Source of the DNA: Methylophaga sp.
GTDB lineage: Bacteria > Pseudomonadota > Gammaproteobacteria > Nitrosococcales > Methylophagaceae
Length of the DNA: 64,000 nt
Direction: 5' to 3'
Assembly: GCA_011053005.1 (NCBI GenBank)
Contig: DRHW01000020.1
Coordinates: 62,001 to 126,000, forward strand
The notes beneath the pieces were generated by a model. It searched no databases. It was not told the origin of the DNA and worked only from the letters and a program-made list of their open reading frames with translations. Shown one piece after another: positions 1 to 64,000 of this stretch. The stretch's first letter is position 1. Each line of letters begins with the position of its first letter. A program made the position numbers and the translations under genes.

Positions 1-379
1 CCATCGATACAATATCAACTTCTTGTGGGCCCATTTGTCGAACACCAGTATCGCCTTTCATATCGGCACGTTTAACTTGGCCTGAAATAACCAGCAATGG
101 AACCGATTCAATCCATGCGCCAGCAACTGCGGTCAAGGTATTGAGAGCGCCGGGACCTGTTGTTACTAACGCAACACCTATTTTTTCGTTGACGCGTGCA
201 TAAGCTTCAGCTGCAATCGCCGCTGCTTGCTCATGATGACAAGGAATAAAATTAAGATCTTTATTTTGACCGAGTGCGTCCACCAAATGCATCGCACCAC
301 CGCCGGGTAATAAAAAAACGTCTTTAACGCCTAATTGAGCAATAGTGGCAAAAATATAATCCGCTACACGTTGTTTCAT
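1..379 (-). CDS. Thiamine pyrophosphate-dependent acetolactate synthase-like enzyme, N-terminal part (runs off window edge)
   Basis: Reverse-strand translation from ATG at 379: MKQRVADYIFATIAQLGVKDVFLLPGGGAMHLVDALGQ...HHEQAAAIAAEAYARV...VALVTTGPGALNTLTAVAGAWIESVPLLVISGQVKRADMKGDTGVRQMGPQEVDIVS; typical TPP-enzyme N domain; overlaps the stop of the next gene by 1 nt. Confidence 0.85.
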   Translation of the reverse strand, partial: MKQRVADYIFATIAQLGVKDVFLLPGGGAMHLVDALGQNKDLNFIPCHHEQAAAIAAEAYARVNEKIGVALVTTGPGALNTLTAVAGAWIESVPLLVISGQVKRADMKGDTGVRQMGPQEVDIVSM

Positions 380-1896
380 TACCACTCGACCTCTAACCAA
401 TCTGAACGGAATAACAAAGGTGTTTTCCGATTGTTATTATTGCTAATACGCTCATCATCATAATAGGAGTCACCTTGATGATCGGTGGTTGATATTTCAT
501 CAAACACCACACCCGTTTTAGTACTAAAGCTATGTTTAACACCGCGATCAACTGTCACCATATCTCCAGCTGATAATGTGCTTATCTCGCCTTTGAGATT
601 TAATTCCAGCTCACCATTTAAAATATTAAAGGTTTCTTCTTTTTTACTGTGAAAATGTAGCGGATGGCTTTGCCCCGGCAACATAACGATAATTTTCTTG
701 CAGTATTCCCTATTAATAATTTCTATCAGGGTAGCACCTGTTTCAGCAAAATTATCAATGCCATAGTGATGTGATATCTGACATTGTGCACCATCAGCAA
801 TGGTCACTTTTGCACTTCTTAATAATGCACTTACATCACGAAGAATCGACTGCACAGCAGGTCGAATATCTGAGCTATCTAATGCAGAGAATAAAACGGG
901 GTTATTTACAGATATCGCTTGTTCGACAATATATTGACTGTATTTCGATAAGTCATTGGCTAACAATTGTCCTTCTTGACTTGGGATAGCTAAGAAATAA
1001 TCATCTGGTTGCAAAATATCACCCACGATTAAATCACGTTTTGCAAATAGGCCTCGACGCAATGAGTTAAGGGTCGCCACTTCTTTCTCGGTGACCTCAA
1101 CGCGTTCATTGCTTAAACCTAATAACTCAAAACCTTGTTGTGCCGACGTTAGCCATGCTCTTACTTGTTCAGGATTAGCGGAGTAACCATTCAACTCACC
1201 GACCCCTACATGCTTTTCAAATAACTGCGCACCAAGTGCGATAGCCATTTTTACCGCTTCTGTTTCAGAAGGCGCTTCATGTGTTGAATAACCAATGGGA
1301 ATAGCAGGAAACGTTTTTTTAAGTAACGCGATTTGACCTAATTGCAAACGTTCTCTTGGTGTGGGATATTCACCGACACAATGCATAACGGCTAATGACT
1401 TACCGCGATGTTGAAAAAACTGCACCACTTTTTCAATTTCATCTAATCTCGCACCTGCCGTTGATGCAACTAATGGCAGTGACGACTTTGCAATACGTTC
1501 TAATAAAGGCCAGTCAGTCAACGAACAAGAAGCTATTTTTAAAACTTGAAAGCCGTGATTCTCAATCCATGACACCGATTCTTCATCAAATGGCGTACAC
1601 ATTGAAATAAAACCGGCCTCGTCCACCGCTTGTTTGAGTTGTAATAATTGTTGTTCATTTAACTCGGTATCACGAAAACGTTTTACGTATTTAATATCCT
1701 CACGATCTTTAAAGTCAGGATGAATAAAGGTATTTAAATTCCGGTATTGCAACTTGAAGGCAAATTGAAACGGAAAGTCATCACACACCGCTTTCATCTG
1801 CCGAATCACTTCTTTGCCATGTTCGACAGAACCTTGATGATTATTGGCTAATTCAAGTACAAATAAGTTGTTATAAAGCTCGTTATGTTTAGTCAT
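379..1896 (-). CDS. NeuB-family (N-acetylneuraminate synthase-like) protein with C-terminal cupin domain
   Basis: N-terminal LELANNHQGSVEHGKEVI..., FKLQYR, KIASCSLTDWPLL, GYSTHE, FEKHVGV motifs of NeuB; C-terminal LPGQSHPLHFHSKKEETFNILNGELEL cupin motif. Confidence 0.85.
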   Translation of the reverse strand: MTKHNELYNNLFVLELANNHQGSVEHGKEVIRQMKAVCDDFPFQFAFKLQYRNLNTFIHPDFKDREDIKYVKRFRDTELNEQQLLQLKQAVDEAGFISMCTPFDEESVSWIENHGFQVLKIASCSLTDWPLLERIAKSSLPLVASTAGARLDEIEKVVQFFQHRGKSLAVMHCVGEYPTPRERLQLGQIALLKKTFPAIPIGYSTHEAPSETEAVKMAIALGAQLFEKHVGVGELNGYSANPEQVRAWLTSAQQGFELLGLSNERVEVTEKEVATLNSLRRGLFAKRDLIVGDILQPDDYFLAIPSQEGQLLANDLSKYSQYIVEQAISVNNPVLFSALDSSDIRPAVQSILRDVSALLRSAKVTIADGAQCQISHHYGIDNFAETGATLIEIINREYCKKIIVMLPGQSHPLHFHSKKEETFNILNGELELNLKGEISTLSAGDMVTVDRGVKHSFSTKTGVVFDEISTTDHQGDSYYDDERISNNNNRKTPLLFRSDWLEVEW

Positions 1897-1897
1897 A

Positions 1898-3535
1898 TTA
1901 ACGTGTCAAATAGTCTGATAATGAATGTATTACATAGTCGATCATGTCGGTATCTAGCCCCGGAAATACGCCCAGCCAAAGTGTGTTATTCATCACTTGG
2001 TCTGTTTGTTGTAAATTCCCCGAGATGCGATAGTGCTGATCAAGCATATAAGGCTGCTTGGTCAAGTTACCACCAAACAATAATCGGCTGGCAATTTTTT
2101 TAGATTCAAGAAATTGGATGAGTTCATGGCGGGCATGACTTTTTAATGTAATCGCAAAACCAAACCACGATGGATTTGAATGTTGTTCGGGTTCAGGCAA
2201 TATCAGATAGTCTTGTAAATGAGCTAAGCCATGACGCAAACGATCGAAGTTATCTCGACGTTTTTGAATAAACTCAGGTAATCGTTCCAGTTGTGCCACC
2301 GCCACCGCCGCTTGCATATCGGTGATTTTTAAATTGTAGCCGAGATGTGAGTAAGTATATTTATGGTCATAACCACACGGCAACTCACCTAATTGATAAC
2401 TAAAGCGTTTTTTGCAGGTATTGTCATGACCTGGCTGACAAAAACAATCACGGCCCCAATCTCTAAATGATTCAATCAGCAGTTTCAATTTGCCATTATT
2501 GGTATAAACCGCACCGCCCTCACCCATCGTAATATGATGTGCCGGATAAAAACTTAACGTAGCAATATCACCAAAAGTGCCGACATGACGAGCAATATTG
2601 GCTGGAATAGTCTCACCACGATAATCGACCATATCCGTTGACGGTGTGTAAGTCGTGCCTAATGCATCACAACAATCTTCGATTATCCAGAGATTATGCT
2701 TTCTGGCAATGCGAATGACTTCATCAAGATTAAACGCATTACCCAATGTATGCGCCACCATAATGGCTTTGGTTTTATCTGTAATCGCAGCTTCAATCAG
2801 CGAGGTATCAATGTTGTAACTCGGTATCGCAATATCAATAAAGACCGGAATCAAACCATTTTGCAATATCGGATTGAGCGTGGTCGGAAAACCCGCCGCC
2901 ACGCTGATGACTTCATCGCCTTTTTTTAAGGCTCTTTCACCTAGCTTGGGTGATGTTAATGCCGTTAAAGCAAGTAGGTTTGCTGACGATCCTGAATTCG
3001 TCGTCAAAACATGTTTAACATTTAAAAATGCTGCCAATTGTGCTTCAAATAGGGTGTTAAAACGACCCGTTGTCAGCCAGCCATCTAAAGATGAATTAAC
3101 TAAATGTGTGAGTTCGCTGCCACCAAGCACTTTGCCTGAAACAGCTACGCTACTTTTGCCTTCTATAAAAGGTTTAGCTTTAAATTTTTCAGCGCTGTAA
3201 AGATCAACCTGTTTAAGCACATTTTCACGTAAAACCCGTTCTAATGCAGCAGGATTAAGCGTTGTCAGATGTTTGATAAAGACGGTTTGAGAGAGTTTGT
3301 ATTGTTTGGCTAAGTTTAAATAGATGACATTGGTCAAACCATTATCAGTAAAATCATCGGCAGATAATTTGATTTCTGTTGGTTTACTGGATGGTTGTTC
3401 TGCTGCAATAACAAAATCAACTTCACCGTCTTCATCAGGCGTCGTCAATACTAATGCTATTTTTGTAAATAACGGATCGCCATTATTGCCGATTGCAATA
3501 TGACAAATATCTCCTATTTCCAACTCATTTCTCAC
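1898..3535 (-). CDS. rfbH: RfbH-type CDP-4-keto-6-deoxyglucose 3-dehydrase (PLP/PMP, Fe-S) with an extra ~100-aa N-terminal PemK/MazF-like domain
   Basis: [109 protein letters not shown] are RfbH/DdhC hallmarks; N-terminus resembles the PemK/MazF fold. Confidence 0.88.
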
Positions 3536-3602
3536 GCTAATATTTCTCTCTTTATTGCTTGCAGCTTTATTATTTTGATACGAAACAGTCTATTTTTATA
3601 AT

Positions 3603-4679
3603 TTAATGTTCAGCTGTATTGGTCAATAACCTGATTTGTTCAAGGCAAACCAGTTTCATATTATCGTTATTATCAAAATGCTTATACCATTTATCAATCT
3701 GATCTAATGATTGTGCTAAAGACCAACTTGGCGACCAGCCTAAATACTCATGTGCTTTAGTGCAATCTAGTTTTAATATATTGGCTTCATGTGGTTGCAG
3801 CTGATCATTAGTAGACCATGTAAAGGTTGGCCATCGTTGAGCGAAAAAGTCTGCAATCCAGCTGACCATTTGTTCACCTTCAGCTAGCGGGCCAAAATTC
3901 CATGCTTGAGCATAATTTTGACCGTGATTAAATAATTGTTCTGCCAATAATAAATAACCATGCAAAGGCTCTAAAACATGTTGCCATGGTCGTATGGCTT
4001 GTGGATATCGAATATTGAGTGGCTGATTGGCGTGTGATGCGGCAACAATATCGGGTATCAATCTATCTTCAGACCAATCACCACCACCGATGACATTACC
4101 AGCTCTAACAGAGGCAATCGCAGTTGAATTGGCTTCGGTAAAAAATGACCGTCGATAAGAATCAATCAGTAATTCAGCACAGGCTTTGCTACTACTATAA
4201 GGATCATGACCGCCTAATGGATCGGTTTCTTGATAAGCCTGATGGTGTTCTTTATTGTCGTAACACTTATCTGTCGTCACCATAATCGCGGCTTTCACAC
4301 TGTCAGATGAACGTAATGTTTCGAGAATATTTAATGTACCCATCACATTGGTCTGATAGGTTGCTATCGGATCAATATAGGAATAACGCACTAACGCTTG
4401 TGCCGCTAGGTGAATCACTATGTCAGGCTGACATTGCTGAAATACTTTATTCACCAACGCTAAATCACGAATATCGCCAATGATCGATGTCATGCCATCG
4501 GCCACATTGGCTACATCAAATAAATTAGGCTCAGTGTTTGGTGCTAACGATAAACCGGTCACTTGTGCGCCGAGTTGTTGCAACCAAAGTGACAACCAGC
4601 TGCCTTTAAAACCAGTATGCCCTGTAATTAATACTTTTTTGCCTTGCCAAAAACTTGCAACACTCACCAATTCTTCCAC
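3603..4679 (-). CDS. rfbG: CDP-glucose 4,6-dehydratase
   Basis: SDR motif GKKVLITGHTGFKGSWLSLWLQQLGAQVTGLSL, TDKCYDNKE, YSSSKACAELLIDSYRRSFF. Confidence 0.92.
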   Translation of the reverse strand: MEELVSVASFWQGKKVLITGHTGFKGSWLSLWLQQLGAQVTGLSLAPNTEPNLFDVANVADGMTSIIGDIRDLALVNKVFQQCQPDIVIHLAAQALVRYSYIDPIATYQTNVMGTLNILETLRSSDSVKAAIMVTTDKCYDNKEHHQAYQETDPLGGHDPYSSSKACAELLIDSYRRSFFTEANSTAIASVRAGNVIGGGDWSEDRLIPDIVAASHANQPLNIRYPQAIRPWQHVLEPLHGYLLLAEQLFNHGQNYAQAWNFGPLAEGEQMVSWIADFFAQRWPTFTWSTNDQLQPHEANILKLDCTKAHEYLGWSPSWSLAQSLDQIDKWYKHFDNNDNMKLVCLEQIRLLTNTAEH

Positions 4680-5434
4680 GGAGCATTACCTGTTGCCCAT
4701 AGACGTTCAAGATATTGCTTATCTCGCAAGGTATCCATCGGTTGCCAAAAACCTTCATGTTTAAAAACCGATAATTGACCTTCTGAAGCTAAACGCTCAA
4801 GCGGATAATGTTCCCAACTGGTGTGATCATTATCAATATAGTCGAGCACTTTGGGCGACAACACAAAAAAACCACCACTCACCAAACCGCCTTCTCCGCT
4901 CGGCTTTTCTTGAAAAGCAGCAACCTTATCGCCTTGAATGCCCAAAGCACCAAATTTTGCTTGTGGATGTACCGCCGTTACCGTTGCTAATGTATTTTGC
5001 TGGCGATGAAAGTCAATACTGGCACTGATATCAACATTACCGACACCATCACCATAGGTTAAACAAAAGAATTCTTCATCTTTAACATAATCGGCGACAC
5101 GCTTTAATCGACCGCCCGTCATGCTGTCATCGCCAGTGTTTACTAATGTAACCATCCAAGGTTCTGCATGATTTTCATGAACGTGCATTTCATTATTTTT
5201 CATATCAAACGTGACATCAGACATATGTAAAAAATAATTAGAGAAATATTCTTTTATGAGATAGCCTTTATAACCACAACAAATAATGAATTCGTTGACG
5301 CCATGACTAGAGTAAAGCTTAAGGATATGCCATAAAATCGGCTTGCCACCAATCTCGATCATCGGCTTAGGCTTCAAAATTGTTTCTTCACTAATTCGCG
5401 TGCCCAAACCACCCGCCAGTATGACCGCTTTCAT
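4664..5434 (-). CDS. rfbF: Glucose-1-phosphate cytidylyltransferase
   Basis: MKAVILAGGLGTRISEETILKPKPMIEIGGKPILWHILKLYSSHGVNEFIICCGYKG nucleotidyltransferase signature; overlaps rfbG by 16 bp. Confidence 0.93.
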   Translation of the reverse strand: MKAVILAGGLGTRISEETILKPKPMIEIGGKPILWHILKLYSSHGVNEFIICCGYKGYLIKEYFSNYFLHMSDVTFDMKNNEMHVHENHAEPWMVTLVNTGDDSMTGGRLKRVADYVKDEEFFCLTYGDGVGNVDISASIDFHRQQNTLATVTAVHPQAKFGALGIQGDKVAAFQEKPSGEGGLVSGGFFVLSPKVLDYIDNDHTSWEHYPLERLASEGQLSVFKHEGFWQPMDTLRDKQYLERLWATGNAPWKNW

Positions 5435-5469
5435 TTTTTAAGCCTTAGCAATATAGATCCTGAAGTCTG

Positions 5470-6393
5470 TCATAAGTAGTTGAACAATGACAAGCCCTGA
5501 ACCTTAATAAAAGTCTGTTGCGCCGCTTCTAGCCCTGTTTTTTGCAAACTCAATCGTGAAATCGCTTCAGCATAATCAAGATCCTGTACTTGCGATAACA
5601 TGTTTTCCATATTGAATTTAATACCATCATTCACATCACGTTGCTGATCAATCGCATTTAATCGCGTACCCACTCGCGTTCTTGCACCCAATATGGCATC
5701 TAAACCATTATCGATATTGCCTAAGATATCGCCATTGACTGACGCTGTGCCGACGGTATTGGCGTTTAAATCATTCACGAAATTATTAATCGTTTGAAAG
5801 ATTGATTGTGAACCACTCACATCATTATTCGCCACAAAGACTTTGTTACCAGGCTCATTAATTTCTACTGAGTAGCCTTCACCCACCCGAATATTACGTT
5901 GGCCATCACCAGCGCCGGGTGATGTTGGAAGATAATTAAAAGGCGGTGTGCTTGCAAACGCTTCAGTATCGGTCTCATAGCCAGAGAAAACCTGTTCACC
6001 ATTCACATCTGTTGTATTGGCAAGACCTAACATCGCTTTATTGAGCTGATCAATTTGTTCGGCAATCGCTTTACGCGATTCTGCATTATTCGTATCTGAT
6101 AAACCCTGTACCGCAAGTACACGTATGCTTTGCAAAATATCACTCGCACTCGACATCAGTCCTTCACTGACCGACAGTTTATTTTCGGCTTTATCAGCAT
6201 TATCTAAATATTGCTGTGATAAATTTATTTGACGTTGTAAATCTAAAACTTTAATCGCAGCAACCGGATCATCAGACGGACTCTGAATTCGCTTACCCGT
6301 AGTAATTTGTAGTTGTGTCTTTCCTAAATCACTTTGCTGTTGCAACATAAGGTTAAGGCTTTGCTGACTACTATAATTGGTCGATATACGCAT
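5470..6393 (-). CDS. flgL: Flagellar hook-associated protein 3
   Basis: MRISTNYSSQQSLNLMLQQQSDLGKTQLQITTGKRIQSPSDDPVAA flagellin-like N-terminus, C-terminal LSLQKTGLEAAQQTFIKVQGLSLFNYL; follows flgK. Confidence 0.93.
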   Translation of the reverse strand: MRISTNYSSQQSLNLMLQQQSDLGKTQLQITTGKRIQSPSDDPVAAIKVLDLQRQINLSQQYLDNADKAENKLSVSEGLMSSASDILQSIRVLAVQGLSDTNNAESRKAIAEQIDQLNKAMLGLANTTDVNGEQVFSGYETDTEAFASTPPFNYLPTSPGAGDGQRNIRVGEGYSVEINEPGNKVFVANNDVSGSQSIFQTINNFVNDLNANTVGTASVNGDILGNIDNGLDAILGARTRVGTRLNAIDQQRDVNDGIKFNMENMLSQVQDLDYAEAISRLSLQKTGLEAAQQTFIKVQGLSLFNYL

Positions 6394-6405
6394 ATTATCG
6401 TTCCT

Positions 6406-7806
6406 TTAAAATGCATTAATCAGTGAATTAAACACCGTATTAGACACCGTTATGATTTGTGATGCGGCTTGATAAGCTTGTTGATACTTAATTAAATTGG
6501 CCGCTTCTTCATCTAAGTTCACACCTGCAACGCTATCTGCTTTTAATTTCACTTGGTTCAACAAACCTTGTTGGGTTTGTTGACCGATATCAGCTTGATG
6601 CGTTTTTGTTGCAACCTTGGCAACTAACACGCCATAAGAACTCGCAAATGTCTGTGTGCCACCCGCCATCGTTTTAACTGTTTGTAAGTCTGCTAATTTT
6701 AGAATATTTTCATTATTGCCCACAGCAGCACTTGTCGACGAGGATGCTGCAATTTTCTTTGGATCGGTCATCACCACCTTAATCGCGCTGGCATATTGAT
6801 CAGGTGGAACGGCAGATAAATCACCAAAGAATAAATTAGCAGGACTTGTCGCGGCATTGCCATCTAAATCTACACCGGCTAAATTTTGCGTATTAAATGC
6901 ATCAGCCATTGAAAAGGCTAACTGATTTAATTCAGCACGCGCCGGATCGATAACTTCTGTTCTGACCTGAAATGCTCCCCCTATTGTTCCGCCTGTTAGT
7001 TGTGCAGAAATATCAATGCCGCCAGGCCCATAACCAACTTTACTTCTTGGTGGCGATGAAGAATTATCAGGAATAACACTTAGTTTTATTGCCCCAACGC
7101 CAGTTACGATGGCTTGGCCAGTACCGATGAACACATTCAGTGAGCCACTGTCTTCTTTAACCGTCGATATTGAGACGTATTTGGAAAGATCATTAATCAA
7201 CTTATCGCGCTGATCTAATAAGTCATTAGGTGCGCCACCGCTTGAAGATGTATTTGTCACAATGGCTCTGTTTAAATCTGCGATCCCTTGGGCAATAACA
7301 TTAATATCGGATACGCCACCAGCAATAGCATCGTCGACTTGGCTATCAAAATTTTTCATTTGTTGATCAAGTACATTAAAGCGCTTAGCTAACACTTCAC
7401 CTTGCGAGATCATCACTTCACGTGCAGCAATCGAAGTCGGATCATTAGCCACTTCGTGAACCGCATTAAAAAATTCTTCCATGCCGGTATTGAGGCCGAG
7501 TTGAGGTGAGCCTAATAAATCATCCGCTTGTCGGGCAAAGGATAAATAAGTCGCTTGCTGCGATTCTTGAGACGTATACGTTCGCACCTGATCAACGAGA
7601 AAACTATCCATTAAACGTTCGATGCTATTGATCTGAACGCCAGAGCCATAATAGTTGTTACCATTATTGGTCGCTAGTTGCGTGCCTAACAACGCACGTT
7701 GTCGGCTATAGCCTTCCGTATTCACATTACTGATATTGTGACTGGTTGTAGTCAAAGCGCCCTGCGATGTCAGCAATGCTGATGTACCAATATTTAACAT
7801 GCTCAT
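6406..7806 (-). CDS. flgK: Flagellar hook-associated protein 1
   Basis: MSMLNIGTSALLTSQGALTTTSHNISNVNTEGYSRQRA, C-terminal GVNLDEEAANLIKYQQAYQAASQIITVSNTVFNSLINAF. Confidence 0.95.
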   Translation of the reverse strand: MSMLNIGTSALLTSQGALTTTSHNISNVNTEGYSRQRALLGTQLATNNGNNYYGSGVQINSIERLMDSFLVDQVRTYTSQESQQATYLSFARQADDLLGSPQLGLNTGMEEFFNAVHEVANDPTSIAAREVMISQGEVLAKRFNVLDQQMKNFDSQVDDAIAGGVSDINVIAQGIADLNRAIVTNTSSSGGAPNDLLDQRDKLINDLSKYVSISTVKEDSGSLNVFIGTGQAIVTGVGAIKLSVIPDNSSSPPRSKVGYGPGGIDISAQLTGGTIGGAFQVRTEVIDPARAELNQLAFSMADAFNTQNLAGVDLDGNAATSPANLFFGDLSAVPPDQYASAIKVVMTDPKKIAASSSTSAAVGNNENILKLADLQTVKTMAGGTQTFASSYGVLVAKVATKTHQADIGQQTQQGLLNQVKLKADSVAGVNLDEEAANLIKYQQAYQAASQIITVSNTVFNSLINAF

Positions 7807-7842
7807 TTTAAAGCCCTCTATCCGTCAATTTACCGACGGTAA

Positions 7843-8823
7843 TCATGAATTCTCTGGCATTTGCCAGATTTGTGCCAATGTCGAACTATTCATAATGCGT
7901 TTAATTTTATCGGCATAATCAGGATCGGTGGCATAACCTGCTTTATGTAAACCTTCAATAAAGCGTTCTGGATTATGTGTTTGTTTTAATGCATTTTGAT
8001 AACGTGGCTGGGTTTGTAGAAAATCAACATAATCATTAAAACTATCTTGATAACTCTCGTACGACCTAAACTGCGCCTGCTCTTTAACGGCCACACCATT
8101 ACGATATTCCATCGTACCCTTAGTCGTTTGATCTCCCTGCCAACGGCTATCTGCCTTGATATTAAATAAATTATGACTAGAGCGACCATTAGACTTATCG
8201 ATAATATGCTGTCCCCAGCCCGTTTCTAATGCTGCTTGCGACAAGATAACTTCGGGCGTCACACCAATTCGTTGTGCCGCTTGTGTAGCCATAGGTAATA
8301 ATTGTTGAACAAAACTTTCTGGTGAATCGAAGATAAAGTTTCTGTTCCTGGTCGATGTACGAATTTCAGTACCATCAATATCCGAGCTAGGTTTTGCATA
8401 CATAATTTTCTGATATAAAGCAGGATTTTCAATAGACTGCTGCAAGGCAGGTCTAACCGGTACCGTATCCATATCGTAAGATTGTGCTTCACCATTGGTA
8501 TTGATTTTAGAATTAAGTTGGCCGCCGAGTTGACGAACAATGACTTCTTTCAAACCCAGACCGCCTTTAGAAGAAAGATCCATCGCTAATTGTTGATCAG
8601 ACATATCTCGATACATATCACTTTGAGATGAATCAAAAATCCCTTCACCCAGACTAGCTTGACGCATGCCTTTTAACATCATGCCGACAAACAACGACTC
8701 AAACTGACCCGCAACTTGCTCTAAAGTATCTTTATCTTTTTGATCAATATTTGCCGAACGGCGCAGTTCAGCAAGTCCATTAAAGTCGACGGCTGTTTGG
8801 GTAATGTGTGTATTCAATGTCAT
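7843..8823 (-). CDS. flgJ: Flagellar rod assembly protein / peptidoglycan hydrolase
   Basis: N-terminal rod-binding domain (FESLFVGMMLKGMRQASLGEG), C-terminal glucosaminidase domain (SQAALETGWGQHI...SHNLFNIKAD). Confidence 0.95.
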   Translation of the reverse strand: MTLNTHITQTAVDFNGLAELRRSANIDQKDKDTLEQVAGQFESLFVGMMLKGMRQASLGEGIFDSSQSDMYRDMSDQQLAMDLSSKGGLGLKEVIVRQLGGQLNSKINTNGEAQSYDMDTVPVRPALQQSIENPALYQKIMYAKPSSDIDGTEIRTSTRNRNFIFDSPESFVQQLLPMATQAAQRIGVTPEVILSQAALETGWGQHIIDKSNGRSSHNLFNIKADSRWQGDQTTKGTMEYRNGVAVKEQAQFRSYESYQDSFNDYVDFLQTQPRYQNALKQTHNPERFIEGLHKAGYATDPDYADKIKRIMNSSTLAQIWQMPENS

Positions 8824-8905
8824 GATTTATCTTCCTCCATTACCTTGCGTGATGACTTATCGCAGCTTGCGATATGACATTCACACAGGCAATAGCAAAT
8901 ACTCA

Positions 8906-10006
8906 TCAGATAACAATCAATTCAGCACGCAAAGCACCGGCTTGTTTTAAAGCTTCTAATATCGCCACTAAATCACCCGGTGCAGCACCGACTTGATTCA
9001 CCGCTTTTACAATATCTTCAAGCGACACACCGGCATTAAATAGAAACATTCGACTATCTTCAGCCGTCACATTGATATCAAAATTAGGCGAAATAACCGT
9101 CTGACCATTTGATAATGCATTGGGTTGGCTGACATCCGTATTGGCTGAAATAGTGACTGATAGATTACCGTGAGTAACTGCTGCCGGGCTTACACGCACA
9201 TGCTGACCAATGACAATGGTTCCAGTTCGTGAATTGACCACAATTTTAGCCGCTGCTTCACCCGGACTAAGTTCAAGGTTTTCAACCAATGATAAAAAAG
9301 GCACACGCTGACTAGGATCACGAGGTGCATTAACACTAATAGAAGACGCATCCACTGAGCGCGCAGTCCCTTTGCCTAATGTATGATTGATTGAATCTGC
9401 TAAACGACTTGCCGTTGTAAAATCAGGTTGATGTAAATTCAACACAATTTGATCACCGACATTAAAAGCATTACCAACAGCACGTTCTACTGTTGCACCA
9501 TTTGGAATTCGACCAGCGCTTGGAATATTGACCGTAATGCGTGAACCATCACTGGCCTCAGCACCAAAACCACCAACCACAAGATTACCTTGTGCCATCG
9601 CATAAATCTGACCATCGGCACCTTTTAATGGTGTCATAATCAAACTACCGCCACGTAAGCTCTTAGAATCGCCTAACGATGACACGGTGACATCGATGGT
9701 TTGGCCCGGTTTAACAAAAGGCGGTAAATCGGTATGAACAGTTACTGCTGCTACATTTTTACTTTTTGGATCAATGCCTGGCGGTAGCGTCACCCCCAGT
9801 TCACGCAACATATTGCGTAAGCTTTGTCCGGTAAATTTTGTCTTATCACCCGTGCCATCTAAACCAACAACTAAACCGTAACCGACCAATTGGTTAGAGC
9901 GTACTCCAGCAATTGAGGCCAAATCTTTAATTCGTTCCGCTGATGCGATCTGGCAAAGAGTCAACATGGTGACGGTCATTAATACTGTTTTAATATTCAT
10001 TTTCAT
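8906..10006 (-). CDS. flgI: Flagellar P-ring protein
   Basis: [32 protein letters not shown]...[16 protein letters not shown]-terminal [15 protein letters not shown]. Confidence 0.97.
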
Positions 10007-10011
10007 TCCCC

Positions 10012-10719
10012 TTAAAACGGCATCAATGCACTAATGAAAAAGCGACTCAACCACCCCATCACATTGCCATCATTGGTAGGACCGTCACCAACATACGACA
10101 TTTGAACATCAGCAATTCGTTTCGATGAAATCGAATTCGTCGAATCAATATCACGAGGGCTAATCATGCCGCCGATTCGCAAGTATTCATTGCCTTGATT
10201 AATCGTCATCACTTTTTCACCGCGAATAATCATATTGCCATTAGGCAATACCTCGACCACCGATACACTAATATCACCACTCAATTTATTTTCTAAATCG
10301 CTGTCGCCCGAACCATCAAAATCAGACTCTGAACCAGCACTAAATGATAAATCGTTATTATTGTTACTCGCCAAAGGCAATATGCCAGGTGCATTGAATT
10401 GCACACCAGAGCCTAAAATAGTCGGCGATGCAATGTCGTTACTGTTTGATTTTTTAACCGTTGTAGCAGATGTTTTTTCGGCAGATGTTTTTTCGTCTAA
10501 TTTGACCGTCAAAATATCGCCAACACGACGCGCACGATAATCTTCATAAAATGAAACATTATTTGCTACATTAAAAATCGCGCCATCTGTATTCGGATGT
10601 TCTGGTAGTGCTACTGGCCTTACGGCAGCATAAGCAGGGTCGCGTTTGACCTCAGTGGTTGTACAAGCGCTCAGTAATATCAAACTGCTGAGTGCCAAAA
10701 ATCGTATCAAAAATGACAT
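10012..10719 (-). CDS. flgH: Flagellar L-ring lipoprotein
   Basis: Lipobox [34 protein letters not shown]; adjacent to flgI. Confidence 0.95.
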
Positions 10720-10853
10720 GATAACTCTCCCAAATAGCTATGTTGTTTTAGCCAATGCAGAGTTTATGCCAAGATATTATTATGGCTTTGCTTATTTTGT
10801 TTATCATTTAAATTAGATGAATATCGCTATTAAAACCTCATCTATTTCCAAGC

Positions 10854-10880
10854 TTTAAGCGCTATCTTACTTAAATATAA
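10854..10880 (+). promoter_or_regulatory. Candidate shared upstream motif, copy 1
   Basis: TTTAAGCGCTATCT...AATATAA, shared with 17450..17477. Confidence 0.35.
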
Positions 10881-10933
10881 CAAAAAAATATTTACATAAT
10901 GGATTTCAACAGGTATTTTGTTAACCCAGAGAT

Positions 10934-12019
10934 ATGGATAACTCGTTATACAAACCAATGATGTCGCTATTTGAGAGAGCTTTAATGTCTAATCAATCTT
11001 CATTCCCTCCTGTTTACAGTGATCCTATCGAAAAGGCATCTGAAAACCTGAGGCAAGTAATACCACTGATAAGTAAGCATAAAATTCCGGTTAACCCAGC
11101 TAACTATGCCGTTTGGTATGAATATGTATCGGGTGAAAACCACACCTTAATTGATGAAATTAACCATCGTCTTGCTCAAAATTTGCCTATCTCAACTGAC
11201 TATGCACAACATTTGTTTGAAAAATACGTGCTTATGGACATGCCAGAGCGTCTTGAATCAACCCAGAATGGTTTAAAACTCGTTGTTAATAATACGTTAG
11301 GCAATCTGCACAAAACAGAAGCAGATGCAGCACACTCCATTAGTGAATTAAATAATACTAAAAGTTTATTAAATAACTGTCGTGATATTAACGAACTGCA
11401 TAACTTAGTCAGTGATATTCTTGCTTCAACCCAAATGCTGACCAAAGCAAGTAATGATCTAAAGCAAGACTTAGAAAAATCATCTCAAGAAATTGCCAGA
11501 CTTAAAGAAGAATTAGACACAGTAAAAAAAGAATCTCGTACGGATGCTTTAACGGGCTTGTTAAATCGTGGGGCGTTTAATGAAGAATTAGATATCGCTT
11601 GCCAACAGCCAAACACAGATATGGCCTTAGCACTCTTTGATATCGATCACTTCAAAAAAATCAATGATACCTATGGCCATGTGCTCGGTGACAAAGTGTT
11701 GCAGTATTTTTCTGGTTTACTTCAAAAGCATGCTGGAGACCATCATCTCGTCGGACGATACGGTGGTGAAGAAATGGCGATGCTCTTAATGAACATCTCA
11801 TTTGAAGAAGCAAAGTCGATTAGCAATAATATTTGCGTTGCACTTGCCGAGAGCCGCTTGAAAAAGAAAGGCCAAGAAGAGTACATTAATCAAATAACTG
11901 TTTCAGCGGGTGTAAGTATGTTGCAGACGCAAGACTCTCCATCTAGCGTTACCGAACGCGCTGACAAAGCTTTATACCAATCAAAAAATAATGGTCGCAA
12001 CCAAGTGACTATTTTGTAA
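10934..12019 (+). CDS. GGDEF-domain diguanylate cyclase
   Basis: DALTGLLNRGAFNEEL, FDIDHFKKINDTYGHVLGDKVL, GRYGGEEM, DKALYQSKNNGRNQV; start may be the internal ATG at 10985. Confidence 0.9.
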   Translation: MDNSLYKPMMSLFERALMSNQSSFPPVYSDPIEKASENLRQVIPLISKHKIPVNPANYAVWYEYVSGENHTLIDEINHRLAQNLPISTDYAQHLFEKYVLMDMPERLESTQNGLKLVVNNTLGNLHKTEADAAHSISELNNTKSLLNNCRDINELHNLVSDILASTQMLTKASNDLKQDLEKSSQEIARLKEELDTVKKESRTDALTGLLNRGAFNEELDIACQQPNTDMALALFDIDHFKKINDTYGHVLGDKVLQYFSGLLQKHAGDHHLVGRYGGEEMAMLLMNISFEEAKSISNNICVALAESRLKKKGQEEYINQITVSAGVSMLQTQDSPSSVTERADKALYQSKNNGRNQVTIL

Positions 12020-12053
12020 CCGGCCTGTAAAACCCTACTGAACGACTCAACCT

Positions 12054-12073
12054 ATCGTTTTATTTAAAACGAT
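12054..12073. terminator. Possible bidirectional terminator between convergent genes
   Basis: Perfect inverted repeat ATCGTTTTA-TT-TAAAACGAT at the convergent ends of the GGDEF and cytochrome genes. Confidence 0.45.
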
Positions 12074-12344
12074 AAAACGTCTGACTTAAATACTGAACAA
12101 CCGATTCACGCTCAGCATCCGTCCAATTAGCATCTGCCACAATCGCACAGCCTTTTACTTGTTTTTGCAAGCTGGCCAACGTTTTCACTTTCCGATCATT
12201 ACGCGTATAAAGGTTGGCTGGCTTTCCGCCCGTTAGCGAAGCATGACATTGTAAACATGCCGCATCATGTAAGCGTTTACCTTGCGCCATCACCATCGGT
12301 GATAACGCAAGCAAACCCACTAATAACAATACTCGCTTTATCAC
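12060..12344 (-). CDS. Small periplasmic c-type cytochrome
   Basis: Signal peptide plus CLQCH haem motif. Confidence 0.85.
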   Translation of the reverse strand: MIKRVLLLVGLLALSPMVMAQGKRLHDAACLQCHASLTGGKPANLYTRNDRKVKTLASLQKQVKGCAIVADANWTDAERESVVQYLSQTFYRFK

Positions 12345-13585
12345 CCTTTACTCATTTGCAAATGAGCAATACGTAAACTCGCCGGTGGATGTGAGTCATA
12401 AATAGCCGACACTAAAGGATCTGGCGTTAAGGTGCTGGCATTTTCTTGATACAAAGCAACCAAAGCAGCAATCAAATCATCAGCATTGGATACCGATGCA
12501 GCATAAGCATCAGCTTCATATTCATATTTACGTGATAAGCCCGTCATCATTGGGTGTAAAAAGAAACTAAATACGGGAATAACCATCATGAATAAAATTA
12601 ATGCCATCGCAGCAGATTGTGTATCTACGCCCAAGCCAGTATAAAACCATGATTCACCCGATGCCCAACCTAAAATAGCAAGGCCAATCAAACTTAATAG
12701 CGCCATCACCCCCATGTTTTTAATTACATGTTTACGACGGAAGTGACCGAGCTCATGCGCTAGTACCGCTTCAATTTGATCTTCGCTTAATGTTTTTAAT
12801 AAAGTGTCAAAAAACACGATACGCTTGTTATTACCCAAACCTGTGAAATAGGCATTACCATGACCACTACGACGCGAACCGTCCATCACATAGATACCTT
12901 GGCTTTTAAAGCCACAACGCGCTAGTAATGCTTCGACACGAGTTTGTAAACTAGCATCATCCAAGGGTGTAAATTTATTAAATAATGGTGCGATAAAAGC
13001 CGGATAAGCCCACATCATTAGAATGGTAAAACCTATCCATGCCGCCCATAAATAAAGCCACCAATAATCACCAGTACTCTCCATTAATGTTAACGCTCCC
13101 CAAATTAACGGTGCACCAATGATTAACATTAATAAAGTTTGTTTAACTAAATCAGCTATATATAAAGATGGCGTATTATTATTAAAGCCAAATTTTTGCT
13201 CTAACACAAAAGTCCGGTACCAAGATAAAGGTAAATCTAATAATGAACCAATCACAAAAAAGCTTAGGATAAATACAACACCAGTTAACGTCGTTGACCA
13301 ACCCATGCCTTGCCAAGCACCGGATAACCAAGCCAAACCGCCACCTAATGTCCACACCAATAAAAACAAGGCGCCGACGACATTTTCGATTCTATTTAAC
13401 TTACCCTTGGCTACCGTATAATCGGCGGCTTTTTGATGTGACGCCAATTTGACTTGCTCTTTAAATGCGCTGGGTACTTGACCCCTATTCGCATGAACAT
13501 AACGACTTTGTCGTAACGATAGCCATAACTCGATGCCTATCATCAATACTAATGCCGCAAGAAAAACCCAAGTAAATTCATTCAT
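12341..13585 (-). CDS. M48 family (Ste24/CAAX-protease-like) integral membrane metallopeptidase
   Basis: HELGHFRRKHVIKNM zinc motif, multiple TM segments, YEYEADAYA. Confidence 0.92.
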   Translation of the reverse strand: MNEFTWVFLAALVLMIGIELWLSLRQSRYVHANRGQVPSAFKEQVKLASHQKAADYTVAKGKLNRIENVVGALFLLVWTLGGGLAWLSGAWQGMGWSTTLTGVVFILSFFVIGSLLDLPLSWYRTFVLEQKFGFNNNTPSLYIADLVKQTLLMLIIGAPLIWGALTLMESTGDYWWLYLWAAWIGFTILMMWAYPAFIAPLFNKFTPLDDASLQTRVEALLARCGFKSQGIYVMDGSRRSGHGNAYFTGLGNNKRIVFFDTLLKTLSEDQIEAVLAHELGHFRRKHVIKNMGVMALLSLIGLAILGWASGESWFYTGLGVDTQSAAMALILFMMVIPVFSFFLHPMMTGLSRKYEYEADAYAASVSNADDLIAALVALYQENASTLTPDPLVSAIYDSHPPASLRIAHLQMSKG

Positions 13586-13684
13586 AATTTTTTTCCAAAA
13601 AATTCAACCATGTGATGCAGGTTAGCCTTTGATACAATCTCTGGCAAGTAAGTTCATTCTCTCACCCACAAAAAGACGGACATT

Positions 13685-14236
13685 ATGGCTAAAAGTAAAA
13701 ATAATCTAATATGGATAGATCTTGAAATGACAGGTCTTGATACAAATAATGACGAAATTATAGAAATAGCCACAATTGTTACGGATGCTGATCTCAACAT
13801 TCTAGCTGAAGGCCCAATCATCGCTATTCACCAAGCTGATGCCACCTTAGAAGCGATGGATGAATGGAATACCAGACAACACAATGGGTCAGGTTTGGTT
13901 GAACGCATTCGTAATAGTACGACAACTGAAGCAGAAGCTGAACAGCAAACCTTAGCATTTTTAAAAAAATACGTGCCAGCTGGCACTTCACCAATGTGTG
14001 GAAATAGTATCTGCCAAGATCGCCGTTTTATGGCGCGGATCATGCCAGAACTAGAAGCTTTTTTTCATTACCGCAATCTTGATGTCAGCTCATTAAAAGA
14101 GTTAGCTCGTCGCTGGGCACCTAAAGTTGAAAAAAGCTTCAAGAAAAAATCATCTCATCTTGCAATGGATGATGTTAAAGATTCGATTCGTGAACTCCAA
14201 CATTATCGTGAACACTTTATAAAGCTACCTGAATAA
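13685..14236 (+). CDS. orn: Oligoribonuclease
   Basis: [37 protein letters not shown]; DEDDh exonuclease motifs. Confidence 0.97.
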
Positions 14237-14360
14237 GCAACAATGGCAATGAAAGGACTCATTGCCTTACCTAAAAATCAGCTTAAAAACACGCTAATAA
14301 AATCCTTGAGAATATGGATAGTTTAAGAATCTATACAACGACTTTCTAAATACAATGGTT

Positions 14361-15425
14361 CTATTGATGCTGCGCTAAAGCCCACACAACATGCTCCGTC
14401 ACCAGCTCCGAAGGATAGTTCACACGTGATGTTAATGCAGCTAACACCACATCGCTGGTTTTCGCATTACCTAATGCCACGGCAATATTTCGTAACCAAC
14501 ATTCATAACCAATGCGTCTAATCGGACTGCCTTCTAGCTTGGTTAAAAAGTCTTGCTCAGTCCATGCAAAAAGATCAACCAATTGCGGTGCATCTAAACC
14601 ATGACGAGGCAAATAGTCTGATTCCACCGTCACCTGAGCAAATTTATTCCATGGGCAGACTAATTGGCAATCATCACAACCATAAATTCGATTACCTAAC
14701 ATAGACCGAAATTCAACAGGAATCGCGCCCCGTAACTCAATCGTCAGATAAGAAATACAGCGCCTAGCATCAACTTTATAAGGCGCAACGATGGCTTGAG
14801 TTGGACAGACATCAATACAGGCACTGCAGGAACCGCAATGATCGGAAATCGGCTCTGTTACAGGTAACGGCAAGTCAGTATAAATCTCGCCTAAAAAGAA
14901 ATAAGATCCATGATCACGATTCAAAATATTGCTGTGCTTGCCGACCCATCCAATGCCAGATTTAGCGGCTAATGCTTTTTCCATTACTGGCGCGCTATCG
15001 GAAAATACGCGATATTGCATATCGCCTAATTCTTGCTCGATTTTGCTGGCAAGTAACTGCAAACGCTTACGCATTAATTTATGGTAATCGCGGCCCAAAG
15101 CATAACGTGAAATAAAGCCCTTTTTATCATCATCTATTACAGACCAAGGTTCCGCAGTATCATCTGGCCAATAATCCATGCGTAGTGTGATGATGCGAAT
15201 GGTGCCCGGAATAAGTTGTTCAGGCCGAGTACGCTTAGTGCCATGACGAGCCATATAATCCATCTCGCCATGGAAACCAGCCGCTAACCAATCTAGTAAT
15301 TTTTGTTCACTATGAGCCAGATCAAGGTCACTGACACCAAGCTGTTGAAAACCAAACGACAGCGCCCAGTCTCGCATATTACTCAGCAATTCATTCATCG
15401 CTAAAGGTGTATTTATGTATTCCAT
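14361..15425 (-). CDS. queG: Epoxyqueuosine reductase
   Basis: CGSCSACIDVCPTQAIVAPYKVDARRCISYLTIELRG and GCDDCQLVCPWNKFA ferredoxin clusters; start likely MEYINTP (15425) or the later MNELLSN, not the track start at 15461. Confidence 0.95.
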   Translation of the reverse strand: MEYINTPLAMNELLSNMRDWALSFGFQQLGVSDLDLAHSEQKLLDWLAAGFHGEMDYMARHGTKRTRPEQLIPGTIRIITLRMDYWPDDTAEPWSVIDDDKKGFISRYALGRDYHKLMRKRLQLLASKIEQELGDMQYRVFSDSAPVMEKALAAKSGIGWVGKHSNILNRDHGSYFFLGEIYTDLPLPVTEPISDHCGSCSACIDVCPTQAIVAPYKVDARRCISYLTIELRGAIPVEFRSMLGNRIYGCDDCQLVCPWNKFAQVTVESDYLPRHGLDAPQLVDLFAWTEQDFLTKLEGSPIRRIGYECWLRNIAVALGNAKTSDVVLAALTSRVNYPSELVTEHVVWALAQHQ

Positions 15426-15475
15426 GCAGGCTATTATAGGTGAATAAATACGCTTATACATTGGAATTAAAGCCT

Positions 15476-16966
15476 ATGCTTAATCTGCCTCATAACCTTT
15501 ACACCGTTGCACAAACACGTGAATTAGAACGTATCGTGATTGAGCAACATGATATTTCTGCTGCAAAATTAATGTCGCGTGCTGGCGCTGCCGCGTTGTC
15601 AACAATTAAGACGCATTGGCGTCAAGCTGAACGTTTATTAGTGATTTGTGGCACAGGTAATAATGGCGGTGACGGTTTTGAGTTAGCAAGACAAGCACTG
15701 GCAAAAGATTATCGCGTCACCGTTATTCAAGTTGGTGACGTAGCAAAAATGAGTGCTGAAAGTATCGCTGCACGTGATGATTTACTCAACATAGGAGCAG
15801 AAATCCAACACTTTGACGTGAAACTGCCTTCTACCGATATTGTAATTGATGCTTTGTTTGGAACAGGATTAGATCGAGAATGTACCGGAGAATATAAAAC
15901 TATCATTACAGCGATCAACAAAGCTGCAAAACGTGTCCCCATCTTATCGTTAGACATTCCTTCGGGTTTACATGCCGATACGGGTATTGCCTTAGGTATC
16001 GCCGTTAGAGCGACTATCACCTTGAGCTTTATTGGTCTTCATAAAGGTTTATTTACTGGTGAAGGCCCTAATTATTGCGGCACCGTATGTTTTGATTCAT
16101 TACAAGTCCCATCGGCGATTTATAAAGCAGTCACACCTATTGCTCGCCGAGTCAGTATAGAAGAAGATGGCACACGGTTAGCGCCACGCGAACGGACGGG
16201 TCATAAAGGTTTATATGGTCATTTACTCATTATTGGTGGCGATCATGGTATGCCGGGAGCGGCACGCGTTGCCGCAGAAGCGGGCGCTAGAGTTGGTGCC
16301 GGTTTAGTCAGTATTGCAACACGTCCATCTCATAGCCCGATGCTTAATCAAGCCCGTCCTGAGTTGATGTGCCACGGCGTTGAAAATGGGCATGAACTCG
16401 ACGCGCTTATTCAACGTGCCAACTCATTGACTATTGGCCCAGGTTTAGGTCAAAGCGAATGGGGGCAATCGTTATTTAAAAAAGCGATGGCCAGTGATTT
16501 ACCGATGGTTGTCGATGCTGATGCACTTAATATGTTGAGTAAACATCCGCAACATCATGACAATTGGATTTTGACGCCACATCCCGGTGAAGCAGCCCGT
16601 TTATTAGGCTGTACCTCTCGCGATATTCAAGCAGATCGTTTTCTTGCTGTTACTGAAATACAAAAGCGTTATGGCGGCATAGCGGTACTCAAAGGTTCGG
16701 GTACACTTATCTATAATGGTGAAACCCCGACACGCCTGTCTACTTGGGGTAATCCGGGAATGGGTAGTGGCGGTATGGGCGATGTACTTGCTGGCGTCAT
16801 TGGCGGTTTATTGGCACAAGGTTTTCCTCTAATGGAAGCAGCTTGTGTTGGTGTAACCTTACACGGCATGGCAGGTGATAAAGCTGCTGAACAAGATGGC
16901 GAGCGTGGCATGTTAGCGATGGATTTAATTCCTCATCTGCGACATTTATCAAACCTTATTTTTTAA
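15476..16966 (+). CDS. nnr: Bifunctional NAD(P)HX epimerase/dehydratase
   Basis: GTGNNGGDGFELARQAL, LDIPSGLHADTG, GDHGMPGAARVAAEAGARVGAGLVS, GSGGMGDVLAGVIGGLLAQG; likely start MLNLPHNLY at 15476. Confidence 0.95.
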   Translation: MLNLPHNLYTVAQTRELERIVIEQHDISAAKLMSRAGAAALSTIKTHWRQAERLLVICGTGNNGGDGFELARQALAKDYRVTVIQVGDVAKMSAESIAARDDLLNIGAEIQHFDVKLPSTDIVIDALFGTGLDRECTGEYKTIITAINKAAKRVPILSLDIPSGLHADTGIALGIAVRATITLSFIGLHKGLFTGEGPNYCGTVCFDSLQVPSAIYKAVTPIARRVSIEEDGTRLAPRERTGHKGLYGHLLIIGGDHGMPGAARVAAEAGARVGAGLVSIATRPSHSPMLNQARPELMCHGVENGHELDALIQRANSLTIGPGLGQSEWGQSLFKKAMASDLPMVVDADALNMLSKHPQHHDNWILTPHPGEAARLLGCTSRDIQADRFLAVTEIQKRYGGIAVLKGSGTLIYNGETPTRLSTWGNPGMGSGGMGDVLAGVIGGLLAQGFPLMEAACVGVTLHGMAGDKAAEQDGERGMLAMDLIPHLRHLSNLIF

Positions 16967-16987
16967 TTACTAAACGATATTTACTTT

Positions 16988-17443
16988 ATGCAAATCCATT
17001 TAGCAGATGAAGCAGCAACACTTGAACTAGGAAAAGCGATTGCAATGCTCTGCCCAGATAGCCTTTTTGTCATACATTTAGAAGGTGATTTAGGCGCAGG
17101 AAAAACAACCTTTAGTCGTGGTTTTTTGCGAGCTTTAGGTCATCAAGGTAATGTCAAAAGCCCTACTTATACCTTGGTTGAGCGTTACGAAGTCTCCAAT
17201 CGCACTGTTTTCCATTTTGATCTTTACCGCCTATCAGACCCTGAAGAGTTAGATTATCTGGGGCTTGATGATTATTTTAGTGATAATGCATTGTGTTTAT
17301 TGGAATGGGCAAAACAAGGTGGTGAACTATTACCGGAACCAGATCTAATGATCACCTTTACTTATCAACAACATGCACGCAATGCCGATATAAAAGCCAT
17401 TTCTCCAGCAGGTATAAACCTATCCAAAATTCTTAATGTTTAA
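16988..17443 (+). CDS. tsaE: tRNA t6A biosynthesis ATPase
   Basis: [44 protein letters not shown]. Confidence 0.96.
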
Positions 17444-17449
17444 TTCAAG

Positions 17450-17477
17450 TTTAAGCGCTATCTCCTTATTAATATAA
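17450..17477 (+). promoter_or_regulatory. Candidate shared upstream motif, copy 2
   Basis: TTTAAGCGCTATCT...AATATAA, shared with 10854..10880. Confidence 0.35.
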
Positions 17478-17546
17478 AAGAAACTTGATTTTTATATTAA
17501 ATAATTAGACACTAGTCCTCACTAAAATAGTGTTAGGAAAACAATA

Positions 17547-18962
17547 ATGCTCCGTTTCTGCTTGAGCCTCATATTTTTAATGATCAGCAGCAATGTTTGG
17601 TCAGCAAGCATTCAAGGTATGCGTTTATCTCAAGAAGGTAGCGATACGCGCCTTGTTATTGATCTTGATAAAGCCTTTAAATATCAAGTGTTTTCTCTAG
17701 CGAACCCCGCACGTTTAGTCGTTGATATCCACAACACACAACAGACACGTCCACTTAAAATTCCTGAACTATCAAGCAGTCCTATTCGCGCTATTCGCCA
17801 TGGCAGTCGCGGTAAAGACACATTACGTTTAGTGCTAGATTTACAACACTCCGTCGCTTATGAAAGCCGCACTTTAGCGGCACAAGAAAATTATCCTCAT
17901 CGCCTTGTGCTTGATTTGCATGACTCGGCGCCAACAAAAACAGCATCATCAGCTAACTCAACGCCACGACTCACCGAAAAACCTGCAACCATCATCGCGC
18001 CAAAGGCTCAGGCAACGGCGATTACAAAAGCTCCGCCAGTTCAAGTGCCTGTCAGCACCACCAATATTAAAATGCCCCCCCCCATTGCGACGGTCACTAA
18101 ATCTAAAAAATCGATGCCAAGACGCGACATTGTTATCGCGATAGATCCCGGTCACGGTGGACAAGATTCCGGCGCATTAGGTAAAAATGGCACTAAAGAA
18201 AAAGACATAGTGCTCTCGATTGCTAAACGTCTCGCTAAAATAGTCAATTCTGAACCAGGAATGCGTGCTTATTTAACTCGTGATACTGATATTTTCATTC
18301 CACTTCGTCACCGCATAGTCAAAGCACGACAAAATAAAGCAGATATGTTCATCTCGATCCATGCTGATGCGTTTAAAGATACCAAAGCGAAAGGGGCTTC
18401 GGTGTTTGTACTATCTCAACGAGGCGCCAGTAGTGAAGCGGCGCAAATGTTAGCTAACAAAGAAAACGCCGCTGATTTAGCTGGTGGTATTAGCTTAGAC
18501 GATAAAGATAATATGCTGGCATCCGTGTTGCTCGATTTATCACAAGATGCCAGTTTAGCAGCCAGTCTTGAAGTGGCTGATACCGTGTTATCAGGCTTAA
18601 AACGCGTGGGTAATGTGCACAAAAAACACGTCGAATCAGCCGCCTTTGTCGTATTGAAATCACCCGATATACCTTCGATTTTAGTTGAAACAGCCTTTGT
18701 TTCTAACCCAGATGAAGAACGTAAATTAAACTCGCCTGCTCATCAAAATAAAATTGCTCGAGCGATTTTATCGGGAATTAGTAATTATTTTCAGCGTAAT
18801 CCTTTGCCAGGTACAGGTGCGCCACAACAGCATATTGTCAGCAGCGGCGATACATTAAGCACTATCGCCCAACGCTATCAAGTCAGTATGATCGATATCA
18901 AAACGAGCAATAAACTGACTCGCTCTGATATCCATGTTGGCGAAGTCCTACTTATTCCTTAA
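17547..18962 (+). CDS. N-acetylmuramoyl-L-alanine amidase with AMIN and LysM domains (AmiB/AmiC type)
   Basis: AMIN N-terminus; IAIDPGHGGQDSGALGKNGTKEKDIVLSIAKRL; SIHADAFKD; LysM C-terminus HIVSSGDTLSTIAQRYQVS. Confidence 0.95.
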   Translation: MLRFCLSLIFLMISSNVWSASIQGMRLSQEGSDTRLVIDLDKAFKYQVFSLANPARLVVDIHNTQQTRPLKIPELSSSPIRAIRHGSRGKDTLRLVLDLQHSVAYESRTLAAQENYPHRLVLDLHDSAPTKTASSANSTPRLTEKPATIIAPKAQATAITKAPPVQVPVSTTNIKMPPPIATVTKSKKSMPRRDIVIAIDPGHGGQDSGALGKNGTKEKDIVLSIAKRLAKIVNSEPGMRAYLTRDTDIFIPLRHRIVKARQNKADMFISIHADAFKDTKAKGASVFVLSQRGASSEAAQMLANKENAADLAGGISLDDKDNMLASVLLDLSQDASLAASLEVADTVLSGLKRVGNVHKKHVESAAFVVLKSPDIPSILVETAFVSNPDEERKLNSPAHQNKIARAILSGISNYFQRNPLPGTGAPQQHIVSSGDTLSTIAQRYQVSMIDIKTSNKLTRSDIHVGEVLLIP

Positions 18963-19038
18963 ACATTGAGTTTGTTGAGCCCGACCATTTAGGTGGCCTG
19001 TTTTTATATCCGCTACTGGTATGCTGTAGAATAAAAGT

Positions 19039-20733
19039 ATGTCCGATCAGCAACGCATTCATGCCCTTCCCTTACATCTCGCCAATCAAATTGCTGCGGG
19101 AGAAGTTATCGAACGTCCTGCTTCTGTGGTTAAAGAGCTCGTCGAAAATAGTCTCGATGCAGGCGCCGATAACATTTTTATTGAAATCGAAGGTGCGGGC
19201 AATAAACTCATTCGCGTTCGTGACAACGGTGTTGGCATTCATCCTGAAGATTTACCGCTGGCGCTTAGTCGCCATGCCACCAGCAAACTGCATTCAAGTG
19301 AACAACTCAGTCACATTGCTAGCTTAGGTTTTCGTGGTGAAGCATTACCGAGTATTAGCTCGGTTTCGCGTTTGACACTCACCTCGCGTCAAGCTGATAG
19401 TGAATGTGCATGGCAACTTGCAGGCGATGAAAACAGTGCAATTAGCCCCGCTGCACATCCACAAGGCACGACGCTTGAAATCCGTGATTTATTCTTCAAT
19501 TTGCCGGCGAGACGACATTTTCTTCGTAGTAATAAAACAGAACAAAATCATATTTTAACAACGCTACAACGCTTAGCACTCAGTCAATTTTCCGTCGGAT
19601 TTCACTGTCAGTTATCCACCAGCACAAGTCTGAAATTACCAGCGGCTATGACGCTAGAGCAACAACAACAACGCATTGCTAAAATCTGTGGCAAAAATTT
19701 TATTAATAACAGTCTATATATTGAACAAGACTACGCTGACATAAAACTTAACGGTTGGTTAGGCAAAGCAGATGCCCATCGCCCACAAACCGACGTGCAG
19801 TATTTTTTCATAAATGGCCGTGTTATTCGCGACCGAGTTATTACCCATGCAATACGCCAAGCTTACAATGACAAAATTCCAGCAGGACGCCAACCCGCCT
19901 ATGTTTTATATCTGACGATTCCCTTAGATAGGGTTGATATTAATGTTCATCCGACCAAACATGAAGTGCGTTTTCGAGATGCCCGTTTAATTCATGGTTT
20001 GCTGACCAGCGCCTTGCAAGAAGCACTGTCTCATCAAGCAATCGCTAGTCAACAATCACAACCAGCGCCAAAGATAGGTCAAACGACATCTCGTGACAAC
20101 AAGCAACAATCAACGCACATAGCTGAACACAACACGCATTACCAAATAAGCGCACAGCCCTCATCTACTTCAACAGCATCGACAAACGGTACATTTGGCC
20201 AAGCCCTAACCCTAATAGAACAGCGTTATGTCATCACGCGAATAACGGAGGGATCATTATTAATCGACTTGCAACAAGCCGAACAACAGTTGCGTCGCCA
20301 ACAACTTCAACATGCCATCGATACGGATACACTGAGCACCAGACCAATATTAGTGCCGATTAGCTTGTCAGTAGACAAACATACAATGCTGCTAGCCACG
20401 CAACATCAAACATTATTAGAAAGCCTAGGCTTTCAACTACAATTACAGCCTCAATTATCGGCTTTATTGATCAGGAGTATTCCTAGCTTACTAGCTCAAA
20501 CTGACCTTAAAGTGTTGGTTAGCTCACTTTTAAACGCGCTAAGCGATCGTCAAAGAGGTAAAGTGTCATTGACTCTAATCCTGCATCAACATTTACCTGT
20601 AATCGCTATTAACCAGCTAGAGCAGGCTACACAGCTTTTAATCCAACTGAATGAATTCTCTATTGATGCACCGTGGTGTCGTCGACTTGATCAACAAACA
20701 CTGAATAGCTTATTCTCAAGCATCAGTCGCTAA
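19039..20733 (+). CDS. mutL: DNA mismatch repair protein MutL
   Basis: LPLHLANQIAAGEVIERPASVVKELVENSLDAGADNI, RDNGVGI, GFRGEALPSISSVS, FFINGRVIRD, VDINVHPTKHEVRF. Confidence 0.97.
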   Translation: MSDQQRIHALPLHLANQIAAGEVIERPASVVKELVENSLDAGADNIFIEIEGAGNKLIRVRDNGVGIHPEDLPLALSRHATSKLHSSEQLSHIASLGFRGEALPSISSVSRLTLTSRQADSECAWQLAGDENSAISPAAHPQGTTLEIRDLFFNLPARRHFLRSNKTEQNHILTTLQRLALSQFSVGFHCQLSTSTSLKLPAAMTLEQQQQRIAKICGKNFINNSLYIEQDYADIKLNGWLGKADAHRPQTDVQYFFINGRVIRDRVITHAIRQAYNDKIPAGRQPAYVLYLTIPLDRVDINVHPTKHEVRFRDARLIHGLLTSALQEALSHQAIASQQSQPAPKIGQTTSRDNKQQSTHIAEHNTHYQISAQPSSTSTASTNGTFGQALTLIEQRYVITRITEGSLLIDLQQAEQQLRRQQLQHAIDTDTLSTRPILVPISLSVDKHTMLLATQHQTLLESLGFQLQLQPQLSALLIRSIPSLLAQTDLKVLVSSLLNALSDRQRGKVSLTLILHQHLPVIAINQLEQATQLLIQLNEFSIDAPWCRRLDQQTLNSLFSSISR

Positions 20734-20763
20734 CCGTATTTCGTAAGAATTAGGGCAATCATT

Positions 20764-21861
20764 ATGGCAAACACATCTGCTAAACCTTCCATCATTCCGG
20801 CGTTCATCGCTCTGTTTGTTTTAGCTTTCGTTGCCTATTTGATGTTTACTAATCTCAAATCTACACGTGTAGAACATGATATTAGCCCGGCAATCGAAAT
20901 TATTGACCCTCCTCCTTTGATAGTAATTAAGCCCGAAGCTAAAGCGCTCACCCCCGAACAAGAGGCAGATATATTTGTAAATAATTTGGCGACCACCGAA
21001 GAATTTATCACCATCAATGAAAATGAAGACAGATTTGTCCGTAATGATAGCGTCATTGTACTGCCAGATTTAGAATATCAAGCCACCACAAAACAAGGGT
21101 TGCTCGCTGATAAAAGTCTTAATGCAGATACCCCGATCACCTTAAATTACGTTACCCATGACAAAGTAAAAACAACGCTAGCAGAGCTTAGCGATACGAT
21201 AGAAGATCCAGCAGCACCTATTACCATCATCACTGATGATGGTACGCAAATAATTTCACCGCTTGCCGACATACTCCACCATCAAGAGCTAGAATTAAGC
21301 ACAGAAATAACCTACATCATTCAACAAAAGCACCGTGTCGATACTACGGTTGGTGAATTGAAAAATATTGATATTCCCGCAGATTTACCACTCATAGCGA
21401 CGATTACACGCGGCTCTGAAGCGGTAACGTTAAAAGATCTCACTAAATCAGGTCGCTTGCCCGATGATGCTTTATTTTATTTACACCGCGTGACAGATCG
21501 TGATGTACAAGGTTTATGGGGGATCATTCAAGCAGGCTTAATTGAAAAATTTAAACAAGGCATCGAATTAGAAGGCATCACTCGTCATAAAGATCTTATT
21601 CAAGCGATTATCCCCGGTGATGCTGATGAAAAGCTACCTTCTGGTCTAAGCTCATTTTTAGGAAAAATCCTCAAAAGCAAGGTCGATAACAGCTATATTT
21701 ATAATCTAAAAACACGAAGTATGGGTCATGATGCAAATCTTATCTTTCCCGGTCAGCAACTTATCTTAATCCATTTTCCTAAGGTTGAGCTTAAGCAGAT
21801 TTATCAGTTTTTCTCAAAACAACAGCGTCAAAATGCTGAAACCTACGCCATTACAAATTAG
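20764..21861 (+). CDS. Hypothetical membrane-anchored protein with a long acidic periplasmic region and possible C-terminal LysM-like segment
   Basis: Single N-terminal TM helix (IIPAFIALFVLAFVAYLMF), Pro-rich linker, C-terminal GLWGIIQAGLIEKF...DANLIFPGQQLILI. Confidence 0.6.
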   Translation: MANTSAKPSIIPAFIALFVLAFVAYLMFTNLKSTRVEHDISPAIEIIDPPPLIVIKPEAKALTPEQEADIFVNNLATTEEFITINENEDRFVRNDSVIVLPDLEYQATTKQGLLADKSLNADTPITLNYVTHDKVKTTLAELSDTIEDPAAPITIITDDGTQIISPLADILHHQELELSTEITYIIQQKHRVDTTVGELKNIDIPADLPLIATITRGSEAVTLKDLTKSGRLPDDALFYLHRVTDRDVQGLWGIIQAGLIEKFKQGIELEGITRHKDLIQAIIPGDADEKLPSGLSSFLGKILKSKVDNSYIYNLKTRSMGHDANLIFPGQQLILIHFPKVELKQIYQFFSKQQRQNAETYAITN

Positions 21862-22079
21862 CCTGCCTGTATCCACCATCAAGCAGTCTAAATCTAGCTA
21901 TGCTTGATTTACTATTTCTGCTGATCGTCGGACTGATTATCGTCAGTGCTTGTATTGTTGCTAGAAAAGACAACTGACAAATCACAGTATCAAATTGTTG
22001 TGTTTGTCGCTTGTCTTAGTTAGTTAACTCATAGCAATGCTGTTATCCGATTATCTCCGCAAGTTCAGATCAACATATT

Positions 22080-25000
22080 TTATCGCCGCTCAAACTTACC
22101 ATATCTCAACATCACACTAGGTAACACGAGTAAATTAAGTATTGTCGATGAAATTAAACCGCCAATAATAATACTCGCCATCGGTCCCATTACTTCTCGG
22201 CCTGGACTATCAGAATTCATAGCGATCGGTAACATTGCCAAAGACGTCACCAAAGCAGTTATTAATATAGAAGGTAGTCGCTCTTTTGCACCACGAATCG
22301 CCGTATCAATATTCCACTCCGCCCCTTCTTCTACTAAATACTGAAAATGTGACACCAACATAATGGAGTTTCGTAGCGTAATACCAAACAAAGTGACAAA
22401 CCCCACCATCGAGCCTATCGACAACACACCATTGGTAAAGAGCACTGCAATCACGCCGCCTACCAGTGAGAAAGGTAGATTTATCAGTACTAGAGATGTA
22501 TTTCGTAAGCTTTTCAGTGCAATGAATAATAATATCAATACCGCTACGCCCGCTAATGCGGAATGAACGATCAAGTCTTCGCGTGATTGCGCTTGAGCCA
22601 CCGCTGCACCGGTAAATTCAGGATAAATATCTGTTGAAAATTCAACTTCATCATGCACTCGTTGCTTAAGCTCAGCAAAAAATGAAGTCAAATCACGTCC
22701 AGCAACATTACAAGTAACCGTCTGTAATCGCTGAGCACCAGCATGCAAAATCATATAACGACCAGAAACCTGTTTAATCGTTGCGACATCTTGCAGACGC
22801 AACATTACACCGTCCGCCGTATGAATCGGCAAATCAGCTACATCAGCAGGCTTTTGGCGTTGGGCAGCGGGCAATACCACAACGACATCAAACACGCGGT
22901 TGCCCTCTCGTACTTGACCCACAACCGCCCCATCAAAAGCAGTTTGTAGTATCTGCATCACATCGATAGGCTTCAACCCCCAAAGCGCTAACTCATCGAG
23001 TTTCAAACGAATCTCTAGTTGTGGCTCACCAGCTGGCGCGCGTAACTGCACATCTTCAGCACCATCAATATCACGCATTACAGCGGCAATTTGTTGTGCC
23101 TTGCGATCCAGTTCAGCGAGGTTTTGACCATAGACATTGACTACTACAGGTGCGGTATAACCAGAAATAGTCTCATCAATACGTTCCGTTAAAAACGTAT
23201 TCACTTCAGAGTTAATGCCCGGAAACGCCTCCAACACGTCGCGGATTTCATCTAATACTGCTTGTTGAGCAGGGCCATCCATCGGCTCAAGATCAATTTC
23301 ATATTCACTATAATGCGTACCAAATGTATCAGCACCACGCTCCGCACGCCCTGCCCATTGCGATGTAGATCGTACACCTTCAATTTTTGCCACACGTTTT
23401 TCTAGTTGCCCACCGATACGTAGTGATTCTGCGATCGATGTGCCCGGCACACTTGAGGTATGAATAATGTAATGACCTTCGCGCAGTTCGGGTAAAAAGC
23501 TTCCACCCAATAGCGGCAAAATAGCTAGACCAGCACAGCAAAAGATAATCACACTGCTAAACGTTATTTTTGGAAAACGACTGACTAGCCGCAAAACTGA
23601 ACCATAAATCGGATTTAACATGCGTACTAAAGGTGGTTCTTTATCACTCAAATCACCCCAACGTGTGAGTAAGATATGACATAAAGCAGGCGTTACTGTC
23701 AGCGCTATAACTAATGATGCAAAGATTGCCAAGATATAGGCTTCGCCCAAGGGTTGAAACATACGCCCCGCAACGCCACTCAGTGTCAATAATGGAACAA
23801 ATACCAACATCACTATAAAACTGGCATAAACGACTGAACTACGCACTTCCATTGAGGCTTTAAAAACTACATCCATCGTCGATTTTGGGGCTGGTAGAGC
23901 CGCATTCTCACGCAAGCGTCGGAATATATTTTCAGTGTCAATGATCGCATCGTCAATGACCTCACCCAATGCAATCGCCAACCCTCCGAGCACCATAATA
24001 TTCAGGTTAACGCCCATTTCTAATAAGACGATAACCGCAGTAAATAACGATAACGGGATCGCGGTAATCGAAATCAATGCAGTGCGTAAATTAAACAAAA
24101 ACAACACCAGCACCAACATTACCAAACCACCGCCAAGTAGTAGGTGCTCACGAATATTTGTTAATGACGTTTCAATATAGTTCGCCGGGCGAAATAAATT
24201 GTCATGTAATGTGACGCCATCAGTCGCAAAGGCACTTTTAAATTCACCTAAAGCATCTTCAATGCCGTGTGTTACCGCTAAGGTATTGGCTTTATATTGA
24301 CCAATCACCATCAATACAACGCCAGGCTTGCCACCTATTGCCGCACCACCAATTGAAGGCGCAGGTGCGGCGATTACAGTAGCCACATCACCCAATAGAA
24401 TATTCTCATTTGCGGTATGACGTAACACGACTTTAGCCAGCTGCTCAGCGGTCATGGGTTGTCCGGATATATTGAGCATCATCCGCTGGTTACCATTTTC
24501 TATATAACCACTAGCCATAATGCCTGTAGCCAATTTTGCGGCCTCAGTCACTTCATCAATCGCGATGTCGTAACGGGCTAATTTATCGGTATCAAGCTGT
24601 ATTTGTAATTGCTTTTCCTCTCCACCGAAGACGTTAATATCCGCTACGCCTTCTACGCTCAATAATCTAGGCAATAAGGTCCAATCGACCAGCGCGCGAA
24701 GCGTCATTAAGTCTTGGCTATCCGACGTTAAACCTAATGTCATAATAGTGCCAGATGAGGACTCCAGCGGCACCATGAGTGGCGGTCCAATATTCGCTGG
24801 CATTGCGTTATTTAACCCCAACAAACGTTCTGATACCAGCTGCCGGTCTAGATAAATATCAGTGCTGTCATAAAAAGTCAGTGTAACAACGGATAATCCT
24901 GGAATAGACTGTGAACGAATGGATTCCGTGCCCACTAATCCACCCAAGCCATTTTCGATTGGCTGAGTGACTAATACTTCAACTTGCTCAGCAGTAAGCC

Positions 25001-25163
25001 CTTGTGCCTCCGTTTGAATAATGACTTGTTTAGGGGCGAATTCAGGGAAAATATCTAAACTTGAGTTTGATAACTTATAAATACCATAGGCTAAAAGTAA
25101 TATGGCTAAAGCGGTAACAACGCCACGGTATCGAATAGAAAACGCAATAATATGTGACAGCAT
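22080..25163 (-). CDS. CusA/CzcA-family (heavy metal efflux) RND transporter
   Basis: 1027 aa; RYRGVVTALAILLLAYGIY, SLDIFPEFAPKQVIIQTEAQGLTAEQVEVLVTQPIE, GEVIDDAIIDTENIFRRLRE, repeated TM blocks. Confidence 0.93.
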   Translation of the reverse strand: MLSHIIAFSIRYRGVVTALAILLLAYGIYKLSNSSLDIFPEFAPKQVIIQTEAQGLTAEQVEVLVTQPIENGLGGLVGTESIRSQSIPGLSVVTLTFYDSTDIYLDRQLVSERLLGLNNAMPANIGPPLMVPLESSSGTIMTLGLTSDSQDLMTLRALVDWTLLPRLLSVEGVADINVFGGEEKQLQIQLDTDKLARYDIAIDEVTEAAKLATGIMASGYIENGNQRMMLNISGQPMTAEQLAKVVLRHTANENILLGDVATVIAAPAPSIGGAAIGGKPGVVLMVIGQYKANTLAVTHGIEDALGEFKSAFATDGVTLHDNLFRPANYIETSLTNIREHLLLGGGLVMLVLVLFLFNLRTALISITAIPLSLFTAVIVLLEMGVNLNIMVLGGLAIALGEVIDDAIIDTENIFRRLRENAALPAPKSTMDVVFKASMEVRSSVVYASFIVMLVFVPLLTLSGVAGRMFQPLGEAYILAIFASLVIALTVTPALCHILLTRWGDLSDKEPPLVRMLNPIYGSVLRLVSRFPKITFSSVIIFCCAGLAILPLLGGSFLPELREGHYIIHTSSVPGTSIAESLRIGGQLEKRVAKIEGVRSTSQWAGRAERGADTFGTHYSEYEIDLEPMDGPAQQAVLDEIRDVLEAFPGINSEVNTFLTERIDETISGYTAPVVVNVYGQNLAELDRKAQQIAAVMRDIDGAEDVQLRAPAGEPQLEIRLKLDELALWGLKPIDVMQILQTAFDGAVVGQVREGNRVFDVVVVLPAAQRQKPADVADLPIHTADGVMLRLQDVATIKQVSGRYMILHAGAQRLQTVTCNVAGRDLTSFFAELKQRVHDEVEFSTDIYPEFTGAAVAQAQSREDLIVHSALAGVAVLILLFIALKSLRNTSLVLINLPFSLVGGVIAVLFTNGVLSIGSMVGFVTLFGITLRNSIMLVSHFQYLVEEGAEWNIDTAIRGAKERLPSILITALVTSLAMLPIAMNSDSPGREVMGPMASIIIGGLISSTILNLLVLPSVMLRYGKFERR

Positions 25164-25165
25164 GA

Positions 25166-26260
25166 TTAATCGTCATCCTCAATCTGCCACCTAAACTCTT
25201 CAGACAACAACATTTGACCACCGCGTATAACCAATGTCGAACCAGCATCAATCCCATCCGTCATAAAAACGCCGCCAGAGGCTGGCAAGCCTTTAAGTAA
25301 AGACTTACGCTGATAAAGATCTTCTTCAAGTTTTACATAGGCCCAAGCTTGACCTTCATTCCAAATAATTGCTTGATCAGGAATAAATACACCGGTTAGC
25401 GGCTTAGAACCCTGCGGTAACCAGACATCAACTCGCATACCTGTTCGCAGCTTTTTACTGGCGGTTTTAAAGAAATAGGTTTCGCTCTGAGTCATCTGAT
25501 CTGTTGGCAAAGCCGACGATACAAAATAAGCCTTCGGCGCATTTTTTCGTTTACCATTAAGTGCAACCCTAATAAAACTAACGTCCGCTGCTAAGGTTAA
25601 ATCAATGGGTAATGTCACTAATAACAAACTATCTTGTCTCGATAATAAGCGTTGCCATTCTTTTGAGTTTTCAGTCAAAATCCATGAAGCAACCACCTCA
25701 CCCCATGTCTGAGTGGCTTCATCGCGAACAGCTTGCTCGTCAAAATTAAGCCCCTGTAATCTTGCCTTTGCTGCCTGCCATTCTGCTTGGGCATAATTAA
25801 CATTTTTAGTTGCAACGCTACCTGCGCCTTTAGCCAACATTTTCAATCTAGCCAATTCTGCTGCTGCAGCTCGTTCAGTCACATTAGCAACATTCAAAGC
25901 CGCTATTGCCTGATGATGTTGCGCTCGCAATGCAAGCAATGGCCGTAAATTAACCACTGTTGCTAATGCTTTTGATTCTGGGAAAAAATTTGTTTCAACC
26001 AATACAGTGGCCTCAATACCAGCATCATCAGCCATGTCATGATCAATTCGAACCATCATTTTGCCTGCCATCATTTTTTCTGCGGCATCTGATGAATCGT
26101 CATCATCGTCTTGAACATTTTCTAGCGTCTCATTATCATTCTCGAACCAGTGTTTAACCTGTTCAAATAATGTAGCATTCGATACTGTAGGAACAATAAG
26201 TATTGCTGAAAACATCAGTAATACCCTAATCCACATACTTATTTTTCCGCGAAATTTCAT
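25166..26260 (-). CDS. RND periplasmic adaptor (membrane fusion) subunit
   Basis: Signal peptide; coiled-coil LRAQHHQAIAALNVANVTERAAAAELARL; adjacent to the RND pump. Confidence 0.75.
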   Translation of the reverse strand: MKFRGKISMWIRVLLMFSAILIVPTVSNATLFEQVKHWFENDNETLENVQDDDDDSSDAAEKMMAGKMMVRIDHDMADDAGIEATVLVETNFFPESKALATVVNLRPLLALRAQHHQAIAALNVANVTERAAAAELARLKMLAKGAGSVATKNVNYAQAEWQAAKARLQGLNFDEQAVRDEATQTWGEVVASWILTENSKEWQRLLSRQDSLLLVTLPIDLTLAADVSFIRVALNGKRKNAPKAYFVSSALPTDQMTQSETYFFKTASKKLRTGMRVDVWLPQGSKPLTGVFIPDQAIIWNEGQAWAYVKLEEDLYQRKSLLKGLPASGGVFMTDGIDAGSTLVIRGGQMLLSEEFRWQIEDDD

Positions 26261-26397
26261 GCCACGTCCATAGTTACTGTCATAAATGATGTCGTCATTA
26301 CATCATGCAAACAAGCCATGGACAAGATAATGATAAAATTAAACGTGTTTTCACTTGACACAACGCCTCGTAGAAGGTTTAATGCTCGACCTTAAAT

Positions 26398-26473
26398 GGC
26401 TCGATAGCTCAGTCGGTAGAGCAAGGGATTGAAAATCCCTGTGTCCCTGGTTCGATTCCAGGTCGAGCCACCA
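26398..26473 (+). tRNA. tRNA-Phe (anticodon GAA)
   Basis: GGCTCGATAGCTCAGTCGGTAGAGCAAGGGATTGAAAATCCCTGTGTCCCTGGTTCGATTCCAGGTCGAGCCACCA; full cloverleaf with encoded CCA. Confidence 0.98.
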
Positions 26474-26485
26474 TTAAATATCTAG

Positions 26486-26520
26486 GCCCCAGCATTGTTT
26501 CAATGTTGGGGCTTTTTTAT
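26486..26520 (+). terminator. Rho-independent terminator after tRNA-Phe
   Basis: GCCCCAGCATTG-TTT-CAATGTTGGGGC followed by T-tract. Confidence 0.9.
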
Positions 26521-26689
26521 TGGTGCGTTCATTTTGTGTCATTAGGATAGTCCCACACACAAAAACATGCTCAGAGAGCATTCATCAACTAACATTTCAA
26601 TACCTAAAACTAATTATATATTGATAGGCGATTTTTAAATTTAAGGATGTCGGCTTAACTCTGATATCAATCGAACATCTTAAATGTTA

Positions 26690-26701
26690 GTGACTAGTCA
26701 C
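26690..26701. promoter_or_regulatory. 12-bp perfect palindrome (possible operator)
   Basis: GTGACTAGTCAC in the long noncoding region upstream of the porin. Confidence 0.3.
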
Positions 26702-27032
26702 CCCTTTCAATTTAACTAAAAGCTGAGCATCTTGAATAACAAAATAACAACAAACCTTAAATTCTAATGATTATCTAAATAAATCAGTATCAAAATTGAT
26801 ACCCATAAGTTTATTTAAATTAAGAGATATCCCCAGTAAGCTTCTAATATTTATCGTCAATTCATCGCAAAACAATAATGACTGCTGACGTAGTACTTTT
26901 TTATTCACTCATCCTAATTATCTAGAAGCCCCAAATCACCCCCGTTTTTACTGGCTAAAACGCTCATCGTCAATATCGCGTGTGGTAAAAAAAATACATA
27001 TTTAGCATTTCTCCCACAAAAAAAATATTTTT

Positions 27033-27054
27033 GTTGCAAAAGTGTTGCAAAAGT
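27033..27054 (+). repeat. Perfect 11-bp tandem direct repeat in porin promoter region
   Basis: GTTGCAAAAGT GTTGCAAAAGT, read directly from sequence. Confidence 0.8.
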
Positions 27055-27137
27055 TTTCTAGATCGGGAGAATAGCTTTCAACCGAGTCTACTCCGGTTCG
27101 AGAGAATTTTAAGTAACTACTTTAAAGGTACATAAAA

Positions 27138-28286
27138 ATGACATTTAATAAAAAATTATTAGCAGGTCTAGTTGCTCTAGCAGCAGCAAGCTCAGCTCAA
27201 GCAGTAACAGTTGCTGCTAACGATGGTTGGACTTTAGGCGTAAGCGGTTCTGTAAACCAATTCGCTACATTCACTAACAACAGCAACGGCAACGACGTTT
27301 CTGAAGTACGTGACGGTCTTTTACCATCATTCTTAAGCTTTGATATGAAAGCACCAACAATGAATGGTCTTGATATCGCTGCACACATCTCTATCAGCCC
27401 ATCTACAAACGGTTCTAGCTATACTAATACTGGTGGCTTTGAACAACGTGAAGTTTACTTCACAGTTGACGGTGGTTTCGGTCAAATCTTAGCGGGTAAA
27501 GCGTTAGGTCTTTATGGTTCACACAACATCTTAACTGACCAATCATTATACGGTGTTGGTTACGGTACAAGCGGTAACGGTTCAACTACACTAGGTAGCA
27601 TTGGTTTAGGTTATGACTACGCTGCATGGCGTTCACAAATCAAGTGGACATCTAACGACATGAATGGCTTCAAATTAGCGTTGGCTGTTGTAGATAATGC
27701 TAGTGGTTCAATTGAACTTGCTGGTCAACCAACTGGTTCTATTGCAACTGGTGGTGAAGATAACAGTGCATTACGTTATGAAGCTGACTTATCTTATGCT
27801 GGTGCGTTTGACGGTGGTTCATACACTGCTTGGATTTCTGGTATGACTCAACAACATGATGACTTAGCTGATGATGCTAATGCATGGACTGTTGGTAGTA
27901 CTGTAGCAATTGCTGGTTTTGAATTGATGGGTCAATACTCACAATCTGAAGATGCTAGCGCGATTACAGCAGCAACAGTTTCTAACGTAGGTGGTGTTGC
28001 AACAGCTGTTCCAGCAACAACATCAGTTTCAACTGATTGGTCACAATACATGGTTCAAGCAGGTTACCGTTTTGCTGGTACAACATTAGTTTCTGCTAAC
28101 TATGCATCACTTTCAAATGATGGTGATAACCAAGCAGACGATACAACAGACAAAATCACTGTCGGTGTTTACCATGACGTAAACGCTAACCTTAAATTGG
28201 TTGCTGAATACACTAAAGTTGAAGACGATGCTGATGCTGGTTTAGATCAAGATATCTTCGCTCTAGGTGGTTTCGTATTCTTCTAG
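27138..28286 (+). CDS. Gram-negative porin (outer membrane general porin family)
   Basis: Signal peptide MTFNKKLLAGLVALAAASSAQA, beta-strand alternation, C-terminal ...FALGGFVFF with terminal Phe. Confidence 0.93.
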   Translation: MTFNKKLLAGLVALAAASSAQAVTVAANDGWTLGVSGSVNQFATFTNNSNGNDVSEVRDGLLPSFLSFDMKAPTMNGLDIAAHISISPSTNGSSYTNTGGFEQREVYFTVDGGFGQILAGKALGLYGSHNILTDQSLYGVGYGTSGNGSTTLGSIGLGYDYAAWRSQIKWTSNDMNGFKLALAVVDNASGSIELAGQPTGSIATGGEDNSALRYEADLSYAGAFDGGSYTAWISGMTQQHDDLADDANAWTVGSTVAIAGFELMGQYSQSEDASAITAATVSNVGGVATAVPATTSVSTDWSQYMVQAGYRFAGTTLVSANYASLSNDGDNQADDTTDKITVGVYHDVNANLKLVAEYTKVEDDADAGLDQDIFALGGFVFF

Positions 28287-28343
28287 GATACAAAACACTT
28301 AAGGTCTCAAATCATTTGATTTGATACTGGAAGAAATTAAGAA

Positions 28344-28374
28344 AGCCTCAATCTTCGGATTGGGGCTTTTTTTT
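28344..28374 (+). terminator. Rho-independent terminator after porin
   Basis: AGCCTCAATC-TTCG-GATTGGGGCT followed by a T-tract. Confidence 0.92.
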
Positions 28375-28556
28375 GCCTGTATATTTACTTAATAAAAAAT
28401 ATCAAATCAGGTTTAGCTATTGTTATACTCAAATAGATATTATGTGAGACATGTTAATGAGCTGACTTAATCAATGTTCAAATAAATATTCTTTGATACA
28501 AGGTATATTTTATTGATAAAGCCAGTCTTAAATAATCTAATTAGTACCTATATCTA

Positions 28557-29225
28557 ATGCATAACTATGAGGTTTCTATGTCATCACTCGCAATTCAAAC
28601 ACCAGTATTGATCTCCGCTATTATTCGCATCATCAATGATAATGCTGATGAAGTGACGGAGCTTGATCGCGTCATTGGTGACGGCGATCATGTGACCAAT
28701 TTACAACGCGGTTTAGCTGCTTTAGAAAAGATAAACGATGAATTATCTACACTTGAATGGTCGCCAGCTTTGATGAAAATCGGTATGACTTTGATGTCAG
28801 CGATGGGAGGCGCCTCAGGATCATTATTTGGCACATTGTTTATCAGCATGGCAAAAGCGACGAAGGATAAAACTGTAGACTTTACTCATTTTCCAGAGAT
28901 ATTTAATCAAGGTGTAGAGGCAGTGAAACAACGAGGTAAAGCAGCATTAGGCGAGAAAACAATGTTGGATACCTTGATCCCAGTGGCAAATTCATTAATG
29001 TCTGATGCTAAAAATAACATTGCTTTTGCCGAAGCGCTAAACAATACAAAAGCTGCTGCAATACAGGGTATGCAATCAACTGAAGCAATGGTGGCAACTA
29101 AAGGTCGCGCCTCTTTTCTAGGTGAACGCTCTATCGGGCATATTGATGCTGGTGCACGAACAAGTCAGTTGATGGTTTGTGCTATTGCTGATGTTTTATT
29201 GCAAGGATTAACAGCCCCAACGTAA
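28557..29225 (+). CDS. dhaL: Dihydroxyacetone kinase L subunit/domain
   Basis: ELDRVIGDGDHVTNLQRGLAAL, GGASGSLFGTLF, KGRASFLGERSIGHIDAGARTS. Confidence 0.93.
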   Translation: MHNYEVSMSSLAIQTPVLISAIIRIINDNADEVTELDRVIGDGDHVTNLQRGLAALEKINDELSTLEWSPALMKIGMTLMSAMGGASGSLFGTLFISMAKATKDKTVDFTHFPEIFNQGVEAVKQRGKAALGEKTMLDTLIPVANSLMSDAKNNIAFAEALNNTKAAAIQGMQSTEAMVATKGRASFLGERSIGHIDAGARTSQLMVCAIADVLLQGLTAPT

Positions 29226-30197
29226 ATTTGCTGTGTGTACAGGGGCATCCCAAAGTCCTATTAATTCATCGTCTAACAATGTTAAAGTCACCGAGCAGCC
29301 CGCCATATCTAAAGAGGTTGTGTAATTCCCCACTAAAGAACGAACGACATCAATACCTTTTTGTTGCCATAATGTCGCGGCTAAATCAAAAACTAAATAC
29401 AATTCCATAAGCGGAGTGGCACCAAAGCCATTCACATGAAGTAATACTTTTTGACTTTTTTGAGGCTGAAGCTCTGGATCAATCGCTTCCACTAAATGCT
29501 TCACAATTTGGTCCGCATTTTCTAGTGGCATTGTTTGTCGTCCACGTTCGCCGTGAATACCTACGCCCATTTCCATTTCATTATCAGCAATTTCAAATGT
29601 AGGTTTTCCTAGTGCTGGAACAGTACAACTGCTTAAAGCCACGCCCATTGTCGCAGTAGCTTTATTAACACGATCGCCCAATGCTTTACATTCCGCTAAG
29701 CTTGCTCCTGCCTCTGCTGCCGCGCCCACTATTTTTTCAACGATAAGTGTACCAGCAACACCTCGGCGACCTGTAGGATGATCTTTAGGTAAAGAAACAT
29801 CATCACTTACCAAAACAGTGTCGCAAGGACAACTTAACATCTCACCGGCAATTTCAAAGTTCATCACATCACCAGCATAATTTTTGACGATAAATAATAC
29901 CCCAGCACCATTTTCTACAGACTCAGCTGCTGCCATCATTTGATCGGGGCTGGGTGATGTAAATATATAGCCAGGGCAAGCTGCATCTAACATTCCGATG
30001 CCTACCAACCCCGTGTGAAGAGGTTCATGACCCGAACCGCCACCCGAAATTAATGCCACTTTAGCATTGGTACTAAGTTGTTTTCGACGAATAAAATGTG
30101 GGGTATTATTAAATTCAATGATGTCCTGATGGGCTTTAGCAAAGCCATTAAGGCTTTCTTCTAATAGACTTTCAACACTGTTTATAATTTTTTTCAT
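29208..30197 (-). CDS. dhaK: Dihydroxyacetone kinase K subunit/domain
   Basis: ALISGGGSGHEPLHTGLVGIGMLDAACPG, NYAGDVMNFEIA, GRRGVAGTLIVEKIVGAAAE, MGVGIHGERGR. Confidence 0.95.
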   Translation of the reverse strand: MKKIINSVESLLEESLNGFAKAHQDIIEFNNTPHFIRRKQLSTNAKVALISGGGSGHEPLHTGLVGIGMLDAACPGYIFTSPSPDQMMAAAESVENGAGVLFIVKNYAGDVMNFEIAGEMLSCPCDTVLVSDDVSLPKDHPTGRRGVAGTLIVEKIVGAAAEAGASLAECKALGDRVNKATATMGVALSSCTVPALGKPTFEIADNEMEMGVGIHGERGRQTMPLENADQIVKHLVEAIDPELQPQKSQKVLLHVNGFGATPLMELYLVFDLAATLWQQKGIDVVRSLVGNYTTSLDMAGCSVTLTLLDDELIGLWDAPVHTANLRWGC

Positions 30198-30213
30198 TGA
30201 ATACCTCTACACG

Positions 30214-31056
30214 TTAATTTGTTTTTTGATTCTTCAATATTTGAGAAATCTGCTGAATGTCTGCCATCACCCAAGTCGGGGCATAGTCTAATTTAGCAAT
30301 ATCTTGTTCCGTTGACACACCAGTTAGCACCATAATACTGCGCATTCCAGCATTAACAGCACCCAATATATCAGTATTTAAACGATCACCAATCGCAATA
30401 GTATTTGCTTTGTTAGTACCTAGTAACGCAAGAGCTTGTTCGTATAAAATCGGGGCAGGCTTACCAATACTCGTTGGTTTTATTCCCGTCACTGCTTCTA
30501 GCGCCGCCAATACACCACCGTTTCCCATGACTTCACCTAATTCTGTAGGTAATGTGGTATCGGAATTTGTCGCAAAAAATTGCGCACCAAGGTTAATGTT
30601 CAAAGTAGCTGTTGCTAGTTTGTCCCATGTAAGTTGACGATCTAAACCTGAGACAACAAGATCAGCACCTTGATCTAAAATGCCTTTATCTGGCTGGTTA
30701 ACTTGATACAAATCTGTTAAGGTAAAACCTTGTTCGATAAGTGGTTGTCGTAAGCCATCCTCACCGATGACAAATACGCGACGTTTATCAGAAGGTAAGT
30801 GTTGGGTTAGGTACTGGGCTGTGGCCATACTTGAGGTCAGTATTTCGCAGTGATCAATATCAACGCCCATTCCAGCTAGCTTGTCGACATATTGTTGCTG
30901 AGTAAGACTCGCATTATTGGTAGCTAATACAAAAGGAATGGCACAGCTTCTAAGCACAGAAAAAAACTCAATTAATCCATCCATTGGTTTATTTCCATGC
31001 CAAAGCACACCATCCATATCAATAATTAATCCAGCTAGATCATCAATTTCAATCAT
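30214..31056 (-). CDS. HAD-IIA family (NagD/phosphoglycolate phosphatase-like) hydrolase
   Basis: LIIDMDGVLWHGNKPMDGLIEFF, ATNNAS, GKPAPILYEQAL, IGDRLNTDILGAVNAGM. Confidence 0.92.
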   Translation of the reverse strand: MIEIDDLAGLIIDMDGVLWHGNKPMDGLIEFFSVLRSCAIPFVLATNNASLTQQQYVDKLAGMGVDIDHCEILTSSMATAQYLTQHLPSDKRRVFVIGEDGLRQPLIEQGFTLTDLYQVNQPDKGILDQGADLVVSGLDRQLTWDKLATATLNINLGAQFFATNSDTTLPTELGEVMGNGGVLAALEAVTGIKPTSIGKPAPILYEQALALLGTNKANTIAIGDRLNTDILGAVNAGMRSIMVLTGVSTEQDIAKLDYAPTWVMADIQQISQILKNQKTN

Positions 31057-31185
31057 GAATACATCCGTTATTTAAGTAATAAATTATGCGCAATTGTCAT
31101 GCACTATTGATACAGCTTGGCATAATTCAATTATCCCTGTCTAGCGAGGCCTAGATAGTTGACTTTAGTTTTGGTTATTTGTAAA

Positions 31186-31215
31186 TTGACATTGATTAGC
31201 ATTGTGCTTTATAGT
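31186..31215 (+). promoter_or_regulatory. Putative sigma70 promoter of hps1
   Basis: TTGACA (31186-31191) and TATAGT (31210-31215), 18-nt spacing. Confidence 0.6.
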
Positions 31216-31278
31216 CTTCCGGCGTATTTTTTAGCGTAAAACAATTAATATTTAACCCTTAACCAGGAGCATGTCAAC

Positions 31279-31920
31279 ATGGCAAAAGCACTTATCCAAA
31301 TGGCGCTAGATTCTCTAGATTTCGATGCAACAATCGCACTTGCTGAGCAAGTAGCACCTTATGTTGATATCTTGGAAATTGGTACACCTTGCATCAAGTA
31401 CAATGGTCTTGAACTTGTAACTGCATTGAAAGCAAAATTCCCAAACAAACTACTTCTAGTTGATCTTAAAACGATGGATGCTGGTGAGTATGAATCAACA
31501 CCTTTCTATGAAGCTGGTGCTGACATCTGTACTGTTTTGGGTGTTTCTGACAAAGCAACTATGGGCGGCGTAATTAAAGCTGCAAATGCTAACAATGCTG
31601 AAGCACAAATCGATTTAATCAGTGTTAAAGATAAAGCAGCAGTAGCAACTGCAGCAGCAGCTAACGGCGCACAAATCATCGGTGTTCACACTGGTCTTGA
31701 TGCTCAAGCAGCAGGTCAAACACCTTTTGCTGATTTATCTTTAGTTGCTAGCTTAAACTTAGGTGTTCGCATCTCAGTTGCTGGTGGTATTAACAAAGAT
31801 ACTATCCAAAAAACAATTCAAGCAGGCGCAACTATCGTTGTTGTCGGTGCAGCAATCTACGGTGCAGCTTCTCCAGCAGAATCTGCTAAAGAATTGCGTG
31901 CATTAGTTGATGCAGCATAA
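31279..31920 (+). CDS. hps: 3-hexulose-6-phosphate synthase (copy 1)
   Basis: QMALDSLDFDATIALAEQVAPYVDILEIGTPCIKYNGLELV, DLKTMDAGEYESTPFYEAGADICTVLG, GGINKDTI. Confidence 0.96.
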   Translation: MAKALIQMALDSLDFDATIALAEQVAPYVDILEIGTPCIKYNGLELVTALKAKFPNKLLLVDLKTMDAGEYESTPFYEAGADICTVLGVSDKATMGGVIKAANANNAEAQIDLISVKDKAAVATAAAANGAQIIGVHTGLDAQAAGQTPFADLSLVASLNLGVRISVAGGINKDTIQKTIQAGATIVVVGAAIYGAASPAESAKELRALVDAA

Positions 31921-31924
31921 TCTA

Positions 31925-31994
31925 ATTTAGAGCACGCTCTAAATATAGAATATGAAGAACGGGTGACCTTACTTAAATGAGGTCACTCGTTTTT
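31925..31994 (+). terminator. Tandem hairpins / terminator after hps1
   Basis: ATTTAGAGC-AC-GCTCTAAAT, then ACGGGTGACCT...AGGTCACTCGT-TTTTT. Confidence 0.8.
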
Positions 31995-32177
31995 TACTAT
32001 AGCTAGTTCAATGTACAAGTGTAAATGTAGGCAAAAACATAAAAGTCATGAAAATAAACAGCGCTTTTTGTTTAACTCTTCTGGGTTGCCACAGTTAACC
32101 TAAAAATAGAAATTAATTCATCGTACTTTCAAATTTTAAGATCGATAGAATTCCAAATTTAACAGGGGTATATCTAA

Positions 32178-32522
32178 ATGAGTGAAAAAGGTCTATTGGC
32201 TACAATTTGTAGCTTCTTCAGTGGTTTGTTTTCTTCTGATAATACAAATACTGTATTACCAGCAACAAGCAAAAAAAGTAACGACGGTCTTACAGGCGTA
32301 GAACGTTACATCAGAAACCAAGCAACTAAAAGCAATCAATTAACGGGTGTTGAATCTTATATCCGTAATCAAAAAAGTACACACAGCGTTACAAGTGTTG
32401 AAGCTTATATCCGTAACCAAGCTAATACACAAAATGTAACCAGTGTTGAAACTTATATTCGTAACCAGGCTAATACACAAAAAGTAACGAGTGTTGAAGC
32501 ATATATTCGTAACCAAGGTTAA
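32178..32522 (+). CDS. Small tandem-repeat protein of unknown function (five [L/V]T[G/S]VExYIRNQ repeats)
   Basis: 114-aa ORF; hydrophobic N-terminal segment GLLATICSFFSGLF, then LTGVERYIRNQ, LTGVESYIRNQ, VTSVEAYIRNQ, VTSVETYIRNQ, VTSVEAYIRNQ with ~16-aa period. Confidence 0.85.
   Translation: MSEKGLLATICSFFSGLFSSDNTNTVLPATSKKSNDGLTGVERYIRNQATKSNQLTGVESYIRNQKSTHSVTSVEAYIRNQANTQNVTSVETYIRNQANTQKVTSVEAYIRNQG
32289..32519 (+). repeat. Five-unit coding tandem repeat (~48-51 bp period)
   Basis: Repeats differ mostly at synonymous sites (e.g. ACAGGCGTAGAA / ACGGGTGTTGAA / ACAAGTGTTGAA / ACCAGTGTTGAA / ACGAGTGTTGAA). Confidence 0.9.
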
Positions 32523-32698
32523 TTCCTTAAGGCTACACATTAAATTTGATACTTCAAGATAATCGCTTCAGACGAACTAATCATCTGAACTTACGCGAAA
32601 TATTGAAGTCATTAAAAATAATACAGTCCACCCTCTTATTTAGATTTTAACTGAGAGTGTGGGGTTTTAAACTTTGAAATTAAAGGTACCATTCAAAA

Positions 32699-33682
32699 AT
32701 GGCAAATTTACTTGATCAGCTAAAAGAAATGACCGTTGTTGTTGCCGATACTGGCGATATTGCAGCAATCGAAAAATTTACACCTCGTGATGCAACAACA
32801 AATCCTTCACTTATTACTGCAGCAGCTCAAATGCCGCAATATCAAGCAATCGTCGATGATACTTTAAAAAGTGCACGTGAAACGGTTGGAGCAGATGCTT
32901 CAGCTACTGATGTTGTTTCATTAGCATTCGACCGTTTAGCAGTATCTTTCGGTTTGAAAATTCTTGATATCGTACCGCACCGTGTATCTACAGAAGTTGA
33001 TGCTAGATTATCGTACGACACTGAAGCAACAATCGCAAAAGGTCGTGACCTAATTGCTCAATACGAAGCTGCGGGTGTATCTCGTGACCGCGTATTAATC
33101 AAAATTGCAGCAACTTGGGAAGGTATTCAAGCAGCCGCTGTACTTGAAAAAGAAAATATTCACACTAACTTAACCTTAGTGTTTGGTTTACACCAAGCAA
33201 TCGCTTGTGCTGAAAACGGTATCACATTGATTTCACCTTTCGTTGGTCGAATCCTTGATTGGTACAAAAAAGATACAGGTACAGATTCATATGCACCGGC
33301 TGAAGATCCAGGTGTAGTATCAGTAACAGCGATCTACAACTATTTCAAAAAATTCGGTTATAACACTGAAGTTATGGGTGCAAGCTTCCGTAACCTAGGT
33401 GAAATCACAGAATTAGCAGGCGTTGATTTATTAACTATTTCTCCTGGATTGTTAGATGAATTGCAATCAACTGAAGGTGAACTACCACGTAAATTATCAT
33501 CTGAACAAGCTATGTCTTCTGACATTGCTAAAATTGATATGAACAAAGCAACTTTTGATGCAATGCATACTGAAGATCGTATGGCGACTGAAAAATTGTC
33601 AGAAGGTATTGATGGTTTTGCAAAAGCATTAGAATCACTTGAAGAATTACTCGCTAGCCGTTTGGCTGAATTAGAAGCTTAA
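32699..33682 (+). CDS. tal: Transaldolase
   Basis: [89 protein letters not shown]. Confidence 0.97.
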
Positions 33683-33705
33683 TTGCTTCGTTCAATCAGA
33701 CATTG

Positions 33706-33739
33706 TCAGCTCATTTAACTCATAAATGAGCTGATTTTT
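33706..33739 (+). terminator. Rho-independent terminator after tal
   Basis: TCAGCTCATTTA-ACTCA-TAAATGAGCTGA-TTTTT. Confidence 0.9.
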
Positions 33740-33756
33740 ATCAGAAACGGCATCAA

Positions 33757-33785
33757 TTGACTTTGTTGTCGTTTCTGAATATAGT
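33757..33785 (+). promoter_or_regulatory. Putative sigma70 promoter of hps2-phi
   Basis: TTGACT (33757-33762), 17-nt spacer, TATAGT (33780-33785). Confidence 0.6.
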
Positions 33786-33841
33786 CCCGAATCGCGTATA
33801 AACGTGTGATAAATCAAACTAATACTTTAGGAGTATGTAAC

Positions 33842-34477
33842 ATGGCAGAAATCCAAATGGCTCTAGATTCTCTAGACTTCGACGCAACTATGGCTTTAGC
33901 AGAACAAGTTGCACCTTATGTTGATATCTTAGAAATCGGCACACCTTGTATCAAATACAATGGTCTTAAACTAGTTAAAGCTTTAAAAGCTGCACACCCA
34001 ACTAAAAAAATCTTAGTTGACCTTAAAACTATGGATGCTGGCGAATATGAATCAACGCCTTTCTTCGAAGCTGGTGGTGATATCACTACAGTTTTGGGTG
34101 CATCTGATATGGCTACAATCAACGGTGTTATCAAAGCTGCAAACGCTAACAATGCTGAAGCTCAAGTCGATTTAATCGGTGTTGAAGATAAAGCTGCTGT
34201 TGCTAAAGCTGCTGCTGCAAACGGTGCTCAAATCATCGGTGTTCACACTGGTCTTGACGCTCAAGCTGCAGGTCAAACACCTTTTGCTGACTTAGCATTA
34301 ATTGCTGGTCTTGGCTTAGATGTTAAAATCTCTGTTGCTGGTGGTATTAACAAAACAACTATTCAAGATACAGTTCGCGCTGGTGCTTCAATCGTTGTTG
34401 TTGGTGCGGCTATCTACGGCGCAGCTTCTCCAGCAGAATCAGCTAAAGAACTACGTGCTTTAGTTGACGCGGCATAA
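33842..34477 (+). CDS. hps: 3-hexulose-6-phosphate synthase (copy 2)
   Basis: MAEIQMALDSLDFDATMALAEQVAPYVDILEIGTPCIKYNGLKLV; closely similar to copy 1 throughout; likely start at 33842. Confidence 0.96.
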   Translation: MAEIQMALDSLDFDATMALAEQVAPYVDILEIGTPCIKYNGLKLVKALKAAHPTKKILVDLKTMDAGEYESTPFFEAGGDITTVLGASDMATINGVIKAANANNAEAQVDLIGVEDKAAVAKAAAANGAQIIGVHTGLDAQAAGQTPFADLALIAGLGLDVKISVAGGINKTTIQDTVRAGASIVVVGAAIYGAASPAESAKELRALVDAA

Positions 34478-34488
34478 GGAATAGAAAA

Positions 34489-35022
34489 ATGCATCGTGAT
34501 CTACTCTTAAATAAAATCACTAATATCCTTGGTTCTACTGATGATTCATACGAAGCTAAATTAGTTTCAATGTGTGATGATGCCAAACGCATCTTTATTA
34601 CAGGCGCAGGTCGCTCAAAACTGGTTGGTAACTTCCTAGGGATGAGATTGATGCACAGTGGTTATGAAACCTATGTGCAGGGTGAAGTTGCAACACCAAG
34701 TATTCGTGAAGGCGATTTATTAATCGTTATCTCGGGTTCAGGTGAAACAACTCAACTTGTATCTTTCGCGAATAAAGCTAAGTCTGAAGGTGCGAAAGTG
34801 ATTTTGATTTGTTCTAAATCTAAATCAACTATTGGTGATATAGCGGATCAAACGATTCAAGTTGGTAACGATGATAGTTTTGCTCTTACTAAGGGCATGC
34901 CTATGGGAACCATGTTTGAATTATCTACATTAATCTTCTTAGAAGCAGCAATTTCTTACCTCATTCATGAGAAAGATCTTACTGAAGAAGCAATGAGATA
35001 CAGACACGCTAATATGGAATAA
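34489..35022 (+). CDS. hxlB: 6-phospho-3-hexuloisomerase
   Basis: SIS domain: RIFITGAGRSKLVGNFLGMRLMHSGYETYVQGEVATPSIREGDLLIVISGSGET; directly after hps2. Confidence 0.95.
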   Translation: MHRDLLLNKITNILGSTDDSYEAKLVSMCDDAKRIFITGAGRSKLVGNFLGMRLMHSGYETYVQGEVATPSIREGDLLIVISGSGETTQLVSFANKAKSEGAKVILICSKSKSTIGDIADQTIQVGNDDSFALTKGMPMGTMFELSTLIFLEAAISYLIHEKDLTEEAMRYRHANME

Positions 35023-35050
35023 CCACTTTTCCAAAAAGTAGTATAGAGAA

Positions 35051-35082
35051 ACGAGTTACCGCAAGGTAACTCGTTTTTTTTT
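35051..35082 (+). terminator. Rho-independent terminator after phi
   Basis: ACGAGTTACC-GCAA-GGTAACTCGT followed by T-tract. Confidence 0.93.
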
Positions 35083-35322
35083 GCCCCTAAGTTCTTCAAC
35101 TTTAGCTTTTAATTACTTTTATTAACTGTGCATAAAAGCAAATAATTAGTTCAGTGAAATAGGGCTGACATACTCATCAAGAGCGGCTTCATAATCACTA
35201 TCTTATCTGATATTTTTCGATTCAGAATAAGTTACTTACACGTAAGCACTCAATACTAATCTAGAGCTATTCAAAGCATAGCTGTATAATAGAATTTTTA
35301 CATTAGCTATAAAAGCATTGCC

Positions 35323-36729
35323 ATGACTACAGCCAAAACACTTTACGACAAACTTTGGGAACAACATACTGTGCGCACAGATGAAGATGGAATAACAGCT
35401 TTGTTATATATCGATCGTCACCTTGTTCATGAAGTAACTTCACCACAAGCGTTTGAAGGTTTACGTCTAGCAAATCGTAAACCACATCGTTTAAATTCAA
35501 TTTTAGCGACACCCGATCACAATGTGCCAACGAGTCATCGTGACAAAGGTATCATCGACCCTATTTCTCGTTTACAAGTAGAAACATTAGATAAAAACTG
35601 TAAAGAATTTGGCGTGACTGAGTTTGATTTAGCTGATATTCGTCAAGGAATTGTGCATGTAGTAGGACCAGAACAAGGGGCGACATTGCCAGGCATGACA
35701 GTAGTTTGTGGCGATTCACACACATCCACTCACGGCGCTTTTGGCGCATTGGCCTTTGGTATTGGCACATCTGAAGTTGAACATGTTTTAGCAACACAAT
35801 GTCTAATTCAGAAAAAAGCTAAAAGTATGTTGGTGAGAGTTGATGGCCAAGTTAGAGATGGTGTAACGGCAAAAGATATCGTATTAGCAATTATCGGAAA
35901 ATTAGGCACCGCAGGCGGAACTGGCTATACGATTGAGTTTGCAGGCGAAGCCATCCAAGCGTTAAGCATGGAAGGTCGTATGACGGTGTGTAATATGACG
36001 ATTGAAGCTGGCGCACGTGCCGGCCTTATTGGCGTCGATGACACAACGATTAATTATCTAAAAGGTCGCCCTTTTGCACCTTCTGATGATAACTGGGAAC
36101 AAGCAGTTGCTGCATGGCGTGACTTGCACAGTGATGCGGATGCTGTTTTTGATAAAACGATTGTTTTAAATGCCGCTGAAATTAAACCTCAAGTCACATG
36201 GGGCACATCTCCAGAAATGGTCGTGTCTATTGATGGCAATGTACCGGATCCATCTCAAGAATCAGATTTAGTTAAGCGTAATGGCATGGAAAAAGCGTTA
36301 GCTTATATGGGTCTTAAAGCGAATCAAGCTATCAAAGATATTCAATTAGATCGCGTTTTTATTGGTTCATGCACCAATTCGCGTATTGAGGACTTACGCC
36401 AAGCTGCTGCAGCCATTAACGGTGGTAAAGTTGCAAGCACAGTCAAACAAGCAATGGTTGTACCTGGTTCAGGCTTAGTTAAGCAACAAGCTGAGCTTGA
36501 AGGTTTAGATAAAATATTTATTGAAGCTGGCTTTGAATGGCGCGATCCTGGTTGTTCAATGTGTTTGGCAATGAACGCTGATCGTTTAGAATCTGGCGAA
36601 CATTGTGCATCGACCTCAAATCGTAACTTTGAAGGTCGCCAAGGTTTAGGTGGACGTACACATTTGGTCAGCCCATCGATGGCGGCAGCGGCGGCTATTG
36701 CAGGTCATTTTGTTGATGTAACTCACTAA
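35323..36729 (+). CDS. leuC: 3-isopropylmalate dehydratase large subunit
   Basis: [86 protein letters not shown]. Confidence 0.97.
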
Positions 36730-37656
36730 ATGACCGAGATTAAGCAAACGGTTGTTAATGAACTGCATACTTTACGTGATGTCTTGCGTTGGACGACCTC
36801 ACAATTTAATGCTGCAGAACTATTTTATGGTCACGGTAATGTTGATGCCTTTAATGATGCACTACAACTGATTTTACATAGCCTGCATTTGCCAGCGACA
36901 GAGTTTCCAGAAGTGTTTGCTGATGCACGACTAACAAATGCAGAAAAACAAGCTATTGTAGTTCTAGTTGAACGTCGTATTACTAAACGAATTCCCGTGC
37001 CTTACCTTACACATGAGGCATGGTTTGCAGGTATGCCTTTTTATGTTGATGAGCGCGTATTAATCCCTAGATCACCATTTGCAGAACTCATTCAAGATCA
37101 ATTTATGCCTTGGCTTACAGATCCTGATTCAGTGATGAATATTCTTGATTTATGTACAGGAGGTGGCTGTATTGCGATCGCTTGTGCAGAAGCATTTCCC
37201 GATGCAAAGGTTGATGCAGTTGACATCAGTATTGATGCGATCAACGTAGCTAATATAAATATTAAAAAACATGACTTAACAAATCAGGTTCATGCCATTC
37301 AATCTGATCTATGGTCTGCACTTCCCGGGCAAAAATATGATCTGATTGTCAGTAACCCTCCCTATGTCGGTGCTGATGAAATGGCAAGTTTACCTGCTGA
37401 GTATCACCATGAACCAAGATCAGCACTCGAAGCTGACGATAATGGTCTGGCTTTAGTCGAGCAGATTTTATTACATGCAGCAGACTTCTTAACTCATGAA
37501 GGTCTTTTATTTGTTGAGGTCGGTAATAGTGATTTTGCAGTGATGGAAAAATGGCCTGATATTGAGTTTGTATGGTTAGATTTTGATCAAGGTGGTCACG
37601 GTGTATTTATGCTCGATTATGCGCAATGTGTGACGTTTTCTCAGCGTTATCAATAA
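36730..37656 (+). CDS. prmB: 50S ribosomal protein L3 N5-glutamine methyltransferase
   Basis: LIPRSPFAELI, DLCTGGGCIAIACAEAFP, SNPPYVGADEMASLPAEYHHEPRSALEADDNGL. Confidence 0.95.
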   Translation: MTEIKQTVVNELHTLRDVLRWTTSQFNAAELFYGHGNVDAFNDALQLILHSLHLPATEFPEVFADARLTNAEKQAIVVLVERRITKRIPVPYLTHEAWFAGMPFYVDERVLIPRSPFAELIQDQFMPWLTDPDSVMNILDLCTGGGCIAIACAEAFPDAKVDAVDISIDAINVANINIKKHDLTNQVHAIQSDLWSALPGQKYDLIVSNPPYVGADEMASLPAEYHHEPRSALEADDNGLALVEQILLHAADFLTHEGLLFVEVGNSDFAVMEKWPDIEFVWLDFDQGGHGVFMLDYAQCVTFSQRYQ

Positions 37657-37671
37657 ACGTGTAAAGAGTTA

Positions 37672-38967
37672 TTATTCCTCAGTCTGTTGATATGGTTTTA
37701 CACAATTTCTACCTGACATTTTCGCACGATACATAGCGTCATCAGCGAGTTCAAACAAGCTATTTAAGCTATGCTTAGTATCTATCTCCATCGTAGCGAC
37801 ACCAATACTCGTCGTAATAGACACACTAGCGGGCTTAAACTGTTTGAGACGCTTTTGTAGGCGCTCCATAAAAGCAATTGCCGTGGACTGTGAGCAATCA
37901 GGTAATAAAAAGACAAACTCTTCACTTGCCCAACGCGTAACCATATCACCCTCGCCTACAAAACGTTTTAACCATGCTCCTAACTCAGCTAAAACTTGAT
38001 CGCCTTTTTCATACCCCATTGTTTCATTGATTTTTTTGAAGAAATCAATATCCAAAACCGCTAACGTTAATGGTCGTTTATATCGAATAGCCTCACTAAA
38101 ATACTTGCCTGAGAATTCGCGTAAAGCATGGCGATTGAATAATTTTGTCAGCTCGTCCAACATGGATAAACTATACAGCGATTTTTGTTGTGCCCTTAGT
38201 TCAAGGGTATTTTGATAACTAGTAATATTATTAAAAACACGTTGGCGAAGTTCTTCACGAACAATGGGCTTAGCAATATAATCATTCACTCCTAAGTGAA
38301 AGAGCTCTATTTTACGTGAAATATTGTCAAAACCAGATGTGGCTATAATGGGTAAATTACCGTGCTCGCCTTGAAATCGTCTAATTTTTCTCACTAGCGC
38401 AATGCCACTCATTAAACCTTCAAGCATGATATCGGTAATCACCAAATCGTAATTGCCTGTTTGAAAAGAATCCCATGCTTCTTCTGCATGAGTATAAGCA
38501 TCGACATCCAGCCCCATATCCGTTAATAAATCAAGCATAATGGCTTGTAAAACGCGAGAATCTTCTACTACTAAAACTCGTCCCGATAATTGACGGTTTT
38601 CACGATCAACATGACGCTGTAAATACGTATTGAACTCGAGTAAGTCTTTTTTGCAGAAAATATCCGTCGCGCCAGCCAATAATGCTTGTTTGAGAATTTT
38701 TGAATTATCTTCTTTAGTCAAGATAATGAGTGATGCCAAATCATAACCACGAATTGAACGTGCTTGCCCACAAAACTCACTACCTGAAATATCAGGCAGC
38801 TGACAACCACAACAGATTAAGCTGAAACGCTCTTGCTTAGCTAGCTGTAAACCTTGTTGGCCTGTAGCCGCAAAAGCGGTTGTGAAACCTACCTGCTCAA
38901 GAGAGACCTTGAGGACTGCTCGGAAGGTTTCATCTTCATCAATAATCAATGCACTTAATTTCTGCAT
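37672..38967 (-). CDS. REC-REC-GGDEF (PleD-like) response regulator with degenerate GGDEF motif
   Basis: Two receiver domains, GGDEF-like domain MLDELTKLFNRHALREF, LDIDFFKKINETMGYEKGDQVL, with RWASEEF replacing GGDEF; likely start MQKLSALIIDEDE at 38967. Confidence 0.88.
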   Translation of the reverse strand: MQKLSALIIDEDETFRAVLKVSLEQVGFTTAFAATGQQGLQLAKQERFSLICCGCQLPDISGSEFCGQARSIRGYDLASLIILTKEDNSKILKQALLAGATDIFCKKDLLEFNTYLQRHVDRENRQLSGRVLVVEDSRVLQAIMLDLLTDMGLDVDAYTHAEEAWDSFQTGNYDLVITDIMLEGLMSGIALVRKIRRFQGEHGNLPIIATSGFDNISRKIELFHLGVNDYIAKPIVREELRQRVFNNITSYQNTLELRAQQKSLYSLSMLDELTKLFNRHALREFSGKYFSEAIRYKRPLTLAVLDIDFFKKINETMGYEKGDQVLAELGAWLKRFVGEGDMVTRWASEEFVFLLPDCSQSTAIAFMERLQKRLKQFKPASVSITTSIGVATMEIDTKHSLNSLFELADDAMYRAKMSGRNCVKPYQQTEE

Positions 38968-38980
38968 TTGTCCTTCGCCT

Positions 38981-39706
38981 TTAAATTTGATATCCATTCT
39001 TTGATTGTTCATCACGTGTGTCGGATGCTTGTTCAAGCAATTGTCGTGTAAATACAGCTCGTAAGTAAAACCCTTTAGGATTTATTTTTTCATGTGAGCC
39101 AGATGATGACACACCATTGACCAACACTTTACTGTTTGCAGCTTTAGGTCTTATCTGTAAGTACTCACCTTCTTTTGCTGTAATCTCTGACTGCTCACCA
39201 AGGACAATGCGATCCATTAATTCTTCCCAATCTCTTTTTAAAACAGCATTTTGTTGCTCACTTGGCTGCCACAACCAGGCATTGCCAACGTATCTTTGAG
39301 CAAGAGGAATTGTCTTATCCGCCTCAATAGGTACCCATAATACATGAGCCAATTTTCGCCTTAGCCAACTATCTTGCCAGCTTAATTCGCCGCTTTGGCT
39401 CATCGATACGGTGCACACATAGGTTGATTCTTTCGGTTGACCTTGCGCATTTAAAGGCAAGGTTTTCATCTCAATACCTAGGCTAACAAAATCAGGTTCA
39501 GCTTTATTACCCGCATTAGCGCCCAAGTACAATTCTAATAAATTACCGACCCAACCTTTGTGTCGAAGTAAATTATCAGGCACTTCAATATTAAGCTCTG
39601 CAGCCAGCATACCAAGCGTCTTTCCTGCCAAACCCTGACAACGTGTTAATAATTCATCTTGTGTCTGTGGCGGTAAAACATTGGCTGGTAAGTTATTATC
39701 ATTCAT
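38981..39706 (-). CDS. mutH: DNA mismatch repair endonuclease MutH
   Basis: LAGKTLGMLAAELNIEVPDNLLRHKGWVGNLLELYLGANAGNKAEPDFVSLGIEMKTLPL with D-x-ExK nuclease motif. Confidence 0.95.
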   Translation of the reverse strand: MNDNNLPANVLPPQTQDELLTRCQGLAGKTLGMLAAELNIEVPDNLLRHKGWVGNLLELYLGANAGNKAEPDFVSLGIEMKTLPLNAQGQPKESTYVCTVSMSQSGELSWQDSWLRRKLAHVLWVPIEADKTIPLAQRYVGNAWLWQPSEQQNAVLKRDWEELMDRIVLGEQSEITAKEGEYLQIRPKAANSKVLVNGVSSSGSHEKINPKGFYLRAVFTRQLLEQASDTRDEQSKNGYQI

Positions 39707-39741
39707 CGAAGCATGATAACCTAGCTCACTTTATTCTGCAT

Positions 39742-40683
39742 ATGACAAACGCCATCGCGATGAAAGCACTTTCCATTAAAAATTTAACTAAAGTCTATAA
39801 CAATGGATTTGAAGCACTGAAAGGCATTAGTCTTGATGTGCAACAGGGTGACTTTTTTGCTCTTCTCGGTCCCAATGGAGCTGGTAAATCAACCACTATT
39901 GGCGTTATAACGTCGCTGGTCACTAAATCATCAGGCAGCGTACAAGTATTTGATACTGATATTGATCTCGATTCAGAAACGGCTAAATCTTATATTGGTT
40001 TAGTACCACAAGAGTTTAATTTCAACGGTTTTGAACAAGTTAAACATATCTTAATCAGTCAAGCGGGTTATTACGGTATGCCAGCAAACGAAGCGGAGCC
40101 TCGTGCTGATGAACTTTTAAAACAATTAGGTCTGTGGGATAAACGCAATACCGCTGCTCGCGCATTATCTGGCGGGATGAAACGTCGCTTAATGATAGCT
40201 AGAGCCTTGGTCCATAAGCCGCAATTATTGATATTGGATGAACCGACAGCAGGTGTCGATATTGAACTACGCCGTTCAATGTGGCTATTTTTGAAGACAA
40301 TCAATGAGCAAGGCACAACCATAATCTTAACGACGCATTATCTGGAAGAAGCGGAAAATTTATGTCGTAATATTGCCATTATCGATAAAGGCGTTATTGT
40401 CGAAAATACCGATATGAAATCACTACTTAATCGACTTGATAAAGAGACCTTTATTCTTGACCTTAAATATCCATTAAGTCATGACTTCACCCTTTCAAAC
40501 TACAACTGCCAGAAAATTGATACCAACACACTAGAAGTTGAACTCAAGCGAGATGAAGGTCTGAACAATTTATTTACCACATTAAGTCAACAAGGTATTG
40601 AAGTCACCAGCATGAAAAACAAAGCCAATCGTTTAGAAGAACTATTTCTTGCCTTGGTGGATAAATCGGAGGCAACATTATGA
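39742..40683 (+). CDS. ABC-2 type transporter ATP-binding protein
   Basis: GPNGAGKSTTIGVITSLV, ALSGGMKRRLMIARALVHKPQLLILDEPTAGVD; likely start 39742 or 39760. Confidence 0.95.
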   Translation: MTNAIAMKALSIKNLTKVYNNGFEALKGISLDVQQGDFFALLGPNGAGKSTTIGVITSLVTKSSGSVQVFDTDIDLDSETAKSYIGLVPQEFNFNGFEQVKHILISQAGYYGMPANEAEPRADELLKQLGLWDKRNTAARALSGGMKRRLMIARALVHKPQLLILDEPTAGVDIELRRSMWLFLKTINEQGTTIILTTHYLEEAENLCRNIAIIDKGVIVENTDMKSLLNRLDKETFILDLKYPLSHDFTLSNYNCQKIDTNTLEVELKRDEGLNNLFTTLSQQGIEVTSMKNKANRLEELFLALVDKSEATL

Positions 40684-41459
40684 CCACCAAACTCGCTCGT
40701 CATCGTGTTGCATTTACGACTTTACTATCACGCGAAATTCGTCGGTTTATTCGTATTTGGCCACAAACATTATTACCGCCAGCCATTACGATGACCTTAT
40801 ATTTTGTTATTTTTGGTAATTTGATTGGTGGTCGAATTGGTGAAATGGGTGGCTTTAGCTACATTCAATATATTGCACCGGGCATCATCATGATGTCAGT
40901 CATTAATAATGCCTATTCAAATGTCGCCTCTTCCTTTTTCAGTGCAAAGTTCCAAAATCATATTGAAGAACTGATCGTCGCACCAGTACCCAATTATCTG
41001 ATTTTGGCAGGCTATGTAGCCGGAGGAACAGCACGCGGTTTATTGGTAGGGCTGATTGTGACCATTGTTTCTTTATTTTTCACACATCTCAGCATACAAC
41101 ATATTTTTATTACCATCAGCATGGTGTTTTTAAGTGCGATTTTGTTTGCATTAGGTGGCTTTATTAATGCGATTTATGCCAGAAGTTTTGACGAAATATC
41201 CATCATCCCAACGTTCATTTTGACACCGATGACATATTTAGGCGGTGTATTTTATTCGATCAGTTTACTGCCTGAATTTTGGCAGAAAGTATCGCTACTT
41301 AATCCGATTCTATATATGGTTAATGCTTTTCGTTATGGCATGTTGGGCGCATCAGATATTGCTGTCGAAGTCGCTTTTGCCATTATTTTAGTGTGTATTG
41401 TAAGCTTAGCCAGTTTTGCACTTTATCTACTCAACAAAGGCACTGGCATCCGGAACTAA
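40680..41459 (+). CDS. ABC-2 type transporter permease
   Basis: Six TM segments, [17 protein letters not shown], overlaps ATPase by 4 bp. Confidence 0.94.
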
Positions 41460-42434
41460 GCTTAAGGCCTCTTCCAGCACGTTAATATCAGCACCTTTTA
41501 AATGTGCATTTTCACTTAAATGACGACGCCAAGCACGCGCGCCTACTTGACCTTGAAACAAACCAAGTAAATGACGGGTAATCGATTTTAACGGTCTACC
41601 TTCAGACATTCGTTGTTCGATATAAGGCAACATTTGCTGGATCACCTCATGTCGAGAAGGGATCGCATGACCATCTGAAAATATTTGTTGATCAGCGAGC
41701 GCTAATAAATATGGGTCATGATAAGCTGCACGTCCCACCATTACGCCATCAACATGTTCCAACTGCGATTGAGCTTGTTCTAGTGTTTTAATACCGCCGT
41801 TAATATCAATATGAAGCAGCGGAAAATCTCGCTTTAATTGATAAACACGGTCATATTCTAAAGGTGGAATATCGCGATTTTCTTTTGGGCTTAAACCCTG
41901 CAACCACGCTTTTCTGGCATGCATAATAAACATCTCACACCCTGCCGCAGAGACTTGCTGAATAAAGTCATACACAAATTCATAACTATCATGTTCATCA
42001 ATACCCAAGCGGGTTTTAACGGTAACCGGAATAGTGACTTCGGCCTGCATTGCTGCCACGCCTTCTGCCACCAGCTGAGGTTCAGCCATTAAACAAGCAC
42101 CAAAACTACCTGATTGCACACGATCACTTGGGCAACCAACATTAAGATTAATCTCACTGTAACCCGCATCTTGTCCAAATCGTGCACAGGCTGCTAACGC
42201 AATAGGATCCGAGCCGCCTAATTGCAATGCCAATGGATATTCGCTGACATCATGAGCCAAAAAACGCTCACGTTGTCCATGAATCAATGCGCCTGTCGTT
42301 ACCATTTCGGTATACAGCAAGCTATGTTTAGAAATCAGCCGCAAAAAATACCGATAATCGCGATCCGTCCAGTCCAACATCGGTGCAACAGAGAGGCGGT
42401 GAGATTGTTTAAGCGTTAAATTGGATGACATCAT
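41427..42434 (-). CDS. dusA: tRNA-dihydrouridine(20/20a) synthase
   Basis: [65 protein letters not shown]. Confidence 0.96.
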
Positions 42435-42518
42435 AATGTTCTATAAATTAAGTAGATTGACTATTTTCGCAAATCAACGGGTAAAATGTTTGTTTTTAAT
42501 CAAAAAATAATCCAAATG

Positions 42519-43214
42519 CAAACAATTCAAGGTGATGGTTTTACTGTTTCAGTGGTCAAAAGTAGCCGCCGTAAAACCACCGCACTTAAAATTAAAAATG
42601 GTGAAGTCACGATTCATATGCCGACACGGCAGTCCATCGCCATAGCCCGCCAGTTTGTGGAACAAAAAACACCTTGGATCCAACAGAAACTTCAACATCA
42701 AGCCCACCAAACATTACCTGAAAAACAGTTTATAACCGGCGAAATCTTGTTGTTTCTTGGTAAACCGTATTCCTTGCAATTAATTTCAGCTGAACGTAAA
42801 ACGACCGTCATCAAAACAGCACAAACTATTGAATTACATGGCCGGTTAAATTCGCTATCAAAGACGGCAATACGCACAGCACTGCTTACTTGGTATAAAC
42901 AACAAGCTGAATTATATTTGCGATCACAATCTGCCTTTTTAAGCTCACAAACAGGACTCTCGCCCCGCTCCATCGCAATAAAAACCTATAAAGCGCGTTG
43001 GGGAAGTTGCAGAATAAATGGCGATATTCAATATAATTGGAAATTAATACTGGCGCCCCCGGAGATTATTGATTACGTGATTACTCATGAGTTGTGCCAT
43101 CTGAAACAACACAATCACTCTGCCGCATTTTGGCAGTTGGTTCAGACACATTGTCCTCAATTTAAAACCGCACGGTTATGGCTTAAGAATAATGGTGCAA
43201 GTTTAGAAATCTAA
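42519..43214 (+). CDS. YgjP-like (DUF45/M48-type) metallopeptidase domain protein
   Basis: RWGSCRINGDIQYNWKLILAPPEIIDYVITHELCHLKQHNHSAAFW with HELCH motif. Confidence 0.93.
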   Translation, partial: QTIQGDGFTVSVVKSSRRKTTALKIKNGEVTIHMPTRQSIAIARQFVEQKTPWIQQKLQHQAHQTLPEKQFITGEILLFLGKPYSLQLISAERKTTVIKTAQTIELHGRLNSLSKTAIRTALLTWYKQQAELYLRSQSAFLSSQTGLSPRSIAIKTYKARWGSCRINGDIQYNWKLILAPPEIIDYVITHELCHLKQHNHSAAFWQLVQTHCPQFKTARLWLKNNGASLEI

Positions 43215-43389
43215 TCGTTTATCTAACTAGCTGTTGATATTAAGCTTCCTACAATCAATAAAACAGATCGTATCGATTAGTTTCAAATCCTAGCAGGATA
43301 TTGATAATAATTGTATTAAAATCATCATCTCCCGTCACATTAGACAAGATTTTATATTGTTTTTTTATCGCTTATAGACTACTATTCTT

Positions 43390-43466
43390 CGTTCTGAATA
43401 AGGAACGCTGCGACAGGGACTCTCCCCTGCTAGGCTTATTCAAATCAATTTTTTAACCGCGTTCAT
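43390..43466 (+). promoter_or_regulatory. S-adenosylhomocysteine (SAH) riboswitch
   Basis: GAATAAG-GAACGCTGCGACAGGG...CCCTGCTAGG-CTTATTC...ACCGCGTTCA: P1 GAATAAG/CTTATTC, P2 CAGGG/CCCTG, pseudoknot GAACGC/GCGTTC; fits the recalled SAH riboswitch layout and precedes metK-ahcY-metF. Confidence 0.88.
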
Positions 43467-43594
43467 TATTAATCAGTTTTCACTAAATAATAATGAGCGT
43501 TGCGTTTAATTGCTTCACTAGTTTGCTGACAATCTCGCAAACACATAAACCAACTCTCTTCACTTTAAATTCAATCAATTGAGGTAAATTGATC

Positions 43595-44755
43595 ATGAGT
43601 AGTCGTTTAATTTTTACTTCCGAATCGGTCTCCGAAGGCCATCCTGATAAAGTGGCCGACCAGATTTCAGATGCCATTTTAGATGAGATCCTACGCCAAG
43701 ATCCGCATGCACGTGTTGCTTGCGAAACTTTGGTCAAAACAGGTGCCGCCGTTGTTGCCGGTGAAATAACCACATCAGCATGGGTCGATTTAGATGATGT
43801 TGTCCGTAAAACAATTACAGATATTGGTTACAACAGCTCTGATGTTGGTTTTGATGGCCAAACATGTGCCGTAATGTCGTTAATTGGTAAACAATCTTCA
43901 GATATCGCAATGGGCGTTGATCGTGCCACAGCTGAAGACCAAGGTGCCGGTGATCAAGGTTTGATGTTCGGTTATGCCAGCAATGAAACCGATGTTTTGA
44001 TGCCTGCGCCAATCACCTACGCACACCGTTTGGTGAAACGCCAAGCTGATGTCCGTAAAAATGGCACGTTGCCTTGGTTGCGTCCTGATGCCAAAAGCCA
44101 AGTTACGTTTGTCTATGAAGATGGCAAACCTATTGGTATTGATGCGGTCGTGCTATCTACCCAACATAATCCTGAAGTTTCGTTAAAAGAATTACAGGAA
44201 GCCGTCATGGAAGTGATTATTAAACCTACGCTTCCCGCTGAATGGATTTCAAAAAACACCACGTTCCACATTAACCCAACAGGCCAATTTATTATTGGTG
44301 GTCCGGTTGGCGATTGTGGTTTAACGGGTCGTAAAATCATTGTTGATACTTACGGCGGCATGGCACGTCACGGTGGTGGTGCATTTTCGGGCAAAGATCC
44401 TTCTAAAGTCGACCGTAGTGCTGCTTATGCTGGGCGTTATGTGGCGAAAAACATCGTAGCCGCGGGTATTGCCGATCGTTGTGAAATTCAAGTCTCTTAT
44501 GCCATTGGTGTCGCCGAACCTACATCGATCAGTGTTGAAACTTTTGGTACTGGCAAAATTTCATCAGAAAAACTCGTGCAATTAGTACGTGAGCACTTTG
44601 ACTTACGTCCTGTTGGTCTCGTAAAAATGCTCGATTTGATTCGTCCAATTTATCAAGCAACAGCGGCTTATGGACACTTTGGTCGTGAAGAACCTGAGTT
44701 CACATGGGAACGCACTGATTTAGCTGACACATTACGCGATGCAGCTGGTCTCTAA
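43595..44755 (+). CDS. metK: S-adenosylmethionine synthetase
   Basis: [63 protein letters not shown]. Confidence 0.98.
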
Positions 44756-44827
44756 CCCACATAATTTATTCATCGTAGGTTAGATTTTTGTCCTACCTAC
44801 GCACAAAAAATATTTAAGGATCCAATC

Positions 44828-46138
44828 ATGAGCTCTCCTATAGAAAACCTTACACCCGATTATAAAGTTGCTGATATCAGCCTTGCAGAATGGGGCGCGA
44901 AAGAAATCAAAATCGCTGAAACCGAAATGCCTGGTTTAATGGCCATTCGTGAAGAATATGCCGGTAAAAATCCATTAGCGGGTGCACGTATTGCCGGTTG
45001 TTTACATATGACCATTCAAACAGCCGTACTCATTGAAACATTGATTGATTTAGGCGCAGAAGTACGTTGGTCTTCATGTAATATTTTCTCTACTCAAGAC
45101 CAAGCGGCAGCGGCAATCGCGGCGCAAGATATTCCTGTTTTTGCATGGAAAGGCGAAACCAACGAAGAAGCTATCTGGTGTATTAAACAAACTATTTTTG
45201 GCCCAAACAACTGGCGTCCAAACTTAATCTTGGACGACGGCGGCGATTTAACTCAAATCATGCATGATGAATTCCCTGAATTACTGAAAGATGTTAAAGG
45301 GTTGTCAGAAGAAACAACGACTGGCGTACATCGTTTATACGAAATGATGAAAGATGGTTCTTTAAAAGTACCCGCAATCAACGTCAATGATTCTGTGACT
45401 AAATCTAAGTTTGATAATCTTTACGGTTGCCGTGAGTCATTATTAGACGGTATCAAACGCGCTACAGACGTAATGATTGCCGGTAAAATCTGTGTTGTTT
45501 TGGGTTATGGCGATGTAGGTAAAGGCTGTGCTCAAGCATTCCGCGGTATGGGTGCAACAGTCATGGTCACTGAAATTGATCCTATCTGTGCCTTACAAGC
45601 AGCAATGGAAGGTTACCGTGTGGTGAGCATGGATGATGTGGCTAATTTAGGTGATATTTTTGTTACGACGACAGGTAATGTTGACGTCATTAATCATGAC
45701 CACATGACAAAAATGAAAAATGAATCCATTGTTTGTAACATCGGTCACTTTGATAGTGAAATTGATGTTGCTTCATTAAAACAGTACGAATGGGTGAACA
45801 TCAAACCACAAGTTGATCAGGTTATTTTCCCTGATGGCAAACGCATCACCTTGTTAGCAGAAGGTCGCTTAGTGAATTTGGGTTGTGCTACAGGTCATCC
45901 AAGTTTTGTAATGTCAGCGTCTTTTACTAACCAAGTAATGGCACAAATTGAATTATGGGAAAACCATTTAGATTACAGCAATGAAGTCTATGTTTTACCT
46001 AAAACATTGGATGAAAAAGTAGCGCGTCTGCATTTAGCTAAAATTGGTGTTAACCTCACTGAATTAACAGATGCACAAGCTAAATACTTAAGTTTGGACA
46101 AACAAGGTCCATACAAACCAGACCATTACCGTTATTAA
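44828..46138 (+). CDS. ahcY: S-adenosylhomocysteine hydrolase
   Basis: [75 protein letters not shown]-terminal [10 protein letters not shown]. Confidence 0.98.
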
Positions 46139-46163
46139 TCGTCTGTAGGTAATAACCCTGTAA

Positions 46164-46199
46164 ATGAGGCGTTTCTATATTATGAAACGTCTCATTTTT
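46164..46199 (+). terminator. Hairpin/terminator between ahcY and metF
   Basis: ATGAGGCGTTTC-TATATTAT-GAAACGTCTCAT-TTTT. Confidence 0.75.
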
Positions 46200-46253
46200 C
46201 AGCGAAAAACAAGTATATAAAATTGTCTTCCAACTTCTCTTTGTGTATTCACT

Positions 46254-47105
46254 ATGACTAATAAACTGACTATCAGCTGCGAATTCTTCCCGCCTAAAAC
46301 GGATAAAGGTATTGCGACTATGCGCGAAGTTCGCGAGCAACTTTCGCCGCTGAAGCCCGAGTTTTATTCCGTCACCTTTGGCGCTGGAGGATCAACACAA
46401 GACAATACTTTAGATGCCGTGGTTGAAATTCAACAAACCCATGCCATTACCAATATTGATGCTGCGCCACATTTATCATGCGTCGGTTCTACGGCTGAAC
46501 GTATTCGTGACATGCTCAATACTTATCAATCTCATGGCATCAAACGCCTTGTTGCTTTGCGTGGTGATTTACCTTCCGGCATGCGCGATCCAGGTGATTT
46601 TCGTTATGCAAATGAATTAGTCGAATTTATTCGCCAAGAAACAGGTGATTATTTTACGATCGAAGTCGCCGCTTATCCTGAGGTTCATCCACAGGCAGAC
46701 TCAGCACACGCTGATTTTATTAATTTTAAACGCAAAGTAGATGCTGGCGCCAATAGTGCACTGACCCAGTATTTTTATAATATTGATTCTTATTTATATT
46801 TTCTTGATCGCTGCCAGAAAAATGGAATTGAGATTCCAATAATCCCAGGCATTATGCCGATCAATAATTTCTCTCAGCTTGCTCGCTTTTCGGATGGCTG
46901 CGGCGCTGAAATCCCTCGCTGGTTACGTAAAAGACTAGAAGAATTTCACGACGATACTGATTCATTACAAGCATTCACCTTAGATTTTCTAACTGACTTT
47001 ACCGAAAAATTAATTAATGTCGGCGTACCAGGCCTACATTTTTATACGATGAATAGAACCGAGCCAACACTTACTATCTGTCAGCGTTTAGGTTTGATTG
47101 ACTAG
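46254..47105 (+). CDS. metF: 5,10-methylenetetrahydrofolate reductase
   Basis: SCEFFPPKTDKG, YSVTFGAGGSTQDNT, RGDLPSG, GIMPINNFSQLARFSDGCGAEIPRWL. Confidence 0.97.
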   Translation: MTNKLTISCEFFPPKTDKGIATMREVREQLSPLKPEFYSVTFGAGGSTQDNTLDAVVEIQQTHAITNIDAAPHLSCVGSTAERIRDMLNTYQSHGIKRLVALRGDLPSGMRDPGDFRYANELVEFIRQETGDYFTIEVAAYPEVHPQADSAHADFINFKRKVDAGANSALTQYFYNIDSYLYFLDRCQKNGIEIPIIPGIMPINNFSQLARFSDGCGAEIPRWLRKRLEEFHDDTDSLQAFTLDFLTDFTEKLINVGVPGLHFYTMNRTEPTLTICQRLGLID

Positions 47106-47524
47106 AAAATGAATTTCGTATCACAAGCGCTTTAAGTTTATTAAATATTTCGATGCCAATATAGTTTAGGTATTAGAATGATTTTCATCAATACACCACA
47201 GTTGTGCTAACACTTTGTAATTTATCCTACAAAAAATTTATGCCGCGACAAGGCATGAAATTAAGTATTCAACAGACTTTTTGTAACAGCATATGACCTA
47301 ATACTAAACAAGCAATAAGCACTAATGTGTATTACGTAAATCAATCAAACCTCAGCCCTTAAGCGCTCCTCAGGTGAAATTTATTCTTAGAATATGTCCT
47401 TTAATTGAGCTTCAAATCCACTGTAACGACAGTAATTTAATTTTTAAGCATTTTGCTAGTAGGCAAGCTCATCAGACTTGCGGTACCATTGAGCCATGAT
47501 ATTTTATTTTGATTGTGAAAATCT

Positions 47525-48985
47525 GTGAAACCCTCGTTACAGCTACGTGTAGGCCAAAGCTTATCGATGACACCACAGTTGCAACAAGCCATTCGCTTAT
47601 TGCAATTATCATCGCTTGAATTACAGGCTGAAATTCAAGAAGCGCTGGAAACCAATCCGCTACTTGAAGTTGAAGATGACTTTGATCACGATGATCATGC
47701 GGCAATCCAACAAGAAAATGACAAGGTGATTGCACGCGAAAACCAAGATGTCAGTCAGCTTGAAAATGCATCAATTCCCGATGAATTACCGACAGACAGT
47801 GAGTGGGAAGACACCTTTGATACCCAACCTGTATCTCTGTTATCAGGCCAAGTTTCTGATTCTGGTTTAGAGCGTGATAATCAAGATAATAGTGGCGACT
47901 CCTTGCAAGAACACTTACTTTGGCAAATGCGCTTAACGCCTTTTTCTGCAACTGAACAAGAAATTGCAGCAACGATTATCGATGCCATTGAAGATGACGG
48001 TTATATCAAAATCACTCTTGAAGATATTCAACAAAGCTTGGGCGAAGAATATAACGAGGTTGAACTTGATGAGATCGAGGCTGTACTTCACCGCATACAA
48101 CACTTTGATCCTGTTGGTGTTGCCGCCCGTGACTTACGAGAATGTTTATTAATTCAGCTTAAACTCTATGAAACTGAACTCGATCATTTACCATTGCTCA
48201 CCGAACTTATCGATAAACATTTAGATACACTAGCCAAACGTGATTACGCCCAAATTAAGCGTGCCTTAAAAATCACTGATGAAGAACTCACTGAACTTGT
48301 ACGTTCAATTCAATTGTTCAATCCTCGTCCAGGCAGTCATATCCAACAAGATAAAACAGAATATATTGTGCCTGACGTTTATGCCCGCAAACTAAACGGT
48401 CGTTGGCAGTTATCCCTCAATCCTGACAATGCACCTCGTTTACAGGTTGCTGAGCACTATGCTCAACTTATTAAACGAGCTGATAATAGTGCTGAAAACA
48501 CCTATTTAAAGAATAACTTACAAGAAGCTCGCTGGTTTTTAAAAAGCCTACAAAGCCGGAATGAAACCTTATTAAAAGTGACAGAGGCGATTGTTGATCG
48601 GCAACAAAACTTTCTTGACCATGGTGATGAAGCCATGAAACCATTGGTTTTAGCCAATATCGCTGAAATTGTCGAAATGCATGAATCGACTATTTCACGT
48701 GTTACTACCCGAAAATATCTACACACTCCTCGCGGTATTTTTGAATTGAAATATTTTTTCTCCAGCCATGTCAGTACAGATAATGGTGGGGAGTGTTCAG
48801 CAACAGCAATACGTGCCATCATTAAAAAACTCGTCCTCGCTGAGAATCCAAGAAAGCCTCTTAGCGACAGTAAAATCGCTGAAATTCTTGTAGAACAAGG
48901 TATTAATGTAGCACGCAGAACCATTGCGAAATATCGAGAAACCCTGTCTATTTCGCCCTCTAACGAACGCAAGCGGCTGGTATAA
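47525..48985 (+). CDS. rpoN: RNA polymerase sigma-54 factor
   Basis: LRVGQSLSMTPQLQQAIRLLQLSSLELQAEIQEALETNPLLE; HESTISRVTTRKYLHTPRGIFELKYFFS; RRTIAKYRETLSISPSNERKRLV (RpoN box). Confidence 0.98.
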   Translation: MKPSLQLRVGQSLSMTPQLQQAIRLLQLSSLELQAEIQEALETNPLLEVEDDFDHDDHAAIQQENDKVIARENQDVSQLENASIPDELPTDSEWEDTFDTQPVSLLSGQVSDSGLERDNQDNSGDSLQEHLLWQMRLTPFSATEQEIAATIIDAIEDDGYIKITLEDIQQSLGEEYNEVELDEIEAVLHRIQHFDPVGVAARDLRECLLIQLKLYETELDHLPLLTELIDKHLDTLAKRDYAQIKRALKITDEELTELVRSIQLFNPRPGSHIQQDKTEYIVPDVYARKLNGRWQLSLNPDNAPRLQVAEHYAQLIKRADNSAENTYLKNNLQEARWFLKSLQSRNETLLKVTEAIVDRQQNFLDHGDEAMKPLVLANIAEIVEMHESTISRVTTRKYLHTPRGIFELKYFFSSHVSTDNGGECSATAIRAIIKKLVLAENPRKPLSDSKIAEILVEQGINVARRTIAKYRETLSISPSNERKRLV

Positions 48986-49018
48986 ATCAGTTTTTTATTG
49001 ACCAACAGGAGTAGCAAA

Positions 49019-49345
49019 ATGCAATTAAACTTAACCGGACAACATGTTGATATCACCGATAGTCTTCGTGACCATGTTAATAATAAGTTTGAAAAATTAA
49101 CACGTCACTTTGATCACATGACCAACGTCCATGTCATCTTATCTGTTGAAAAAGATCGCCAAAAAGCAGAAGCGACTGTTCATGCTAGTGGTGCAGATTT
49201 ATTTGCCTCAGACGAAGGTGACAATATGTACACAGCAATTGATAACTTGATTGCAAAACTTGATCGTCAAATTATCAAGCATAAAGATAAAATCAAAAAT
49301 CATCATCAAGCTGATGGCCATGATATGAAACACAACGCAGGTTAA
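49019..49345 (+). CDS. hpf: Ribosome hibernation promoting factor
   Basis: MQLNLTGQHVDITDSLRDHVNNKFEKLTRHFDHMTNVHVIL; likely start 49019. Confidence 0.95.
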   Translation: MQLNLTGQHVDITDSLRDHVNNKFEKLTRHFDHMTNVHVILSVEKDRQKAEATVHASGADLFASDEGDNMYTAIDNLIAKLDRQIIKHKDKIKNHHQADGHDMKHNAG

Positions 49346-49359
49346 TCTCAGGTTTTATT

Positions 49360-49821
49360 ATGCTTATCGCCGCCCTACTCATTAACGCCGACAATATTCT
49401 TTGTCATGATGCAGCTACAAGCAAAAAACGCATTATTGAAAATTTAAGTCAACGATTAGCCGCTAATACCAACGCGGCAACTGCTGATACTATCTTTCAG
49501 GCACTCTTTGAGCGTGAACGGCTAGGCAGTACAGGTTTGGGTAAGGGCGTGGCAATACCGCACGCCCGTATTCCCGGCATTACACACACAATTGCTGCCA
49601 TGATGACGTTAGACACCCCTGTCAATTATGAATCCATAGATAGTAAACCCGTTGATATCATTTTTGGTTTATTAGTCCCGCAAGATGGCAATGACCAACA
49701 TTTGCAGCAACTTTCTCGATTAGTCAGTTTATTTCGTGACGAAGAAACCTGCACCAAGATCCGTCAATCCACCAATGCTGAGCAAATATTTGAAATATTG
49801 CTGGCGAGTGATGACAACTAA
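49360..49821 (+). CDS. ptsN: PTS EIIA-Ntr
   Basis: ALFERERLGSTGLGKGVAIPHARIPGI; EIIA(Fru)-like. Confidence 0.95.
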   Translation: MLIAALLINADNILCHDAATSKKRIIENLSQRLAANTNAATADTIFQALFERERLGSTGLGKGVAIPHARIPGITHTIAAMMTLDTPVNYESIDSKPVDIIFGLLVPQDGNDQHLQQLSRLVSLFRDEETCTKIRQSTNAEQIFEILLASDDN

Positions 49822-49827
49822 ACACGT

Positions 49828-50355
49828 GTGGGCACACAACACGAACGATTAGAAAGCCACCACGGCGTTTTTATGAACGTCGCAGGTTATGGCGTGTTGA
49901 TTATTGGTTCACCCGCTATTGGCAAAAGTAGCCTAGCACTAGAACTACTGTCTCATCAACATCAACTTATCGCTGATGATGTCATCGATTTTTATGATAC
50001 AGATAATATTATCTGTGGCCATTGTCCGCCTCTTTTATCAGGATTACTGCATACCCGAGAACTCGGCCTTATTTCTGTGACCAATGTCTTTGGTGATCAA
50101 GCTTGGCAGAGCGAATATCCGTTGAATTATGTTGTCGAACTCACCGAACATCACGATACAAATATTGACCTTTTTCTAGAAAGACAATTTTATACTGTTT
50201 TAGATAAAGCTTTTCCACGGTTAATACTTTCAATCTCAACACCCATTTCCTTATCCAGTCGATTATTATGTTGGCTAAAGATGCAAGAAAATGCTTATTC
50301 TGCTGATAATCAATTACAACAACATCCATTTACTTTATTAGGTATCACAACATGA
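49828..50355 (+). CDS. hprK: HPr kinase/phosphorylase-like protein (short, C-terminal domain only)
   Basis: GTG start; GSPAIGKSSLALELLSHQHQLIADDVIDFYD P-loop; HTRELGLISVTNVFG matching the HprK/P signature region. Confidence 0.85.
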   Translation: MGTQHERLESHHGVFMNVAGYGVLIIGSPAIGKSSLALELLSHQHQLIADDVIDFYDTDNIICGHCPPLLSGLLHTRELGLISVTNVFGDQAWQSEYPLNYVVELTEHHDTNIDLFLERQFYTVLDKAFPRLILSISTPISLSSRLLCWLKMQENAYSADNQLQQHPFTLLGITT

Positions 50356-50471
50356 TTGGTAAACGAGTCCGCACTCCACTGCGTTTAAACGTACATATAA
50401 ACCAAAGGGCATTAAGCCCTCATGCTGATGTAACTACCACGTTCAAAGACAGAGAATTATCATGGCTGTAG
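50352..50471 (+). CDS. Candidate 39-aa small ORF overlapping both neighbours
   Basis: ATGA overlap with hprK stop; MIGKRVRTPLRLNVHINQRALSPHADVTTTFKDRELSWL*, stop overlaps start of EIIA(Man). Confidence 0.25.
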   Translation: MIGKRVRTPLRLNVHINQRALSPHADVTTTFKDRELSWL

Positions 50472-50866
50472 GCATTTTAATCGTATCTCATAATCAAATT
50501 GGCACCGAATTAATTAATACTGCACGACAAATGCTGTCATGTTGTCCATTACCAACAAAAGTACTTGCTATTGGCAGTAAAGATAATCCCGCCAGCATTC
50601 GCCGTCAGTTTGAAACAGAACTCAAGGGTCTTGATCAGGGAAATGGAATCCTTATCCTGACCGATATGTTTGGCTCTACGCCCAGTAATATTGCTTGCGC
50701 CGTTTCTGATCGTGATGATATTCGTATTATTGCAGGTCTGAATCTGCCGATGTTAATTCGCGTGCTGAATTATCCAAATTTGAATCTGGATGAATTAGAG
50801 AAAAAAGCCATCAGTGGTGGCATAGAGGGCATCGTTTGCTGCCATCACACAGGGTATAAATTATGA
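50462..50866 (+). CDS. PTS mannose-type EIIA protein
   Basis: VGILIVSHNQIGTELINTARQML, LILTDMFGSTPSNIACAV. Confidence 0.92.
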   Translation: MAVGILIVSHNQIGTELINTARQMLSCCPLPTKVLAIGSKDNPASIRRQFETELKGLDQGNGILILTDMFGSTPSNIACAVSDRDDIRIIAGLNLPMLIRVLNYPNLNLDELEKKAISGGIEGIVCCHHTGYKL

Positions 50867-51132
50867 TTGAACAAACCTTCACCATCATTAATAATCTAGG
50901 TCTACATGCTCGTGCTGCGGCTAAATTTGTGACCACTGCATCTCAATTTAATGCTGATATTCAAGTCTCACGTAATAGCCGTAGCGTCAATGGAAAAAGC
51001 ATCATGGGTGTGATGATGTTAGCCGCTGCTAAAGGTACTGAAATACAAGTCACAGCTGAAGGTGAAGATGCCGAACAAGCCTTACAAGCGATTGATATGC
51101 TTATCAACACTTACTTTGGAGAAGGTGAATGA
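50863..51132 (+). CDS. ptsH: Phosphocarrier protein HPr
   Basis: NNLGLHARAAAKFVTTASQFNADIQVSRNSRSVNGKSIMGVMMLAA. Confidence 0.97.
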   Translation: MIEQTFTIINNLGLHARAAAKFVTTASQFNADIQVSRNSRSVNGKSIMGVMMLAAAKGTEIQVTAEGEDAEQALQAIDMLINTYFGEGE

Positions 51133-52883
51133 CCCTTGAATTACAAGGCATTGGTGTTTCGCGAGGGATCGCGATTGGTAAGGCGCACATACTGTTTCAT
51201 AATCAACCAGATGTTCGGGAATACCTAATACCCGCTTTTGCGATTGAAGAAGAAGTTGAGCGTTTTTGTGACGCACTTGCCGAAGCAAAGAAGCAACTCA
51301 AAGCCATTCGTAATCAGATTCCTGCCAATGCGCCTACCGATGTGTCCGCCTTTATCGATACACATTTATTAATGCTGAATGATTCATCATTATCAAAAGT
51401 ACCGGTAGAGATGATTCGGTCGCGGCATTGTAACGCTGAGTGGGCATTACAGCTGCAACGCGATGCTTTGATTAATGTCTTTAATGAAATGGATGATCCT
51501 TATTTACGCACGCGGCGTGATGATGTTGATCATGTGGTTAATCGTATTCACCGCATTTTATCTGATCAAGACGTCGCCGATCATGAGATTCCAGATGGCC
51601 GTCTGAAAGGCCACATTATTATTGCTGAAGATCTTACCCCAGCAGATACATTATTAATGCAACATCAAGGTATTGCTGCCTTTGTGACCGAGCATGGGGG
51701 CGCGACCTCTCACACCACTATTTTAGCGCGAAGCCTAGGGATCCCTGCGATTGTCGGCGTAGGTTCGGTACGTCGTTATATTCAAGATAACGAACTGCTG
51801 ATTGTAGATGGCGAAAACGGCATGTTACTCGCAGGCGCCGACGAAATAACCGAAGCTGAATATCGAACTCGCCGCATTGCATTTGATAAACATATTGCAT
51901 CACTCAGCAAATACAAATCTCAACCGACTAAAACACGTAACGGCAAAACAATTACTTTGCTCGCCAATGCCGAGTTGCCAGAAGACATCTCCGCTATTAG
52001 TAATATAGGCGCACAAGGTATCGGTTTATATCGTACTGAATTTTTGTACATGAACCGGATGACCCCGCCAGAAGAAGAAGAGCAATTAGCCGCTTACCGT
52101 GATGTGGTAGAAGGCATGAATAATCAGCCCGTCACCATCCGTACCTTTGATTTAGGTGCTGATAAACCGGTTGATGGCGGCCGCACCTCAGGACAAACGG
52201 CAACTAATCCCGCATTAGGCCTTCGTGCAATTCGATTATGTTTGAAGTTTCCAACTATGTTTCGCACCCAACTGCGCGCCATTTTACGAGCATCGGCATT
52301 TGGTAAAATTAAAATTATGTTCCCGATGATTTCCAGCACACAAGAAATCATCCAAGCCAAGCACTTGTTGCAACTGTGCAAACAGGAGTTGGATAACGAA
52401 GGTTTAGAATATGATCGTCACATTGAAATAGGAGCGATGATTGAAATCCCTGCCAGTGCAGTATGTGCTGAAATGTTTGCTAAACAAGTCGACTTTTTAT
52501 CAATAGGAACCAATGACCTTATTCAATATACTCTAGCTATTGACCGTATTGATGACAATGTTAACTATCTTTATGATCCACTTCATCCTGCAGTATTAAA
52601 GTTGATTGCGATGACTTTAGATGCAGGTAAAAAGCACGACATTCCTGTTTCCATGTGTGGTGAAATGGCGGGGGATCCACGTTACACGCGACTTCTCCTC
52701 GCAATGGGTTTAGAACATTTCAGTATGCATCCCAACGCGATATTAGTGGTAAAACAAATCATCAATGAAACAGATTTAACCCTGTTACCGAGTAATACAT
52801 TGCAAATAATGGAGCTTGCTGATGCGAACGATGCTCAGGTTTTATTAGAGAAAATCAATAACACAATGTGCATCGCATCCTAA
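51129..52883 (+). CDS. ptsI: PTS Enzyme I (phosphoenolpyruvate-protein phosphotransferase)
   Basis: GGATSHTTILARSLGIPAIVG, IGLYRTEFLYMNR, FLSIGTNDLIQYTLAIDR, PVSMCGEMAGD. Confidence 0.98.
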   Translation: MTLELQGIGVSRGIAIGKAHILFHNQPDVREYLIPAFAIEEEVERFCDALAEAKKQLKAIRNQIPANAPTDVSAFIDTHLLMLNDSSLSKVPVEMIRSRHCNAEWALQLQRDALINVFNEMDDPYLRTRRDDVDHVVNRIHRILSDQDVADHEIPDGRLKGHIIIAEDLTPADTLLMQHQGIAAFVTEHGGATSHTTILARSLGIPAIVGVGSVRRYIQDNELLIVDGENGMLLAGADEITEAEYRTRRIAFDKHIASLSKYKSQPTKTRNGKTITLLANAELPEDISAISNIGAQGIGLYRTEFLYMNRMTPPEEEEQLAAYRDVVEGMNNQPVTIRTFDLGADKPVDGGRTSGQTATNPALGLRAIRLCLKFPTMFRTQLRAILRASAFGKIKIMFPMISSTQEIIQAKHLLQLCKQELDNEGLEYDRHIEIGAMIEIPASAVCAEMFAKQVDFLSIGTNDLIQYTLAIDRIDDNVNYLYDPLHPAVLKLIAMTLDAGKKHDIPVSMCGEMAGDPRYTRLLLAMGLEHFSMHPNAILVVKQIINETDLTLLPSNTLQIMELADANDAQVLLEKINNTMCIAS

Positions 52884-52886
52884 TTA

Positions 52887-52983
52887 TTTTGATCAAATAC
52901 ATCTAAATCATAGGGCTCAAAGTAGCGTGTCAATTTGCGCATAACGATGCCATATAAACATTGTAGGATGTATTTGATCAAAA
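52887..52983. repeat. 97-bp element bounded by perfect 17-bp inverted repeats
   Basis: TTTTGATCAAATACATC (52887-52903) and GATGTATTTGATCAAAA (52967-52983) are exact reverse complements. Confidence 0.85.
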
Positions 52984-53155
52984 GTTACGGTGGACAGAAG
53001 TAAATCTCTATTTGGTTCTATTCATATCGTCATGGCTAACATTTAGCCCTTCACGAAAACTTCTGCCTATTTAGCACTATTAAGTCACCCCGCAAGCCGC
53101 TAAACTTAGCCATCACTACGTTTTCCCTATGTTCGCCCTATTTTGAGACTAGGTC

Positions 53156-54514
53156 ATGTCAGAGCTCGATGAAAAACATGCTATTAATTTACCGCTTGAG
53201 ACACTCTCTGAAGCGCTAAAAAGTGGGCGTTTTAAACGCATGCGACGATTGCTAGCGAGTCTCCACCCTGCAGAAACGGCTCATTTACTAGAATCATTAC
53301 CGCCTAACGAACGAAAAATATGCTGGCCAATTATTCCGCCTGATCTACGTGGTGAGGTTTTATCCTATATTGGTGATGATGTCCGTTCAGACTTAATGAC
53401 TAATATGGATACCGCTGACTTACTCAGCGCTACCGAAGATCTTGATGCCGATGACGTTGCCGATATCCTGCAAGATTTACCTGAACATGTCATGCGTGAA
53501 GTATTACGCGGTATGGATGGACAACACCGTCGGCGAATTGAAACCATCTTAGCGCATGAGGAAGATACTGCCGGTGGTCTGATGAATACCGATGTCGTCA
53601 CCGTACGGTCCGATATTACACTGGAAGTAGTATTACGTTACCTACGCCGACTCGGAGACTTACCAGAGAACACAGATAGTCTCTATGTTGTCGATCATGA
53701 AGATAAATACATTGGTACCTTGCCTTTATCTAAGGTGGTTAGTCGCAGTCGCTCATTGACGGTGAGCCATGTGATGTCTAACCAAATTAAAGCTATTCCA
53801 GTGTTAATGTCCGAAACAGATGTTGCTCATCGCTTTGAAAAGCATGATCTTATTTCAGCACCCGTTGTAGACAAAGATAATCACATTGTTGGTCGTATCA
53901 CCATTGATGACGTGGTCGATGTTATCCGTGATGAAGCGGAACATTCCATGCTCAGTATGGCCGGTTTAGGTGAAGACGAAGATACCTTTGCTCCGGTCAA
54001 AAAAAGCGTACATCGTCGGTCATTATGGTTAGGTGTTAATTTACTTACGGCATTTTTGGCTTCATGGGTTATCGGGTTATTTGATACCACGATTGAAAAA
54101 CAAGTTGCTCTTGCCATATTGATGCCTATCGTCGCCAGTATGGGCGGCGTTGCAGGAAGCCAAACCCTCACTCTCGTTATTCGCTCGATGGCATTAGGAC
54201 AACTTAATGATAACAACCAGCGGTGGTTATTACGAAAAGAACTCGCCGTGGGGGCCACTAATGGCGTCATATGGGCCGTCGCGATAGCAGCTGTTACTAT
54301 TTTATGGTTTGATAATATTTCATTAGGCGTACTAATGGGTGCCGCAATTATAATCAACTTAGTCGCTGCCGCTCTTGCCGGCGTAACGATTCCAATTTTG
54401 TTAAAACGTGTTGGAATCGACCCTGCACTATCTGGAGGCGTTTTACTGACAACGGTCACGGACGTGGTTGGTTTTATGGCATTCCTCGGATTTGCTACTC
54501 TGTTCATCGTTTAG
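53156..54514 (+). CDS. mgtE: Magnesium transporter MgtE
   Basis: HPAETAHLLESLPPNER, EEDTAGGLMNTDVVTV, CBS pair, C-terminal TM domain VASMGGVAGSQTLTLVIRSMALGQL. Confidence 0.97.
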   Translation: MSELDEKHAINLPLETLSEALKSGRFKRMRRLLASLHPAETAHLLESLPPNERKICWPIIPPDLRGEVLSYIGDDVRSDLMTNMDTADLLSATEDLDADDVADILQDLPEHVMREVLRGMDGQHRRRIETILAHEEDTAGGLMNTDVVTVRSDITLEVVLRYLRRLGDLPENTDSLYVVDHEDKYIGTLPLSKVVSRSRSLTVSHVMSNQIKAIPVLMSETDVAHRFEKHDLISAPVVDKDNHIVGRITIDDVVDVIRDEAEHSMLSMAGLGEDEDTFAPVKKSVHRRSLWLGVNLLTAFLASWVIGLFDTTIEKQVALAILMPIVASMGGVAGSQTLTLVIRSMALGQLNDNNQRWLLRKELAVGATNGVIWAVAIAAVTILWFDNISLGVLMGAAIIINLVAAALAGVTIPILLKRVGIDPALSGGVLLTTVTDVVGFMAFLGFATLFIV

Positions 54515-54548
54515 TCATTGTTTAAAAAATTATTGAGACCTTAAAATT

Positions 54549-55640
54549 ATGTCAGGTAACAGCTTCGGAAAATTATTTACCATCACCAGTTTTGGCGAAA
54601 GTCATGGCCCATCGATCGGCTGTATTGTGGATGGTTGTCCGCCAGGAATTGCACTGACAGAAGCTGATTTACAGAGCGATCTTGATCGTCGTCGTCCAGG
54701 TAAAACACGTTATGTCACACAGCGCCAAGAACTAGATCAAGTTAAAATTCTGTCAGGTGTATTTGAAGGCAAAACAACGGGAACATCGATTGGCATGATC
54801 ATTGAGAATACCGATCAACGCTCAAAAGATTACGGCAACATCATGCATCAGTTCCGACCTGCTCATGCTGACTACACTTATCATCAAAAATATGGTTTCC
54901 GTGATTACCGTGGTGGCGGTCGTTCCTCGGCTCGTGAAACGGCTATGCGAGTCGCTGCAGGCGGTATCGCAAAAAAATATCTACGTGAACGTTTTGGCAT
55001 TGAAATACAAGGTTATTTAGCTCAGCTTGGTCCTGTCAAAATGGAAAAACTTGACTGGGAACATATAGAAAAAAGCGCCTTTTTCTGCCCTGACCCTGAT
55101 AAAGAGCAAGCAATTGAAGACTATATGAAAACACTGAAAGGTGATTCTATCGGTGCTCGAATTAATGTTATTGCTCGCAATGTACCACCCGGTTTAGGCG
55201 AACCTATTTTTGATCGACTTGATGCCGAAATTGCACATGCAATGATGAGTATTAACGCGGTAAAAGGCGTAGAAATTGGCGCAGGTTTTGACTCTGTGAC
55301 GCAAAAAGGCTCTGAACATCGTGATGAAATCACACCAGAAGGTTTTTTAAGCAACAATGCTGGTGGTATTTTAGGTGGTATCTCAAGTGGCCAAGATATC
55401 TTGGTCAGCATGGCACTCAAAGCGACATCGAGCTTAAGTATTCCTGGTCGCAGTATTAATACCGCAGGTGAAGCGGTCGAAGTTGTAACTAAAGGTCGAC
55501 ATGATCCTTGTGTCGGTATTCGTGCAACACCGATTGCCGAGGCGATGTTAGCCATTGTATTAATGGATCATATGTTACGTCACCGCGCACAAAATAGTGA
55601 TGTCACCACAACGACACCGATTATTCCTGCTCAAGCATAA
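54549..55640 (+). CDS. aroC: Chorismate synthase
   Basis: [69 protein letters not shown]. Confidence 0.98.
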
Positions 55641-55647
55641 ATAAGGC

Positions 55648-56796
55648 GTGCCTGCTAATAACATGCCTTATTGGCGTCTTTCTGGCTTTTACTTTTTTTA
55701 CTTTGCATCATTAGGTTTATTGCTCCCATATTGGGGGCTTTATCTGCAATGGAAAGGATTTTCGGCACTAGAAATAGGTGAGTTCACCGCAATATTACTG
55801 GTTACTCGGGTAATCGCGCCTAATATCTGGAGTTGGATTGCTGATCATCGTGGCCAGCGGATGAAAATTGTCCGTTTAGGCACGTTTATGAGTGCGCTTG
55901 TTTTTTCAGCAGTATTATTTGGTGATAGTTATCTCTGGATGGCTGGCGTGATGTTTCTGTTCAGCTTTTTCTGGAATGCTACTTTACCCCAATTTGAAGT
56001 CACCACGTTGCAACACCTTGGTGAACACAGCCATCACTACAGCAAGATCAGGATCTGGGGTTCAGTCGGTTTTATCGCTATTGTCGTCGTATTAGGTGTA
56101 TTACTAGAACACTTTGATGCCGACATCATTCCATACACCATGCTGATTAGCTTATCTGCAATTTGGTTGATTAGTTTGAGCGTACCTGAGTCATCGCCCA
56201 GTTACTTAAGCCTTGCTCATCAACCCATAATGAGTATTATAAAGCGGCGCGAAGTCTTAGCTTTTTTAGCGATTTGCTTCCTAATTCAACTGAGTCATGG
56301 GCCTTATTACACGTTTTATACGATTTACTTAGAACAGCATCATTATAGTAGGACCTTAATAGGACAACTCTGGGCTTTAGGCGTTGTCGCCGAAGTCATT
56401 GTCTTTTTATTTATGCATCGCTGGCTACCGCATTATGGCATCCGCAAAGTATTATTAGCGAGCTTACTCTTAAGCTCACTACGTTGGCTTTTGATCGGTC
56501 TTTATCCTGACTCTTTAGCCTTATTATTGTTTGCTCAACTACTCCATGCAGCTAGTTTTGGTACCTTTCATGTCGCAGCGATTGAATGGGTTCATCAACA
56601 TTTCACAGGAAAAAACCAAGGGAGAGGTCAAGGTTTATATAGCAGTATTGGTTTTGGTGCAGGTGGTGCAGGTGGCAGTTTATTGAGTGGTTATTTATGG
56701 GTATCACCGGGGCCGACAGCCACATTTACTATCGCAGCAATCGCTGCTGGCTTAGCATTTATAATCTGCTTACGTTGGCTTAAAGATGCTCATTAG
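55648..56796 (+). CDS. MFS transporter (HcaT/LacY-like MFS_1 family)
   Basis: 12 TM pattern; YWRLSGFYFFYFASLGLLLPYWGLYLQWKGFSALEIGEF; start GTG 55648 or ATG 55663. Confidence 0.9.
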   Translation: MPANNMPYWRLSGFYFFYFASLGLLLPYWGLYLQWKGFSALEIGEFTAILLVTRVIAPNIWSWIADHRGQRMKIVRLGTFMSALVFSAVLFGDSYLWMAGVMFLFSFFWNATLPQFEVTTLQHLGEHSHHYSKIRIWGSVGFIAIVVVLGVLLEHFDADIIPYTMLISLSAIWLISLSVPESSPSYLSLAHQPIMSIIKRREVLAFLAICFLIQLSHGPYYTFYTIYLEQHHYSRTLIGQLWALGVVAEVIVFLFMHRWLPHYGIRKVLLASLLLSSLRWLLIGLYPDSLALLLFAQLLHAASFGTFHVAAIEWVHQHFTGKNQGRGQGLYSSIGFGAGGAGGSLLSGYLWVSPGPTATFTIAAIAAGLAFIICLRWLKDAH

Positions 56797-56895
56797 TCTT
56801 AAATATATTCATTTTTACTTTTAGAATAGCGCAAACACCTTTCCATATTTCCAAACAATACCTATACTAGTAAAACATTTACTATTCTTAAGTTA

Positions 56896-56936
56896 AAGGG
56901 GAGTTCGGAAGGCGGGTCCAAAAACCCACCGACTAG
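56896..56936 (+). promoter_or_regulatory. Structured 5' leader of the nqr operon (candidate cis-regulatory RNA)
   Basis: AGTTCGG..GGCGGGT-CCAAAA-ACCCACC-GACT nested helices ending ~7-12 nt before nqrA ATG. Confidence 0.5.
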
Positions 56937-56942
56937 GCATCT

Positions 56943-58295
56943 ATGCATTTTTCTATAAAGAAAGGGCTTAAATTGCCCCTCGCGGGAGAGCCCGCACAAT
57001 CCATTAGTAATAATGTGAATACGGTCAAGTCCGTCGCCATTCTAGGAAGCGAGTATGTTGGTATGAAACCAACAATGCTTGTTGAAGAAGGTCAAGACGT
57101 AAAACTCGGCCAGACACTCTTCACTGATAAAAAAAATCCCCGCGTACATTTTACTGCTCCTGGTGCAGGTAAGATCATCTCAATTAAACGAGGTGCTAAA
57201 CGTGTATTACAAGCTGTAATCATTGAGCTTGAAGGTAATGACGAAGTTACTTTCCAAACTTATGAACCTTCCCAACTAAATGGCTTAAGCCGTGATAATG
57301 TGAAGAACAATTTGCTTAACTCGGGTTTATGGACAGCATTACGCACCCGTCCATACAGTAAATCACCTGACCCAGAAACAAGTCCATACGCTATTTTTGT
57401 CACGGCAATAGATACGAATCCATTGGCGGCCGATCCTGATGTAGTTATCAAAGAATATGCAAATGAGTATGCTCACGGATTGACGGTATTAAGTCGCCTA
57501 ACCGATGGTAAAGTCTTTGTTTGTCAGTCAGAAACATCACCAGTTACAAATACACCCGCTTCAAATGTAGAAAGCCATACCTTTTCAGGTCCCCATCCGG
57601 CAGGATTAGCAGGCACTCACATTCATTTGCTTGCTCCTGTCAGTGCTCAAAAAACAGTATGGCAAATTAATTATCAAGATGTTATTGCGGTAGGTAAGCT
57701 CTTCACCTCCGGTCATTTGTGGGTTGAGCGGGTTATCTCATTAGCAGGTCCACTCGTTAACGAGCCTCGCTTAGTACGTACACGATTAGGTGCAAACACC
57801 GAAGATTTAGTAACCGGTGAAGTACAAAATATCCAAGCTCGTGTTATTTCAGGTTCAGTGCTCCGAGGCCATACTGCTGCCAATTGGGCCGCTTATATTG
57901 GACGATTCCATCATCAAATTTCGGTCATTGCAGAAGCAACAGATCGTGAGTTTTTTGGCTGGATTAAGCCTGTTGGTAAAAATAAGTTCTCTGCACTTAA
58001 TGTTTTTATATCGAAAATGTTAGGGGCCAAAGCGCTTAATTTAACAACATCTCAAAATGGTAGTCCCCGGGCAATGGTACCTGTCGGTGCGTTTGAGTCG
58101 GTGATGCCTTTAGATATTCTACCAACACAATTATTACGCGCATTGATTGTTCAGGATACCGATTCCGCTCAGGCTCTAGGTGCATTAGAGTTAGATGAAG
58201 AAGACTTAGCACTTTGTTCTTTCGTTTGTTCAGGCAAGTTCGAATATGGTCCTGCACTTCGTAGCAATCTTACACAAATAGAAAAAGAAGGATAA
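56943..58295 (+). CDS. nqrA: Na+-translocating NADH:quinone reductase subunit A
   Basis: [44 protein letters not shown]. Confidence 0.98.
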
Positions 58296-58297
58296 GC

Positions 58298-59506
58298 ATG
58301 GCACGTTTGCGACGTTTCCTTGACCGGATGGAGCCTTCATTTCAAAAAGGCGGTCCTTATCATAAGTATTTTGCCGTCTTTGAAATGGTGGATACCTTTT
58401 TGTACTCACCAGCAGATACCACACGCGGTTCGCCCCATGTACGAGATGGCATCGACCTAAAACGATTAATGACTTATGTCGTTATTTCGACATTACCCGT
58501 TATCTTAATGATGCTTTGGAATACAGGACATCAAGCAAATTTAGCGATGACTCAAATGGGTATGACCGAGCTTGATGGCTGGAGAGGCGCCATAATTAGT
58601 TACTTGGGTGTAGGTTTTAATCCCGAGAGTATTAGTGCAAGCATGTTCCATGGGCTACTTTATTTTTTACCGATTTACCTGACAACATTGATTGCTGGTG
58701 GTACGTTTGAAGTACTATTTGCCGCTATTCGTAATCATGAAGTAAACGAAGGCTTCCTTGTTACTTCAATGTTATACACATTAATATTGCCCGCCTCCAC
58801 GCCTTTATGGCAAGTGGCTTTGGGTATTATCTTCGGTGTCGTATTAGGTAAAGAAGTATTTGGCGGTACAGGTAAAAACTTCTTGAATCCAGCTTTAACA
58901 GGTCGTGCATTTTTATATTTTGCCTACCCTGCTCAGATGTCAGGTGATGCTGTTTGGACGGCTATCGATGGCTTTTCAGGTGCGACACCGTTAGCATTGG
59001 GCGCTTCAGGTGGCCTCGAAGCAATTACAGATGCTGGCTTTACTTGGACACAAACATTCTTGGGTTCAATGCAAGGTTCAATCGGAGAGACTTCAGCCTT
59101 AGCCTGTTTAATTGGCGCTGCGTTCTTACTGTATACCCGTGTAGCTTCCTATCGCATTATTTTTGGTGTGTTTTTGGGGATGGTAGCAACCAGTTTATTA
59201 TTCAACTGGATTGGTAGCGATACTAACCCCATGTTTGCCTTACCATGGTATTGGCATTTAACACTTGGTGGTTTTGCATTTGGCATGATATTTATGGCTA
59301 CTGATCCAGTATCAGCAGCCATGACCAATAAAGGTCGCTGGATTTATGGTGCCTTGATTGGTTTTATGACGGTATTAATCCGTGTCATAAATCCCGCTTT
59401 CCCAGAAGGTATTATGCTTGCCATTCTGTTTGCCAACATTTTTGCACCATTGATTGATTATTTTGTCGTGCGTGCCAACGTTCAACGTAGATTAAAGCGA
59501 AGTTAA
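58298..59506 (+). CDS. nqrB: Na+-NQR subunit B
   Basis: [40 protein letters not shown]. Confidence 0.98.
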
Positions 59507-59511
59507 GGACT

Positions 59512-60327
59512 ATGGCCGAAACTAATAAAAAGAAAGGTTTGATTGCATCGATTCTTGGCTTGCCAAACGATGACCCTAAAAAAACGATCATCGTTGCATT
59601 TCTGCTTTGTTTGGTATGTTCAATATTAGTGTCAACATCGGCAGTAATGTTCAAGCCAAAACAAGTTGAAAATAAACAAGTTGATATCAAAAAAAATATC
59701 CTGGCTGTCACAGGCTTGCTTGATAAGTCTTCTGATGTGAATACGCTTTTTGAACAGTTTGAAGTTAAAATCGTAGACCTTGATACAGGTGAATATTCTG
59801 ATATCGATCCTAACACTTACGACCAACGTAAAGCTTCAGGTGACCCTTCTCAAAGCATCAAATTATCTCCACAGCAAGATATCGCAAATATTGGCCGTCG
59901 AGCGAATCTTGCAAAAGTCTATCTGTTGAAAGATGGTGACAATCTAAAAAGAGTAGTTTTACCCATTCATGGCTATGGTTTATGGTCAACGCTATATGGG
60001 TTTGTTTCACTCGAATCTGACTTTAACACTATTGGGGGACTCCAGTTTTATTCGCATGCAGAAACACCTGGATTAGGTGGTGAGGTCGATAACCCAAAGT
60101 GGCGTAAGCAATGGCAGGGTAAAAAGATATTTAATGATGCAGGGGAATTAGAGATTGAAGTTATTCGTGGACATGTTGACTATCAAGTAGAAGGTGCTGA
60201 ACATAAAGTCGATGGACTATCTGGTGCGACATTAACGAGTCGCGGCGTATCACATCTTGTTAACTTCTGGTTAGGCGACGATGGTTTTGGTCCCTATTTG
60301 AAGAAAATGAGTGAGGCTGAGAAATAA
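59512..60327 (+). CDS. nqrC: Na+-NQR subunit C
   Basis: [44 protein letters not shown]-binding motif. Confidence 0.98.
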
Positions 60328-60329
60328 TA

Positions 60330-60992
60330 ATGGCAAACGCAATCAAATCGAGTGTAGTTGATCCACTCATTGACAATAATCCGATCACACTTCAAGTATT
60401 AGGTGTCTGTTCCGCGTTGGCTGTAACAACCAACATGATGGCTGCATTAATCATGAGTATTGCACTGACTACCGTTACCGCATTCTCCAGTGCAATGATA
60501 AGTTCAATACGTAATCATATTCCATCCAGTATTCGCATCATCGTACAAATGACAATTATTGCCTCACTAGTAATCATTGTTGATCAACTATTAAAAGCCT
60601 ACGCTTATGATGCAAGTAAACAGTTATCAGTGTTTGTTGGTTTGATCATTACTAACTGTATCGTGTTGGGTCGCGCTGAAGCTTTTGCAATGAAGAACCC
60701 ACCAGTCCTCAGTTTTTTCGATGGTATAGGTAATGGTTTAGGCTACAGTCTAATCCTGATGATTGTTGCATTTTTTAGGGAGCTTTTAGGATCAGGCAAA
60801 TTATTTGGCCATGTTGTTATCCCTGTTGCTAACGAGGGTGGCTGGTATGTTCCAAACGGATTAATGTTACTACCCCCAAGTGCATTCTTTGTAATTGGTT
60901 TAATCATATGGCTTGTTCGGAGCCTTAAAAAGGAACAGGTTGAGCCTGCTGATTACCAAATTCATCAAGTTCACCGCACGGAGGTTCTATAA
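60330..60992 (+). CDS. nqrD: Na+-NQR subunit D
   Basis: [38 protein letters not shown]. Confidence 0.98.
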
Positions 60993-61601
60993 ATGGAGCA
61001 TTATTTAAGCCTATTTATTAAATCTATTTTCATTGAGAATTTAGCATTATCCTTCTTCCTTGGTATGTGCACCTTCTTGGCCGTTTCAAAGAAAATAGAA
61101 ACTGCACTTGGTTTAGGTATCGCAGTAGTATTGGTACAAATGATAACCGTACCTGCTAACAATCTTATCTATCAGTTTTTACTAAAAGATGGCGCGTTGG
61201 CTTGGGCAGGTTTTCCTGATGTTGATCTTAGTTTCTTAGGATTGATCAGTTACATCGGCGTTATCGCTGCCATGGTGCAAATTCTAGAAATGGCTATGGA
61301 TAAGTTTGCACCTGCACTCTACAATGCATTGGGGATATTCTTACCTTTGATTACCGTGAACTGTGCCATTCTTGGTGGTACCTTATTCATGGTTGAACGA
61401 GACTACAACTTAGCTGAAAGCGCTGTCTACGGCGTAGGCAGTGGCTTAGGTTGGGCAATGGCTATCACTGCAATTGCAGGGATTCGTGAAAAGCTCAAAT
61501 ATTCTGACGTGCCCGATGGTCTACAAGGGCTCGGAATCACGTTTATAACCGCAGGTCTGATGGCGCTTGGATTTATGGCATTTTCGGGGATTCAACTGTA
61601 A
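60993..61601 (+). CDS. nqrE: Na+-NQR subunit E
   Basis: [47 protein letters not shown]. Confidence 0.98.
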
Positions 61602-62818
61602 TGGAAATAGTACTGGGCATTGCCCTTTTTACCGTCATTATTATGGCATTGGTTTTCTTGATCTTAAGTGCTCGTTCAAAGCTTGTATCCACAGGCGATA
61701 TTAGCATTGTTATCAACGATGAAAAAACAATAAGTTGTGCTGCTGGAGGTAAATTACTAGGCGCTTTAGCTGATGCGAACTTATTTGTATCTTCAGCTTG
61801 CGGCGGCGGCGGAACATGTGGTCAATGTAAAGTTAAGATCTTCGAGGGTGGTGGTTCCATTTTACCAACCGAGCAATCTCACATTACGAAACGTGAGGCG
61901 GCACAAGGTGAGCGGCTATCTTGCCAGGTCGCTGTAAAACAAGATATGAAAATCCAAGTCCCTGAAGAAGTATTTGGCGTTAAAAAGTGGGAGTGTACTG
62001 TCCGTTCTAACGACAATGTTGCAACGTTCATTAAAGAACTCGTCTTAGAATTACCGTCGGGCGAAAAAGTCGATTTTAAAGCTGGTGGTTTTATTCAAAT
62101 TGAATGCCCTCCTCATGTCAGTGAGTATAAAAATTTCGATATAGATGAAGAATATCGTGGTGATTGGGATCGGTTTGATATGTGGCGTTATACATCAACA
62201 GTCAAGGAAGATGTAATACGTGCATATTCAATGGCGAACTATCCTGAAGAAGAAGGCATTATTATGCTGAATGTAAGGATTGCATCACCACCACCTGGCA
62301 CTGATGTTGTAGCACCAGGCCAAATGTCCTCATATATATTTAATCTTAAAGCTGGTGATAAAGTGACTATCTCAGGTCCTTTTGGTGAGTTTTTTGCCAA
62401 AGAAACCGATAAGGAAATGGTCTTCATCGGTGGCGGCGCAGGTATGGCGCCAATGCGTTCTCATCTTTTTGATCAACTTCGTCGCTTACATAGCAAACGT
62501 AAAATTTCATTTTGGTATGGTGCGCGTAGCGTTCGTGAAATGTTTTATGTTGAAGATTTTGATAGCTTACAGGCTGAGAATGATAATTTTGAGTGGCATG
62601 TTGCCCTGTCTGATCCCACTGAAGAAGATAACTGGACTGGTTACACAGGCTTTATTCACAACGTATTACGAGACAACTATTTAAAAGATCATCCTGCACC
62701 AGAAGACTGTGAATTTTATATGTGTGGCCCCCCAATGATGAACTCTGCCGTGGTCAATATGCTGGAAGAGCTCGGCGTAGAACGTGATAATATTTTCCTT
62801 GATGATTTTGGTGGCTGA
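61601..62818 (+). CDS. nqrF: Na+-NQR subunit F (2Fe-2S, FAD)
   Basis: [21 protein letters not shown] ferredoxin motif; [27 protein letters not shown]. Confidence 0.98.
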
Positions 62819-63027
62819 TGGGCATTTTTATTGCTACATTTATCATAATCTCTATCGCCATTATTGGTATGGCAATCGGTGTTATTTTAGGTCGCCCATC
62901 TATTAAAGGTAGTTGTGGTGGCCTAAACCAAGTGGGTTTAGCCGGAAGCTGTAGTGGTGCATGTTCACCAGAAGAAGAACAAGTTTGTGAGCTAAAAAAA
63001 GCCACATTAAACGCTAAGAAACATTAA
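62818..63027 (+). CDS. nqrM: Na+-NQR maturation protein NqrM
   Basis: [40 protein letters not shown]; four-Cys small protein downstream of nqrF. Confidence 0.93.
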   Translation: MGIFIATFIIISIAIIGMAIGVILGRPSIKGSCGGLNQVGLAGSCSGACSPEEEQVCELKKATLNAKKH

Positions 63028-63043
63028 GTATCGGAGAAGAGAT

Positions 63044-63487
63044 ATGTTGGCATCATTAAAAGTAAAAGACTACATGACAGCGAACAAATGTACTTTTTCA
63101 ACTGATATGGATGTTTTGTCTGCAATTCATCATATGCTTGAATCCAAAATATCAGGCGCTCCAGTCCTTGATCAGCGTGGCAATATGGTTGGGTTTTTAT
63201 CTGAAAAAGACTGCATGAAGATCGCTTTAAATGCAGGCTATGAGCAATCAGGCGCGGCAGGACGTGTATCTGAGTTCATGAGTTATGGCGTGGAGACAAT
63301 TGATGTTGAAACACCGATCATAGAAGTCGCCGAATTATTTTTAAAAAGCAGCTATAAACGCTTTCCCGTTGTTATGGATAATAGATTAGTTGGCACGATT
63401 ACTCGTCAAAACATTCTAGCCGCTTTAGCATCTGAAGGTACGCAAAAACCATCTAAGCAGCCAGCAAAACAATCTGTTCATTCTTAG
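63044..63487 (+). CDS. CBS-domain-pair protein
   Basis: VKDYMTANKCTFSTDMDVLSAIHHMLESKISGAPVLD..., second CBS RVSEFMSYGVETIDVETPIIEVAELFLKSSYKRFPVV. Confidence 0.92.
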   Translation: MLASLKVKDYMTANKCTFSTDMDVLSAIHHMLESKISGAPVLDQRGNMVGFLSEKDCMKIALNAGYEQSGAAGRVSEFMSYGVETIDVETPIIEVAELFLKSSYKRFPVVMDNRLVGTITRQNILAALASEGTQKPSKQPAKQSVHS

Positions 63488-63533
63488 AAGTCTAGCTATC
63501 AATTAACGGCTGATAGTCTTGTGTTGGCTAGGC
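63488..63533 (+). terminator. Possible terminator/hairpin after the CBS gene
   Basis: AAGTCTAGC...GCTAGGCTT (9 bp with one G-T wobble) nesting CTATCA...TGATAG. Confidence 0.45.
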
Positions 63534-64000
63534 TTTAATTTACGTAACCAGCCCCCCTTCATCACTCAGCTAAAAGTTTAAAATGTTCGACAAATATGAA
63601 CTAAAAAGTATGAGCTCCATTTGTTATTTTGTGCTAATAACTCCTCTGATACCAAGCCTTTTTAGCATCAAATCAAACTGAATAAGCCTGACATTTGGAT
63701 CCGTTCATCTCATTTGACCTACTCAATCGCTGTTACGGTAGCAATGATGAAAGGAAGAATATCGATGCTTGCACTTTGTGTTTCTATTTGTGTTCCTATA
63801 TCGCATGGATATAGACTGCTTACTAACGACTAACGGGTTGGTAATGTAATCACAAAAGGATTACACGCCTGATGATTCATGGTTTTCTTTCCCAATAAGA
63901 AATCAACTAGTGATTTATAAAGACTCTCGTCTTAATACATAATCTTGTTCGATAAAACGGTCACATTGGTAAGAATCCTAGGCAAAGCTATTATTGTGAG

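Follow-up and report, generated by a model that had tools for sequence, protein, structure and literature searches.

The 114-residue ORF between hps1 and tal in the RuMP locus of a Methylophaga sp. genome is best explained as the Methylophaga-lineage member of a repeat-protein family that accompanies RuMP genes, here named the TGVxxYL array family. The family is defined by at least two copies of the motif T/S-x-V-x-x-Y-[ILVM] per ORF; the protein encoded in the window (the whole 64 kb stretch of DNA that was analysed) carries five copies and is encoded in an hps-phi-tkt-tal neighbourhood. It is almost certainly a functional component of the RuMP locus and, judged from sequence comparisons, very probably a multivalent docking array. 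A membrane-anchored docking scaffold for the RuMP machinery, with HPS as its likeliest partner, is a reading to which we give an even chance. The observation holds up and extends beyond the single locus considered in an earlier note on this DNA.

Table 1. Features of the array gene and of the surrounding RuMP locus (window coordinates).
Feature	Position	Strand	Basis
hps1, 3-hexulose-6-phosphate synthase	31279..31920	+	TIGR03128
Hairpin and T run, terminator-like, 3' of hps1	31953..31996	+	z -6.7
Array gene (whole ORF, 114 aa)	32178..32522	+	ORF call, homologues, purifying selection
Hydrophobic N-terminal helix GLLATICSFFSGLF, putative membrane/assembly anchor	32190..32231	+	conservation, AF2 helix, moment
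Motif copy 1, LTGVERYIRNQ	32289..32321	+	repeat analysis
Motif copy 2, LTGVESYIRNQ	32340..32372	+	repeat analysis
Motif copy 3, VTSVEAYIRNQ	32388..32420	+	repeat analysis
Motif copy 4, VTSVETYIRNQ	32436..32468	+	repeat analysis
Motif copy 5, VTSVEAYIRNQ, C-terminal, ends in G	32484..32516	+	C-terminal motif common to methanotroph proteins
tal, transaldolase	32699..33682	+	TIGR00874
hps2, second 3-hexulose-6-phosphate synthase	33806..34477	+	TIGR03128
phi, 6-phospho-3-hexuloisomerase	34489..35022	+	TIGR03127

The architecture described in the earlier note, a hydrophobic N-terminal segment followed by five [LV]T[GS]VExYIRNQ copies, was confirmed. The copies begin at residues 38, 55, 71, 87 and 103 (spacing 17, 16, 16 and 16) and are 61–88% identical to one another in DNA and alike in 8–11 of 11 residues in protein. 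Over the ten copy pairs, codon differences are silent in 39 cases and alter the residue in 21, which bears out the earlier observation that the copies differ mainly synonymously and fits its suggestion of selection on the peptide motif rather than recent slippage. A chance origin of the repeats was rejected, as T[GS]V..Y[IL] never matched more than once in any of 20,000 shuffles that kept the composition of the window protein; elsewhere in the window the pattern has a single, loose match, at 40739. The array gene is under purifying selection: across 30 homologues, dN/dS over the 161 gene pairs for which dS was usable has a median of 0.23 and reaches 0.37 at most. A short, repeat-bearing ORF upstream of tal might also be read as a leader or regulatory peptide controlling tal, or as a slippage product of the DNA repeats without any role at the protein level; the dN/dS value, the excess of synonymous over non-synonymous codon changes among the copies and the existence of counterparts of up to 545 residues at the same site make this highly improbable.

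The N-terminal hydrophobic segment (about 14 residues) is present and conserved in homologues of the window protein; AF2 places a helix at residues 4–18, and the helical moment is modest at 0.32. For the window protein as a whole, AF2 gives the layout of a scaffold-type protein, with an isolated helix at every motif and no overall fold, in a low-confidence model (pTM 0.20); confidence in the AF2 modelling was likewise low by pLDDT (64 and 58). From its sequence, each motif would form a short docking helix of ten residues, capped by the threonine (N-cap) with glutamate or alanine at N3, and with the valine, tyrosine and isoleucine or leucine on one face; the AF2 helices at these positions, of low confidence, are consistent with this assignment.

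The identities of the neighbouring genes (HPS, transaldolase, the second HPS and PHI) were verified with curated NCBIfam models. A strong terminator-like hairpin follows hps1, so the array gene probably has a transcript of its own; similar hairpins are found in many relatives. Upstream, at 28557-31056, lie dhaL, dhaK and a HAD-IIA phosphatase gene, which adjoin hps in Methylophaga relatives and in methanotrophs.

The small array protein was found across the family of the window, the Methylophagaceae, and a homologue search detected it at useful significance in no other family sampled. The gene order nagD-hps1-array-tal-hps2(-phi) is seen in the family loci that could be read with enough flank. 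In G031, the upstream genes are rearranged, and a two-motif version of the array still lies directly upstream of tal. Six genomes (G001, G009, G013, G019, G025 and G029) gave neither an hps match nor the small protein; most are incomplete, and G029 is a reduced genome that is scored complete. In three fragmentary genomes (G005, G026 and G028), hps is partial and the small protein is missing, probably due to contig breaks.

Counterparts were found in a second family, f155, which looks like the type I methanotrophs and also has hps: the motif profile matched in 55 of its 81 genomes. In the 34 regions that were read for methanotroph loci, mostly from f155, the RuMP loci carry motif arrays of 3–21 copies, and a frequent gene order is dhaL-dhaK-nagD-hps-phi-tkt-TM1-array2-tal-fba. 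The order dhaL-dhaK-nagD-hps...tal is thus shared with the Methylophaga relatives, which suggests a common origin of the locus. TM1 and array2 usually lie between tkt and tal, nearly contiguous and inside the gene string. TM1, mostly 230–260 residues long, combines a signal peptide with one to three copies of the YPAADFxPKVxYxD repeat, a basic-flanked transmembrane helix and a C-terminal part with usually four motifs, most often ending in TGVEKY[LM]R[ND][KR]G; AF2 predicts helices at residues 4–26 and 128–147, plus one per motif. From this sequence, TM1 is predicted to have a periplasmic segment, a transmembrane helix and a cytoplasmic four-motif tail. The array2 protein (140–545 residues) has a short hydrophobic N-terminus and 5–21 motifs. 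The N-terminus of the window protein is like that of array2, and its C-terminal repeat like that of TM1; an unequivocal transmembrane helix occurs only in methanotroph members of the array family, the window protein having a short hydrophobic helix. In L219:6667-7365 and its homologues (alignment A4), the periplasmic repeat extends to YPAADFxPKVxYxDxxYK, in one to three copies, and may possibly dock to a periplasmic partner.

The methanotroph arrays are closely tied to RuMP genes. In the regions read, 44 of 49 arrays are on the same strand as, and at most 1.5 kb from, hps, phi, tkt or tal; of the remaining five, contig ends or masked sequence truncate three (L164 twice, L212), and two genuinely lie away from these genes (L172, L209). 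Duplicated hps-phi-tkt cassettes come with arrays (L156, L216, L218 and L220), and in a third family, f123, tal is flanked by two array-hps-phi copies. This arrangement matches the duplication described for Methylococcus capsulatus in the accessible parts of PMC517821 and PMC8527097, which do not mention the array. At L174 (G183:C1:1357000-1376000), where two array-hps-phi copies surround tal, the array and hps matches of both copies fall in several reading frames.

The association extends to the class level. In a sample of 370 gammaproteobacterial genomes, used for both the hps and the motif searches, hps was found in seven genomes from three families. ORFs with at least two motif matches occur in all seven hps-positive genomes versus none of the other 363 (Fisher p = 6e-15 with kinship ignored, the hps-positive genomes representing three families). 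A profile built from the window's family alone missed the methanotroph arrays at its threshold; the f155 search and a two-group profile recovered them. Other motif positives in the class sample are scattered single matches with E values of 0.002-0.1, in about the number expected by chance. Among the candidates set aside, the single match in G122 is a chance hit in a TlpA-like protein, and two short ORFs in G037 with one motif each look unrelated. In the Methylophilaceae-like family, which bears HPS of the Pfam HUMPS family, no array was found in 60 genomes; the array is therefore not a universal part of RuMP. It is linked to RuMP in the hps-positive lineages that bear it. The RuMP association proposed earlier thus rests on family synteny, on joint absence with hps, on the methanotroph counterparts and on this co-occurrence. 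Homologues spread through non-RuMP genomes with no conserved neighbourhood, the outcome that was set beforehand as speaking against the proposal, were not the pattern observed.

The chances that the docking partner is a RuMP enzyme at all appear evenly balanced. Such an enzyme would be the most economical partner, since arrays are absent where hps is absent; HPS in particular is a tentative choice. Alternatively, the array might dock a cytosolic or membrane partner from outside the RuMP pathway at the membrane, such as a chaperone, a protease adaptor or a polar or membrane organiser, its location in the RuMP locus reflecting only co-expression on C1 substrates. The Methylophilaceae-like RuMP bacteria, which manage without an array, and motif carriers outside RuMP loci fit this alternative, which nevertheless seems rather unlikely given that arrays in the class sample are confined to hps-positive genomes and accompany hps-phi-tkt duplications.

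With a RuMP enzyme as partner, the motif helices would bind this common cytosolic protein, several in series providing avidity, and the anchor (the transmembrane helix in methanotrophs, the short hydrophobic helix here) would keep it at the inner membrane, the site to which methanol oxidation in the periplasm delivers formaldehyde. An array with HPS as first candidate would then concentrate formaldehyde fixation at the membrane. We infer in this way the anchoring of the window protein, the identity of its partner, and channelling or formaldehyde protection. A broader version, which we put forward tentatively, is that methanotrophs and Methylophaga relatives share a membrane-tethered scaffold whose TGVxxYL motifs dock HPS, perhaps along with PHI, Tkt and Tal; the transmembrane member of methanotrophs might span from its periplasmic segment to the cytosolic RuMP enzymes and so couple periplasmic formaldehyde production to fixation. 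The HPS of Methylococcus was reportedly particulate in classical work by Quayle and colleagues.

The candidate scaffold proposed in the earlier note is strengthened as an idea and is the favoured interpretation, and it has functional analogies in other carbon-fixing pathways. EPYC1 of Chlamydomonas is a low-complexity Rubisco linker with about five short helical repeats, and CsoS2 is a carboxysome assembly protein, encoded in the pathway operon, whose repeated helical motifs hold the carbon-fixing enzyme. Like EPYC1, the array has repeated short helices, here predicted ones, and is tied to a carbon-fixing pathway; in contrast to EPYC1, its period is 16 rather than about 60 residues, and membrane anchors, putative in the window protein, are found on the array side. 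The linkers of about 5–6 residues between motifs are too short to bridge separate large enzymes as EPYC1 does, so that membrane docking by avidity would be the better analogy; rather than spanning distant enzymes, the motifs more likely act through avidity or occupy several sites of a single oligomer. The array motif differs from that of CsoS2, and no carboxysome genes were seen in the array loci read. Both comparisons are functional analogies, with no sequence relation to EPYC1 claimed; at most, the array may be likened to the known multivalent enzyme linkers, and it is not placed as a member of any of them.

Searches of Pfam, NCBIfam and the PDB with the window protein and the methanotroph arrays returned chance-level matches only, Rfam gave nothing relevant, and plasmid searches were empty. 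A text search for the motif found no paper describing it, and the accessible parts of publications on RuMP loci do not mention the array gene. Thus, the motif is covered by no Pfam, NCBIfam or PDB family, and the array family is undescribed in the literature found. The question of how RuMP bacteria steer formaldehyde, which is toxic and arises in the periplasm, into sugar synthesis in the cytosol could be approached through such an array: a conserved, putatively anchored candidate docking array in the RuMP locus supplies targets for deletion and a testable motif. Engineered Mdh-Hps-Phi assemblies, reviewed in PMC8879981, aim to channel formaldehyde into HPS-PHI. Those assemblies are man-made; the arrays, if they bind HPS, would be their natural counterpart and could serve as a blueprint taken from nature for the bioconversion of methanol and methane, a field in which such assemblies are already being tried.

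The motif also occurs in other proteins. In the host genome (2.9 Mb), a profile search found only one further motif protein, a ChpA-type kinase (L073:5733-11363, G000:C19) whose inter-HPt linker holds five TSVQRYIDQQ-like copies. Versions of the motif occur in most of the Methylophagaceae ChpA proteins examined, with T[GS]VxRYI present two or more times in the HPt linkers of this ChpA/PilL hybrid kinase; two lineages are without it. ChpA (P0001) has Hpt, HATPase, CheW and receiver domains, whereas the window protein has no significant Pfam match, and thus no Hpt, kinase, CheW or receiver domain that would place it in the ChpA family. That ChpA is the sole other carrier in the host, and that its motif is widespread in the family, could point to a motif-binding partner within the Chp chemosensory system of type IV pili, for which the small protein would compete with ChpA or which it would recruit to the membrane, so coupling C1 metabolism to twitching motility. 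Such a link is unlikely, as both lineages that lack the ChpA motif retain the small protein, G018 keeps it although its ChpA is full of stops, and the methanotroph arrays are tied to RuMP genes.

Since the motif is found in ChpA and in a Cys/His array outside the RuMP locus, the partner may be other than a RuMP enzyme; its presence in ChpA, Sel1-type and Cys/His proteins makes it look like a docking element that different proteins can carry and that has one partner in common. The motif could instead be a self-associating sticker, through which arrays, ChpA and other carriers co-cluster or condense, with the RuMP enzymes recruited otherwise or not at all. The sticker-and-spacer arrangement, the isolated state of the helices and the fact that unrelated proteins within a single cell carry the motif would fit, but it would be left unexplained why the arrays co-occur so tightly with hps and why the enzymes themselves lack the motif, and we consider self-association unlikely. 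The Cys/His proteins (L172:7148-8509 and L209:6481-7425) form a third array type, from a methanotroph and outside the RuMP locus, with a conserved C-terminal domain (C..ST.KGTQCK...C.QHNN.NF.P). The Sel1-type protein of f155, encoded on the minus strand of L157 and L158, combines a signal peptide and a transmembrane helix with a C-terminal VTGVERYIQEQ tail, and its gene sits near that of a SulP-type transporter.
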